Positions 1-64,000 of a stretch of DNA of 64,000 bases are shown piece by piece. The DNA lies in NCBI GenBank assembly GCA_003265895.1, contig QFBS01000002.1, positions 1 through 64,000 on the forward strand, read 5' to 3'. Every line of letters begins with the position of its first letter. Positions within the stretch are counted from its first letter, which is position 1. This DNA is from Candidatus Marinamargulisbacteria bacterium SCGC AG-410-N11 (GTDB taxonomy: Bacteria; Margulisbacteria; Marinamargulisbacteria; GCA-2716485; AG-410-N11). The translations under genes and the position numbers were made by a program. The notes under the pieces were generated by a model, which saw only the letters and a list, made by a program, of their open reading frames with translations, was not told where the DNA came from and did no database searches.

Positions 1-73
1 TTAAAAAATAATATATATGAATTTGGTTAGAAGGTAATTGAACCATAAACACAACTGTTAATCATGATATTTA
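1..73. other. short non-coding edge of window
   Basis: AT-rich sequence downstream of the leftward hydrolase gene. I see no convincing hairpin followed by a T run and no coding potential that can be supported. Confidence 0.4.
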
Positions 74-1246
74 TTAGGACTCTCTCATAATATATTTATC
101 GGTTACTAATTTACGAGAAAAATCATGTATTTTTGGTAAGGACAAATCATTTATTTTTCTTTCATCAAGTTTAAGTGAATTTAAAAATTTAACAAAATTA
201 AAAGATGGGTCCAAATTAGGCACATGACCTGTTTTAATTTTAGATACGTTGAGTCCTATAGATTTTGCGAAGTCATAGTGATGATCAGTAACTACAGTAT
301 CTGTTTCCCCAAAAAAAAGAAACGTATTTTTATTCTTTAAGATGTTAATCTCATCACTTGAAAAATTTAATTGGTTTCTTTGGTTAATGATATTAATAAT
401 ACAGTCTAAAGGGTGGCGATTAGTATCAACACTATAAGCTAATTGAGTGGAATTAGTAAGATGATCCGGCACATTTCCTCGGCCTGCATTATATTCAAGT
501 ATATTTTGGAATTTGTTCTTTGGGAAAACACAACGTTTTAAAATAAAATTAATACATTTATATGTTAAAATAATATCCATGAAAGAAGCCGTATAGCCAA
601 CACCAACTGGTGAAAACGCTAAAACTTTACTAATATTTAATTTTAATCGAGGTACTAACTTGATAGCATAAAAACAAGAAATTGAATGAGCAACAATTTC
701 AAATGGCTTTGAACCTGTAATCGCAGCTAAGCATATTTCTAAGTTATCAATAGTAGAAGATATAGAGGCTTCGTTAGAAGAGGAAGATCCTCCTGAATTA
801 AGCAAATCAAGAGCTATAATATTATAATGATCTAAAAGATTGTCTATATTAGAGTAATATTGAGAAAGGGAAGAGAGATTTAATCCTGCTAATAAAATCA
901 TTAATGGTTTAGTTTGTAATGAGTTTCTTGTAAAACTTAAATAGTGAAAAATAGATTTATCAAAAATACAGAAGTTAGTAGAATAAGTAACATTATTGAT
1001 TTTATTACATAGGTCTTCTTCGAATAAGTAATAACCCTTAAAATTATTGATATGATCTTGGAAAAAAGTAGGAATCCAAGGTTTTTCTGAAAATGAATTT
1101 TTAATCTTAAAAGAAAAATCTAAATTTTTATGAAATTTATTTTCTAAATTAAAGTCTTTTAGTTTGCAGAGCGGTTCATTTGGGTAAGCGGATGATTTAA
1201 ACTGTGAATTATTTTGTAACCTAAGTGAAATAGTTTTGAAGTTCAT
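74..1246 (-). CDS. alpha/beta hydrolase-fold protein
   Basis: A 390-residue protein. The C-terminal two thirds show alpha/beta hydrolase landmarks in order: an oxyanion-type strand end (LLAGLN), a nucleophile elbow VAHSIS with the candidate serine in place of GxSxG, an acid region FFGETD and a C-terminal TGHVPN with the candidate catalytic histidine. The first ~110 residues match no domain I know. It is the last gene of a leftward operon: its ATG overlaps the stop of the ThiF-like gene by 4 nt, so the two are probably translationally coupled. It could act as a thioesterase, esterase or acyltransferase releasing or transferring whatever the upstream adenylating enzymes activate. That role is inferred from context only; the substrate is unknown. 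Confidence 0.7.
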   Translation of the reverse strand: MNFKTISLRLQNNSQFKSSAYPNEPLCKLKDFNLENKFHKNLDFSFKIKNSFSEKPWIPTFFQDHINNFKGYYLFEEDLCNKINNVTYSTNFCIFDKSIFHYLSFTRNSLQTKPLMILLAGLNLSSLSQYYSNIDNLLDHYNIIALDLLNSGGSSSSNEASISSTIDNLEICLAAITGSKPFEIVAHSISCFYAIKLVPRLKLNISKVLAFSPVGVGYTASFMDIILTYKCINFILKRCVFPKNKFQNILEYNAGRGNVPDHLTNSTQLAYSVDTNRHPLDCIINIINQRNQLNFSSDEINILKNKNTFLFFGETDTVVTDHHYDFAKSIGLNVSKIKTGHVPNLDPSFNFVKFLNSLKLDERKINDLSLPKIHDFSRKLVTDKYIMRES

Positions 1247-2322
1247 AATGAAGATAATAATGCTTGTAAATCAAAAACAATCCTACCACTTTTAGTGAAT
1301 TTATGTAAAGCTATTTCACGAATAATAAATGCTGTAATTGAAGTAGCTGTACTAACTGAGCTAGAAACTTGAGGACGTCCGATAAGTGTTTTATTGATAG
1401 CCTTTAATGAATCTAAAACAATCGGACTAATATTTTTTTTATCAACAAATTTTAGAACAATTTCATTGATCTGAGAAATATTTGAAAGATCTGACTCTAA
1501 AATGATACGAATATCATCATCTGTTAAAAGCCCATGTAATATCGGTAAGTTTGGATTTAAATCAAATCGTTCAATATCAAAAATTAAGCGATCTCCAACT
1601 GAAGTAGCCATTAAAAGAGGGATTTTATGTTGTTTTGCATATTTTCTTAATTCTATCTTTATAGTAAAGTCATCTATTTCATCAATAATTAGATTAGATC
1701 CCAGTATAAACTGCTTTAAATTTGATGTTGATAACTTTTGAAAGGAATTAACGTTGCAATAAGGATTAATTTCAAATAGTTTTCTAGCAGTAAAGTCAGT
1801 TTTTTGAAGATTAATTTCATGAACTCCAGAAAAAATACGATTTAAGTTAGATGTAGAAATAATATCAAAGTCAGAAATGTTAATACTTTTACTAATACCA
1901 TTAGACATTAATGAGAAGGCTAAATTACTACCAACGGAAAGTCCAGCAATAGAAACTGTGAAGTTTTCTAAAGTAGACTGTTCTTTTTTTGAAATAATTT
2001 GTTGATTCCGATTAGTTAATAGTTGAAAGTATTTATGTTGATCAACACAATGTATAAAGTGGCCGTTCCAAGGGAAGTAAATCCAGTTTCCTTTAAGATA
2101 ACTGTAAGCATTATTCTGTATTAAAAAATTATCTAAAGATGAGTTGTATTTAGATTTATCAGTTATTTGTGGATTATAAATCTGAAATAGTTCAACTAAT
2201 TGACTTTTATAAATATCAATTTTATTTAAAATTTTATTTTCTTTTTCAAAATTCTTTAAATCAACATTGTTATATTGATTTTCTTTTAAAATAACTGGAA
2301 CAGACTTTATTTTAGAACCCAT
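1243..2322 (-). CDS. ThiF/E1-like adenylating protein (Rv1355c-type N-terminal region)
   Basis: A 359-residue protein with an E1/ThiF/MoeB Rossmann fold. The nucleotide loop is VSIAGLSVGSN, followed by the acidic ISDFD and the conserved SNLNR segment seen in ThiF proteins. Further on are NPYCNV, a LIIDEIDD strand and the ATSVGDR/DIERFDL/LHGLL stretch. The lead-in GNWIYFPWNGHFIHCV and the DRLIFDIERFDL region resemble the ThiF part of mycobacterial Rv1355c-type proteins, where ThiF is joined to a nitroreductase domain. Here the nitroreductase-like gene is separate, at 6000-7031. No zinc-binding CxxC pairs are visible. It overlaps the upstream adenylate-forming gene by 16 nt and the downstream hydrolase by 4 nt. 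The family adenylates a carboxyl terminus; the target here is unknown. Confidence 0.8.
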   Translation of the reverse strand: MGSKIKSVPVILKENQYNNVDLKNFEKENKILNKIDIYKSQLVELFQIYNPQITDKSKYNSSLDNFLIQNNAYSYLKGNWIYFPWNGHFIHCVDQHKYFQLLTNRNQQIISKKEQSTLENFTVSIAGLSVGSNLAFSLMSNGISKSINISDFDIISTSNLNRIFSGVHEINLQKTDFTARKLFEINPYCNVNSFQKLSTSNLKQFILGSNLIIDEIDDFTIKIELRKYAKQHKIPLLMATSVGDRLIFDIERFDLNPNLPILHGLLTDDDIRIILESDLSNISQINEIVLKFVDKKNISPIVLDSLKAINKTLIGRPQVSSSVSTATSITAFIIREIALHKFTKSGRIVFDLQALLSSL

Positions 2323-3872
2323 TTCTCTTTATGCATGAAATCTTCAAACGGTGATTCTCTGTACTTAATAACTTTTATATTAGGAATTACAGACTTTCCT
2401 TTTGATTTATAAAGTTCCAAATATTCGCTACTTTTTTCTTTTAATGTTTGAAATATAGAGTTACTTAAAAGATTTACTTCTGTGTCTGTAATCGAGCCAT
2501 TCTTGGAAAGTTCAATAAAAATATTTAAGTATTCATTAAAACGATCATCTTGTGTTTTTGCTAATTTAAATCGTCCAGTTATATTATGCTTTTTCATTGC
2601 TAAATTTAATAAGTTCCGAATATAAACTGGATAAATATTTATTCCATAATAAGACAATACTTTATTTGTAGGGTCACCAACATAAACAAATGGAAGTTGT
2701 AACACTGATTTGAAATCAACTTTTTCTCGTAATAGCTCAATAATATCAATATTGAATTTTTTAAGTAACAAAATCATTTCATTAAATTTTATTATGCCTC
2801 CAATATCTCCAATCTTATAACGAATCAAAGGAAATGAGGATCCGTATCCAGAAAGTAAGAGTTCACCATTAATTTCTTCAAAGTGAATTAGTTTAGGATT
2901 ATATTGTACTAATGAGGGCAAAATTTTAGTATTAGGAAATAATGCTTGTCTAATAGTAGGGTTTTTATGACAAATTTCTCTAATAAGAATCGAAAGTGGG
3001 GTCTCAAATCCCATCGTACCAAATTCAACACTGCCATAAATATTAACAAAACTATCATATTTATTTTTGATATTTAAATTAGTTTGCAAAAATGACCGAT
3101 ATTCTTCAGAGTAGTTTTCTGCCGCAGTTAAAACTTTAATATTTAAATTATTAAAATTTAAGCCAGCTGTATTTATTTCTGCTATCATATCTTTAATATG
3201 AGGAGGATATCCAATTAAGATAATTTGATCATATTGATCTTGTAAACGAGAAATTGTTGTGACGATTGTTTGTAAATTAAGCCCAGTAGGAACAACAGTT
3301 AATGGATACTTATTACTACTTGCTATATTATACAGAGCTTTAAACGTAATCATTCCACCAATCCATATGCCTAAGCCAAAACCTAAAATAGCAAGAGTTT
3401 TTTTCTTATGAACTTGAAATTGAGATGTTAAATAAATTTCTGTAGCAAACATATTTTGAATATCATGAATTTCTTCCCTTGGAAAAAAAACAGGAGATCC
3501 TGTAGTCCCAGATGTAGAAGAGAAGGTAATAATTTCATTTAATCTAGAAGCAGGAACTAAGTCATTGATTTGATTTTCAGAGACATAGGATTTAGGTATT
3601 GGAGGCAGTAACTTAAATTCATCTAAACTAGTTATCTTGGATAAATTGAAATTTTTTTCAGATAAAAAACTTTTATATGCTTTAACATTATTGATACAGT
3701 AGTTTGTGAGCTTGAAAAGGTTTTGATTTGCTAATATTTCATGATAAGATTCAGGTAATTGGTGAAGTTCTGATAAAGCTTTATTAAAATGAACAGGATA
3801 TTGAAAATAAGTATAGGTTTCTTTATTTATTATTTTTTTTGTTGAAGAAACATCAAATTGTTTTAATTGCAT
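2307..3872 (-). CDS. LuxE/phenylacetate-CoA ligase-like adenylate-forming enzyme
   Basis: About 521 residues. The ANL-superfamily P-loop TFSSTSGTTGSP lies near residue 125, followed by ILGFGLGIWIGG, LIGYPPHI, NIYGSVEFGTMG (A5-like region) and IRYKIGDIGG (the A7 YxxGD-like motif). The closest families are LuxE acyl-protein synthetase and PaaK-type CoA ligases, which activate a carboxylate as an acyl-adenylate. I chose the ATG at 3872 over a TTG at 3884; both are in frame and the Shine-Dalgarno match is weak for each. It is the first gene of a three-gene leftward operon with the ThiF-like protein and hydrolase. Substrate and acceptor cannot be read from sequence. Confidence 0.78.
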   Translation of the reverse strand: MQLKQFDVSSTKKIINKETYTYFQYPVHFNKALSELHQLPESYHEILANQNLFKLTNYCINNVKAYKSFLSEKNFNLSKITSLDEFKLLPPIPKSYVSENQINDLVPASRLNEIITFSSTSGTTGSPVFFPREEIHDIQNMFATEIYLTSQFQVHKKKTLAILGFGLGIWIGGMITFKALYNIASSNKYPLTVVPTGLNLQTIVTTISRLQDQYDQIILIGYPPHIKDMIAEINTAGLNFNNLNIKVLTAAENYSEEYRSFLQTNLNIKNKYDSFVNIYGSVEFGTMGFETPLSILIREICHKNPTIRQALFPNTKILPSLVQYNPKLIHFEEINGELLLSGYGSSFPLIRYKIGDIGGIIKFNEMILLLKKFNIDIIELLREKVDFKSVLQLPFVYVGDPTNKVLSYYGINIYPVYIRNLLNLAMKKHNITGRFKLAKTQDDRFNEYLNIFIELSKNGSITDTEVNLLSNSIFQTLKEKSSEYLELYKSKGKSVIPNIKVIKYRESPFEDFMHKEKWVLK

Positions 3873-4010
3873 ATTAGTTTCCAAATCTATTTAATTTTTA
3901 TATTGAATATATTACAAAATATGCTATATAATTTAATTAACATGAATTATTTAAACATTCAATATTTCTCATGTCAAGTAATTTGTAGGTTTTTACAAGT
4001 ATAATATTGT
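3873..4010. promoter_or_regulatory. divergent promoter region of the cluster
   Basis: This is the only gap inside the 74-7031 cluster and must drive both transcription units. On the forward strand a perfect TATAAT sits at 4000-4005, only 5 nt before the ATG at 4011, so initiation at the usual distance would give an essentially leaderless phosphatase mRNA. On the reverse strand several TATA-rich candidates exist and none is decisive. Confidence 0.5.
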
Positions 4011-5372
4011 ATGGAAACAAATCTTTTATTTTTACTTGTAGGTCTGTTTACGTTTAACACCATCTTTTCAATTATTTTATGGTATTTTGAAAAATCTCGA
4101 CTATTTAAATTATTAACGTTTTCTTGGGCTGTTTCACTGATTCCATTTGTTGCCCAAGGGTTATTTAATTCAAATCATTTAGAGATTTCTTTGTCTTATT
4201 CTTCGTTAATTATTCCTATGATGTTTTTTGCATATTTAATGGCTGATATTACAGAAGTCAAATTTAAAATAAAACCATTTATTATTTTATATTGTGGGTC
4301 TGTTATATTATCAATATGGTTTAATATTTTAAATTTTCCTTTTTGGGCTATTTCTGTGCCTGTATGTATAACAATCTCATTACCATGTTTATGGGTAACT
4401 GGTTCAATAATTAGTAAGAGAAAAAAATTAATCTCTCCACTAGAGTTAATGCTTTGTTTTACTTGTATTATTTTATTTTTTCATAATATGGATTTTCCTT
4501 TTATTAGGCTTATTGATGAACTAGCCCCTTTTGGGTTTACAGTAGCTATTTTAATTGTATTTTCTCAATCAATTTTATTACCTACTTTAATTTTAGAGAA
4601 AACATCTAAAGAAAAGGCACGGATAGAAACTACAATTCAGACTGGGCATAATATTCAGAGTGAAATTATACCTGATAAAATTCAAGTTCCAGGTTTAGAT
4701 ATAGCATCTTTTATGAAGCCTTCAGATGAGATAGGTGGAGACTATTATGACTCAATGGAAATAGATGGGCGTTATTGGGTGTTTATTGGCGATGTAACCG
4801 GACATGGGATAGGTAGTGGTTTAGTCATGTTTATGATTCAAAGTATTATTTCAACAATTTTAAAAACACATAAATATATATCACCTGGAAAGTTAAATTT
4901 TATTGCAAACCAAATTTTATATGATAATTTAAAAAGGCTAAAGGAGAAAACTCCAATGACAATAGTTTCAATGTGTTTTGAAGGCCAATACAAAGCCACT
5001 TTTAGTGGTTGTCATGATAATATATTTATTTATAGAGCGGATGAAAAATGTGTAGAAATAATTCACCCTACTCATTTTATGGTAGGACTGGGTTTTACAA
5101 ATCAATATGAAGGTGAAACCTATGAGGAAGAGAAAGTCGAATTTAAAAAAGATGATATCCTATTTTTAGGAACTGATGGGGTAAGCGAAGCGCCTGAACA
5201 GGGGAGTTATAATAAGGGGTTTTTTGGAGAAGATAGGATTATACAGTTTCTAAAAAATAATAGTGAATTATCTGCAAATAAATTAAAACAAAAATTAATT
5301 AGTGAATTAGATAAGTTTACAGATAAAAATTACTATGATGATATAACATTTATTTTTGCAAAGGTTTCGTGA
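4011..5372 (+). CDS. membrane-anchored SpoIIE/RsbU-type PP2C phosphatase
   Basis: A 453-residue protein. Residues 1-190 hold about six hydrophobic helices with no large loop, so the sensor is probably membrane-embedded. A short linker leads to a PPM/SpoIIE serine phosphatase domain (about 205-453) with metal-binding motifs GGDYYD and FIGDVTGHG, and later FLGTDGVSEAPEQG and YYDDITFIF. This family dephosphorylates STAS anti-anti-sigma proteins in partner-switching pathways. The next gene, overlapping by 4 nt, encodes a GHKL ATPase, the usual opposing kinase. No STAS gene is present in the window. Position between the adenylating operon and the nitroreductase suggests it controls the cluster or responds to its product; this is inference. 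Confidence 0.88.
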   Translation: METNLLFLLVGLFTFNTIFSIILWYFEKSRLFKLLTFSWAVSLIPFVAQGLFNSNHLEISLSYSSLIIPMMFFAYLMADITEVKFKIKPFIILYCGSVILSIWFNILNFPFWAISVPVCITISLPCLWVTGSIISKRKKLISPLELMLCFTCIILFFHNMDFPFIRLIDELAPFGFTVAILIVFSQSILLPTLILEKTSKEKARIETTIQTGHNIQSEIIPDKIQVPGLDIASFMKPSDEIGGDYYDSMEIDGRYWVFIGDVTGHGIGSGLVMFMIQSIISTILKTHKYISPGKLNFIANQILYDNLKRLKEKTPMTIVSMCFEGQYKATFSGCHDNIFIYRADEKCVEIIHPTHFMVGLGFTNQYEGETYEEEKVEFKKDDILFLGTDGVSEAPEQGSYNKGFFGEDRIIQFLKNNSELSANKLKQKLISELDKFTDKNYYDDITFIFAKVS

Positions 5373-5965
5373 AAATGAGAAGTGTAAAGGAAAATTATAA
5401 AAAAATTAATAGTTTCTTTGAATTTAAATTTCAAAAGAGAAACTTTTTATTAAATGAGTTCTCTACTCACAATATTAATGAAGTTGCAAAGGGAAGTGTT
5501 CACATTATTGTTGAAGATAGAGATTGTGACGATTTATGGGAAGTAAATGAGTCAATTTTTAAAATTATAGAATGTGCTAGCAAGGAAAAAAGACCCGTTT
5601 TGTTTAAAACATTTTCAAATATATTTTGCGAGTTGGCAGATAATGCTATTAAATTTAACAATAATAAAAAAGGCTATGCAAAATTAAGTATAAAATTATA
5701 TTCAAAATATATTTTATTTGAAATGAAAAATGAAGTTAATAATGAGATGCAAACTAATTTAGAACGTTTTATTTGTAATTATAAACAGAATGATTTAAAT
5801 AAGAACTTTTTAGATACTATTCAAAGTAACTATGAAAATAGGAAAGAGGCTTCTGGAATAGGTTTAATTAGTTTAAAACTAAATTATAATTTATTATTTA
5901 GAATTGAGTTAATTAAAAATAAGGATAAAGTATTTATAAGTGTAGAAGCAAAATATAATTTATAA
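5369..5965 (+). CDS. GHKL ATPase-domain protein, possible anti-sigma kinase
   Basis: A 198-residue protein. The second half has a GHKL ATPase layout: an N-box FCELADNAIKFN with the Mg-coordinating asparagine, a beta segment KYILFEMKNEV and a G-box-like ASGIGLISLK. The first ~80 residues are not recognised and no histidine phosphoacceptor helix is visible, so it is more like an RsbW/SpoIIAB serine kinase than a sensor histidine kinase. It overlaps the SpoIIE-type phosphatase gene by 4 nt, which fits a phosphatase/kinase switch acting on a STAS protein encoded elsewhere. The target is unknown. Confidence 0.65.
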   Translation: MKMRSVKENYKKINSFFEFKFQKRNFLLNEFSTHNINEVAKGSVHIIVEDRDCDDLWEVNESIFKIIECASKEKRPVLFKTFSNIFCELADNAIKFNNNKKGYAKLSIKLYSKYILFEMKNEVNNEMQTNLERFICNYKQNDLNKNFLDTIQSNYENRKEASGIGLISLKLNYNLLFRIELIKNKDKVFISVEAKYNL

Positions 5966-5999
5966 TTTTAAGTAATCATTAAAAAAGGGGATTTTATTT

Positions 6000-7031
6000 T
6001 TGAAAACTTTAGATAATGCAACCAAAATAAGATTAATTAATATATCTGATTTTAAACAAAAACAAACAATAAAAGAAAAAATAGAATTTTTATTAAATTT
6101 TGCAATTTTAGCGCCTTCAACTCATAACTCTCAGCCATGGAGTTTTATTATAAAAGATAATACTCTTAAAATAGTTTACGATAATAGTATTAATATAAAG
6201 ATTGCAGATCCAGATAATAGATATAAGGTTATGAGTTTAGGCTGTTGTTTTGTTAACGTAATTATTGCGGCTGCCTATTATAATTTTTTAGAATCTTATT
6301 CTTATAATGAGCAAAATGACAAAATTGAATTAGTTATTGTTTTTGGAAAAGTAACTAATATTCCAGCATTTTATTCTAATGAATTATTTTTTCAAATTCT
6401 TAAGCGAAAAAATAGTAGAGGTGTTTTTAAAAGTGAAAAGTTTAATAGATTTCAATTAAATAATATTAAGAGTGTAAACATATTCAAAAATATAAAGATT
6501 GATATTATTGATGATAATAAAAAAATTAATAGTATTGCAAGTTTAACTAAAAAAGTATTAAAAGAATTATATTCTGAAAAAGAATTTCGTTTAGAGTGGG
6601 CAAAGTGGATTAAAACGCCATTTTCAAAAAATATGAAAGGGATCTCTTCTTTAGAGTTAAAGCCTTCCGTCGTATTATCTCCAATTATTCCAATTGTAAT
6701 GCGATATTTTAATGTGTCGAAAAAGGCCTCAAACTTAGTTGGAACGATGATCAAGTCATCGGCAATAGCTATTGTATTAAGTAGCAACGATCTCAATAAA
6801 TTAAGTTTTATTGAGGGTGGAATGTTAGCTGAACTATTAATGCTAAAAATTCAGTCTATGGGGTTTCAAACGTCTATAGCCGTAGCTGCCTTATCAAATC
6901 CAGAGTCAAAGGCCAAGTTAATGAACGAGTTAGGTATTAATGAGGAACCTATATTTATTTTCTTTGCTGGTAAAATGGAAGAGTCAAAATATTTGTCAAC
7001 TAGAGTAGAGTATAATCATATTCTAAATTAA
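6000..7031 (+). CDS. Acg/Rv3131-like nitroreductase-family flavoprotein
   Basis: A 343-residue protein with TTG start, preceded by a good ribosome site (AAAGGGGA). The N-terminal FAILAPSTHNSQPWSF is the FMN-binding signature of nitroreductase-like Acg proteins, and the C-terminal ML..KIQSMGFQTSIAVAALSNPESK matches the second flavin-fold half. The length fits the duplicated Acg type rather than the ~200-residue classical nitroreductases. Many members of this family have lost ordinary nitroreductase activity, so the reaction is uncertain. It follows the phosphatase/ATPase pair by 34 nt. In Rv1355c-type proteins a ThiF domain is joined to a nitroreductase domain, which supports a functional link with the ThiF-like gene at 1243-2322. 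Its stop codon overlaps that of the convergent parB by 4 nt. Confidence 0.8.
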   Translation: MKTLDNATKIRLINISDFKQKQTIKEKIEFLLNFAILAPSTHNSQPWSFIIKDNTLKIVYDNSINIKIADPDNRYKVMSLGCCFVNVIIAAAYYNFLESYSYNEQNDKIELVIVFGKVTNIPAFYSNELFFQILKRKNSRGVFKSEKFNRFQLNNIKSVNIFKNIKIDIIDDNKKINSIASLTKKVLKELYSEKEFRLEWAKWIKTPFSKNMKGISSLELKPSVVLSPIIPIVMRYFNVSKKASNLVGTMIKSSAIAIVLSSNDLNKLSFIEGGMLAELLMLKIQSMGFQTSIAVAALSNPESKAKLMNELGINEEPIFIFFAGKMEESKYLSTRVEYNHILN

Positions 7032-7846
7032 ATATTTAGCAATTTTTCGGCTTCTTGAATAAATTCTCTAGCATATCGTATTTTATCTGCAATGTTTTTT
7101 TTAGAGTCTTTTTTTAAGCCTTGTTTTTTAATTTTTAATTGTTCTAATATAAGCTGTTCTTTTCGATTTTTAATTAAAGTTTGTTTAGGAGGTTTAACAG
7201 TTTTTTTATCACGATTTGCAAGGTATTTTAAAATTTCATTTTTTGTGGATCTATGAAGTAAGTGGTATGCTTTTTCAGATTCTGTCATTTTACTAATTCT
7301 ACTATATTGTTTAATACTATCTATATTTCTTCCAACAGATTTAGCAATTTCTTTTAATGTTAAATTTGAATGGTTCTTTAAGTCTGATAATGCATCTGCT
7401 AATTCAACAGGATTTATATCTGTTCTATGCATATTTTCGGCTAATTGAAGTAATTTAATATCCGTAGGGTTATCAGTGTAATTTTTTACAATACAAGGTA
7501 TTGTTTTACGCTTAAGATGTTTAAAGGCTTGATACCTATTTTCACCAATTAAAAGAAAGTAAGTAGAGTTACTATCAGGTTTTTTCATAATAATGATTGG
7601 ATGAATAAGACCTTTGGTAGCAATATCTTCAGAAAGTGCAACTATTTTAGTGTAATCAAGAGATTTTCTAACTTGTGTTCGGATCTCAATATCAGTTAAT
7701 TTTATATCTAAGATAATTTTATCACCAAAGTTATTAATCCGACTATTAATAATATCTTGAGTAGATTTTACATAAGTTTGTTTTTGAAACAAGCTATGAT
7801 TAGATAATGAAAAGTTACTAGATATTTTATTTGTTTCTTTATCCAT
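7028..7846 (-). CDS. parB: ParB-family partition protein (copy 1)
   Basis: A 272-residue ParB/KorB-type protein: N-terminal CTPase domain with GLIHPIIIM, the LLIGENRYQAF box (variant of GERRxRA) and the QLAENMHRTDINPVELADAL box. A helix-turn-helix follows ([25 protein letters not shown]), then a lysine-rich C-terminal part likely to dimerise. It overlaps the upstream parA by 1 nt. It is clearly paralogous to the ParB at 23398-24204. No canonical parS palindrome was found by eye. The asparagine in the GERR box is unusual compared with chromosomal Spo0J proteins. Confidence 0.88.
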   Translation of the reverse strand: MDKETNKISSNFSLSNHSLFQKQTYVKSTQDIINSRINNFGDKIILDIKLTDIEIRTQVRKSLDYTKIVALSEDIATKGLIHPIIIMKKPDSNSTYFLLIGENRYQAFKHLKRKTIPCIVKNYTDNPTDIKLLQLAENMHRTDINPVELADALSDLKNHSNLTLKEIAKSVGRNIDSIKQYSRISKMTESEKAYHLLHRSTKNEILKYLANRDKKTVKPPKQTLIKNRKEQLILEQLKIKKQGLKKDSKKNIADKIRYAREFIQEAEKLLNI

Positions 7847-8661
7847 TAATTTAATCTGTTTATTAATGAATGGGAAAGGTTTAAATAATCTTGAGCAGCT
7901 GTACAGTTTATATCATAATCAATGATACTTTGATCCATTGCATTAGCATGATCAATTCCTACATTATTCCGAATATATTCTTGAAATAATAGAGATCCAT
8001 AATATTCGTTACAAAGAGAAAAGCTCTCTTGAAACATACTTTCTCTATTATTAACTTGGGTAAAAAAGAACCCTAATAACGTACTATCAATATCAAAGAC
8101 AGATTGCAAGTTATTAACAGTTTCTAATAGAAGCTCAAGACCTGTTAAAGAAAATACATCCGCTTTTAAAGGCACAATAAGATTATCTGCAGCAACAATT
8201 GAATTTATTGTTAATAGACCTAATGACGGTTGACAATCAATAATAATATACTCATATTTTGAAAGTGTATCTTCATTATCTTTAAAAATTCTTTTTAAAA
8301 CAGTTTCTCTACCATGAATATTTACCAAGTCTAAATCGGCAGAGCTAAGAAGTACATTAGAAGGACAGATATCTAAGTTTTCTATATAAGTTGATTGTGT
8401 AAGTTTAGTAATGTTAACATCTGACTTAGCAGACTTAGTATTAGAGTAGTTCATTAATAAATTATATATAGAAATATCATTATCGGTTGTTGTCGAAAAA
8501 ATTTGAGTAGCATTTGCTTGAGGGTCCATATCTACTAAAAGAACTCTTTTTGTAGAGTTTTGATTTTGTAATGTTTTAGCAATTGACGCAGAAATATTGA
8601 TAGCTGAAGTTGTTTTCCCAACCCCACCTTTTTGATTAACTAGTGCAATAATAGAAGGCAT
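7846..8661 (-). CDS. parA: ParA/Soj-type partition ATPase (copy 1)
   Basis: A 271-residue ParA with deviant Walker [17 protein letters not shown] including the signature lysine, DMDPQANATQ (A') and YIIIDCQPSLGLLTINS (Walker B). The family binds DNA non-specifically and moves ParB-parS complexes. A clear Shine-Dalgarno (CGGAG, 8 nt spacer) precedes the ATG. It shares a bicistron with parB. It lacks an N-terminal DNA-binding extension, as chromosomal Soj does. A second ParA lies at 22566-23453. One pair may serve the chromosome and the other an integrated element. Confidence 0.92.
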   Translation of the reverse strand: MPSIIALVNQKGGVGKTTSAINISASIAKTLQNQNSTKRVLLVDMDPQANATQIFSTTTDNDISIYNLLMNYSNTKSAKSDVNITKLTQSTYIENLDICPSNVLLSSADLDLVNIHGRETVLKRIFKDNEDTLSKYEYIIIDCQPSLGLLTINSIVAADNLIVPLKADVFSLTGLELLLETVNNLQSVFDIDSTLLGFFFTQVNNRESMFQESFSLCNEYYGSLLFQEYIRNNVGIDHANAMDQSIIDYDINCTAAQDYLNLSHSLINRLN

Positions 8662-8752
8662 GAAATTTACTCCGTTTAATTTTAAATTAAGTTAAAATTA
8701 TAATACAGCATTGATGATAATTAAACAAATAACATTTTGGATAATAAACTCA

Positions 8753-9745
8753 TTATAGTATATCAACAATAACAATTGTTTGATCGTCTTTTCGATCTAC
8801 ATTTTTAGAAAAAGATTCTATAGAAGAAAAGATAGTACTCAATAAATCTTTATTAGATAAATGCATGTTTTTAGAAATTAGGTCTTTGAAATTTGATAGT
8901 CCAAAAATATCATTCTTTTCATTTTTTTGTTCAATAATGCCATCTGTAAAAAAGACTAGACGATCTCCCTTATTTAAACGATGCCTTTTTTCTTCAAATT
9001 GTTCATTTGGGTAAATACCTAGAAAGGTTCCTTCCGCATTTAATTCAGTAATAGATTCATTGCTACTCATAAGTAATATGGGTAAGTGGCCGGCATTAGA
9101 ATAACTAAGCTCTTTAGTTGTTGTATTAATAACCGCATAACATGTGGTTACATGTGTTATTTGTGAATGACTAATAAATCTTTGTACATCATTATTCAAT
9201 CTATGTAGGGTTTTAGCGGGTGATGTATTATTCATACCAATTCGTCCAATTAGACCTGATGTGAGTGCCATGACTAAGGCTGAAGATACGCCATGACCTG
9301 CAACATCTCCAATAGAAATACCAATATATTGATCATTTGAATCTTTATATTCAAAAACACCAGGTGTTATAGAGTTTTCTTTTAAGGTAGTATCGGTTTT
9401 ATCAATAAATGTAAAAAAATCACCACTTAAAGATTTAGCCGATTTCCATCCTTTAACAATCGATAGGTTAGTTGACTCTGGAACGTCGATATCTAATAAA
9501 GCTTTTTGAACATTATGAGCTACGGTTAGCTCTTTATATGTTTCATTATTTTGAAGCTTTTGAGTGAATTTAGATTCTTTATTTCTAAAATAGTGATATA
9601 TAAAAAAGATTGAGATAAATAAAGTAAAAGTATTTAAAAATGTTGAAAAGTAAATAGATGAGTTAACCAAAAAAGGGATATTTGCCGTAAGTAATAACAA
9701 CAGTAGTAAAAAAATAAATAACCTTTTTTGTGAAATATTTACCAT
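8753..9745 (-). CDS. SpoIIE/RsbU-type PP2C phosphatase with two membrane helices
   Basis: A 330-residue protein with two hydrophobic helices in the first ~55 residues, a short polar linker (KNETYKELTVAHNVQKALL-like signalling helix) and a PPM/SpoIIE domain: SLSGDFFTF, ISIGDVAGHGVSSALV, SNAGHLPILL, VFFTDGIIEQKNEKNDIFG and RKDDQTIVIVDI. All acidic metal ligands expected of the family appear present. It differs from the phosphatase at 4011-5372 in its much shorter membrane part. No kinase or STAS gene adjoins it. A TATAAT box on the same strand lies 9 nt before the ATG. Confidence 0.88.
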   Translation of the reverse strand: MVNISQKRLFIFLLLLLLLTANIPFLVNSSIYFSTFLNTFTLFISIFFIYHYFRNKESKFTQKLQNNETYKELTVAHNVQKALLDIDVPESTNLSIVKGWKSAKSLSGDFFTFIDKTDTTLKENSITPGVFEYKDSNDQYIGISIGDVAGHGVSSALVMALTSGLIGRIGMNNTSPAKTLHRLNNDVQRFISHSQITHVTTCYAVINTTTKELSYSNAGHLPILLMSSNESITELNAEGTFLGIYPNEQFEEKRHRLNKGDRLVFFTDGIIEQKNEKNDIFGLSNFKDLISKNMHLSNKDLLSTIFSSIESFSKNVDRKDDQTIVIVDIL

Positions 9746-9754
9746 AATTTTAAA

Positions 9755-9760
9755 ATTATA
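9755..9760 (-). promoter_or_regulatory. TATAAT box 9 nt from the phosphatase start
   Basis: The reverse strand carries a perfect TATAAT 9 nt before the ATG at 9745. Initiation at the usual distance would leave a leader of about 3 nt and no room for a Shine-Dalgarno site. Confidence 0.5.
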
Positions 9761-9817
9761 CTACATTTAATATTGTAAACTCTATTTAAATCGATTAAAA
9801 TAATAATCTATTAAATG

Positions 9818-9891
9818 GGCGGCATAGCCAAGTGGTAAGGCCGAGGTCTGCAAAACCTTTATCCCCAGTTCGAATCTGGGTGCCGCCTCCA
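9818..9891 (+). tRNA. tRNA-Cys (GCA)
   Basis: A complete cloverleaf can be drawn. The acceptor stem GGCGGCA (9818-9824) pairs with TGCCGCC (9881-9887). The D arm is AGCC...GGC. The anticodon loop CTGCAAA gives anticodon GCA. The T arm is CCCAG TTCGAAT CTGGG. The discriminator is T (U73), a known identity element for cysteine tRNA, and CCA is encoded. Length is 74 nt. It sits between two leftward genes and so has its own promoter. Confidence 0.97.
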
Positions 9892-9936
9892 AAATTATTT
9901 GGAATATTTTCTAAAAATATTTACGGGAGTAGTTTT

Positions 9937-11229
9937 TTAATTAAATACTCGTTTGTATATAAAGTCAACATGCTGTATATAGCAGTCATAACTAAATATA
10001 GAGTCTAAATCTTGTTGGTTAAACATAGAAAGAATATCAGGATCTTTTTCAATTTTAGATTCAAAAGGAACTTTATTATTAAAAGCATCATGAGCATTAC
10101 GCTGAACTATTCGATAGGCTTTTTCTCGACTCATTCCTTTTTCAATCATTTTTAATAGCAACTGTTGTGAAAAGAAGACCTTGTAAGATCTTTCAATATT
10201 TTCTTTCATTTGGTCTTCATTAATAACCATATTTTTAATAACATCAATCATTTTAATCATCATATAATCTAAACCTACAGTTGCATCAGGAAAAATAATT
10301 CGCTCCGTGGAAGAATGTGAAATATCTCGCTCATGCCATAAATTCTGATTTTCTAATGCCGTTAAAGCATATCCTCTGATTGTTCTAGCTAAACCAGAAA
10401 TTCTTTCACATATTATAGGATTTTTCTTATGAGGCATAGCAGAAGACCCTTTTTGTTTTTTAGAAAAAGGTTCCGTGATTTCATTAAATTCAGTTTTTTG
10501 CAAACCACGTATTTCTGTTGCCATTTTTTCTAAAGTACCAGCTATAATTGCTAATGTAGTAACAAAGTGAGCATGGCGATCTCTTTGTAAAATCTGATTT
10601 GAAGAAGATGATGTTTTTAAGCCTAATTCATCACATACTAGTTTTTCTAAAGAAGGAGGCATGTGAGCATAATTACCAACAGCTCCGGATAGTTTTCCAA
10701 CATTAATTGATTCAATGGCTGAAATTAAACGTTCTTTATTTCGTTTAAGTTCTTCGTACCAGATGGTTAATTTTAAGCCAAAAGTAGTCGGCTCTGCATG
10801 AACACCATGAGTTCTTCCCATAATTAATGTAGTTTTATAATTGTAAGCTTGAGTTTTTAAAGTTGATAATAATATATCTATTGTTTCTAATAAAATGTCG
10901 CCGGACTCTTTGATTAATAAGCTGAAAGCTGTATCAACGACATCTGAAGAAGTAAGTCCTAAGTGAACAAATCTAGAGGATTCACCTACGTTCTCTGCAA
11001 TATTAGTCAAAAATGCAATAACATCATGATGAATTTCTGATTCAATTTCATTAATTCTATCAACAGAAAAAGCAGCTTTATCAACAATGATATCATAATC
11101 AGATTGAGGAATGTTTCCCAATTTAACATGAGCTTTACAAGCAGCTAATTCTACATCTAACCATTTGTTAAATTTGTTCTCTAGAGTCCAAATTTGTTTC
11201 ATTTTAGGCGTGCTATATCTTGAAATCAT
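9937..11229 (-). CDS. purB: adenylosuccinate lyase
   Basis: A 430-residue fumarase/aspartase-superfamily enzyme. It carries TSSDVVDTAFS, MGRTHGVHAEPTTFG and the signature SSAMPHKKNPIICERISGL that forms the active-site loop. It catalyses fumarate elimination from SAICAR and adenylosuccinate in purine synthesis. The length is typical of the short bacterial/archaeal PurB type. No other pur gene adjoins it; purU is at 34437-35273. It stands alone between tRNA-Cys and the divergent aroE operon. Confidence 0.96.
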   Translation of the reverse strand: MISRYSTPKMKQIWTLENKFNKWLDVELAACKAHVKLGNIPQSDYDIIVDKAAFSVDRINEIESEIHHDVIAFLTNIAENVGESSRFVHLGLTSSDVVDTAFSLLIKESGDILLETIDILLSTLKTQAYNYKTTLIMGRTHGVHAEPTTFGLKLTIWYEELKRNKERLISAIESINVGKLSGAVGNYAHMPPSLEKLVCDELGLKTSSSSNQILQRDRHAHFVTTLAIIAGTLEKMATEIRGLQKTEFNEITEPFSKKQKGSSAMPHKKNPIICERISGLARTIRGYALTALENQNLWHERDISHSSTERIIFPDATVGLDYMMIKMIDVIKNMVINEDQMKENIERSYKVFFSQQLLLKMIEKGMSREKAYRIVQRNAHDAFNNKVPFESKIEKDPDILSMFNQQDLDSIFSYDCYIQHVDFIYKRVFN

Positions 11230-11337
11230 AAAGGAAATACTATCATTTAATGTTCATATATTCAACTAACAATTATTTTTAGAGGATAAAAAGTGGTAGG
11301 TCTAGTTTTTTATTAGACTTATTTTAGATATATAACT

Positions 11338-11343
11338 TATAAT
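11338..11343 (+). promoter_or_regulatory. TATAAT box before the aroE operon
   Basis: A perfect TATAAT lies 8 nt before the ATG at 11352. It predicts a leader of about 2 nt for the first gene of the 11352-13777 operon. Confidence 0.5.
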
Positions 11344-11351
11344 CGTAGGTA

Positions 11352-11570
11352 ATGAATTTAATAAATATTTTTGAAGTTTTTCACAAACTTGGAGTTAAAT
11401 TTGACGATTGTTCTGGTGGTTTTTATATTAAGAATTACAAAAAAGTATATAAAAAAAATGATAGATTTGTAATCTTAGGAGTCAAAAATATTACTTTTTT
11501 AGATGCAAATAGGTTTATTAAGTCTTTTGAAAAGACAGAAAAAAAATACAATATATTATTTTTTAAATAA
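11352..11570 (+). CDS. small hypothetical protein, first gene of aroE operon
   Basis: A 72-residue protein that I do not recognise. It is basic and lysine-rich, with no signal peptide or membrane helix and no known motif. Evidence for coding is its position: a perfect TATAAT 8 nt upstream, an ATG start and aroE following 23 nt later on the same strand. The segment FVILGVKNITFLDANRFIKS looks like a compact alpha/beta fold. It could be a small regulator or simply a leader gene. Confidence 0.5.
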   Translation: MNLINIFEVFHKLGVKFDDCSGGFYIKNYKKVYKKNDRFVILGVKNITFLDANRFIKSFEKTEKKYNILFFK

Positions 11571-11593
11571 AATGTATTATTCAAACGAAATAA

Positions 11594-12457
11594 ATGAAAA
11601 ATAGTTTAACTAGTTTAAATATTAATGGAAGTACAAAGATAAATGCTGTAATTGGTAATCCTATTAAGCATACCATGTCCCCTGGAATGCATAATAAACT
11701 TTACAGTGGTTGCAATGATTTGAATTTTATATATATTTCATTTCATTTAGAAGAGGATGAATTGAAAAGTTTTTTCGATATTGTAAAAACCAAATCATTT
11801 AGAGGTGTAAACATTACAGTTCCATTTAAAGAAAAGGTGTTTCCTTATCTAGATAAAGTAGATCTTAAAGCCTCAAACATTGGTGCAGTAAACACTATTG
11901 TAAATAATAATGGGGTATTAACTGGATACAATACTGATGGAGATGGATTTGTGTTTTCCATCAGAGAAGAGAATAATTACTCATTAAAAGGAAAGACGGT
12001 AGCTATTTTAGGAGCAGGAGGTTCGGCAAAGTCAATAGCATTTAGCTTACTAGAACACAAAATAGAAAAGTTGATTATTTTAAATAGAACAGAAAAAAAA
12101 TCACAAGATTTAAAGCAAAATTTAAATAATCACTATAAGACTGATATTGAGGTAGGTAATTTAGAAAGTTATGAAAAATTAATTGATTCTAATTTAATTA
12201 TTAATACAACTTCGATAGGAATGGATCCGTATATAGATCGTTCTCCTGTTAAAAACTTTGAATGGGTATCTAAGAACCATTTCATTTACGATATTATTTA
12301 TAACCCCAGTAAAACTATCCTGCTTAAGGAATGTTTAAAGCGGGGAGCTAAAATTCAAAATGGAAAAGGGATGTTAGCTGCTCAAGGAATGCTAGCTCAT
12401 AAATTATTTACAAATAATGAAGGATCATATAAGTTAATGAAGAGTCAAATAGTTTAA
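11594..12457 (+). CDS. aroE: shikimate dehydrogenase
   Basis: A 287-residue AroE. The substrate-binding N-terminal half has AVIGNPIKHTMSPGMHN, GVNITVPFKE and GAVNTIV...GYNTDGDGF, containing the catalytic Lys/Asp pair. The NADP domain has VAILGAGGSAKSIAF and LNRTEKKS, where the arginine after N favours NADP. NTTSIGMDP and KGMLAAQG complete the fold. It reduces 3-dehydroshikimate in aromatic amino acid synthesis. It lies in an operon with an NYN-domain nuclease and a membrane protein; no other shikimate gene is in the window. Confidence 0.96.
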   Translation: MKNSLTSLNINGSTKINAVIGNPIKHTMSPGMHNKLYSGCNDLNFIYISFHLEEDELKSFFDIVKTKSFRGVNITVPFKEKVFPYLDKVDLKASNIGAVNTIVNNNGVLTGYNTDGDGFVFSIREENNYSLKGKTVAILGAGGSAKSIAFSLLEHKIEKLIILNRTEKKSQDLKQNLNNHYKTDIEVGNLESYEKLIDSNLIINTTSIGMDPYIDRSPVKNFEWVSKNHFIYDIIYNPSKTILLKECLKRGAKIQNGKGMLAAQGMLAHKLFTNNEGSYKLMKSQIV

Positions 12458-12479
12458 ATAATATATACAAAGGAAAAAA

Positions 12480-13013
12480 ATGAAAGTATTAGAAGATAAA
12501 TTAACTGAATACAGTAAATATCAAAGAGTTGGGGTTTTTGTGGATGTTCAAAATATGTTTTATTCTGCTAAACGATTAGAGAATGCTAAATTAAACTTTA
12601 CAAAATTAATGAAAAAGGCTGTTAGAGGTCGGCAATTAATTAGAGGTATTTGTTACATTGTAAATAATCCGGATATTGATCAAGAAAATTTTATAGATAT
12701 GTTAAAAGGTAATGGGTACGAAATAAAATCAAAGGAAATAAGATTTAGAGCTGATGGATCTTCTAAAGCGGACTGGGATATGGGAATGGCGATTGATGTG
12801 ATTTCTCTTGCCGACAAATTAGATATTGTTGTTTTAGTTTCTGGAGATGGGGACTTTGTTGACTTAGTTTCTCATATTAAGACAAAGGGTGTTTTTGTTG
12901 AGGCCTTGTCATTTCGTAAAAGCACTAATGAAGATTTAGTGAATGCCGTAGATAATTATATTGCTATAGAATCTGATTTATTAATCAGATCCAAAAGATC
13001 TAAACGACGCTAA
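12480..13013 (+). CDS. NYN-domain (LabA/DUF88-like) protein, putative RNase
   Basis: A 177-residue single-domain NYN/PIN-like protein. It shows VGVFVDVQNMFYSA with the first acidic residue, the KADWDMGMAIDVI motif, VLVSGDGDFVDLVSHIK and a final alpha/beta unit (KGVFVEALSFRKSTNEDL). These place the acidic cluster expected of Mg-dependent nucleases related to LabA. The Shine-Dalgarno (AAAGGAAAA) precedes the ATG. It sits between aroE and a membrane protein gene 5 nt downstream, a pairing that suggests co-expression but no clear role. Confidence 0.85.
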   Translation: MKVLEDKLTEYSKYQRVGVFVDVQNMFYSAKRLENAKLNFTKLMKKAVRGRQLIRGICYIVNNPDIDQENFIDMLKGNGYEIKSKEIRFRADGSSKADWDMGMAIDVISLADKLDIVVLVSGDGDFVDLVSHIKTKGVFVEALSFRKSTNEDLVNAVDNYIAIESDLLIRSKRSKRR

Positions 13014-13018
13014 TTAAA

Positions 13019-13777
13019 ATGGTTCAAGATAAACTAGCTCAAGTTATTCATTCTTTAAAATTAACATTTAATCAATGTAAATTAGACTGGTTTATTTTTG
13101 TGCCATATTTGATTGTTGTGTTTTTTATTCAAGTAATAATTAGTAACTTTTTTTTTGATGTAAAAGATCCAGAGAGTTTACGATTGTTTTTTAGTTCATT
13201 TAATTTAAAACAAATTAGTTTAATAGCATTACTTTTTTTGTATCCGTTAATTAATGCATATACCCTAAGTATGGGGCTAAGTATTAGATCTGTTAAAGTT
13301 ATTTCAATTAAAAAATCAAATAAACTTTTTTTATCAAAATTAGCAACATTATTTAAAGTCTACTTTTTAATTTTTATATGCTGGGCAAGTATAATAGTTT
13401 TTTCAAGTATCTTTTCGGGAAACATAATATTTAATTTTATAAATTTATGTTTAATATTGATATTTACTTTAAAATTACTTTTTTTACCAAGTTTAGTTTT
13501 TTATCGTAATTTAGATGTTTTAGAGTATTTAAATTTATTCTTTAATATTTTGAAAAATAATTTTATTGAAGTTTGTTTATTTGTTTCTTTATTTATTAGT
13601 TTAATTTTTTGTAAATTAATTTGCAGTCTTGTTTTATTGAATTTAGATGTTTCCGGAGTATCTTATATTTTAGATACAATAGTAAGTTCTTTATCTAGTG
13701 TAATTATTCTTTTATTTATAATGAATTTTTTGATCGTGATATTAGAAAAAAACAATTCGGAAGAATTATTGAACTAA
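13019..13777 (+). CDS. multi-pass membrane protein, unknown function
   Basis: A 252-residue, strongly hydrophobic protein with about six transmembrane segments (around 25-45, 65-85, 110-130, 135-160, 180-205 and 220-245). I recognise no family motif; the layout resembles DUF4013/glycerophosphodiester-type membrane domains but this is only a resemblance. It starts 5 nt after the NYN gene and closes the operon. Its end is 16 nt from the stop of the convergent nadB with no hairpin between. Confidence 0.6.
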   Translation: MVQDKLAQVIHSLKLTFNQCKLDWFIFVPYLIVVFFIQVIISNFFFDVKDPESLRLFFSSFNLKQISLIALLFLYPLINAYTLSMGLSIRSVKVISIKKSNKLFLSKLATLFKVYFLIFICWASIIVFSSIFSGNIIFNFINLCLILIFTLKLLFLPSLVFYRNLDVLEYLNLFFNILKNNFIEVCLFVSLFISLIFCKLICSLVLLNLDVSGVSYILDTIVSSLSSVIILLFIMNFLIVILEKNNSEELLN

Positions 13778-13793
13778 GATCTATAACTGACCG

Positions 13794-15332
13794 TTAAATC
13801 TTTTCAAGAAAAGGTTTTTTTAGGCGTTTATTGTATACTTGGTGGTATTGATAATAACTTGATTGGTTAGGATAGTCTAATCGATAATGAGCACCTCTGG
13901 ATTCCTTTCTATAAATAGAAAAGAGCGTTATTAACGTAGCATTGCATAATAGACTTTGATATGTAAACGCTTTAATATCAAAAGATTTAGGGCGAGGTAA
14001 ACTATCTAAGAACGAGAGTGTATCCATAAGCGATTTTTCCGATCTTTGTATTCCAACAAAGTTCCACATTTTTTCTTTGATCTGTGTGATATAGGGCGTA
14101 AAGTCGACTTGTGAGAATTTATAAGGTAATGGTTTAATAGAGAATTGTGATACCCTACGAAGCTCGGATATTTTATTGGCAGCGCGATATGAAAAAACTA
14201 ATCCATCTAATAGAGAATTAGACGCGAGTCTATTTGCTCCATGAATTCCAAATGATGATACTTCTCCAATAGCAAATAATCGATCAATAGATGTTTCTGC
14301 ATCATTTGATGTTTTGATTCCTCCCATTAAATAATGAGCAGCGGGTGAAACAGGTATTAGGTTATTCGGTGAAATACTATTTGTTTTAATACAATATTCG
14401 AAAATATTTGGAAACCGATCTTTAAAATTAATTAAAGATACATCTAAGAACGTTTTATTATTCTGTCTATGCATCTGGTCAAAAATTGCTTTTGAGACAA
14501 TATCTCTGGGTGCTAGTTCTAAATCTTTATGGTAATGATTCATAAAGCGATCTCCATGTTGATTTACTAAAATACCGCCTTCACCTCTAACAGCTTCTGA
14601 AACTAAGAATGATGAGTTCTGCATCGTATTATTAATAACTGTTGGATGAAACTGCATAAATTCCATATCTGTAACATTAGCACCTTCTTGAAATGCTAAG
14701 AATATACCATCTCCTGTAGTTTCAGTTGGGCATGTATTTAATTGATAAACATCGCTATTACCACCAGATGCTAAGATTGTTGATTGTGCTGAAATGTAAT
14801 AAAGTTTATTTTTTTTATAAAAGCAGCAGCCATAGCATTGGTTATCTGTGACAAGTAATTTAACAACTTGTGCATGATCAATAATGGTAATATTGGTTGA
14901 GTTTTTTAAAGAGGATAATAAATGGTTGAAAATATACTTACCTGTAGAGTCTTTATAGTAAAAGATTCGGTTGTGAGTATGTGCACCTTCTTTGCATAGA
15001 ATAACGTTGTTATTTTTATCTCTTGTAAACAAAACCTTATCGTTAAGAAGACTCTTAATTCTGTTAGTTCCTTCTTTAACTAATATGGAAACATTTTTTT
15101 TATTACATAAACCTTGCCCGGCTATTATAGTATCATTAATATGTGATTCATGAGTGTCTTCTGAGGCATATACAGCGGCTATTCCCCCTTGAGCATAATA
15201 TGTAGAACAGCTATTTATATTAGATTTCATTAAAAGTGTTACATGACCAAATTTAACTAATTCAATAGCAATAGAAAGACCGGCAATACCTCCGCCAATA
15301 ACAATATAATCTGTGGATATCATATCTTTCAT
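13794..15332 (-). CDS. nadB: L-aspartate oxidase
   Basis: A 512-residue flavoprotein. It has an FAD-binding GGGIAGLSIAIEL near residue 14, the STYYAQGGIAA segment, FMQFHPTVI, SEAVRGEGGILVNQ and the active-site AAHYLMGGI, as well as HGANRLASNSLLDGLVF. The C-terminal ESRGAHYRLDYP is typical of NadB and the wider SdhA family. It oxidises aspartate to iminoaspartate for NAD synthesis; nadA and nadC are not in the window. The ATG at 15332 has a TATTAT box 7 nt upstream, suggesting a leaderless mRNA. Confidence 0.95.
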   Translation of the reverse strand: MKDMISTDYIVIGGGIAGLSIAIELVKFGHVTLLMKSNINSCSTYYAQGGIAAVYASEDTHESHINDTIIAGQGLCNKKNVSILVKEGTNRIKSLLNDKVLFTRDKNNNVILCKEGAHTHNRIFYYKDSTGKYIFNHLLSSLKNSTNITIIDHAQVVKLLVTDNQCYGCCFYKKNKLYYISAQSTILASGGNSDVYQLNTCPTETTGDGIFLAFQEGANVTDMEFMQFHPTVINNTMQNSSFLVSEAVRGEGGILVNQHGDRFMNHYHKDLELAPRDIVSKAIFDQMHRQNNKTFLDVSLINFKDRFPNIFEYCIKTNSISPNNLIPVSPAAHYLMGGIKTSNDAETSIDRLFAIGEVSSFGIHGANRLASNSLLDGLVFSYRAANKISELRRVSQFSIKPLPYKFSQVDFTPYITQIKEKMWNFVGIQRSEKSLMDTLSFLDSLPRPKSFDIKAFTYQSLLCNATLITLFSIYRKESRGAHYRLDYPNQSSYYQYHQVYNKRLKKPFLEKI

Positions 15333-15339
15333 CTGTAGA

Positions 15340-15345
15340 ATAATA
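15340..15345 (-). promoter_or_regulatory. TATTAT box before nadB
   Basis: A five-of-six match to TATAAT on the reverse strand, 7 nt from the nadB ATG. It fits the leaderless pattern seen at other operon heads here. Confidence 0.4.
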
Positions 15346-15442
15346 CCATAAACTTAGGTAAGGAGTAATATTAAAAAAAGTTAGACAAATTAAAAAAATA
15401 ATATAATAATTTAATAATAAAAACAGGAGGATTTAATTATTT

Positions 15443-15820
15443 ATGGATAAGAAGACATTTTTGTATACAGAAGAACATGAGTGGGTCTCTATTAACGAAC
15501 AAACAGCAACAATTGGAATAACAGATTTTGCAACAGATGAACTAGGTGAAATAGTGTATGTTGAGTTACCGGAAGTAGCTTCATCTTATAAAAAGCAAGA
15601 TGAATTTGGTGTTTTAGAATCAGTAAAAACTGTATCTAGTTTATTTATCCCTGTTAATGGGGAAGTTATCGAAAAAAACAATATATTGAGTGACAATCCA
15701 GGGCTTGTTAATGAATCGCCTTACAAGGATGGTTGGTTAATTAAATTAAAAGTAGATAATTACAGCACAGATCACTTAATGAGTTATGACTCTTATCAAG
15801 AATACTTAAAAACATTATAA
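15443..15820 (+). CDS. gcvH: glycine cleavage system H protein
   Basis: A 125-residue H protein. It shows YTEEHEWVSI at the N terminus, IGITDFATDELGEIVYVELP and the lipoyl site FGVLESVKTVSSLF, where the lysine after SV carries lipoate. The C-terminal DGWLIKLKV is typical. It shuttles the aminomethyl group between P, T and L proteins. A strong AGGAGG lies 11 nt before the ATG. gcvP is 10 kb away at 25135; gcvT is not in the window. Confidence 0.97.
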   Translation: MDKKTFLYTEEHEWVSINEQTATIGITDFATDELGEIVYVELPEVASSYKKQDEFGVLESVKTVSSLFIPVNGEVIEKNNILSDNPGLVNESPYKDGWLIKLKVDNYSTDHLMSYDSYQEYLKTL

Positions 15821-15876
15821 AAAATATTAACGCTTTAACTTAGTGTAAAAGTTTAATAGATTAATTAAAAGTAAAT

Positions 15877-15910
15877 CAATAAAAAACTCCATTTCTGGAG
15901 TTTTTTATTG
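15877..15910. terminator. bidirectional intrinsic terminator between gcvH and sucD
   Basis: A 14-bp perfect stem (15877-15890 with 15897-15910) closes a 6-nt loop ATTTCT. The core ACTCC/GGAGT is flanked by A6 on the left arm and T6 on the right arm, so it works for both converging transcripts. Confidence 0.88.
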
Positions 15911-15919
15911 ATTATAAAC

Positions 15920-16795
15920 TTATGATAAAACTAGTTTTACCGTTTTTCCTATTTCAGCCGGCGATTCTACAACGTGAATACCGCATTCTCTCATAACTTT
16001 CATTTTTGCACTGGCAGATTCGTTGGCACCAGAAACAATTGCTCCTGCATGTCCCATTCTTCTTCCTGGAGGAGCTGTTTGCCCAGCAATAAAACCAATG
16101 ACAGGCTTTGTTAGATTATCAATAACGTATTGTGCAGCTTCTATTTCCATAGAACCACCAATTTCACCAATCATAACAATAGCTTCAGTATCTTTATCAT
16201 CTTCAAATAATGATAATAAATCTTTCATTTTAGTTCCAATAATTGGATCTCCACCAATACCAACACATGTAGATTGACCTAAGCCAACAGAACATAGTTG
16301 ATGGACCGCTTCATACGTCAGTGTTCCTGATTTTGAAATAACACCAACAGAACCTTTTTGAGCAATAAAGCCAGGCATAATTCCTACTTTAGCTTCTCCT
16401 GGAGTTAATAATCCAGGGCAGTTTGGCCCAATTAATCGAGAGTTAGTTCCTTTTAAGTAGTTATATACGGTTAACATATCATTAACAGGAATACCCTCAG
16501 TAATACAAACAATAAGCTCAATTCCTGCATCAGCAGCTTCAATAATAGCATCAGCTGCAAATGGCGGAGGAACAAAAAGTAAAGAAACATTAGCACCAGT
16601 TTGCTGCCTAGCTTCTTCACATGAATTAAAAACAGGGACTTGGTTATCAAGAACCTTAAGCCCACCCTTACCAGGAGTAACTCCTCCTACAATATTTCCT
16701 CCATATTCATGACATTGGGCTGCATGAAATGAACCTTCAGAGCCTGTAATGCCCTGAACAATAATTTTAGAATCTTTATTTACTAATATTGACAC
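15920..16795 (-). CDS. sucD: succinyl-CoA synthetase alpha subunit
   Basis: A 291-residue CoA-binding subunit. It begins with GTG and a GAGGTG ribosome site. Motifs are [17 protein letters not shown] (CoA-binding), [27 protein letters not shown] and the phosphohistidine loop [10 protein letters not shown] with His249. It forms the SucCD complex that makes ATP or GTP from succinyl-CoA. It follows sucC by 17 nt and ends at the shared terminator with gcvH. Confidence 0.97.
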
Positions 16796-16812
16796 AATTT
16801 CACCTCTTAATA

Positions 16813-18003
16813 TTAATGCATTACGGATGTTTTTGTAGCGGCATCAACTACTTTTTGAGCTGCTTCTTCTAATGATTGAGCAGCAATAATATCAAGTTGT
16901 TCACTTTCGAGCAATGACTTTGCTAAATCGGCATTAGTACCAGCTAACCTAACTACAACAGGGATATTTAAATCCAGTTCCTTAACAGCTTGAATAATAC
17001 CATTTGCAACTCTATCACATCGAACGATTCCACCAAAAATATTGATTAAAACAGCCTTTACATTAGAATCTGATAAAATAATTTTAAAACCATTTTTAAC
17101 AGTTTCTACATTAGCTCCACCACCAACATCTAAGAAGTTAGCCGGATCTCCACCCTTAAGTTTGATGATATCCATGGTAGCCATAGCTAAGCCAGCACCA
17201 TTAACCATACAACCAACATTTCCATCTAATTTAATATAATTTAAGTGATACTTATCTGCCTCAACTTCAGTTGGGTCTTCTTCATTCGTATCTCTCATAT
17301 CTAAAATATCTTTTTGCCTGTATAAAGCATTTCCATCAAAGTTAAATTTAGCGTCTAAAGCATTTAATTCATTTTGCTCCGTTAATACTAATGGATTAAT
17401 TTCTGCAATAGAAGCATCTGATTCAATGTAGCATTTATATAAACTTTTGAATAACTTAACACCTTGTTTTAAGGCATCTCCAGACAACTCTAGCGCCGAA
17501 GCTAGTTTTAAAGCTTGAAATGAACGTAAACCTATTGCTGGATCAACATGAACTTTAATTATTTTTTCAGGTGTTTTTGCAGCAACTTCTTCAATTTCTA
17601 CACCACCTTCTAAAGATACCATGAAAACATTTTTTCCAGTCGATCGATCTAACGTAATCGCAACATAATATTCTTTTGCTATGTCTATAGCTTCTGTAAT
17701 TAATATTTTTCTTACTAACTGCCCTTCTTCAGTAGTTTGATGTGTTTTTAATTGCATTCCGAGAATTTCTTTAGCATTTTTAATAGCACTTTCTTTATTT
17801 GGCGAAAATTTAACGCCGCCTCCTTTTCCTCTTCCTCCAGCATGAATTTGTGCTTTAATTACAAACTGGGATGTGTTTAACCTTTTTGATACTGAGTCTA
17901 TTGCAGATTCAATATCTTCTTCCCTTTCTACAACTTCACCATCTTGTATAGTGATGCCGTAATTTTTTAACAAGTTTTTAGCTTGATATTCATGTATTTT
18001 CAT
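16813..18003 (-). CDS. sucC: succinyl-CoA synthetase beta subunit
   Basis: An ATP-grasp subunit of 396 residues from the ATG at 18003, which begins [12 protein letters not shown] as in other SucC proteins; an in-frame upstream start at 18057 adds 18 residues unlike the family and is rejected. Motifs include [18 protein letters not shown] (ATP-grasp), [25 protein letters not shown] and VVRLAGTN. It is co-transcribed with sucD. A 16-bp palindrome lies at 18004-18019, directly before the start. Confidence 0.96.
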
Positions 18004-18019
18004 AATACTTAAAAGTATT
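18004..18019. promoter_or_regulatory. 16-bp palindrome abutting sucC start
   Basis: AATACTT-AA-AAGTATT is a perfect inverted repeat with 7-bp arms ending immediately before the sucC ATG. A weak TATA-like box on the same strand lies just upstream, so the palindrome would overlap the initiation site. It may be an operator or a start-site hairpin. Confidence 0.35.
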
Positions 18020-18099
18020 GCATATAATTGAGTCGTTAGTAAAGTAAGGATTCGCAATTATATTAGCCGCGCATTAACTTGCAGCGATGACTAGTTTAA

Positions 18100-19086
18100 T
18101 TATTGGAATGCACGATGATATGTATACGTAATAATTGTGTCTAATTGATCTTTATAAATGGAGGGTTCTAACATTTCTAAAGATTGTTTGCCAGATTGGT
18201 AGTAATGTAACAGTTTTTGTTTAATGTCTTCAGCTATATTATACTTTGTAAAGTATGTTTTTAATATATTGAGACTTTTTGTGCCTTGAAGAAGGGCTTT
18301 TTTGAGTTTAGCTTGATCTTCTGCATTTAATTTATTAAATAACAATATAATAGGCAGCGTATATTGGCCAGAATGGATATCTTGACCAATGGATTTTTTA
18401 AGTTGATCACCATCTGACATGACATCCATATAATCATCAGATAGTTGTAGTAAGTATCCCATATTTGTTCCAAATTTTAGAATTTGATCATAATCACTGG
18501 TATTTAAAAGATATGTTGCACATTCACAGGTCGTTTCGAATAATGCCGCTGTTTTACCATGAACGACATAATGGTTATCCTGTTCAGAAACAAACTGATA
18601 ACGATGATTAAACTGGGAAATTTCAGAAGCGCACATTAATTTAACCGCCTTGCTTAGAGATTCTAAAATTTTAGAGGATCCTGTTTTAGAAATTAAGCAT
18701 AATGCATTTGAGTAAAAGTATACTCCAGTAGTTATAGCAATTTCCTTGCCCCATTTTGAATTAACCGACTCTTGGCCTCGACGTTCTTTAGCATCATCTA
18801 TTAAATCGTCATGAATAAGAGATGCAACATGGATTAATTCAATAGCTGCTGCAACTAATACTATATTTGTTTTTGAATCAGGAGATATATTAGGTTTAAT
18901 AGCATAACATATTAAAAGCAATAATATAGGGCGTAATTGTTTTCCACGATGTTTTAAAATATAGTGGAAAATTTGTTTTGCGTTATCAGGAGCAGCTTCT
19001 AAAACTTGTTCATCAATTGTGGCGTTAATTTCTTGTAAGTCTTTATTTACCAAACTTTTTAATTTTAATAATGATAAAGTTGTCAT
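18100..19086 (-). CDS. trans-polyprenyl diphosphate synthase (octaprenyl/solanesyl type)
   Basis: A 328-residue class I prenyltransferase. It has FARM SLIHDDLIDDAKERRG (DDxxD), the GKQLRPILLLL region and the second aspartate motif LLQLSDDYMDVMSD, where the D residues bind Mg-diphosphate. Residues before FARM are small or aliphatic, consistent with long-chain products for quinones, but chain length cannot be fixed by eye. It overlaps the upstream DRTGG-ATPase gene by 4 nt and sits upstream of sucCD. It could also supply prenyl diphosphate to the terpene synthase at 55293. Confidence 0.9.
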   Translation of the reverse strand: MTTLSLLKLKSLVNKDLQEINATIDEQVLEAAPDNAKQIFHYILKHRGKQLRPILLLLICYAIKPNISPDSKTNIVLVAAAIELIHVASLIHDDLIDDAKERRGQESVNSKWGKEIAITTGVYFYSNALCLISKTGSSKILESLSKAVKLMCASEISQFNHRYQFVSEQDNHYVVHGKTAALFETTCECATYLLNTSDYDQILKFGTNMGYLLQLSDDYMDVMSDGDQLKKSIGQDIHSGQYTLPIILLFNKLNAEDQAKLKKALLQGTKSLNILKTYFTKYNIAEDIKQKLLHYYQSGKQSLEMLEPSIYKDQLDTIITYTYHRAFQ

Positions 19087-20174
19087 ACTAGTTTTTCACA
19101 AATTGTATCAATATCTACATGGTTTTCAATAAGATTTTGAATTTTATTTATTTTTTCTGATTCGTTAGCTTGTAGTTTTACAAGCATATTTGTAATTTTT
19201 GTAGCAATTGTAAAGGAGTCTTCTTTGACAACAAGTAAAGGCACAGATATTTTTGTTATTAATGAAAAAACACTATCGTGGGGGATTTTCCCTCCGGTAA
19301 AGATTATTGCAGATACATTATTTTTAAAATTGAGGTCCAATAAACGACCACATAATGCGGTCATAATTAACCCCTCTCTATTTGAGGGTACTATGAGAAC
19401 GGTATTCACCATTAGTTGGTCTAATACATCATGAGGAACCATATCTCCAATCATACACCTTTCAACAGGGTTGTTATACCCAATATCCCCAGAAAGGACT
19501 TTGCCACTTAATGATTCAAACAAGCTTGATACTGTTGGTTTTATCAACATGTCTACGAAGGGTATAACACCAAAAACAGGGATGCCTTTACTTTCTAGAG
19601 ATTGTCTAATGATTGGCGAAACTTTATTATACTTTTCTTGCTTAGTTTTATTAATAACTACACCTAGTAATTCAACACCATTAAGATCGAAAAGTGCTTT
19701 GTTAAGCATAATTTCATCAATAGCTCGTCCAATTCCTCCTAATGAAACTAAAATAACTTTAGATCCAATTAATTTAGCAACATCTGCATTAGATAGGTCA
19801 AATACAGATCCTACGCCAGCATGGCCAGTTCCTTCGACTAATAAAAAGTCTTTATTTTTAGTTAGTTTTGAATGTGCACGAAGAATCTTTTTTTGAAGAA
19901 CAGATTTACTCCCAGATTCAATGTATTCTTGCGTAAATCCTTTAGGAATTGCAATTGGACTCATATCAACTAACGATTCGCTTAAATCATAAACCTGTTG
20001 AAATAGAATAACGTCTTTATCTATTTTATCATTATTAATTTCTTTATATTGTTGGCCTACTGGCTTCATATAAGAAATAGACGAAAATCGGTTTTTTAGG
20101 GCCTGAAATAAACCTAGAGAAACCATTGTTTTTCCATCATTTTGTCGTGTAGCAGCCACAAATACTTGTTTCAT
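19083..20174 (-). CDS. BioD-like ATPase with DRTGG domain (phosphotransacetylase N-terminal type)
   Basis: About 363 residues from the ATG at 20174; a longer in-frame start would run into the divergent gene and adds an unrelated hydrophobic lead. The N-terminal half is a BioD/CobQ-type P-loop domain starting VFVAATRQNDGKTMVSLG with VEGTGHAGVGSVFDL, and the C-terminal half (about 205-320) is a DRTGG-type domain with VLSGDIGYNN and EGLIMTAL. This pair is known at the N terminus of some phosphotransacetylases but here stands without the Pta domain. The function of such stand-alone forms is unsettled. Confidence 0.82.
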   Translation of the reverse strand: MKQVFVAATRQNDGKTMVSLGLFQALKNRFSSISYMKPVGQQYKEINNDKIDKDVILFQQVYDLSESLVDMSPIAIPKGFTQEYIESGSKSVLQKKILRAHSKLTKNKDFLLVEGTGHAGVGSVFDLSNADVAKLIGSKVILVSLGGIGRAIDEIMLNKALFDLNGVELLGVVINKTKQEKYNKVSPIIRQSLESKGIPVFGVIPFVDMLIKPTVSSLFESLSGKVLSGDIGYNNPVERCMIGDMVPHDVLDQLMVNTVLIVPSNREGLIMTALCGRLLDLNFKNNVSAIIFTGGKIPHDSVFSLITKISVPLLVVKEDSFTIATKITNMLVKLQANESEKINKIQNLIENHVDIDTICEKLV

Positions 20175-20211
20175 AATACTAAAAATAATATCATTTATAT
20201 TAAAAAAAGGG

Positions 20212-20217
20212 TACAAT
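20212..20217 (+). promoter_or_regulatory. TACAAT box before 20227 gene
   Basis: A five-of-six TATAAT match 9 nt before the ATG at 20227. It would leave a leader of about 3 nt. Confidence 0.35.
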
Positions 20218-20226
20218 TTATGTATT

Positions 20227-21189
20227 ATGAACTCGGGTAGCAAGAAGATCGCGTTAATAAATGGAAAGTTAGTAGACGTAGATTTGAATAAATCTGATGT
20301 TACTAATATTTTATTTGTAAATAATAAAGTTATGGGGGTAGGCTATATTCCAGATGATGACGATTCAATTGTTATAGATGCTAAAAATAGTTGGTTATTG
20401 CAAGATACTTATGCATTTTATCAATTGAATAAAAAAGACATTGATACGATAGGTAATAATCTCCCATTTGAGAATTTTAAGCTAGGTATTGGAACTCCTG
20501 TATTTATAATTCCTAAAAAAGTAAAGATTGATAAGGATAGTTCTATTTATAGTTTGGTAGTTGAGCTAGGGGCTAAGTTAATAGTAAATATATCAGAGTA
20601 TGAACAATCAGAGCTTAAGTCTGAAATAGTTGGCGTTTATTTAGCCGATAAAATTTTGGATAAAGAAATTGAGATGATATCTGATTTGAGCTTGGGGATG
20701 CCTGTGATAATAGACTTGAAATCGATAGATCAAGATATCAGTGAGTATGTAAGCCGAATAAACCAAAGTATTCATTGCTTAGTCACTTCAAAGAAAGATG
20801 TGGATATTGTTCAACAATTAAAGTTAGTTCATGCGAGACTAACGAGTAGTTTATCGTTATCTTCTGTTAAAAATTTTAAAAAATACGATTTATTAGAATA
20901 TTTTAAAAATGAATCAATTCATTCGTTTTTCTTAGATGGATTAAATTTAAATGTTTTGGAATTTATAGATATACTTAAAACTCAATTTGAAATAATAGAT
21001 ATTGCTAAGATGATATCTTCTTTTTATTCTAATTTACTAAAGATAAAATTGAAAAAAGTAGGTTTATTTAAATCTCCAAATATTACAATCTTGAAAGAAG
21101 TGTCAGAAAGTAAATTTAAACTATCTATAATGATATTTAGAGGGGAAGTAGTATATTCTGATAATGAAAAGAAGTTAGAAATCAATTAA
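20227..21189 (+). CDS. degenerate dihydroorotase/amidohydrolase-like protein
   Basis: A 320-residue protein whose ends resemble dihydroorotase. The N terminus ALINGKLVDVDLN...VIDAKNSWLL matches the small beta domain, and the C terminus SFYSNLLKI...GLFKSPNITIL...FRGEVVYSD matches the SNPAKLLGL...ADLTIFD...VNGKVVY end. VHARLTSSLSLSSV resembles the VTCEVTPHHL strand. The metal-binding HxH, carboxylated lysine and later histidines are all missing, and the barrel is shortened from about 420 residues. It may be a catalytically dead structural homologue like the inactive PyrC partners of PyrB, but no pyrB is nearby. First gene of an operon leading to ParA/ParB copy 2. Confidence 0.55.
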   Translation: MNSGSKKIALINGKLVDVDLNKSDVTNILFVNNKVMGVGYIPDDDDSIVIDAKNSWLLQDTYAFYQLNKKDIDTIGNNLPFENFKLGIGTPVFIIPKKVKIDKDSSIYSLVVELGAKLIVNISEYEQSELKSEIVGVYLADKILDKEIEMISDLSLGMPVIIDLKSIDQDISEYVSRINQSIHCLVTSKKDVDIVQQLKLVHARLTSSLSLSSVKNFKKYDLLEYFKNESIHSFFLDGLNLNVLEFIDILKTQFEIIDIAKMISSFYSNLLKIKLKKVGLFKSPNITILKEVSESKFKLSIMIFRGEVVYSDNEKKLEIN

Positions 21190-21195
21190 AAATTA

Positions 21196-22512
21196 ATGAT
21201 TAACTTGTTTATTCTTAATGTTGTATTGCCAGGGGGTAACGGAGACTTTGGGAACATGCTTAATTTTGTTAGATCATTAAGGATGGGATCCAGAGTTAAG
21301 AAACTGTCAGTTTTTGTTGTATGTGTGAAGAGCCAGTTAAGTGATCTAAAAAAAATTTCAAAGTCGGAACCAGAAATTAATTATATTTATCTGACTGCTA
21401 ACTTAGATTATCAGAGCTATAAACAAAATGATCATTTTCATTATGGCGTACCTGGGCCTGGCAAAATTAAGCTGGATAAAAAATATAATGATATTTTAAA
21501 TACCGCTGATATAGCAATTGAGTTTCCAGTTTCATATCCATTTAGAAAAGAAGTGTTTAAGTTTTATAAAAAAAAGTGGTGTCGGTTTTTAGAATATGGA
21601 AGGTCCCCTGGGTATGCAAGTAAGGGCGTTTATCGGACAGGGTTTAATAAGTCTTCAAAAGGTATTTTATTCCATTCTAAAGATTGGTATAAAAATATAT
21701 TAAACAATAAGAAATTAAAGAGTGAGTTATCTGTAGTCTTAAAAAATAAAACAATAGAGTCATTTATTGAAAATCATTATTTAACGTGTTGTTATATAAG
21801 GCCAAATCCAAATGATCGGTATAATAAGGTGCTATTAAATTTTATTTTTTTAATTTTAATTAATCAAAAAGATGATATGCGTGATATAGCAATAATAACT
21901 TCAACAAAAATAGAAACATTAGAAAATATTAAATTTATTTTATATGATTTTGGAATTAATGAGGTTAGTATTATAAGGCCAAAAATGTTAGAAACTAATT
22001 TAATTATTAAATATGAAGATTTTAGTGAAGATGAAAAAAATAAATTAAGACGTTTAGAAGGTAAGCGGCGATTAATAATTTGGAGTGGGTTTTTATTTGA
22101 TCAAAAAATATTCCAGTCACTGTTATCAATTAGTATACAAAGTGCAAAAAGAAAAACTAATGGTGCTCATTTTTTAGGAGCATGTGGAGATGGTTCATTG
22201 ACAGACTTGTTTAGTCTTATGGTAGAAAGTAATTTTCCGTTTATTCCAGTTATAAAACCAACTTTAGATTTTCATTATGAACATTTAAAAAGAATGGAAG
22301 TCTTTGGTAAAGAGTTGAAAATTTCTAGTGAAGCAAGACTCGTAATTAATTCAGTATTAAAGATAGAACATTTAAATGGGTTTGAATTAAATGAATTAAT
22401 AATGGTTTGTAGGAAAGATCAAATTCAAAAAGAAATACACCTAGTAATGAGTTATATTTATAAAAATTGGAATCTGAATAAATTTTTAGATAAAATACTT
22501 AATAAAGTCTAA
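21196..22512 (+). CDS. unrecognised protein, possible GT-B-type glycosyltransferase
   Basis: A 438-residue protein that I cannot assign. It begins NVVLPGGNGDFGNMLNFVRSL, a glycine-rich start with a helix like the first Rossmann unit of GT-B glycosyltransferases. Late in the protein is FLGACGDGSLTDLFSLMVES followed by PFIPVIKP, resembling a nucleotide-sugar site and a status-monitoring loop. There is no signal peptide or membrane helix. It starts 6 nt after the dihydroorotase-like gene and precedes parA copy 2 by 53 nt. The glycosyltransferase idea is a structural hunch only. Confidence 0.45.
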   Translation: MINLFILNVVLPGGNGDFGNMLNFVRSLRMGSRVKKLSVFVVCVKSQLSDLKKISKSEPEINYIYLTANLDYQSYKQNDHFHYGVPGPGKIKLDKKYNDILNTADIAIEFPVSYPFRKEVFKFYKKKWCRFLEYGRSPGYASKGVYRTGFNKSSKGILFHSKDWYKNILNNKKLKSELSVVLKNKTIESFIENHYLTCCYIRPNPNDRYNKVLLNFIFLILINQKDDMRDIAIITSTKIETLENIKFILYDFGINEVSIIRPKMLETNLIIKYEDFSEDEKNKLRRLEGKRRLIIWSGFLFDQKIFQSLLSISIQSAKRKTNGAHFLGACGDGSLTDLFSLMVESNFPFIPVIKPTLDFHYEHLKRMEVFGKELKISSEARLVINSVLKIEHLNGFELNELIMVCRKDQIQKEIHLVMSYIYKNWNLNKFLDKILNKV

Positions 22513-22565
22513 ATTCATAATGAAAGATATTAAGGTGAAAAAAACTTTAAAAAAGAGGTTTTAAT

Positions 22566-23453
22566 ATGAAAAATAAACCTATTATTATCGCGATTATTAA
22601 CCAAAAGGGTGGTGTTGGTAAGACAACGTCCGCTTTGAATTTAGCTGCTTTTTTTGCACTTTCAAAATTAAAAACGTTATTAGTAGATTTAGATCCTCAA
22701 GGGAACTCATCGGATACGTTATTGCCTGATTTAGAGAATTTTGAAAACGTGAAAACTAGTTATGATTTAATAATGAGTCAGACTTGTGATGAATATGCAG
22801 AAAAACTTAGATTAAATAATTTTTCAATTTTAGACGTAATTTCGTCAATTAAGATTGGCGATTATGAGTTAGACTTAATTCCTGCAGATATAACATTAAG
22901 TAATTCGGAATTGAGGTTGCACCATGAGGTTAATAGAGAATTTGTGTTAGATAAGGCGTTAAAGCAAGATCAACAATTATTATCTAAGTATGAATTTGTT
23001 TTAATAGATTGTCCTCCTTCATTAGGGTTATTAAGTTTGAACGCATTTATAGCATCAGACTATCTTTTAGTTCCCGTTGATGCTAGCGCTTATTCTCACC
23101 AAGGCCTTGAAGAATTGGTAAATAGTTTAGGTTATTGTAATGAAGTATTTCATAGTCAAACAGAGTTGATTGGAATATTTTTTGCTAAATTTGTGAATAA
23201 TGAGAATGTTTACAAACAAAGTCTAAAATATTTACAAAAAGAGTTAGGCGATCGTTTGTTTGAGACTGTTATTAATAAAAGTACATTGATAGAGCAGGCC
23301 CCTCATTGTCATCAAACAATAGTGACCTATGCTCCAAATACTAAACCATATTTAGATTATCTGAATTTGACTAAAGAGTTGTTAGAAAGGATAAGGAATG
23401 CCCAAGAAATTCGAAATAAACAAGAAGAAGCCGGCCCTGTTTTCACTAGATAG
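22566..23453 (+). CDS. parA: ParA/Soj-type partition ATPase (copy 2)
   Basis: A 295-residue ParA. It has [21 protein letters not shown] (deviant Walker A), [13 protein letters not shown] and [17 protein letters not shown] (Walker B). A good AAGAGGT ribosome site precedes the ATG. It overlaps the downstream parB by 56 nt, an unusually long overlap. Its sequence is closer to chromosomal Soj proteins than copy 1 is in the Walker B region, but phylogeny would be needed to say which pair is native. Confidence 0.93.
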
Positions 23454-24204
23454 GAAATTGAATCGAGCTGAAGATTTTAACGCGTTTAAAGTAGATCAGT
23501 TCGGCTCGGATGTTCAAATAGATATCTTGTTATCAGATGTAGTGATAAGAAAGCAGGTTAGACGAGAAATTGATAATGAGTCTGTTGATCGGTTAGCAAA
23601 TAGTATAAAAGATCAAGGGCTGATATACCCTATTATCGTAATGAAGATTCCAGATAGTAGCGATAAGTATACATTGTTAATAGGAGAGCATAGATATCAT
23701 GCCGTAAAAAAATTAGGAAGAAAAAAGATTACAGCGAGAATAATTCCATTTATAAAAGCTAAGTCAGATAGAGAGTTGATGCAGCTAGCTGAAAATCTCG
23801 AAAGGCGGAACCTAAATACAATCGAAATTGCAGATACTATAATGTCGATAAGAGTAAGTGCAGGTATGACATTAGAGCAGGTTGCAAGCAAGGTAGGGCG
23901 GAGTCTGAATACAATTAAACAATATAGTAGAATAAGTAAGTTAACGGAAGAAGAAAAGAGTTCGTTAGTAAATCAAGGCGCTTCATTTGATAGGATAATT
24001 CAGTATTTGAAATCTAAAAATAAAAAAAGTGTAGTAACTACACCTATTTTAAATAAGATATATAAGATATCAAATACTAAATACAGTCTTTCAAGGTTAA
24101 GTTTTGATTTAAAGAAGCACTCTAAGAAAGAGATTGAGGATAAGCTAGAACAGGCAGAATCGTTCATAAAAAAGGCAAGAGAGCATTTAGGGGTAGGGAT
24201 TTAA
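23398..24204 (+). CDS. parB: ParB-family partition protein (copy 2)
   Basis: A 268-residue ParB-like protein paralogous to copy 1. It contains GLIYPIIVM, the variant CTP box [31 protein letters not shown] and the helix-turn-helix [25 protein letters not shown]. The [12 protein letters not shown] stretch is nearly identical in both copies. The start at 23398 lies inside the 3' end of parA. The C terminus ([21 protein letters not shown]) is a likely coiled coil also shared with copy 1. The stop shares the tetranucleotide TTAA with that of the convergent hemerythrin-like gene. Confidence 0.9.
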
Positions 24205-24794
24205 TTTGAAGATCCCGAGCCTAGATACACAGATTTTAAGTTTGTAATCATTTTGTTAATAGCGCAATGAAAATTGTCGTGCTGGCCTTCTCCAAACGTT
24301 TTATCTTCAAACATATCAAATTGATGTCCAATGGTATCTTTTTGCTTAACAGAAAGTGTTTTTTCACAGATAGGATATAATTCAGTGAATTCTAAATTGA
24401 TATGGCGACACTCAAGATCGATGTATTTTCTTGATATTTGAGTGAATTTTTTAAGGCATGATTTATCGCCACGTTGAATTTTTGATATCATTTTTCCTAG
24501 AACAATTAAGTAGAATTTGCCTAGTTGATGTTCTCCTTTTAACTCGTCAATAACTTCTTTTCGATGTTGGGCTTCTTGTTTAGGGCATTTTTTATATTCC
24601 GGAAATAGGAATTCTTCTTCTTTTTTATTATGACATTCTTCAGCAAAAACTTTGAAGAAATTTATAACTTTTTGCAGATCTTTAACATTTACTTCTTCAC
24701 CATCTTCTAATTTATGACATAATACCTCTAAAATAATTAACATTTCTTCTATTTGTAAAGTTTCATCCTTAAGAGCCTTAATAGGTCTTTTCAT
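24201..24794 (-). CDS. hemerythrin HHE-domain protein
   Basis: A 197-residue four-helix protein with hemerythrin-like ligands: an early LEVLCHKLEDGE, AEECHNKKEEEFLFPEY (HxxxEE..LFP), ELKGEHQLGKFY and LECRHINLEFTELYPI. HHE proteins bind a di-iron centre and act in oxygen, nitric oxide or iron handling. The length and final helix fit the stand-alone cytosolic type. A GGGGG run lies 5 nt before the start. It is separated from gcvP by a 340-nt divergent region. Confidence 0.85.
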   Translation of the reverse strand: MKRPIKALKDETLQIEEMLIILEVLCHKLEDGEEVNVKDLQKVINFFKVFAEECHNKKEEEFLFPEYKKCPKQEAQHRKEVIDELKGEHQLGKFYLIVLGKMISKIQRGDKSCLKKFTQISRKYIDLECRHINLEFTELYPICEKTLSVKQKDTIGHQFDMFEDKTFGEGQHDNFHCAINKMITNLKSVYLGSGSSN

Positions 24795-25134
24795 AAGTTA
24801 CCCCCATCTTTTAAACTTAAATGTAAAAAAAAACTTTCTATATTTCTTATATACCCACTATTTGAGAAAGTTAAACACCTAAATATTATGATATATTAAT
24901 GAAGTTTGAGAATGTTTTCTTTTGAATTGGAGATAGGGGTGGTTTATAAGGGATTTAAATTGATTATAGATTATATTTAAACTTTAAAGTTGGTTTCTTA
25001 GTTGAAGTTTTAAGCTTGGATAAATACAAATGGTTGTAGAGTTTAAATGAAAGTGAGTTATTTACTAATTAAAACAACTTAGAGTAATATTAGTAACATA
25101 GTTTATAATTTAATTTAGAAATAAGGAATTAATA
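24795..25134. promoter_or_regulatory. divergent intergenic region hemerythrin-like / gcvP
   Basis: 340 nt without a supported gene. Near the right end a TATAAT lies about 30 nt before gcvP, followed by AAGGAA as ribosome site. I looked for a glycine riboswitch, which often precedes gcv genes, and could not find its conserved core. The rest is AT-rich with no clear repeat. Confidence 0.45.
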
Positions 25135-28014
25135 ATGAATGAAGTCGTAGTTAGTAAAGAAACTGACCTATCGGTGGAGGATAAGTTTTTACATCGTCAT
25201 ATTGGCTTATCGGAAGCTGATGTTAGTGAAATGTTAAAAGTTTTAGAGTGTAGCTCTGTAGATCAATTAATCAAGCAAACGATACCCGAAAATATATTGA
25301 ATAAAAGCTTGAACCTGCCAAAGTATCTGACTGAATTCGATTACTTAGAGGAAATAAAAAATATTTGTAAAAAAAATAAAATAGTGAAATCATTTATTGG
25401 GCAGGGCTATTATGGCGTTCAAACACCACCGGTTATTATACGAAATATTTTAGAGAACCCATCTTGGTATACCCAGTATACTCCATATCAACCTGAAATT
25501 TCTCAAGGTAGATTAGAAGTCTTATTTTATTTTCAAACTTTAGTGAGCGAATTAACTGGATTGCCAGTTGCAAATGCATCCTTATTAGATGAAGGGTCTG
25601 CGGCTTGTGAAGCGATGATAATGTTATATAGGATTTATCAATCTAAGGCGAATTCAGAACCAAATACCTTTTTGATTGCAGATTATTGTTTTGAACAAAC
25701 TAAAGCTGTTTTGAAGACTCGTGCAGAAGCTATTGGAATAAAGCTAGAACGATGGGATGGAGATATAGCTAGATTAAAAGACGATGTTTTTGGTTTTATG
25801 TTTCAATATCCAAACTCTATTGGCGATATAGAAATTTATCGTTCTCAAATAAAAAAAGCGCAAGAACTAGGTATAAAAGTTGCGGTAATTGCAGACTTAT
25901 TAAGTCTGACAATATTAGAGGAGCCAGGTCAATGGGGAGTTGATGTTGTTGTAGGGTCATCCCAACGGTTTGGTGTTCCAATTGGCTATGGTGGCCCTCA
26001 TGCTGCTTTTTTAGCAACTAAAAAAGAAAATATAAGAAAAGTTCCAGGCAGAATTATTGGAATGACAAAAGATAGGTTAGGAAAAAGTGTTTACCGAATG
26101 ACATTGCAAACAAGAGAGCAACATATACGAAAAGAAAAAGCGACATCAAATATATGTACCGCTCAAGCTTTGTTGGCAATAATAGCAACTATGTATGCGA
26201 TTTATCATGGGCAAGATGGGTTGATACGTATTGCAAATAGTATAAATAAAAAAGCAACAAGAATATTTCGCTGTTTAGAAGGACTGAATGTTGATATCAA
26301 AAATAAACAGTTTTTTGATACGGTTACGTTTGAGGTTGATTCTCCTACCGAAAAAGCTAGTTTAGAATCAGAGCTTAAGTTAAATAACATATATTTGTAT
26401 CAAAAAGAAAATTGTTTTTCACTTTCGATTAGTGAAGATACCAAAAGTAGCGACCTCGATCAGTTGATTTCAATATTAAATACTACTCTAAAAAATGTTG
26501 AGGTTAATAATGTTAAAAAAGAAAGTATTTTAATTAAACGTAAAACAAGTTTTTTTCATGATAAAGTCTTTAATGAAAATAGAACAGAAACTAAAATGCT
26601 TCGGTTTATGAAGCGATTAGAGAGTAAAGATTTATCTTTAGCCAACGCTATGATTCCATTGGGTTCGTGTACGATGAAATTAAATGCCACAGCAAGTATG
26701 ATTCCATTAAGTTGGTCTGAAACTCAAAATATTCATCCCTTTATTCCGATTGGGTTAGCAAGTGGATATCAGCAAGTAATTTCTGAGTTAGAGGGGATGT
26801 TAAACGAAGTAACTGGCTTTAGTGGAACATCATTACAACCAAATTCTGGAGCTCAGGGTGAATACGCTGGATTATTGGTAATAAGAGATTACTTTAAGAG
26901 TAAAGGATTGCAAGAAAGAGATTTGATTTTGATTCCAAACTCCGCTCATGGAACGAATGCTGCAAGTGCTGTTTGTGCAGGGTTTAAGGTGAAAATGGTT
27001 AAATGTACCGCTGATGGAGTAATAGACTATAATGATTTAAAAGACATATGTGAAAAGAATAAGCTGAATTTAGCAGGAATTATGATTACTTACCCATCTA
27101 CGTATGGCGTATTTGATGAAAACATAAAAGACCTTATCGATTTAGTTCATAGTTATGGTGCTCAAGTATATTTAGACGGAGCCAATATGAATGCTCAGGT
27201 TGGTTTAACAAGCCCCAGTCAAGTAGGGGCAGATGTTTGTCATTTAAACTTGCATAAAACATTTAGTATCCCGCATGGAGGCGGTGGGCCAGGTGTAGGG
27301 CCTATCTGTGTAGCTTCGCATTTAGTTCCTTTTTTACCAACTCATCCTTTCTTAGATAAACATTCAAATAATTGTGTAATATCAAGTGCCCCATGGGGAA
27401 GCGCTAGTATCTTATTGATTTCGTATGGATATATTAGAATGTTAGGTAAAAATGGATTAAAAAAAGCGACGGAAATAGCAATTCTTAATGCAAACTATAT
27501 TAAAGAACGACTCAAGGACTATTTTCCAGTTAAATTTACAGGTAAGAATGGTCGTGTTGCTCATGAATTAATCATAGATATTAAACCTTTTAAACTGTCT
27601 GCAGGTATTGATGTTTCAGACGTTGCAAAGCGGCTTATCGATTATGGTTTTCATGCTCCTACAATGTCTTGGCCTGTTCCTCAAACATTAATGATTGAAC
27701 CTACAGAAAGTGAATCAAAAGAAGAAATTGATCGTTTTTGCGACGCTTTAATTAGTATTTATCATGAGATTCAAGATATTATTGATGGTAACAGTGATGT
27801 GAAAGATAATGTTTTAAAAAATGCCCCTCATACTATGGATGAGATTGTATCTGATAATTGGACTCATCCTTATTCACGCCAAAAAGCGGTATATCCATTG
27901 AATTCATTAATAAAATATAAGTTTTGGCCTTCAAGTAGTAGGGTAGATGACTCTTTGGGAGATCGTCAGCTTATATGTACTTGTATGGATAGTGAATCAT
28001 TAATGAGTAATTAA
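25135..28014 (+). CDS. gcvP: glycine dehydrogenase (decarboxylating), P protein, fused form
   Basis: A 959-residue single-chain P protein with both halves (the P1/P2 subunits of other bacteria) fused. The N-terminal half has FIGQGYYGVQTPPVI, WYTQYTPYQPEISQGR and GPHAAFLA; the C-terminal half has PLGSCTMKLNA, NSGAQGEYAGL, YLDGANMNAQ and the PLP site HLNLHKTFSIPHGGGG with Lys708. It decarboxylates glycine and loads the aminomethyl group on GcvH. It is followed after 2 nt by an unrelated lipoprotein gene. Confidence 0.97.
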   Translation: MNEVVVSKETDLSVEDKFLHRHIGLSEADVSEMLKVLECSSVDQLIKQTIPENILNKSLNLPKYLTEFDYLEEIKNICKKNKIVKSFIGQGYYGVQTPPVIIRNILENPSWYTQYTPYQPEISQGRLEVLFYFQTLVSELTGLPVANASLLDEGSAACEAMIMLYRIYQSKANSEPNTFLIADYCFEQTKAVLKTRAEAIGIKLERWDGDIARLKDDVFGFMFQYPNSIGDIEIYRSQIKKAQELGIKVAVIADLLSLTILEEPGQWGVDVVVGSSQRFGVPIGYGGPHAAFLATKKENIRKVPGRIIGMTKDRLGKSVYRMTLQTREQHIRKEKATSNICTAQALLAIIATMYAIYHGQDGLIRIANSINKKATRIFRCLEGLNVDIKNKQFFDTVTFEVDSPTEKASLESELKLNNIYLYQKENCFSLSISEDTKSSDLDQLISILNTTLKNVEVNNVKKESILIKRKTSFFHDKVFNENRTETKMLRFMKRLESKDLSLANAMIPLGSCTMKLNATASMIPLSWSETQNIHPFIPIGLASGYQQVISELEGMLNEVTGFSGTSLQPNSGAQGEYAGLLVIRDYFKSKGLQERDLILIPNSAHGTNAASAVCAGFKVKMVKCTADGVIDYNDLKDICEKNKLNLAGIMITYPSTYGVFDENIKDLIDLVHSYGAQVYLDGANMNAQVGLTSPSQVGADVCHLNLHKTFSIPHGGGGPGVGPICVASHLVPFLPTHPFLDKHSNNCVISSAPWGSASILLISYGYIRMLGKNGLKKATEIAILNANYIKERLKDYFPVKFTGKNGRVAHELIIDIKPFKLSAGIDVSDVAKRLIDYGFHAPTMSWPVPQTLMIEPTESESKEEIDRFCDALISIYHEIQDIIDGNSDVKDNVLKNAPHTMDEIVSDNWTHPYSRQKAVYPLNSLIKYKFWPSSSRVDDSLGDRQLICTCMDSESLMSN

Positions 28015-28016
28015 CA

Positions 28017-46843: not shown

Positions 46844-47434
46844 ATGTCTTTAAAAAATATAATAGATTATTTACAACAGCCAGTTAATATTGATCGTATA
46901 ATTTTAAAGTTATTAGGAAAAAAAGTACCTGATGAAGAATTAGAGTCAACTTTGGATGATAATATTGAGACTACGCCAATAGATAAGAGTCAGACTCTGA
47001 AAACTAAAGAAGCTGCCGATTCTAGGGGGGAGGATTCTTCAATGGTTGAGAATATATCAAAGGTTAAAGAAACATCAGAAGTTGATAACGATAAAATAGA
47101 AGAAGCTGAGGTAACAGCGGCAGAGGTACAAGAAGAGCAAGTAAAAGAAGTTGCAGAAGTAGAGATTGTTAATTCTATGTCAGATACAGTAGAAAAGATG
47201 CCAAATAAGTTTGAAGAATATGCTGCGCAAAGTGAAGAACCCGTAGATACCGAAATTAATCTTAATCAAACTGTATTTCATTCTAAGTCATTTGAAGAGA
47301 TAGAGCGAGATATTTTAAATAACGGTGAAAATTTTCAAGATGAGTTTAAGGAAAGTTATAAGCAAGTTGAGTATAAGTTTTTAAGAAAAAAAAGAGGTTC
47401 ACACATAATCATTAAAAAAGACATTGATGAATAA
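46844..47434 (+). CDS. acidic low-complexity protein, unknown
   Basis: About 196 residues. A hydrophobic N-terminal helix (SLKNIIDYLQQPVNI) is followed by a long Glu/Asp/Val-rich, probably disordered stretch with repeats such as EVQEEQVKEVAEVEI. The C-terminal ~50 residues are mixed and end in a basic segment (FLRKKRGSHIIIKKD). I chose the ATG at 46844 after AAAGGGGG; an ATG at 46820 is also in frame. TATAAT lies at 46765-46770. No domain recognised; it could be a scaffold or adaptor. Confidence 0.55.
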   Translation: MSLKNIIDYLQQPVNIDRIILKLLGKKVPDEELESTLDDNIETTPIDKSQTLKTKEAADSRGEDSSMVENISKVKETSEVDNDKIEEAEVTAAEVQEEQVKEVAEVEIVNSMSDTVEKMPNKFEEYAAQSEEPVDTEINLNQTVFHSKSFEEIERDILNNGENFQDEFKESYKQVEYKFLRKKRGSHIIIKKDIDE

Positions 47435-47450
47435 TAAGCTCAATACAGAT

Positions 47451-48260
47451 TTAATGCCTAATTGAAATGCCAGACTTAATGCAATGAGTTTTAATATCAG
47501 ATATAGTTAATTCTTGGAAATGTAATAAAGAGGCTAGTAACGCTGCTTCGCAACCTAATAAGACATCACTAATATGAGAACAGTTTCCTGCTCCTCCTGA
47601 AGCAATAACTGGAATTTGAACATTTTTAGCAATAGTGTGGGTTAATGGGATATCATAACCTTCTTTTGTTCCATCACAGTTCATAGATGTAACTAGTAAT
47701 TCTCCAGCTCCTAATTCTTCAAGATATTGAGCCCATTTTAAGGCGTCAATACCAGTAGGGTACCGTCCGCCATGAGTAAATACTTCCCATTGGCTAGAAG
47801 AATCTAAATGTAATTTTGATAGTGATGTTGTTATTTTTGGCTTTATATTAATTGGTTCGATACGCCTTGCATCAATCGCAACTACAATGCATTGTGATCC
47901 AAATTGAAGAGAGCTTTCATTAATTAATGATGGGTTCTGAACAGCGGCTGTGTTAATCGAAACCTTATCTGCACCAGCATTGAGAACATTTCGAATAGTA
48001 TCAATATCTCCAATTCCACCACCTACTGTAAAGGGAATAAATAATTCTTTAGCTGTTTGTTCCACTAGATCTATCAATAATTTTCGTTTATCTGAACTGG
48101 CCGTAATATCTAAAAAAACAAGCTCATCAGCTCCTTGTTGATCATATAATTTAGCTAATTCGATAGGATCTCCAGCATCCCGAAGTTGTACAAAGTTAGT
48201 CCCTTTAACAACACGACCATTCGTAACATCAAGGCAAGGAATAATTCTTTTGGTTAGCAT
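47451..48260 (-). CDS. hisF: imidazole glycerol phosphate synthase subunit HisF
   Basis: A 269-residue TIM barrel. It begins [22 protein letters not shown] with the catalytic Asp, then [41 protein letters not shown], and the second catalytic Asp region [14 protein letters not shown] with VIASGGAG. It makes IGP and AICAR in histidine synthesis, with HisH supplying ammonia. hisH is not adjacent; it overlaps fmt by 7 nt instead. Confidence 0.97.
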
Positions 48261-49102
48261 AGCGTAATTCCCTCAGGGTTTCCTAAGCAAAAATCATGAT
48301 AACTCATTTCTTTTTTTCCTTCAGGTTTAACAGTAAGAATCGTAAATTGGTCTTGCGTTAAGGTAGCATTAATAATTTTAATTCGGCGGTCATTTCTAAT
48401 GATAAACGCGCCCGGTTTAGGAGAGAACGCTTTAATTTTACCCAGTATGACTTTTGGAGAATCTGTTGATAGAATTTGATAATCTTTGGCACTTAATTTT
48501 TTACAATAAGAAGCTGACTGATGATTTTGAATAGATGTTGATATAGTCGGACTTTTAATAAAATTTGAAATAAACTCATGACATAAATTGGCAGCTATAG
48601 CTGCTAAACGGTTATGAAGCGTTTCAAAATTATCAGAAGCTGTTAGCAGGGTTTCTTGTTTTGATATAATAGGGCCTTCATCCATCTTTTCATTCATTTG
48701 AATAATTGTAACCCCACTTTTTGAATCTTGATTTAATAGTGATGAGTGAATAGGCGAAGCTCCTCTATAGGAAGGTAGTAATGAGGCGTGAGCATTAATG
48801 CAAACATAATTATCCGTGATTTGTTTTGGTAAAATCATACCGTATGCCACTACAACAACTAGATCCGGATTAATTGATTGAATATTGTCAGATAACTCTG
48901 TTTTAGAGTCTGGGGTAAAGACAGGGATTTGATTCGACATGGACCAAGCTTTTACTGGCGTTGGAAATAATTTAAGACCTCTACCTTTTGCTGCATCAGG
49001 TTGACTAATTACACCAACTAGATACTTAGAAAAGTCACTATATATTTTTTTTAAAACCGTAGTAGCAAAGTCTGGGCTACCTAAAAATAATATTTTAGTC
49101 AT
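48254..49102 (-). CDS. fmt: methionyl-tRNA formyltransferase
   Basis: About 282 residues from the ATG at 49102 ([17 protein letters not shown]); the longer reading at 49120 adds only hydrophobic residues. It has [43 protein letters not shown] (active-site N-H) and [11 protein letters not shown] (active-site D). It formylates initiator Met-tRNA. In many bacteria fmt is next to def; here it is coupled to hisF instead. Confidence 0.96.
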
Positions 49103-49231
49103 AAGTAATAATAGTATCATTATAACGAATTTCAGAAAATATCAAATTTATAACAAATGAATCTATAACTTGAAATTAATCTTAAACTTAGTTAATGTAG
49201 ATTGAATTAATTGATAAGGATATTGATTTTT

Positions 49232-50614
49232 ATGAGTAAGCAAATAAATATTTTAATTCTTGGGCGACCAAATGTTGGTAAGTCGACCGTAATTAATCGA
49301 TTGTTACAACAGAATGATGCGATTACCCTAGATGTTTCAGGTGTAACTAGAGACTTGATAGAGCATCGTTTAGTTTGGAAAGGTAGATCTCTTCATATTT
49401 GGGATAGTGGTGGAATGGCTCTAGAAAAAAAGTCTAAAGAAGACCTAATCCAATCTGAAATAAATAGTCGAGTTAAAAAAGCAATAGCAAAAGCGACAAA
49501 AATAATATTTATTACTGATAATAAATTTGGTGTTCATTCATTGGATGAAGCAATAGCTAAGGAATTAAGACCGTTGAAGGAAAAAGTTGTTTTAGCCGTA
49601 AACAAAGTTGATAGTATAGAAGAATTGACATCTGTGAGTGATTTTTTTAGGTTAGGCTTTGGAGATCCATTACCTATTTCTGCAATTCATGGAACAGGAT
49701 TTAAAGAACTGTTAAATTCTTTTATTGCTGGAGTTAAGCGAACAAAGGTAGACGATGTTAGTCAGACACCGATGTACAACATTGCTATTATAGGAAGACC
49801 TAACGTTGGTAAGTCATCCTTATTGAATTCATTAGCTAATGAAGATCGTGTAATTGTATCAGATAAAGCTGGTACCACTCGTGATGCTGTAGACGTTTTA
49901 ATTGAAAATAAAGGCGTTTGCTTTAAGTTTATTGATACAGCAGGGCTAAGACGAAAGTCAAAAGTAACAGAATCTGTTGAGTTTTTTTCAATGGTTAGAA
50001 CAAATCGATCTATAAAAAATGCGGATTGTATTGTCATTGTATTAGAAGCAAATAATGGTATTGTTAAACAGGATAAATTAATAATTCAAGCTGCATTAGA
50101 TGCCAATAAGCCCTTTTTAATATTTATTAACAAATGGGATTTGCTAGAACGTACAGACGAACAAAGAAAAGAAATTTATAATTTATTTACTTCAGATATG
50201 CCGCCGCTTGTTAATTATCCTTTTATTTTTGGTTCTGCAAAAGAAAAGCTAAAAGTAAGTCAACTTTATCAGATTATTCCTAAAGTTATCGAAACAAATG
50301 AAACGCGAATTTCTACATCAGAATTAAATCAATTTATAAAATACGTGATAAAACAAAATCCACCACCAGCAAAATATGGGAAAAGAGTAGTGATTTATTA
50401 TGCTACGCAGGCTGAGATATCACCCCCAACCTTTGTATGTTTTGTAAATAACGGATCATTTGTAAATGAGGGATATCAAAGATACTTAGAAAAGCGTATT
50501 CGGCAGTACTTTGGTGGATTTATTGGATGTTGCGTTAATATTGAATTTAGATCCGACCAAAAAGCAGATGATAAAGCAAATAACCGTTTAAAATCTAAAG
50601 TTAAAAATAAATAG
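49232..50614 (+). CDS. der: ribosome biogenesis GTPase Der (EngA)
   Basis: About 460 residues from the ATG at 49232. Two tandem GTPase domains: LGRPNVGKSTVINRLL with DSGGMA and NKVD, then IIGRPNVGKSSLLNSLA with DTAGLRRKSKV and NKWDLLE. A KH-like C-terminal domain has NPPPAKYGKRVVIYYATQ and ends in a basic tail. This is the unique double-GTPase Der, needed for 50S assembly. It is divergent from fmt. Confidence 0.97.
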   Translation: MSKQINILILGRPNVGKSTVINRLLQQNDAITLDVSGVTRDLIEHRLVWKGRSLHIWDSGGMALEKKSKEDLIQSEINSRVKKAIAKATKIIFITDNKFGVHSLDEAIAKELRPLKEKVVLAVNKVDSIEELTSVSDFFRLGFGDPLPISAIHGTGFKELLNSFIAGVKRTKVDDVSQTPMYNIAIIGRPNVGKSSLLNSLANEDRVIVSDKAGTTRDAVDVLIENKGVCFKFIDTAGLRRKSKVTESVEFFSMVRTNRSIKNADCIVIVLEANNGIVKQDKLIIQAALDANKPFLIFINKWDLLERTDEQRKEIYNLFTSDMPPLVNYPFIFGSAKEKLKVSQLYQIIPKVIETNETRISTSELNQFIKYVIKQNPPPAKYGKRVVIYYATQAEISPPTFVCFVNNGSFVNEGYQRYLEKRIRQYFGGFIGCCVNIEFRSDQKADDKANNRLKSKVKNK

Positions 50615-50630
50615 TCAATACCTTATTACC

Positions 50631-53600
50631 TTATTCTGATTCATCATTAGTTTCACCTTCTTGGGTTAAGTCTTCAATAACGGGTGATAGTCGAGACGGT
50701 TGTGGCGTCATATCTAAAATATTGGGCAAAATATCAAGAATGTTATCAGCTTCAATTACATGAATAATAGATGTTAAATAAGGATCTCTCTTTTGGATAG
50801 CAACCCAGTCATCATGGTTTTGAGAGGGGATAAGAACCGTGAGAACACCTGCTTGTTTAGCACCTTCTAATTTTTCTTGGAGTCCTCCAATTTGAGTAAC
50901 ATTGCCTAGTAAGTCAATTTCGCCAGTAATACCAACTGTAGGTTTGACAGGGATGCGAGTGATTGCAGAGATAATACCAACAGTGATAGCTGCCCCTGCA
51001 GATGGACCATCTTTAGGGACAGCACCTTCAACTGCATGGATATGCAATGATTGGTTTAGTAAATTATGGTTTAGAATAGTGCTAGCAACAGTTCTGGCAA
51101 CATGCATACTTTCACTCATAACTTTACCTTGATTTCCAGTTAATAGTAGTGCTCCCTTATTTTGATCAGATTCAATAAGTTTTACTTGGATAGGTAGAAT
51201 CCCCCCTTTCCCAGATGTTGTTGCATATAACCCATTGACTTCTCCAATAGTTGGAGATAATTTTATTTTAGGAGTGGGAACATGACGGTCGGCTAAAATC
51301 TTCATAATTAAATCAGGTTTAATTTGGTAAGGAAGTAAAAAAGCAGAGTCTTCAACAGGAAGTTTAAGTTTTTGATAAACAGGAGGGGAGTATCTGAAAA
51401 AGGTATCCCAACCTTGTGAAATAACTCGATTAACATTGAGTTTTTGTAAAACATCTTTGAGTAGGTGCCCTTGCTGCCGGCTACCAGCTTCCCATGGAAT
51501 ATTTTGAATAATCGTTAATAAGGCAGAATCGCTGAGATGGACATCTCCTGATCGAAATCCGATATCATTAAGTAGTTTCGGAAATTGGAAATCAAGTCCA
51601 ATATGCATTTTTTCAGTTACGGTTTGTGCATTTATTTTAATAATATCCATACGATCAAGAAGAATGGGATTGATTTTATTTAAGTGATTAGCCGTAAATA
51701 TAAAGATACATTGGCTAATATCAATAGGCGCTTCAGGAATAAACTTGTCATGAAAATTAGCATTTTGAGAAAAATCAATAATTTGAATAAGTTTATTAAT
51801 TACTTTTTCAGCTTTGCTATCATTTCCAACTTTATCAAGTTCGTCCATAAAAAAGATAACACGTTTATTTTTAGATTTAGACATAGCTCTAGCTATTTCG
51901 CCTGGTTGAGAGCCTTCCCAGGTAAAACCCCACCCATCCAGAGTATGAACGTTGGCAGCGGCTAGAGGAATTTCAAAAAAGTCTAATCCGGTTGCTTTAG
52001 CTAAACCATCCCGAATGAGTGTCGTTTTTCCAGTTCCTGGAGGTCCAGCGATAACCATTGCGCTTCCCTTGCCAGAGGGTTTTGATATGAGCTCGGCAGT
52101 TAATTGAATTAATTTGTCTTTGAGTTTTTCCTGGCCATGAGTAACCTTATTAAGATTTTGTTGGATTTGTGAAAGAAAGTGATGGCGATCAGATGCAGAG
52201 TCTTTCATTGAAATTGGAAGGCCCGTTTCTTTTGGGGTAAAAATATCGCTAACTAATTCTATCCGTTTAATTTTTTTTTGGTATGTAGAGTCACTGCTAC
52301 CTCGATTAGAAAGCTCTATAATCTCTCTTAAGGCCCATTGTTTGGTTAACGTCGGGATGCTTGTTGCCAGCGCTAATTTTGCACGTAACAGATCTAAACT
52401 TGTGGTTTGTCTAACCTTATATTGTAAATCTGTTTCATTTAATTGCTGTTGTTCAAACAATAATGTTTTTGCTAGAGATTGATTTAAACAGGGAAGTATA
52501 ACGTCTTTCGTTGAATCATTAAGTAAATTAAAAAGAAATAACGCTTTTTCTTTTTTATGTTGAGCTAAAAAGCATTGAATCATAAGTTGTTGATTAGTTA
52601 ATTTCATTCTAGTAAACCGACGACGCAGTTTATTATTATTTAGCTTATGAGTAGAATTCCAAAGATGAAACATTTGCATGATTCGTGATTGAATAGACGA
52701 GATAGGTTCTACAATAATATCTCGTAATGAAAGTGTCGAAAAAGAGGATCTGATAAATTCTGTAGAGGGTTGTTTAGGCGATTGCTTTGATTTTATTTTT
52801 TGTGCCATTTCTTTAACTTCTGCTTCTTTAATATTAGCGAGAGGTTTTTGACGACGGTGGATAATTGGTTTAACATGGTGCTGTCGTCGATTAGACGATG
52901 GTCTTATAATAATATTTTGTTCTTTGGATGAGTTTTCTTTATTACTTATAGAAGAAGTGTCTTCGTCATTAGATGAACTAGTTTCCATATCTGAAGCGTT
53001 ATCATACTTTGATTCAAAGGGGTCAAAGAGATCAAACAAACCACTCGTTATAGGCGTATCATCATCAGGCTTTGATTTAGAGATAAGTGAATCAAGAGTG
53101 AATTGGTATTTATCTTGTAAGGATTTTGGCAACTCTTTTAATGTTAGATCTTTATGAATAATTCCTTTTAAAACCAATATAGATTTTTGTGAAATCGGGA
53201 TACATAGTTCAATTCCTTTAATTTCATCAATATGGGATATTAGAGCAGGCTTAATAAACGTACCTACAGGAACAATGAATGGTATTTTTTGTTTTGATTT
53301 TTCTAAAAGTCGATCATTAAGCGATGAAATTGTTGTAAAGTCATTAGGTTTAAATATAGAGTTATAAAATCTTAATAGGGATTCAGATTCTGATGAAAAA
53401 AGTGAATTAATACCAAATCCTATGATAAGAAGTAAGCATTCTTCAAGACTATCAAATCCAAAGGAGAGGCATTGTTGAATAGTGATACTAGATAATTCAT
53501 CAAGTAATGAGTTTATTGTAGCGATAACTTCATGACTAGAATTATCGATAGTCTCAATTCGAGTATGAAGTTTAATGAGAGTATCAAATAGTTGCTCTAA

Positions 53601-53750
53601 TTTTAATTCGGTTTGAACTGATTTGTATTTCTGTTTATGATACCGTTCTTTAACTTTTTGAGAGCAGTCATATAACATAGATAACTTTTTTTTAATTGGT
53701 AATAAGCTGATATTAGGTGGGGAGGACCCATTATTTGGAATTCTTTGCAT
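50631..53750 (-). CDS. Lon-type ATP-dependent protease with enlarged N-terminal region
   Basis: A 1039-residue protein; ordinary bacterial Lon has about 780-820. The AAA+ domain has Walker A GPPGTGKTT (569-577), IFFMDELDKVG (Walker B) and FTANHLNKINPILLDRMDII. The protease domain has PKDGPSAGAAITVG with Ser917 and GGLQEKLEGAKQAG with Lys960, 43 residues apart as in E. coli Lon. So catalysis looks intact. The first ~400 residues do not look like a LAN substrate domain: a helical part is followed by an acidic Ser-rich linker and a basic RRQHH...HRRQK segment. Start supported by AAAGGAGG 7 nt upstream. Monocistronic. Confidence 0.85.
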   Translation of the reverse strand: MQRIPNNGSSPPNISLLPIKKKLSMLYDCSQKVKERYHKQKYKSVQTELKLEQLFDTLIKLHTRIETIDNSSHEVIATINSLLDELSSITIQQCLSFGFDSLEECLLLIIGFGINSLFSSESESLLRFYNSIFKPNDFTTISSLNDRLLEKSKQKIPFIVPVGTFIKPALISHIDEIKGIELCIPISQKSILVLKGIIHKDLTLKELPKSLQDKYQFTLDSLISKSKPDDDTPITSGLFDLFDPFESKYDNASDMETSSSNDEDTSSISNKENSSKEQNIIIRPSSNRRQHHVKPIIHRRQKPLANIKEAEVKEMAQKIKSKQSPKQPSTEFIRSSFSTLSLRDIIVEPISSIQSRIMQMFHLWNSTHKLNNNKLRRRFTRMKLTNQQLMIQCFLAQHKKEKALFLFNLLNDSTKDVILPCLNQSLAKTLLFEQQQLNETDLQYKVRQTTSLDLLRAKLALATSIPTLTKQWALREIIELSNRGSSDSTYQKKIKRIELVSDIFTPKETGLPISMKDSASDRHHFLSQIQQNLNKVTHGQEKLKDKLIQLTAELISKPSGKGSAMVIAGPPGTGKTTLIRDGLAKATGLDFFEIPLAAANVHTLDGWGFTWEGSQPGEIARAMSKSKNKRVIFFMDELDKVGNDSKAEKVINKLIQIIDFSQNANFHDKFIPEAPIDISQCIFIFTANHLNKINPILLDRMDIIKINAQTVTEKMHIGLDFQFPKLLNDIGFRSGDVHLSDSALLTIIQNIPWEAGSRQQGHLLKDVLQKLNVNRVISQGWDTFFRYSPPVYQKLKLPVEDSAFLLPYQIKPDLIMKILADRHVPTPKIKLSPTIGEVNGLYATTSGKGGILPIQVKLIESDQNKGALLLTGNQGKVMSESMHVARTVASTILNHNLLNQSLHIHAVEGAVPKDGPSAGAAITVGIISAITRIPVKPTVGITGEIDLLGNVTQIGGLQEKLEGAKQAGVLTVLIPSQNHDDWVAIQKRDPYLTSIIHVIEADNILDILPNILDMTPQPSRLSPVIEDLTQEGETNDESE

Positions 53751-53976
53751 AAAAAAACCTCCTTTTTTGTGTCTCTTTAATTTGAAGAGCTTATTTGGAG
53801 GATTAACAGTTTTTGTGCCAAAGTAAGATTTATGAGGCGAATATTACGGGTAATGGTTATTATGAGGACAAAATTGTAGAGATTTTTTTTTGGATTTGTT
53901 ATTGGGTATGTATATGTTACGGATTTGTATGATAAGGGATTGTGTTTTTGTATAGAAACTTAAATATATCTCATAG

Positions 53977-54816
53977 TTAATCTAATGGGGCCGTTTCTAA
54001 AGTAATAGTTCCTAGCCTTCCTGATCGAAAATCCTGAAGAATTATATCTAGAACTTTTTCTTCATTAATAGCTCCTCCTGGAAGAAGGCATCCCCGTTTT
54101 TGTCCAATAAGTTGAATGATATGATCGTTAGCAGTAGGGGGTGTATCAATACTGTAACCAGTCGAAAGCCAGTTAGGGTAAAATTTTGAAAGATAGGTTG
54201 TTAAATGTTGAACGATATGAGTCGCAGAAAAAATATGTTTTTTAATAGCCCCTGTAGCAGATAGCCGCCATCCAATACTATCCGATTCAAAAGAAGGCCA
54301 TAATATACCAGGAGTATCTAACAATGTTAATCGATTTCCAATAGGAATCCACTGTTGTCGCTGAGTTACTGCTGGACGGTTTTCAACTTTAGCAATTTTT
54401 CGTTTTGCCAATTGATTAATAAACGCTGATTTTCCAACATTGGGAATCCCAACAATCATTAGCGCACTAGTTTGAAACTTTTTAAGCTTTACTCGGTCAG
54501 TCATAATTGATTGGCAAAGTCTAGTAACTTTACCGATATCTTTTTTTTGATGAGTATTAATAGCGATTGAATAACAATTTAATTTTTCTTTAAAATAACT
54601 TAACCATTGTTGCGTTTTTTTAGGATCTGCTAAATCTGATTTAGATAGGACAATTAGTCGTGGTTTATGTTGACAAAACTCATCAACTAAAGGGTTTCTA
54701 CTAGAAAATGGAATTCTAGCATCAATAATTTCAACAATTAAATGAATTTGTTTTAGTTGTTTTAGTATTTCCCTTTTTGCTTTGGCCATATGGCCAGGAA
54801 ACCATTGTATTGTCAT
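53977..54816 (-). CDS. rbgA: ribosome biogenesis GTPase RbgA/YlqF
   Basis: A 279-residue circularly permuted GTPase. It begins TIQWFPGHMAKAKREI, has IVEIIDARIPFSSRNP, then G4 LSKSDLADP before G1 VGIPNVGKSAFINQL and G3 LLDTPGILWP. The C-terminal helical domain carries KRGCLLPGG. RbgA matures the 50S subunit. Its ATG overlaps the release-factor-like gene by 4 nt. Confidence 0.95.
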   Translation of the reverse strand: MTIQWFPGHMAKAKREILKQLKQIHLIVEIIDARIPFSSRNPLVDEFCQHKPRLIVLSKSDLADPKKTQQWLSYFKEKLNCYSIAINTHQKKDIGKVTRLCQSIMTDRVKLKKFQTSALMIVGIPNVGKSAFINQLAKRKIAKVENRPAVTQRQQWIPIGNRLTLLDTPGILWPSFESDSIGWRLSATGAIKKHIFSATHIVQHLTTYLSKFYPNWLSTGYSIDTPPTANDHIIQLIGQKRGCLLPGGAINEEKVLDIILQDFRSGRLGTITLETAPLD

Positions 54817-55187
54817 TCATTACCCTCGACTCTTACTATTCTAGAAGAAGACCGTCTTTTTCGTCTAGACTTTTGTTTTTTAAGTTTGCTTGCATTATCT
54901 TGTTTATATTGAACAATACCTGTTTTCTTAAGTTCTAAAGCATCACATAATTGGCGTCTAGCATAGAACCTATTGAGTTCTCGAGAACGAGATTTCTGTG
55001 ATTTGATGCAAATTCCAGAAGGGATATGTTTAAGAAGAACAGCATTATGTGTTTTATTAACTGCTTGTCCTCCTTTTCCCGATCCAAGTATAAATTGTTC
55101 TTGAATATCAGACTCTTTAATATTTAACAAATGCATTCGTTTTTCTAGTGCTTGTATTTTTTTTACAGTTGGTAAGTTATTAGTCAT
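54813..55187 (-). CDS. small GGQ release-factor-like protein
   Basis: A 124-residue protein containing a class I release-factor catalytic domain: FILGSGKGGQAVNKTHNAVLL, HIPSGICIKSQKSRSRELNR and a basic tail KKQKSRRKRRSSSR. It lacks the codon-recognition domains of RF1/RF2, so it should hydrolyse peptidyl-tRNA without reading a stop codon, like ArfB/YaeJ or the C12orf65/PrfH group. The GSGKGGQ loop and SRSRELNR differ from typical ArfB (SSGPGGQ). It forms an operon with rbgA, hinting at a ribosome-linked rescue role. Confidence 0.85.
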   Translation of the reverse strand: MTNNLPTVKKIQALEKRMHLLNIKESDIQEQFILGSGKGGQAVNKTHNAVLLKHIPSGICIKSQKSRSRELNRFYARRQLCDALELKKTGIVQYKQDNASKLKKQKSRRKRRSSSRIVRVEGNE

Positions 55188-55279
55188 AATTATATATTAC
55201 AAAATAGTATTAATGAGTGCCACAATATAAGACATTCATTAATAAAATTGAATTTGATATTAAACAAAAAAATGTTTAA

Positions 55280-55285
55280 TATAAT
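55280..55285 (+). promoter_or_regulatory. TATAAT box 7 nt before terpene synthase start
   Basis: Perfect TATAAT with a 7-nt gap to the ATG at 55293. It supports 55293 over the TTG at 55248 and ATG at 55272, both of which lie upstream of the predicted transcript start. Confidence 0.5.
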
Positions 55286-55292
55286 AGTTCCC

Positions 55293-56954
55293 ATGAAAAC
55301 AAAAATAATTGCCAATACACCGTATAAAGTTTTAACGCCTACAAAAAAGCGAAGACAACAAGAATGCCCGTTAACAGCCCGGTCATCAACTTATAATGAA
55401 AGAAAACGAGAATTAAAAAGCAGAATAACAAAATCTCTTCTAAATCATATAAATGAGTTTACAAAAGAAGAAATACAAAATTTTTCGGGAAAGAACTTTC
55501 CTATTCAAATAGAACTAGGAGCTAAGAAAGTAAATCTAGATTATACAATCCCTAAAGATTTAGAGCGTTATGCATTTGACTGGCAAAAGTTAGTGTTTTC
55601 TAAAAATCAAAATATATCTAAAGTTATTAGCCAATCTGCAAAAGCAGTATTTAAGTTTTTTATGACAAAAGGCCTTGCCAGTAACGGGTCCTTACCCATA
55701 AATAGATATGCCTTATCAGAAAAAAAGATAAAAGATTATGGAAAAATTGTATTGAGTTTGTATGCAAATTGTAGTGATGATTGTTTAAACAAAAATCTTT
55801 TGGATGATAAAAAGTTTGAGTTGCTCTTATTTTTTATCACTTTTTCCTATTTGCAGGATGATATAACAGATGAAAAGTACCCAGCGGATATTTCAAATGC
55901 TAATCAGTTTTTAGATTTAATAGAAACCATTATCGACGAAGTTCAAAATGAAAAAGAATTAGATAAAGACAAATTTAATCAGATTGAATTAAAGTTTATG
56001 TCTCAAACATATCATGAATTAGACGAGTTTGATAAAAGGTTAGCTATTTCATTAGTTAATATTTTGCAAGATATTTATTTAAGCAAAGTTGAAGGACATT
56101 TAAATCAGTTTAAATTATGGAAAAGTTTTTTATTTATGTTAAAAAAAGGGTTTAATTATAAAAAAATAGAGGCTAAACATAGAGCTGAAAGCTCTTACAT
56201 AAATAGTCAAGAACAGCAATTAGAATTTAGATACTTTACCAGTGCTTGTGCATTAACGGGTTGTTTTTTAATGTTAGTATCTGAGCACGAACTATCAGAT
56301 ACAGAATTAGATATCAGAAATAGTTTATTTAATAATGATGGAGAAGATCAAGAAGTTTTTAGAGTGATGTTTCAAATTTTTACAGATATTATTTTAACAT
56401 TACATGATGTTATGAGTATTAAGCGAGAATTTAGTTTTGATGTTGGACGTGTTGAAATTAAAGATCCCGATTCGTTATTTTTAGTGATTTTAAATAAACA
56501 TAAAAAGGCAAAAGACCAAAGTCCAAAGAAAATAACTAAAGATGCTAGAGAACTAGAAATTGAAAGTGTTGAAGATTTAAACTTTACGGAAAGAGATTTT
56601 GTAAACGCGTTACAATATATTTGTCAATGGAATAAATTAGACTTTATGGGGTTAATTTCAGGGATGAAGTTTATTAAATCCTTAACAAACGATTCGCCAA
56701 AAAAATTAGCGTTTTATTTAAGAAAAAAACAACTATCGGAAAAGGATGAAAGAATTAAAGATCAATTAGAATTTTGTTATAAAATAGGTAAGAAAGTATT
56801 GGCACAACATACGATAATGATGCATTATTTACAATCATTAAAAGATAGTCGATATCGAACACAAAGTGATGAAACAAAAACTACTGGTAAAAATCAAGGC
56901 AATAAGCGGAAATTATTTCCAAACTCTTCAAATGTAAATAAAAAAAGAAAATAG
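55293..56954 (+). CDS. probable divergent class I terpene synthase
   Basis: About 553 residues from 55293. An all-helical protein with class I terpene synthase landmarks in the right order: a hydrophobic helix ending YLQDDITDE (DDxxD-like, 189-194), LEFRYFTSACALTG with a candidate pyrophosphate-sensor Arg313, HDVMSIKRE (371-379) matching the NDxxSxxxE metal site with His for Asn, then DPDSLFLVILNKH, and LKDSRYR near the end (Arg520-Tyr521). Spacings are longer than the usual ~340-residue bacterial enzymes, with a ~100-residue basic N-terminal extension and a basic tail NVNKKRK. It is followed by a sensor kinase gene. No search was possible, so this is a motif-based call. Confidence 0.55.
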   Translation: MKTKIIANTPYKVLTPTKKRRQQECPLTARSSTYNERKRELKSRITKSLLNHINEFTKEEIQNFSGKNFPIQIELGAKKVNLDYTIPKDLERYAFDWQKLVFSKNQNISKVISQSAKAVFKFFMTKGLASNGSLPINRYALSEKKIKDYGKIVLSLYANCSDDCLNKNLLDDKKFELLLFFITFSYLQDDITDEKYPADISNANQFLDLIETIIDEVQNEKELDKDKFNQIELKFMSQTYHELDEFDKRLAISLVNILQDIYLSKVEGHLNQFKLWKSFLFMLKKGFNYKKIEAKHRAESSYINSQEQQLEFRYFTSACALTGCFLMLVSEHELSDTELDIRNSLFNNDGEDQEVFRVMFQIFTDIILTLHDVMSIKREFSFDVGRVEIKDPDSLFLVILNKHKKAKDQSPKKITKDARELEIESVEDLNFTERDFVNALQYICQWNKLDFMGLISGMKFIKSLTNDSPKKLAFYLRKKQLSEKDERIKDQLEFCYKIGKKVLAQHTIMMHYLQSLKDSRYRTQSDETKTTGKNQGNKRKLFPNSSNVNKKRK

Positions 56955-57015
56955 TAAAATATTTTGAATCGCTAAAATCCTAGGTTATACTTAATAAGTG
57001 ACTTGGAGAAATAAT

Positions 57016-58374
57016 ATGAATAATGAAAACGAAGAGTTATTGCATTACCAAGAATCAATAAAGCTATCTTCTCGATTAATAATTAGTAAAAAGTTAGCTA
57101 TTGTAGGAGCTTTAATTTCTTGTCCCTATATTTTTTTGTTTTCCTATTTTAAAATTACTTTATTAACCTATTATATTCCCTTTTCAATTGGTTGGTTTTT
57201 GCTAACCCTGTTCTTTTTAAAGATTAATAAAAATAATTTAGCAAGATTAAACTTAGTAGTATGTAGTTGTACTGGGTTAACAATTTTTTCTGCTTTTTGT
57301 GGTAAGGAGGCTGGCATTCACCTTGTGTTTTTTGCAATGATTATTTTACCAATGATTTTATTTGAGTTTAACCAAAGAATATGGATTTTTGTATCATCAA
57401 TATTTCCAGTTGTTGGGCTAATAAGTTCTCAAACGTTGATATTAGAACATCTTCCTAAAATGAATTTATCATATTTACAAACAAATATTTGTTACTATAG
57501 CTTTATTTGTGTGACAGTTCTTGTATTAATATTAGAAATTAGATTTTTTTGTGTTGCTTTAAATGGGATTGAACAGAAAATGATTACGATGTTTCAGCAA
57601 AATCGAAAATTAATGGATCATACACATAAAGTATCTCAGCAAGTAAGCTATGCAACATTAACCAAGGGTATCGCTCATGAGATCAGAAACCCCATGGCTA
57701 TTTTACATACAAGTGCTGAAATTTTAAAAGAATACAAAAATGTTCCTGATACAATTCAAGAGTTATTTGACTCAATTCAGTCTACCATTAAGCGAATTCT
57801 CAAAATTACAGATACATTATTAAGATATGGAGACTTATCAAGTAATGAACAAACAATATTTTCAGTTCACCCAGTCATAAAGGATTGTATTCGAATTATT
57901 AAGAATCAGAATCAACATAAAAAAATAGACTTTTTTACTAATTTACAAGCACAACTATTAATTAAAGGTGTTCCAAATCTAATCTATCAGATACTACAAA
58001 ATATTTTAATAAATAGTATGGAGGCAATATCTGAAAAAGGAAACATAACCATAACTACAGAGGATATGGACTTGAATCAAGTAAATAACAAAATCACAAA
58101 AGGGGTTGTGATTACAATTGAGGATTCTGGTTGTGGAATAGCATTAGGATCGATTTCTCAAGTAGTAAATCCATTTTATTCCACAAAGAAGTTAGCTATG
58201 GGATTAGGTCTTTCAAAAGTAGATCAAATTATTCAGGAACATGGCGGGAAATTAAAGATTAAATCAACTTTAAATAAAGGAACAAAGGTTTCGATTTATT
58301 TGCCATCGTGTAGCAAGAAAGATTTAGATGCTAGTAATAATATAGAGGCTAATCAAATAGCTAAAACAACGTAA
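57016..58374 (+). CDS. membrane sensor histidine kinase
   Basis: About 452 residues from the ATG at 57016, preceded by GGAG with a 7-nt spacer; an upstream GTG at 56998 is rejected. Six hydrophobic helices (about 25-175) form the sensor. A HisKA helix carries the phosphoacceptor in KGIAHEIRNPMAIL, and the ATPase has N-box QILQNILINSMEAIS, G1 EDSGCGIA, and G2 MGLGLSKVDQIIQEHGG. No response regulator gene is in the window, so its partner is elsewhere. It may be co-transcribed with the terpene synthase-like gene 61 nt upstream. Confidence 0.92.
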   Translation: MNNENEELLHYQESIKLSSRLIISKKLAIVGALISCPYIFLFSYFKITLLTYYIPFSIGWFLLTLFFLKINKNNLARLNLVVCSCTGLTIFSAFCGKEAGIHLVFFAMIILPMILFEFNQRIWIFVSSIFPVVGLISSQTLILEHLPKMNLSYLQTNICYYSFICVTVLVLILEIRFFCVALNGIEQKMITMFQQNRKLMDHTHKVSQQVSYATLTKGIAHEIRNPMAILHTSAEILKEYKNVPDTIQELFDSIQSTIKRILKITDTLLRYGDLSSNEQTIFSVHPVIKDCIRIIKNQNQHKKIDFFTNLQAQLLIKGVPNLIYQILQNILINSMEAISEKGNITITTEDMDLNQVNNKITKGVVITIEDSGCGIALGSISQVVNPFYSTKKLAMGLGLSKVDQIIQEHGGKLKIKSTLNKGTKVSIYLPSCSKKDLDASNNIEANQIAKTT

Positions 58375-58381
58375 TCTATCG

Positions 58382-59776
58382 TTATTGAGAGAGTTTATAA
58401 AAGCTAAAGTCTTTAATTGGAAAGTGAAGCAGATTAGATTGGAACAAGGAGTAGTTGATATGTTGATGCTGCTTTAATTCATTAGCATTTAAAATGTAAT
58501 TAACCTGTGAATTTAATAGGCGTCGATAAAGAATGTCATGTTCTGGATCGTATTTAATTAAGCATCGGTTAACAAGTTCGCCAACCGCTTTTCTTAATTT
58601 AATTTCTATATTATGAAGAGTGTTGGTGTCAGGATTATCTAAATGATTTAATGTTAAAAATAACTTAAATACCTTAGAAAACGATACTTCGCAGGACTCC
58701 ATACTTAATTGGCAAATAATATGTAATAAATGCCTAACCGACTCATCGGTATCTTCTAGTAAAAATTGAATGATTTCTTTTTCTGGATTACAACGAATTT
58801 TATTTGTAAGTGAAAGTATAATATTATTATTGTTCTTGTTTAGGTCTTGATGTTTATTGATAATACAAGCGCCAACCTGTACGGTTAATCTAGGGTTATT
58901 GACGATAGTATTTAGCAGGCCAATTCCCCAACCTTCATAAAATTCTCGTTTTAATTTCAATAAAATAGCAGGTTCTTTTAGTTCATTCGTAATCATTTGG
59001 TGTAAGTCTTCTACTGTTGCAAGTTGGTTACACTGTATAACACTAAGTTTCTTGTTATTAGCCCATTGGATGACATTTTTATCTCCAGTGGTAATAACAA
59101 TATTAGATTTTTGACCAGTAAACCAGTGTTGTAACGGTGTTTGTTGAAGAAATAGATCTTGTTGATTAATTAACCATGACCGAACACATTTATATATAAT
59201 AAATGAAGGCCCTCGTCTATCGAGTTCGATATTGATAGACTTAATCAGATTTAAATCAGATTGATGAGAAGGACTTGAAATACCAAGAATAGTAGCAACA
59301 GAAATTAAAGATTGTCTAAAGTGTTGAGGATTTTTACAATCAATCGAAAAAAAACTAGCATTTTTAGAATTAGCGATAATATCCTGACCAACATTGCGTG
59401 CTGTACTAAATTTGCCAATACCACCTGCTCCGTCTAGGATTGCTATTTTATTATTTTGAAGCACATCTTTTAATAATAGTTTAGCTCGAATAGACCCCAC
59501 ATGGTCACCCTTTAACGGATTTATATTTTGTAAAAAACCTTTTCGACAAGGGGCTGGCTGTAACTTTTTAAGTTTTTCTGATAAATCACCACTAACAATT
59601 GCGTATACTGCACCAGAACAAAAACCTGCAATTCCTAATAAAGCTGTTGGATAGGCCACTTTATAATAGCGATCACTATGAATTGTACGTTTAGGAACTT
59701 GGTAAGGAAATGGGCGTATACTAGGAGGTCTTTTTTTTAAATAAGACCTAGATACTAGTAATGATGTTCGAATCAA
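58382..59776 (-). CDS. membrane-anchored STAND (NB-ARC-like) NTPase
   Basis: A 464-residue protein. One hydrophobic helix (about 48-66, TALLGIAGFCSGAVYAIV) follows a basic N terminus. A P-loop DGAGGIGKFSTA (Lys122) resembles the NB-ARC GMGGIGKTTLA but the residue after lysine is Phe, not Thr/Ser. PSFIIYKCV and NIVITTGDKN follow as Walker B/sensor regions, where the Walker B acid is also not obvious. The C-terminal ~200 residues are helical, like an ARC/winged-helix plus degenerate repeats. Both changes suggest weak or lost hydrolysis. The start is a TTG. STAND proteins act as switch sensors, some in phage defence. Confidence 0.6.
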   Translation of the reverse strand: MIRTSLLVSRSYLKKRPPSIRPFPYQVPKRTIHSDRYYKVAYPTALLGIAGFCSGAVYAIVSGDLSEKLKKLQPAPCRKGFLQNINPLKGDHVGSIRAKLLLKDVLQNNKIAILDGAGGIGKFSTARNVGQDIIANSKNASFFSIDCKNPQHFRQSLISVATILGISSPSHQSDLNLIKSINIELDRRGPSFIIYKCVRSWLINQQDLFLQQTPLQHWFTGQKSNIVITTGDKNVIQWANNKKLSVIQCNQLATVEDLHQMITNELKEPAILLKLKREFYEGWGIGLLNTIVNNPRLTVQVGACIINKHQDLNKNNNNIILSLTNKIRCNPEKEIIQFLLEDTDESVRHLLHIICQLSMESCEVSFSKVFKLFLTLNHLDNPDTNTLHNIEIKLRKAVGELVNRCLIKYDPEHDILYRRLLNSQVNYILNANELKQHQHINYSLFQSNLLHFPIKDFSFYKLSQ

Positions 59777-60071
59777 TCAGAATAAATACCTTTCAAAGTT
59801 TTAATAATTATTTAAAATGCAATATTGATGCCAGTCTGAAGAGGGTGTTTAAAAATAAGTATCAGTTAAGAAATAAGGAAGATTAGGGTATTAAAATAAA
59901 CTGTCTATTTATACAAAAATGAGCTATGAAAGACAAAAATGTTTTACATCGACCATCACAAAATAGATTGAGTAACTTAATTGAAAATATATTAAAAAAA
60001 ATAGATGTTTAAAAGTAAATCACAGAGGTATAACTATTACTATGTACTAAAAATAAAAAGGGGTTAATGTT
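59777..60071. other. 295-nt divergent intergenic region
   Basis: Separates the STAND-like gene from the DUF1538 operon. It contains the AAGGGGT ribosome site of the latter. A 28-codon reading frame at 59926-60012 (starting MKDKNVLHRPS) is possible but has no good ribosome site. No repeats or hairpins stand out. Confidence 0.35.
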
Positions 60072-61976
60072 ATGAGTAAAGTTCAAAACTATGGAACAGA
60101 AAGGGTATCTTTAGGACTAAAGAAAAGTTTAAAAGTTATATTTCCTTATGCCTGGAATAAACTACTTGATCAATTTAAATCGGTATGGTTTATTATTACA
60201 TATTTAATTATTTTTCAAACATTAGTATTAAATTTACCAATTGTTTATTCGCTAACCATTTCATTTGGAATATTTTGGGTTATAGTAGGGTTATCATTCT
60301 TTATGGAAGGGTTAGAGATTGGTTTAATGCCTTTTGGCGAAATTATAGGATCCGTATTACCTAAAAAGTCTCCATTACCAGGTATTTTATTATTTGCTTT
60401 GCTATTGGGTATTGGAGCTACATTTGCAGAACCCGCTATTGCCGTATTAAAGGCTGCGGGATCTTCGGTATCTCCAGATAAAGCCCCGTTATTATATAGT
60501 TTACTAAATGATTTTTCCGGACAGTTAGTATTAATGGTTGGGCTAGGGGTTGGCATTGCTGTTATGCTTGGCGCCTTAAGATTTATGTATGGATGGTCAT
60601 TGAAAATGTTAATTATACCCATGGTTCTTTTGTTATCAGGATTAACAATTTATGCTCATTTTAATCCAGCAATAAGTGCAACAATTGGGCTTGCATGGGA
60701 CTGTGGAGCCGTAACAACAGGTCCTGTTACTGTTCCATTAGTATTAGCCTTAGGAATAGGTATTTGTCGAATTGTTAGTAAAGGTGATGATGGCGGTTCT
60801 GGTTTTGGAGTTGTAACATTAGCTTCTTTATTTCCCATTTTAGCCGTTTTAATTTTAAGTATTTATCATTTTCATGCTCAAGATTATGTTGGACAACCAA
60901 ACTACAAAGGAACTGCAGTTATTAGTAATATTTCAGAAAGCTATAAAGAATCGTCTCAAAATATAACGTTTGGGTTTACACAAACAGAATATGAAGAATA
61001 TTTAAAATCTAAGAATTTGCCTAAGGATACAGAAAAAGAGTACACAGGAACAACATCAAGGCTAGAAGGTGGCAAAATAATTGTTGAAAATGTTAGTGCA
61101 ATCTATTCCAAAAAGAGTAAAGATAATATTGATAAAAATTCATTGAAGCATTTAAACCCTGATACAAACGGTTTAGCAACTTTAAAGGGCGCCGTATTAA
61201 CAGCTGCAATAGCCATTATTCCGTTATCGTTATTTTTATTTATAACCTTAAGGTTCTTTTTACGAGAAAAAGTTCCTCATGCCGATGAAATTTCAATAGG
61301 AATTTTATTTGCTGTAGTAGGGATGGCTATATTTGTAATTGGAATTGAATTAGGTTTAACTCCTTTAGGCGAACAGTTAGGAAGTAACATTCCATCAACA
61401 TTTACAACTATTTCACCGTGGGGGTTAGATGGCCATAAAATGGCATTAACATCAGATTCTGTTGGTAAAATAATAGCATGTGTATTTGCTTTCTTTTTAG
61501 GATTTGGAGCTACATTAGCTGAACCTGCACTTAATGCATTAGGCGCTACTGTAGAAAAGATTACTACAGGTGCCTTTAAAAAGAGCTTATTAATGAATAC
61601 GGTAGCCAGTGGAGTTGGAATAGGAATTGCAACAGGAGTATTTAAAATTGCATATAATATTCCATTACAATACTTGTTAATTCCACCTTATATAATTTTA
61701 ATATTCTTAACAATTGCCTCTTCAGAAGATTTTGTGAACTTTGGTTGGGATAGTGCAGGGGTAACCACAGGACCAATAACCGTTCCCTTAGTATTAGCAA
61801 TGGGCTTAGGCGTTGGAGCGAACGTGCCGGGTGTAATTGATGGGTTCGGAGTTTTATCATTAGCCTCAGTAGCACCAATTATTTCCGTTTTAATTGTTGG
61901 GATAATTGTGAGACTAAAGTCGTCATCAAAAGGCAAAAAGCCAAAACCCAGTAATATCGAAGGGAGTCAGTCATGA
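60072..61976 (+). CDS. DUF1538 family membrane transporter-like protein
   Basis: A 634-residue polytopic membrane protein with an internal duplication. Each half has a FMEGLEIGLMPFGE-like and GIGATFAEPAIAVL-like helix pair (second copy VIGIELGLTPLGE and GFGATLAEPALNAL) and a re-entrant-looking GAVTTGPVTVPLVLALG (second copy GVTTGPITVPLVLAMG). The duplicated, inverted-looking repeats with TTGP loops strongly suggest a transporter or channel. A soluble linker of about 90 residues joins the halves. The substrate is unknown. It overlaps the PII-like gene by 4 nt, so a PII-type protein probably regulates it. Confidence 0.88.
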   Translation: MSKVQNYGTERVSLGLKKSLKVIFPYAWNKLLDQFKSVWFIITYLIIFQTLVLNLPIVYSLTISFGIFWVIVGLSFFMEGLEIGLMPFGEIIGSVLPKKSPLPGILLFALLLGIGATFAEPAIAVLKAAGSSVSPDKAPLLYSLLNDFSGQLVLMVGLGVGIAVMLGALRFMYGWSLKMLIIPMVLLLSGLTIYAHFNPAISATIGLAWDCGAVTTGPVTVPLVLALGIGICRIVSKGDDGGSGFGVVTLASLFPILAVLILSIYHFHAQDYVGQPNYKGTAVISNISESYKESSQNITFGFTQTEYEEYLKSKNLPKDTEKEYTGTTSRLEGGKIIVENVSAIYSKKSKDNIDKNSLKHLNPDTNGLATLKGAVLTAAIAIIPLSLFLFITLRFFLREKVPHADEISIGILFAVVGMAIFVIGIELGLTPLGEQLGSNIPSTFTTISPWGLDGHKMALTSDSVGKIIACVFAFFLGFGATLAEPALNALGATVEKITTGAFKKSLLMNTVASGVGIGIATGVFKIAYNIPLQYLLIPPYIILIFLTIASSEDFVNFGWDSAGVTTGPITVPLVLAMGLGVGANVPGVIDGFGVLSLASVAPIISVLIVGIIVRLKSSSKGKKPKPSNIEGSQS

Positions 61977-63076
61977 ATAGTATCAATAATGGATATACTT
62001 TATTAAGAGTCATTATTAATAAAAGTGTATCCAATAAAATAATTACAGATGAAATAATTACTCTATGTGAAACCATTGTAATGGTTAAAGCTAGAGGGAC
62101 TTTAGTAAAAGACTCATGGTATCAACGGTACTTACCAACAATTAATCCAGAACAAGAAGTTGTTGAATTGATGGTTCCCAATAAAAATATTAATCGAGTA
62201 ACAGATATTATAATAGAAAAAGGTAAGTTAGATCGATATGGAAAAGGAGCAATTTATACTCATAGCTGTGAACAAACAATAAGTAAAGGCCCCTTAATAG
62301 AGTCTAGTAATAGCCAGCCATTAACCAATAAGAATATGATTAATGGGCTTACATCAATTTATTGCGTTGTTCAAAAAGGAAATGCTGAAAAAATTGCTAG
62401 GGTAGCTTTAAATGAAGGGAGCCATGGCCCTATCATATCTTATGCATTAGGAAAAGGTATTCGAGATCGATTAGGATTAATTAGAATTGCTATTAATCCT
62501 GAAAAAGAATTTATCTCAGTGGTAGTTGACGATTACATTGCCGATAAAATGTTTGATGCAATGATTACGGCAGGACACTTAAACGTTGCCGGAGCAGGCT
62601 TTATTTACATGATGCCTGTTGATCAAGGAATGATCAATATTAGAACCGTTCATAGAGCTGGCCACTCAACTGAAATGCTAGAACTGTTAATAAAGGAAAT
62701 GGATAATTTAAAAGGTAGTAAACGGTGGCGACAAGTTGAAATTAGAACTGATGAATCAAAGTATGAAAATAGAGAATATTTATTAGATTTAGTCAGATTA
62801 ACATGCATAGCACCTAGAGGACAGGGAGAAGAACTTGTTAAAAAGTCGTTATCTAAAGGAGCTCCCGGCGCAAACATTTTTCATGGAGTTGAGTTAGGTA
62901 AAGAATTTTTAGAGTTTAAAAAGAGTAGTAAACATAATCTAGAAAAAGAAGTCATAGAAATGACAATTCAAAAAGATAAAGTAACAGATATTACTCAAGT
63001 AATGCAATCTGCAAGTGAACAAGATTTGCTTTTTTATACTCAAAATGTGCCAAAAGCATTCACATATTTAGGATAA
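61973..63076 (+). CDS. triple PII-like domain protein
   Basis: A 367-residue protein that reads as three PII-like ferredoxin folds in tandem. Unit 1 (~8-105) ends YGKGAIYTHSCEQ; unit 2 (~120-225) has VVQKGNAEKIARVALNEGSHGPIISYALGKG and ends VAGAGFIYMMPV, matching GKxGxGxIxV-type PII ends; unit 3 (~240-365) has IAPRGQGEELVKKSLSKGAPGANIFHG. PII proteins are normally ~110 residues and trimeric; a triple fusion could fold as a built-in trimer. Coupled to the DUF1538 gene by a 4-nt overlap, as AmtB-GlnK are paired. Ligand unknown. Confidence 0.8.
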   Translation: MNSINNGYTLLRVIINKSVSNKIITDEIITLCETIVMVKARGTLVKDSWYQRYLPTINPEQEVVELMVPNKNINRVTDIIIEKGKLDRYGKGAIYTHSCEQTISKGPLIESSNSQPLTNKNMINGLTSIYCVVQKGNAEKIARVALNEGSHGPIISYALGKGIRDRLGLIRIAINPEKEFISVVVDDYIADKMFDAMITAGHLNVAGAGFIYMMPVDQGMINIRTVHRAGHSTEMLELLIKEMDNLKGSKRWRQVEIRTDESKYENREYLLDLVRLTCIAPRGQGEELVKKSLSKGAPGANIFHGVELGKEFLEFKKSSKHNLEKEVIEMTIQKDKVTDITQVMQSASEQDLLFYTQNVPKAFTYLG

Positions 63077-63119
63077 AATTTGATATTATAATATTATCTA
63101 TAATTTATAAGGAGTATAA

Positions 63120-63764
63120 ATGAAGTATGTAGCGATTATGTTTAGTTTAGTTCTATTTTTTTCCAGTCAAATAATATCGAACAATAATATGTTATTTATT
63201 GAAACGAGCGAAGGTAATGCGGTTACTTTAAATTGGCAGGTAACGAATTTAAAAACAAAACAAATTCAATATACGCTAAACAACAGGCCTGAAAAGATAA
63301 CCATGATTGGTAAAGGTGCGAGTGATTCTTGGTCTAAAGAGTCTAAAACCGAAAATATAACATTAACTAGAAAAGGCAATATTGTATTAGCGGAAGGAAT
63401 TAGAGACGGTAAAAAGATAGACAAAGAGATTAAAATTAGTGACCTAGATTGGATGGCTTCCCCAGGTTTTTATTTAAAAGACTTTATTATATCCAAAGAG
63501 CAAAAAAAATATATATGGCTAATTAATACAGATAGCTTAAAAGCATCTAAAATGGTAGTTACCAAAGTTGATGAATATGAGCGAGCGTTTAATGAAAAAC
63601 AAGAGAAAGTTATTGTCGTTGAAATGAAGCCAGTCGGATTGAAAGGATTACTTTGGAAAGCAAGTTATCATTTTATTTCAGATGGAACTTACATCTATTA
63701 TAAAGGATTAAAAGGGCCACCTGGAACACCAGAATTTGTTATTAAACGGATGCAGGCGCAATAA
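63120..63764 (+). CDS. exported protein, unknown function
   Basis: A 214-residue protein with a signal peptide (KYVAIMFSLVLFFSSQIIS) and a mature part rich in beta strands. LNWQVTNLKTKQIQYTLN, FYLKDFIISKEQKKYIWLIN and FISDGTYIYYKGLKGPPGTPEF suggest a beta-sandwich or clam-like periplasmic fold. No cysteine lipobox, so periplasmic or outer-membrane associated. A strong AAGGAG ribosome site and TATAAT precede it; the gap to the PII-like gene is 43 nt, so it may share or have its own promoter. Family not recognised. Confidence 0.6.
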   Translation: MKYVAIMFSLVLFFSSQIISNNNMLFIETSEGNAVTLNWQVTNLKTKQIQYTLNNRPEKITMIGKGASDSWSKESKTENITLTRKGNIVLAEGIRDGKKIDKEIKISDLDWMASPGFYLKDFIISKEQKKYIWLINTDSLKASKMVVTKVDEYERAFNEKQEKVIVVEMKPVGLKGLLWKASYHFISDGTYIYYKGLKGPPGTPEFVIKRMQAQ

Positions 63765-64000
63765 TATCAATTTTTAAAGTTACAAATTTTAAAGTTACAA
63801 AAAAACACTTTTAAAAGTAGTTTTAGTAATCTCTGTGTATTTTTAAGACTTAATAAACCTTCAAGATTTTGAAGGAGTGTTATTGTTTTATTAAGTTTGC
63901 ATGAGTTTAATGTTAAATTAAACTGTTTTCAAATTGTAAAATACTTGCTATATTATCCCATAACTAAAATAGGGGAAACATATTTTATCATTTAATGAAA
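63765..64000. other. 236-nt non-coding end with tandem repeat and nested stem
   Basis: A perfect 15-bp tandem duplication TTTTAAAGTTACAAA occupies 63772-63801. Further on, arms CTTAATAAA (63849-63857) and TTTATTAAG (63887-63895) enclose a hairpin CCTTCAA-GATT-TTGAAGG (63858-63875) with an 11-nt bulge on the 3' side. No T run follows, so it is not a classic terminator. A TATATT box near 63946 may be a promoter for a gene beyond the window. Confidence 0.5.

Follow-up and report, generated by a model that had tools for sequence, protein, structure and literature searches.

A six-gene locus of a marinamargulisbacterial genome unites a split, diverged relative of the oxazolone synthase Rv1355c/TrzS with an acid ligase, an alpha/beta hydrolase and a phosphatase-ATPase switch, the phosphatase of which carries a seven-helix membrane domain. 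Synthases of this kind are paired with seven-helix sensors in three bacterial groups, which suggests that molecules of the oxazolone type form a family of bacterial signals. The locus itself may be a small-molecule signalling circuit, coupling an amino-acid-derived, oxazolone-type signal to a 7TM receptor, a reading that we regard as evenly balanced between right and wrong.

Organization of the locus

The window, as the whole 64,000-nucleotide stretch of DNA analysed is called here, holds all six open reading frames (ORFs) that the original prediction had placed between positions 74 and 7031, each intact and tightly packed against its neighbours. The minus strand encodes the alpha/beta hydrolase (74..1246; Pfam Abhydrolase_1, E 2.9e-7), a ThiF/E1-type cyclase corresponding to the N-terminal half of a split Rv1355c/TrzS (1243..2322; ThiF, 1e-20; NF005901, 5.1e-81) and a PaaK-family AMP-forming acid ligase, the predicted activator of the acyl part (2307..3884; PaaK NCBIfam, 4.5e-14). 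Across a divergent intergenic region of 126 bp (3885..4010), in which promoter-like matches are not commoner than in shuffles, the plus strand encodes a 7TM-SpoIIE PP2C phosphatase, predicted to be a membrane receptor with phosphatase output (4011..5372; SpoIIE, 6.3e-32), a GHKL ATPase of the slr1658 superfamily, the predicted switch kinase (5369..5965; slr1658-superfamily match, 1e-15; NF047703, 9.9e-16), and an Acg-type FMN oxidoreductase, the C-terminal half of the split Rv1355c/TrzS and a predicted desaturase (6000..7031; NF047509, 4.9e-36). ORFs within the cluster overlap by 4, 16 and 4 nt. On the hydrolase side the window starts at the end of the contig (base 1), so the minus-strand operon may extend past the hydrolase. 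A viral or phage origin of the cluster was considered and rejected, no related viral contig having been found.

Relatives of these genes are neighbours in other genomes, as they should be if the cluster is a functional unit. The grouping of the six is not due to chance: the enzyme set occurs in dozens of Patescibacteria loci, and the SpoIIE/GHKL pair stands beside oxazolone synthases in three relatives.

A split relative of TrzS

The proposal that the ThiF-like and nitroreductase proteins are linked in the manner of Rv1355c proved to be real and strong. The Rv1355c equivalog model NF005901 aligns with the ThiF-like protein over model positions 13-341 (273 bits) and with the nitroreductase over positions 368-646 (70 bits, E 1.6e-19). 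Its curated cut-off of 476 bits applies to one full-length protein and is not reached by two separate ones, and the pair is a split, diverged Rv1355c relative rather than a member by the curated rule. The ATP-site residues of the ThiF-like protein, on which the original prediction also depended, are intact by alignment (G127-S129-G131, D151/D153, R162, K174 and D217); D217, G127/G131, R162 and K174 are invariant in the aligned ThiF set, the first of these being the Asp that is essential in TrzS (D217). In phylogenetic trees the window enzymes form long branches, and the window ThiF clusters with seven Patescibacteria rows (SH-aLRT 97). The nitroreductase matches the Pfam Nitroreductase/TM1586 families with E-values down to 2.7e-8 and the Acg structure PDB 2ymv at 4.4e-7, and it shares with the C-termini of TrzS proteins an FMN motif, APSTHNSQPW, and the arginines of KRKNSR. 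Its gene lies in the operon divergent to that of ThiF in the window, whereas most Patescibacteria relatives have it next to the ThiF gene or fused with it.

The reactions of TrzS and TyzBC have been demonstrated biochemically (PMC12856293, PMC10404671), and for TrzS intramolecular cyclization of an N-acyl amino acid has been shown by experiment (PMC12856293). Homology thus gives good support to the prediction that the ThiF-like protein and the nitroreductase are, respectively, cyclase and desaturase of N-acyl amino acids and make acyl-oxazolones; we consider ThiF/flavin chemistry of the oxazolone type quite likely. In the known tryptazolone (TrzAS, Rv1356c-Rv1355c), tyrazolone (TyzACB) and OxzAB systems a ThiF-type cyclase likewise accompanies a flavin oxidase of the nitroreductase superfamily, and the adenylation Asp lies at the same position. 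The window differs in that two divergent operons each hold one of the genes for cyclase and oxidase, that there is a PaaK-type ligase and an alpha/beta hydrolase but no GNAT N-acyltransferase, and that a 7TM phosphatase and a GHKL ATPase are linked to the synthase genes.

ThiF belongs to the E1 superfamily, and the best solved profile relatives of the window protein include TcdA, ThiF (these two being the nearest), UBA5 and E1 enzymes. One could accordingly imagine that ligase and ThiF act together on a peptide or protein, by E1-like conjugation or peptide modification, and that the flavin enzyme modifies the product. The aligned ThiF set, however, has neither the CxxC zinc site nor any conserved cysteine of E1/ubiquitin-like conjugation, the cluster contains no small ubiquitin-like or precursor-peptide gene, and over its full length the protein resembles Rv1355c/TrzS, an enzyme that acts on a free N-acyl amino acid. 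Action on a polypeptide is, in our judgement, very improbable. The original prediction had also envisaged activation of an acid and its transfer onto a carrier; by comparison with TrzS (PMC12856293), the likeliest reading of the ThiF step is that an N-acyl amino acid is cyclized intramolecularly.

The ligase and the hydrolase

The first description of the ligase as LuxE-like was wrong: neither it nor any of 15 homologues matches PF04443, and the relatives are PaaK phenylacetate-CoA ligases. By profile the protein matches PDB 2y4o at 2.5e-16, and its structure model (pLDDT 80.6) matches the fold of 4r1m/2y27 at ~1e-20. It thus combines the PaaK fold with adenylation motifs (TSGTTG at 124, NIYGS at 281 and GDIGG at 359), the two features by which we assign it to the PaaK-type ANL enzymes. 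Both are held in common with PaaK phenylacetate-CoA ligase and ClxA, but the window ligase belongs to a subfamily of its own, with ~15-18% identity to solved members. An acyl-accepting cysteine is not conserved, as no column of the 15 aligned ligases has more than five Cys; acyl transfer to a LuxE-type cysteine is consequently unsupported in a PaaK-like protein of this kind.

The ligase occupies the place where known oxazolone clusters have an N-acyltransferase. No such enzyme (TyzA/TrzA/OxzA or FeeM-like) is present in the window cluster, which begins at the contig end; same-phylum relatives have one. We judge it rather probable that the ligase supplies the acyl group. An amino-acid dehydrogenase or lyase was not found beside the window ligase, the contig ending at the hydrolase. 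The window's own genome, which is partly assembled, contains no aromatic lyase, and its matches to ELFV dehydrogenases fall in frames 1610 and 473 aa long, on contigs other than that of the cluster. The hydrolase retains an intact Ser-Asp-His triad (HSIS at 187, GETD at 313, GHVP at 340) that is conserved in alignment with its Patescibacteria neighbours.

The enzyme set in Patescibacteria

The ligase is present in 54 of 380 Patescibacteria genomes. Among the 52 ligase loci read, a ThiF cyclase occurs in 40, a nitroreductase (desaturase) in 31 and a HisKA_7TM histidine kinase in 47. Fusions join every enzyme type: ligase to ThiF (locus L035), ThiF to hydrolase (L036), ThiF to nitroreductase (L164), nitroreductase to hydrolase (L171) and dehydrogenase to ligase (L175). 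Genes for a Trp-dehydrogenase-like protein (15), an aromatic ammonia-lyase (8) and an aminotransferase (4) alternate beside the ligase and never occur together. The nearest NCBIfam models to these amino-acid enzymes are ScyB (the Trp dehydrogenase of scytonemin) and FlxA (the Tyr ammonia-lyase of flexirubin), but the Patescibacteria proteins fall under the curated cut-offs, occur in another cluster context and were not found in the partly assembled window genome.

ThiF is absent from 12 of the 52 loci, some of them incomplete, and the product of the ligase may therefore vary. Nine loci consist of ligase and 7TM kinase with no match to ThiF, nitroreductase or dehydrogenase, an arrangement that would suit a ligase converting an aromatic acid into its CoA thioester or a free adenylate, either as the signal or as an activated building block, with ThiF and the flavin enzyme, where present, producing a heterocycle other than an oxazolone. 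The PaaK-family fold, which includes ClxA, solved with the adenylate of 3-amino-4-hydroxybenzoate, and the aromatic amino-acid enzymes alternating beside the ligase also speak for this possibility. We nevertheless think it improbable, given the ThiF found in most ligase loci and fused to the ligase in one, and the TrzS orthology of ThiF and nitroreductase, which indicates oxazolones.

The window's enzyme set is nested in this Patescibacteria diversity, and the SpoIIE switch next to it has orthologues that are found with TrzS in relatives. The best reading is that the window genome has joined a Patescibacteria-type synthase to a resident SpoIIE/GHKL switch.

Seven-helix sensors beside the synthases

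The SpoIIE phosphatase has an N-terminal domain of seven TM helices (residues 1-211; model pLDDT 92) and matches the SiaA-type model NF038263 at 3.7e-13. Partner-switch motifs are intact in both the phosphatase (GGDY at 242, GDVTGHG at 260, TDG at 388, DD at 443) and the GHKL kinase (N-box ELADN at 88, GIGL at 163), relatives of which match PF19788 (DUF6272) weakly. In three relatives (genomes G011, G012 and G023) an orthologous 7TM-SpoIIE protein shares one cluster with fused TrzS, a FeeM-like N-acyltransferase and a GHKL protein. The acyltransferase assignment follows from position and GNAT similarity, a sequence profile search giving no FeeM-type structure match. GHKL homologues come after SpoIIE in loci L033 and L034, and loci L032 and L101 also have one within the cluster; a STAS gene follows GHKL in L032 and L033, the two loci read. 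Neither a STAS protein nor a response regulator turned up beside the window pair, and the 56%-complete window genome showed none like those of the relatives. SiaABCD and the SpoIIE/GHKL/STAS switches likewise pair a SiaA-type PP2C phosphatase with a GHKL partner, to which the window's relatives add STAS; the window differs from them in its 7TM input domain and its lack of SiaC/SiaD and of a detected STAS partner. The same 7TM family also occurs in two other relatives, in one next to a chorismatase (L123), in the other in the vicinity of a CqsA-like synthase (L124).

The link between synthase gene and membrane-receptor gene extends across lineages, from Patescibacteria and Bacteroidota to the 7TM-SpoIIE loci of the window and its three relatives. 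A HisKA_7TM kinase is present in all 18 ligase-bearing Patescibacteria genomes scanned, usually as exactly one copy, and adjoins the ligase in 17, compared with two of eight Patescibacteria genomes lacking the ligase; the window's own genome has none. Bacteroidota cyclase loci contain an N-acyltransferase in 34 of 36 cases and a 7TMR-DISM kinase in 34 of 36. The actinobacterial loci examined showed no linked sensor. Homology between the SpoIIE and HisKA_7TM seven-helix domains was rejected (profile comparison probability 0.3%), topology being all they have in common, as was a relationship of the SpoIIE domain to rhodopsins or GPCRs (no PDB match below E 0.19). With neither detectable homology nor a significant PDB fold match, sequence offers no argument for a shared ligand.

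The pairs CqsA/CqsS, LqsA/LqsS and PhcB/PhcS are autoinducer synthases and receptors, the latter being membrane sensor kinases. There, too, the gene for a small-molecule synthase adjoins one for a multi-helix membrane sensor, the output of which is phosphotransfer or phosphatase activity; the window differs in its synthase chemistry, in using a 7TM-PP2C phosphatase as sensor and in that the ligand is putative. We lean slightly towards the prediction that what the 7TM protein detects is the product itself or one of its derivatives.

Biosynthetic clusters often include their own regulators. The oxazolone or N-acyl dehydroamino acid might thus be an antibiotic, membrane lipid or redox agent, with the 7TM proteins sensing an unrelated cue and merely inducing the biosynthetic genes. 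The antimicrobial activity of N-acyl tyrosine relatives and the induction of oxazolones by stress in proteobacteria (PMC12856293, discussion) favour this view, and ring opening by the alpha/beta hydrolase could yield a dehydroamino acid of the kind seen in stieleriacine-type products (PMC12479983). Against this, the kind of regulator differs by lineage yet is always a 7TM membrane sensor, the HisKA_7TM kinase is the only one of its genome in most Patescibacteria scanned, and the conserved neighbours include no recurring gene for a transporter or for resistance. We consider such a role unlikely, if deserving of attention.

Proposed pathway

We infer a signalling pathway, and with it the substrate, amide formation by the ligase, the product, ligand binding and the biological role, as follows. 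The PaaK-type ligase would activate a carboxylic acid, the source of which in relatives is probably an aromatic amino acid. Either by itself or together with the alpha/beta hydrolase, the ligase would attach this acid to an amino acid through the latter's amino group. The ThiF-like enzyme would adenylate the carboxyl group of the N-acyl amino acid and so close an oxazolone (azlactone) ring, which the flavin enzyme would desaturate. The SpoIIE phosphatase would sense the product through its seven-helix domain, and phosphatase and GHKL kinase together would determine how far a regulator is phosphorylated; in relatives this regulator would be STAS, which was not found here. The original prediction fairly described two carboxylate activators, a flavin step and a phosphatase/ATPase switch, and its guess of a signalling or small-molecule system fits the evidence; its overall interpretation holds for these parts and the Rv1355c link, fails for LuxE and carrier transfer, and missed both the 7TM domain of the phosphatase and the 7TM sensors beside synthases in other phyla.

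Conclusions

More broadly, and tentatively, for here our confidence falls somewhat short of even, molecules of the oxazolone type may be widespread cell-cell or self signals whose synthases are paired with three kinds of seven-helix receptor (HisKA_7TM in Patescibacteria, 7TMR-DISM in Bacteroidota and 7TM-SpoIIE in the window's phylum), many Patescibacteria having one dedicated set that would make the signal from amino acids by way of a PaaK-type ligase instead of an acyl-CoA/ACP-dependent acyltransferase. The discoverers of the Mycobacterium pathways name the role of acyl-oxazolones as a major unresolved question (PMC12856293). Since nearly all the Bacteroidota loci and most of the Patescibacteria loci examined place a 7TM sensor next to the synthase, that question can be put directly, as whether the product binds the neighbouring sensor and switches it. 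If the proposal is true, the episymbiotic, reduced-genome Patescibacteria would gain a defined chemical signalling system, and the window would exemplify a type of synthase that is apparently moving between lineages and has here been wired to a resident phosphatase switch.

Architecture of the cluster and identity of its enzymes

The six open reading frames of the original prediction (74-7031) were all recovered, with order, strands and overlaps as it had described them. Domain searches assign the products to Abhydrolase_1, ThiF and a PaaK-type ligase on the minus strand, and to SpoIIE, a GHKL protein of the slr1658 superfamily and an Acg-type FMN oxidoreductase on the plus strand. Neighbouring genes overlap by 4, 16 and 4 nt, so that the cluster consists of two compact divergent units 126 bp apart. 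The source genome is 1.5 Mb and 56% complete. The window covers bases 1-64,000 of one contig, so the minus-strand operon meets the contig end 73 bp past the hydrolase gene.

The NCBIfam model for the Rv1355c family, NF005901, matches the whole length of the ThiF-like protein (model 13-341, 5.1e-81) and also the nitroreductase (model 368-646, 1.6e-19). In TrzS, a fusion of the two functions, cyclisation is abolished by D217A and desaturation is impaired by R540A (PMC12856293). In conjunction with this biochemistry, the two matches identify, at the level of homology, a split relative of TrzS in the window. Residues G127, S129, G131, R162, K174 and D217 are invariant among the window and Patescibacteria cyclases, a set in which neither a CxxC motif nor a conserved cysteine was found. 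The closest solved relatives in a profile search are TcdA and ThiF; TcdA also performs ring closure on N-acylated threonine. The nitroreductase retains the FMN-site motif APSTHNSQPW and the KRKNSR arginines common to TrzS-type C-termini, while the alpha/beta hydrolase retains its Ser, Asp and His.

The ligase had been labelled LuxE-like, an identity now ruled out: PF04443 matched none of 15 homologues, and PaaK structures were matched instead (2y4o at 2.5e-16 by profile search). For an AlphaFold model (pLDDT 80.6), structure matches scored about 1e-20 with 4r1m and with PaaK1, against 1e-14 to 1e-15 with ClxA. The adenylation motifs are intact and the aligned ligases contain no conserved cysteine. 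The ANL superfamily includes acid-amido synthetases and, on that analogy, the ligase could link an acid with an amino acid, a step proposed to stand in for the N-acyltransferase present in oxazolone clusters already described.

Recurrence of the enzyme set in Patescibacteria

Scanning genome contigs with a cyclase profile yielded 80 loci, 15 of which encode ligase, cyclase and flavin enzyme together; the named ones are Patescibacteria (Magasanikbacteria, Woykebacteria, Woesebacteria, Kaiserbacteria, Parcubacteria, Saccharibacteria), the remainder bacterial MAGs. To escape the bias of the cyclase query, a ligase profile was searched against 380 Patescibacteria genomes and found its target in 54. 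The 52 ligase loci read contain a histidine kinase with an N-terminal HisKA_7TM-type domain (47 loci; representatives match PF16927), the cyclase (40), the flavin enzyme (31), an ELFV dehydrogenase (15) and the hydrolase (4). All 18 ligase-bearing genomes scanned possess the HisKA_7TM family, mostly in single copy and adjoining the ligase in 17, but only two of eight genomes lacking the ligase possess it; a crude estimate, ignoring shared ancestry, puts the chance of such adjacency below 1e-30. Gene fusions join ligase to cyclase (locus L035), cyclase to hydrolase (L036), cyclase to flavin enzyme (L164), flavin enzyme to hydrolase (L171) and dehydrogenase to ligase (L175).

The ligase adjoins a dehydrogenase nearest the Trp dehydrogenase ScyB in 15 Patescibacteria loci, an aromatic ammonia-lyase near FlxA or HutH in eight and an aminotransferase in four, never two at one locus. 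All three would convert an amino acid to an acid, which the ligase could activate. None was found beside the window's ligase, and the 56%-complete genome offers no clear candidate elsewhere. A methyltransferase gene within six Patescibacteria ligase clusters (L183, L184, L192, L195, L196, L206) suggests a methylated product variant.

Seven-helix regulators and origin of the cluster

The window's SpoIIE protein has seven hydrophobic segments, residues 1-212 being modelled as a seven-helix bundle (pLDDT 92), and both SpoIIE and GHKL retain their catalytic motifs. Its 7TM family has convincing matches in seven of the phylum's 74 genomes. In three relatives (G011, G012, G023), the 7TM-SpoIIE gene has a TrzS fusion, a FeeM-like N-acyltransferase and GHKL proteins as neighbours, and at loci L032 and L033 STAS as well. 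At L123:228-2735 in G001 the family member, a 7TM-SpoIIE phosphatase gene, is directly 3' of an FkbO/Hyg5-type chorismatase. The G016 representative is a fusion with a histidine kinase and has a CqsA-like alpha-oxoamine synthase gene nearby; the G003 copy stands at a contig end. A small-molecule synthase gene is thus near the family in each readable case. The G016 locus (L124:12643-16412), where a HisKA_7TM-SpoIIE phosphatase gene begins 3 bp downstream of the CqsA/AONS-like gene and three 7TM histidine kinases are near, is likely a further synthase-receptor set of this phylum.

The window's cyclase clusters with seven from Patescibacteria (SH-aLRT 97), of which most have the hydrolase fused or nearby, and the TrzS fusions of its own phylum group with Bacteroidota. 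The window's ligase shares a four-row set with Patescibacteria (SH-aLRT 100) and was not found in the phylum's other 73 genomes; the flavin enzyme falls in a starred 26-row set, its nearest rows Patescibacteria. By SpoIIE domain, the window's phosphatase clusters with its counterparts in the TrzS-bearing relatives, and purB and a second SpoIIE gene are close to the TrzS cluster in G023, as in the window. Acquisition of a Patescibacteria-type synthase and its coupling to a resident 7TM-SpoIIE/GHKL switch, which would serve a TrzS-type synthase in relatives, would explain these patterns most simply; long branches leave the exact donor unsure. The second phosphatase gene (8753-9745) sits between parA and purB, its G023 homologue near purB (L032:6635-7660), and two separate parA/parB pairs occur within the 64 kb (7028-8661 and 22566-24204).

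Pairing with sensors and putative function

Among 36 Bacteroidota cyclase loci, 34 encode a GNAT N-acyltransferase; a histidine kinase that combines 7TMR-DISMED2 and 7TMR-DISM_7TM domains is likewise encoded at 34, the two exceptions lying at contig ends. Genes for a response-regulator kinase and a response regulator usually come next after this kinase. Apart from these downstream genes, Bacteroidota loci in the range L051-L114 often contain a solitary response regulator of about 155 aa, divergent to the cyclase gene. A published neighbourhood analysis apparently coloured oxidase and acyltransferase neighbours alone. Text searches of open-licence literature found no papers tying 7TM sensors to oxazolones, and a survey of quorum-sensing genes in CPR mentions neither oxazolone, ThiF nor nitroreductase.

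Homology, active-site conservation and linkage make an oxazolone-type chemistry for the cluster well supported. The main rival to a signalling function holds that the product is a bioactive metabolite and that an unrelated sensor controls it. A putative signalling role is supported by the recurrent pairing of the synthases with seven-helix sensors, which are of three kinds in three lineages.

Follow-up and report, generated by a model that had tools for sequence, protein, structure and literature searches.

How might a DUF1538 membrane protein be controlled when the gene directly behind it encodes three PII domains in one chain? This question is raised by a locus of Candidatus Marinamargulisbacteria bacterium SCGC AG-410-N11, located in the window analysed here (64,000 nucleotides of contig QFBS01000002.1). 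The two genes are arranged as follows:

60072..61976, + strand: double DUF1538 membrane protein with fused UmpA-like and UmpB-like halves (634 aa ORF)
61961..61966, + strand: AGGGAG, where ribosomes probably bind to translate the PII gene (inferred from the sequence)
61973..61976, + strand: ATGA, stop/start overlap of both genes (4 bases)
61973..63076, + strand: triple-PII protein (367 aa ORF; 40-member family)

The 4-nt overlap claimed in the sequence-only reading was found exactly (gap of -4 between the DUF1538 stop and the triple-PII start). Among the 40 triple genes listed, 32 start -38 to +9 bases relative to the DUF1538 stop; the start codons were picked by a script, and the list counts L009, a repeat of L036. 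We regard the pair as a two-gene module, a secondary transporter of the UmpAB type with a dedicated PII regulator. For the whole explanation, including Na+/H+ antiport, a trimer and gating by the middle PII domain, our belief only slightly outweighs our doubt.

In the 367-aa protein the following elements were identified; A denotes one of two small PII proteins, A and B, encoded at other DUF1538 loci:

61991..62284, + strand: PII domain D1, residues 7-104 (PDB profile match to PII 9p1x_H, E 1.1e-5; hhalign to D2 98.8%)
62342..62650, + strand: PII domain D2, residues 124-226, counterpart of A, with conserved T-loop (PF00543 E 0.001; hhalign to A 99.9%; T-loop 3.15 bits)
62666..62731, + strand: D2-D3 connection with a conserved helix and WR motif, residues 232-253 (D244, W252 and R253 each 40/40)
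62780..63073, + strand: PII domain D3, residues 270-367 (PDB profile match to PII 2o66_A, E 1.8e-5; VIA match to PstA 4wk1)

Of the three thirds of the window's 367-aa protein, only the middle one gave a Pfam match to PII (E 9.1e-4 to 0.001, 19.8-20.0 bits, short of the cut-off of 25); the outer two gave no credible match. Family profiles were used because D1 and D3 had been missed by single-sequence Pfam searches. Comparison of the profiles (40 members) by hhalign gave 98.8% for D1-D2, 98.4% for D2-D3 and 96.9% for D1-D3. As controls, 30 column-shuffled versions of D1 and of D3 reached at most 3.9% against D2 and A, and reversed profiles at most 1.3%. Thus, the proposal of three PII-like domains in one chain was confirmed: every third is PII by profile comparison, and the D1 and D3 profiles also match PII chains of the PDB. 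At E <= 0.1, PF00543 was detected in D1 of 14, D2 of 20 and D3 of 3 of the 40 triple chains; for the small separate proteins the counts were 37/37 (A) and 8/33 (B).

AlphaFold2 (AF2) predicted three PII folds for the single chain (pLDDT 84.0, pTM 0.82). The elements of D1 are ordered E8-16, H17-31, E34-42, E60-69, H70-84 and E92-98, and the same order was found in D2 and D3, so that the beta-alpha-beta-beta-alpha-beta fold is met in each unit of the model. Structural comparison with VIA gave matches for D2 and D3, with no row for D1 itself. D3 matched PstA 4wk1 (Z 6.4, rmsd 1.6 over 85 residues) and SbtB 7obj (Z 6.4, rmsd 1.8 over 90), and it aligns with PII too. Matches of the chain to AcrD, AcrB and heavy-metal efflux pumps (VIA Z 7-8) were not accepted as kinship; they were read as a ferredoxin-like domain in common, which we assume all these chains to contain. 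The pTM implies a confidently placed three-domain arrangement in the model. The single-chain pseudo-trimer is nevertheless a prediction, and its three-fold symmetry was not measured.

The three domains are unequally conserved. In the same 40 sequences the T-loop carries 3.15 bits in D2 vs 1.92 in D1 and 1.28 in D3; judged by these sequences, a strongly conserved T-loop appears to be retained by the middle domain only. The GxG glycines of the ATP loop were present in 39/40 (D1), 40/40 (D2) and 1/40 (D3). Hence, the three clefts between the domains cannot be alike. The GDGK of canonical GlnB/GlnK is not met: GxG in D1 and D2 is followed by A/S/T or F/I/Y, never by K. The pattern Y[KR]G[AS][AE]Y, at which the T-loop of canonical GlnB/GlnK is uridylylated, occurred in none of the 40 triple chains, and a Tyr in the D2 T-loop in one. 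Nor is the canonical homotrimer of about 112-residue chains met, since three diverged domains share one chain of 367-411 residues.

The membrane protein clearly belongs to DUF1538 (PF07556, E 5.7e-111, 369.3 bits vs cut-off 22.6, in two stretches). Its features are:

60192..60863, + strand: first DUF1538 repeat (E 3.3e-55)
60714..60749, + strand: TTGPVTVPLVLA, residues 215-226, at the break that separates helix 205-214 from helix 220-235, after invariant D210
60915..61151, + strand: extra-membrane linker joining the halves, with a small beta region, residues 282-360 (DSSP strands 320-347, low pLDDT)
61230..61907, + strand: second DUF1538 repeat (E 1.6e-58)
61764..61799, + strand: TTGPITVPLVLA, residues 565-576, in the second half, after invariant D560

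The TTGPxTVPLVLA-type loops that had been noticed in both halves are therefore present. In 34/34 aligned sequences, T215, T216, G217 and T220 of the first loop and T565, T566, G567, P568 and T570 of the second are invariant, as are the acidic residues D210, D560, E79, E120, E484 and E552. From a charge count the linker is inferred to be periplasmic, provided that each half crosses the membrane seven times. The AF2 model of the 634-aa protein reached pLDDT 82.5 and pTM 0.80. A sequence search of solved structures gave no match to any DUF1538 chain; Foldseek with the model gave nothing better than E 0.016 (TM about 0.13), and VIA a best Z of 5.3. The Na+/Ca2+ exchanger NCX_Mj was among the VIA matches, too weak for use (Z 4.2 over 171 residues). 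The missing structural match does not show that the fold is new.

UmpAB of Halomonas zhaodongensis is described as a pH-dependent Na+(Li+,K+)/H+ antiporter which functions as a heterodimer (PMC5484666, available in part). As in this system, two DUF1538 units are taken to form one functional transporter, and the window's N half scores best with UmpA and its C half with UmpB. Unlike UmpA and UmpB, the window's halves are fused by a linker and followed by a three-domain PII protein. In the test with NCBIfam NF041627/NF041628 the equivalog cut-offs were missed, with 224.4 bits vs 490 for UmpA and 181.7 bits vs 500 for UmpB.

Since both cut-offs were missed by far, the substrate may differ from that of UmpAB. 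DUF1538 could carry an anion, bicarbonate or a metabolite here, with the PII chain as an SbtB-like sensor of that pathway. The alignment of D3 with SbtB, besides PstA and PII, is compatible with this, and just one assayed DUF1538 pair was found in the literature. However, the invariant Asp and Glu residues suit cation/proton exchange, as far as can be inferred, DUF1538 is among the families linked to growth pH according to the accessible part of PMC13255231, and Na_H_Exchanger genes adjoin four of the operons. We consider another substrate unlikely, though it is the alternative to be taken most seriously. The window's genome also encodes an NQR2/RnfD gene.

A coupling of DUF1538 to PII had been suggested from the single locus, and the neighbourhood survey bore it out. 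In 80 loci from many phyla, PII was found directly downstream of DUF1538 at all 77 testable ones; in the remaining three the contig ends inside DUF1538. Forty of the 77 carry a triple chain (38 complete, two cut by the contig end), A and B occur as two different small genes in 34, a single locus (L076) combines A with a fused tandem B-B, and in two just a piece of A is visible. In a second survey of split DUF1538 pairs, restricted to the best-scoring 30 of 125 DUF1538-positive genomes among 369 genomes of one class, one PII was present in 29/30 loci; the thirtieth stops at the contig edge. The first count is partly circular, because the PII models, which served in both surveys, were built from surveyed loci and the window (also plasmid loci L003 and L004 for A). 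Independent of these models are the Pfam result for A (37/37) and the PDB profile searches. In L042 and L047, both counted as triple, an additional D3-like match was observed between D1 and D2.

The near fixed pairing, stop and start codons that overlap or nearly do so and the lack of the uridylylation motif would also fit a constant cytoplasmic subunit, an always-bound gating ring of the RCK-like kind instead of a reversible GlnK-like inhibitor. UmpAB was active in E. coli, where the last gene of the cloned fragment, as described, is ORF4, umpB; no PII is mentioned in the available text of that paper by word search (PMC5484666). Split pairs related to UmpAB carry one PII each elsewhere. As far as this source goes, transport by UmpAB thus does not need its own PII, which speaks against a constant subunit, as does the reversible binding served by the PII fold in other systems (PMC10710835, in its accessible part). 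A permanent subunit is therefore rather improbable to us.

Three PII domains per locus were counted in two architectures, D1-D2-D3 (38 complete loci) and A plus B-B in L076; the other two of three genomes searched in the phylum of L076 have separate A and B. Two different PIIs, which we assume to be NifI1/NifI2 of nitrogenase regulation, occur together in 9p1x as well, the PDB entry that the D1 profile matched best. This entry holds 12 copies of a 105-aa chain and 6 of a 125-aa chain, the 2:1 count that A plus B-B would give, but as separate chains and not as a fused triple. Where an operon has A and B, no evidence favours a 1:2 trimer over two homotrimers. The Clostridia chains contain only two PII domains each and do not fit three domains making one trimer without more copies. 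Should trimers form there, they must assemble between chains; the triple chains may do likewise, with nine or more domains, and the AF2 model covers one chain alone. Against this, the pTM indicates a confident arrangement of the three-domain chain, and A plus B-B likewise totals three. Trimerisation between chains is doubtful, in our estimate.

Across phyla, the D2 domains form a single clade (SH-aLRT 97) and so do the D3 domains (98), and we count this as support, at the level of the sequences, for the order D1-D2-D3 having arisen once. The D1 tree needs two changes, of which the starred branches force only one. The proposed series of forms would lead from one PII to A and B and then to D1-D2-D3. 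This order is not shown, because in the DUF1538 tree, whose root is uncertain, the A+B clade lies nested among the triple-chain rows.

A PstA-type receptor, which would control cation balance by binding c-di-AMP, is suggested by the D3-PstA superposition and by the synthase domain PF02457 in 20 of 33 triple-chain genomes. PF02457 was not found in the other 13, nor in 14 of 16 A+B genomes (present in two); its presence follows phylum, and the genomes, the window's included, are incomplete. With the synthase not found in 27 of 49 carriers, c-di-AMP was rejected as the general ligand, and we give this reading little credence. That the chain is a general nitrogen regulator next to DUF1538 by chance is hardly credible: it belongs to the PII superfamily, but the pairing holds at every testable locus across many phyla, the uridylylation motif is absent (0/40), and neither AmtB (PF00909) nor a canonical PII was found in the window's genome (55.7% complete).

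The comparison with AmtB-GlnK, drawn earlier from the gene overlap, holds as an analogy only. A PII gene is directly coupled to a transporter gene in both, but the test for an ammonium transporter (PF00909) was not met, the partner being DUF1538, and the half-complete genome yielded no member of the AmtB-GlnK pair. The triple chain differs from GlnK by lacking the GDGK lysine and the uridylylation motif. The transporter NrtBCD we take to be an ABC importer with an ordinary single-domain PII, unlike the triple chain. In its solved complex (by the title of PDB 8wm7), PII is bound to a non-homotrimeric transporter, a precedent for PII on transporters beside AmtB-GlnK and SbtA-SbtB (PMC10710835). 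AmtB and GlnK trimers bind 1:1 according to the part of this review at hand, whereas the window combines a transporter of two unequal halves with three unequal domains in one chain. SbtA-SbtB shares a PII-like protein on a Na+-linked transporter, and D3 matches SbtB, among others, in structure, but both partners are trimers and SbtB has a single domain (PMC10710835). The same source states that PII control seems restricted to transporters able to act as trimers. A two-half transporter would be excluded by this rule, against which NrtBCD-PII speaks.

In the preferred reading, the double DUF1538 protein most likely works as an antiporter of H+ against Na+ (or Li+, K+), and the three PII domains most likely fold together as a trimer of unequal subunits. 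This pseudo-trimer would sit on the cytoplasmic face, where the T-loop of D2 would insert into, or lock, the transport path. Whether it does so would depend on small molecules in the unequal clefts, probably adenine nucleotides. No binding, structure or transport data were found for any DUF1538-PII pair; cation antiport at this locus, a real intramolecular trimer, direct binding, the effector role of the D2 T-loop and the ligand class are inferred. A PII-gated Na+(Li+,K+)/H+ antiporter with the D2 T-loop as gate is an account we lean towards without strong conviction. Furthermore, each PII subunit would face a different surface on a two-half transporter and would therefore be free to specialise; we infer that this mismatch with three-fold PII drove the asymmetry. 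More tentative, and to us a little likelier wrong than right, is a widespread undescribed class of such antiporters, with asymmetry driven by the mismatch (one PII, then 1:2 A+B, then D1-D2-D3), D2 as effector and unequal clefts.

Literature searches found no paper on the DUF1538-PII pairing, nothing on point for tandem, fused, triple or heterotrimeric PII or for PII with antiporters, and no regulator of DUF1538. The results suggest a built-in, lopsided PII sensor by which ion exchange is gated in cells and of which no description was found. If this is true, the locus would hold a PII trimer that naturally consists of one chain, and the state of nucleotides or metabolites would be linked to Na+/H+ homeostasis by a new wiring. 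In a natural single chain with unequal subunits each cleft and each T-loop can be mutated alone, which is impossible in homotrimers. Thus, the old question of ligand crosstalk among the three PII sites would become directly testable.

At the window's right end two genes overlap, in exactly the places given by the sequence-only reading:

60072-61976, + strand: DUF1538 membrane protein, 634 amino acids
61973-63076, + strand: protein with three PII domains in one chain (D1, D2 and D3, in this order), 367 amino acids

The product of the first gene consists of two DUF1538 repeats. Among NCBIfam models its first half matches UmpA best and its second half UmpB, both far below the equivalog cut-offs. 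The second gene starts within the first gene's stop codon (ATGA), with AGGGAG ahead of it. The following genes were observed nearby:

56998-58374: membrane histidine kinase; HisKA and HATPase_c are present, and the MASE7 match is weak
58382-59776, - strand: protein that has a Walker-like GGIGKF motif and matches AAA_22 and nSTAND3 only weakly; an anchor in the membrane near its start is possible
63120-63764: protein of 214 residues with a signal-like start and no Pfam family, 43 bases past the PII gene and maybe on the same transcript

PII beside DUF1538 is the rule. Genome contigs were scanned with the DUF1538 alignment, and the best 80 of 550 confirmed loci, selected by likeness to the window's protein, were kept. 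At L043, L049 and L059 the contigs stop within DUF1538; in all 77 remaining loci of these best 80, PII adjoins DUF1538. The whole D1-D2-D3 chain was found at 38 of the 77 loci and its beginning, at a contig end, at two more. Two different small PII genes, A and B, are separate at 34 loci, and a single locus (L076) combines A with a tandem of two fused B domains. L067 has a truncated A, and at L048, where the contig ends, A is spread over two frames. A second set was chosen differently, from one class around a Gammaproteobacteria record, where DUF1538 was present in 125 of 369 genomes. One PII gene follows a DUF1538 pair or a fused DUF1538 in 29 of its 30 best-scoring loci; at the remaining locus, L112, the contig continues for only about 176 bases past the gene. 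Plasmids carry split DUF1538 pairs with one PII of 112-122 residues, and in Clostridia (plasmids) a fused DUF1538 accompanies a 222-residue protein with two PII domains. Three DUF1538 modules occur in one genome, G490, with one PII, with A and B, and with the triple chain (L127, L132 and L133).

The domains of the triple chain were delimited in a family of 40 triple proteins, the window's among them, as residues 7-104, 124-226 and 270-367 in window numbering. Compared as profiles, they scored 98.8% for D1-D2, 98.4% for D2-D3 and 96.9% for D1-D3, with homology across almost the whole length. As controls, D1 and D3 were shuffled by column, 30 versions of each, and run against both D2 and A; these reached at most 3.9%, reversed-profile controls at most 1.3%. 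Against solved structures the profiles matched PII chains at 1.1e-5 (D1), 1.2e-5 (D2) and 1.8e-5 (D3). Single-sequence Pfam matches were much weaker, with E <=0.1 for 14/40, 20/40 and 3/40 sequences of D1, D2 and D3, respectively. In each third of the AlphaFold2 model (40-row alignment; pLDDT 84.0, pTM 0.82) the strands and helices follow the PII order. D2 matched PII 3lf0 (Z 6.7, rmsd 2.9 over 92), and D3 matched PstA, SbtB and PII (Z about 6.2-6.4, rmsd 1.6-1.9 over 85-90). In the structural comparison of the triple chain D1 had no row of its own; its fold therefore rests on the order of elements in the model and on the sequence profile. Two triple-PII proteins of Spirochaetota (L042:5072-6580 and L047:5060-6568) have an additional D3-like match between D1 and D2.

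The three domains are not alike. In the same 40 sequences the T-loop of D2 is conserved at 3.15 bits per column, the highest among the stretches compared, and those of D1 and D3 at 1.92 and 1.28; the D3 T-loop is poorly predicted in the AlphaFold2 model. GxG, from the ATP loop of PII, is found in 39/40 (D1), 40/40 (D2) and 1/40 (D3) sequences. D1 and D2 lack the PII lysine after GxG. A lysine of D2, aligned by HMMER with the PKVK lysine of PII (presumably K58), is retained in 37/40. Between D2 and D3 lie a helix and a WR motif that are not part of PII, with D244, W252 and R253 each in 40/40.

In profile comparison D2 corresponds to A (99.9%). D1 is about equally near B1 (99.0%) and A (98.9%), and D3 is nearer A (98.9%) than B1 (94.5%). 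In a tree built from a chosen subset of 98 domains, with 101 columns and many unresolved forks, D2 and D3 form one clade each (97 and 98) and A (90), B1 (85) and B2 (99) one group each. D1 needs two changes, of which the starred branches force only one. Judged from this grouping, the D1-D2-D3 order looks old and the identities of the positions seem to be retained. In the DUF1538 tree (77 rows) the loci with A plus B fall into a single clade (100), and two changes are needed for those with the triple chain; as its root is uncertain, this tree would allow fusion or fission. The locus L076 encodes one A and a 243-residue protein with two B1 domains (E 3.5e-31 and 5.9e-29), three PII domains in total. 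Here (L076:5162-6277) the small PII precedes a chain of two tandem B-type domains, which looks like a step between separate A and B genes and the triple chain. Since this arrangement and the triple chain each total three domains, a trimer with a single A-type subunit and two others is suggested. The solved PII entry 9p1x contains two PII proteins, one in 12 copies and the other in 6, which we take to be NifI1 and NifI2.

The window's assembly comprises 1.5 Mb in 52 contigs with a completeness of 55.7%. Only this one of 27 genomes searched of its class has DUF1538. In the DUF1538 tree the window clusters with Bdellovibrionota and a Flavobacteriales record (SH-aLRT 96 and 95), and L036 of Candidatus Margulisiibacteriota with Treponema (SH-aLRT 97). 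Because these two fall with different phyla, transfer of the module between phyla is suggested, from a quick tree with long branches.

The DUF1538 protein was modelled confidently (pLDDT 82.5, pTM 0.80), and no fold among solved structures matched the model. In both halves AEP and TTGP motifs lie at helix breaks, beside E120, D210, E484 and D560, which are invariant in 34/34 sequences. Each half has seven crossings, with broken helices counted as one; seven are also reported for each subunit of the Halomonas antiporter UmpAB (PMC5484666). If the crossings are odd and the linker is non-membrane, the halves of the model would be antiparallel with both ends inside. Loops assigned inside have on average 16.9 K+R and 9.8 D+E, those outside 11.6 and 19.8. 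This charge evidence is weak, because in the window's own protein K+R number just 17 inside versus 15 outside.

According to the same paper, UmpAB, a heterodimer of two DUF1538 proteins with Na+(Li+,K+)/H+ antiport, restores salt tolerance of E. coli KNabc (PMC5484666). The cloned insert had 4.2 kb with umpB described as the final ORF, hence any PII gene behind umpB would have been left out. Na_H_Exchanger proteins adjoin DUF1538-PII operons at L083:934-3384, L084:661-3147, L086:4014-6482 and L016:2-1528, three of the four with a C-terminal cNMP-binding domain. An NQR2/RnfD gene is present in the window's genome, and a list of pH-linked families includes DUF1538 (PMC13255231). These neighbours, this gene and this listing hint at cation exchange. 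An adenine nucleotide as ligand is a fair guess and no more, because CHASE2 cyclase and cNMP-binding genes neighbour alphaproteobacterial operons. Both were identified by Pfam upstream of a DUF1538-A-B operon at L026 only (L026:105-3383); similar genes near up to five more (L028, L061, L062, L066, L088) were seen as BLAST clusters only. As a general signal c-di-AMP was set aside, its synthase having been found in only 20/33 genomes with the triple chain and 2/16 with A and B.

A word search of the UmpAB paper found no mention of PII (PMC5484666). Nothing relevant came up in literature searches on tandem, triple, fused and heterotrimeric PII or on PII combined with antiporters. Single PII neighbours are annotated by NCBI as 'P-II family nitrogen regulator'. 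The adjacency of DUF1538 and PII is therefore visible in public records; no paper on it was found. We rate the module as a PII-transporter pair of a known kind with an unusual regulator.
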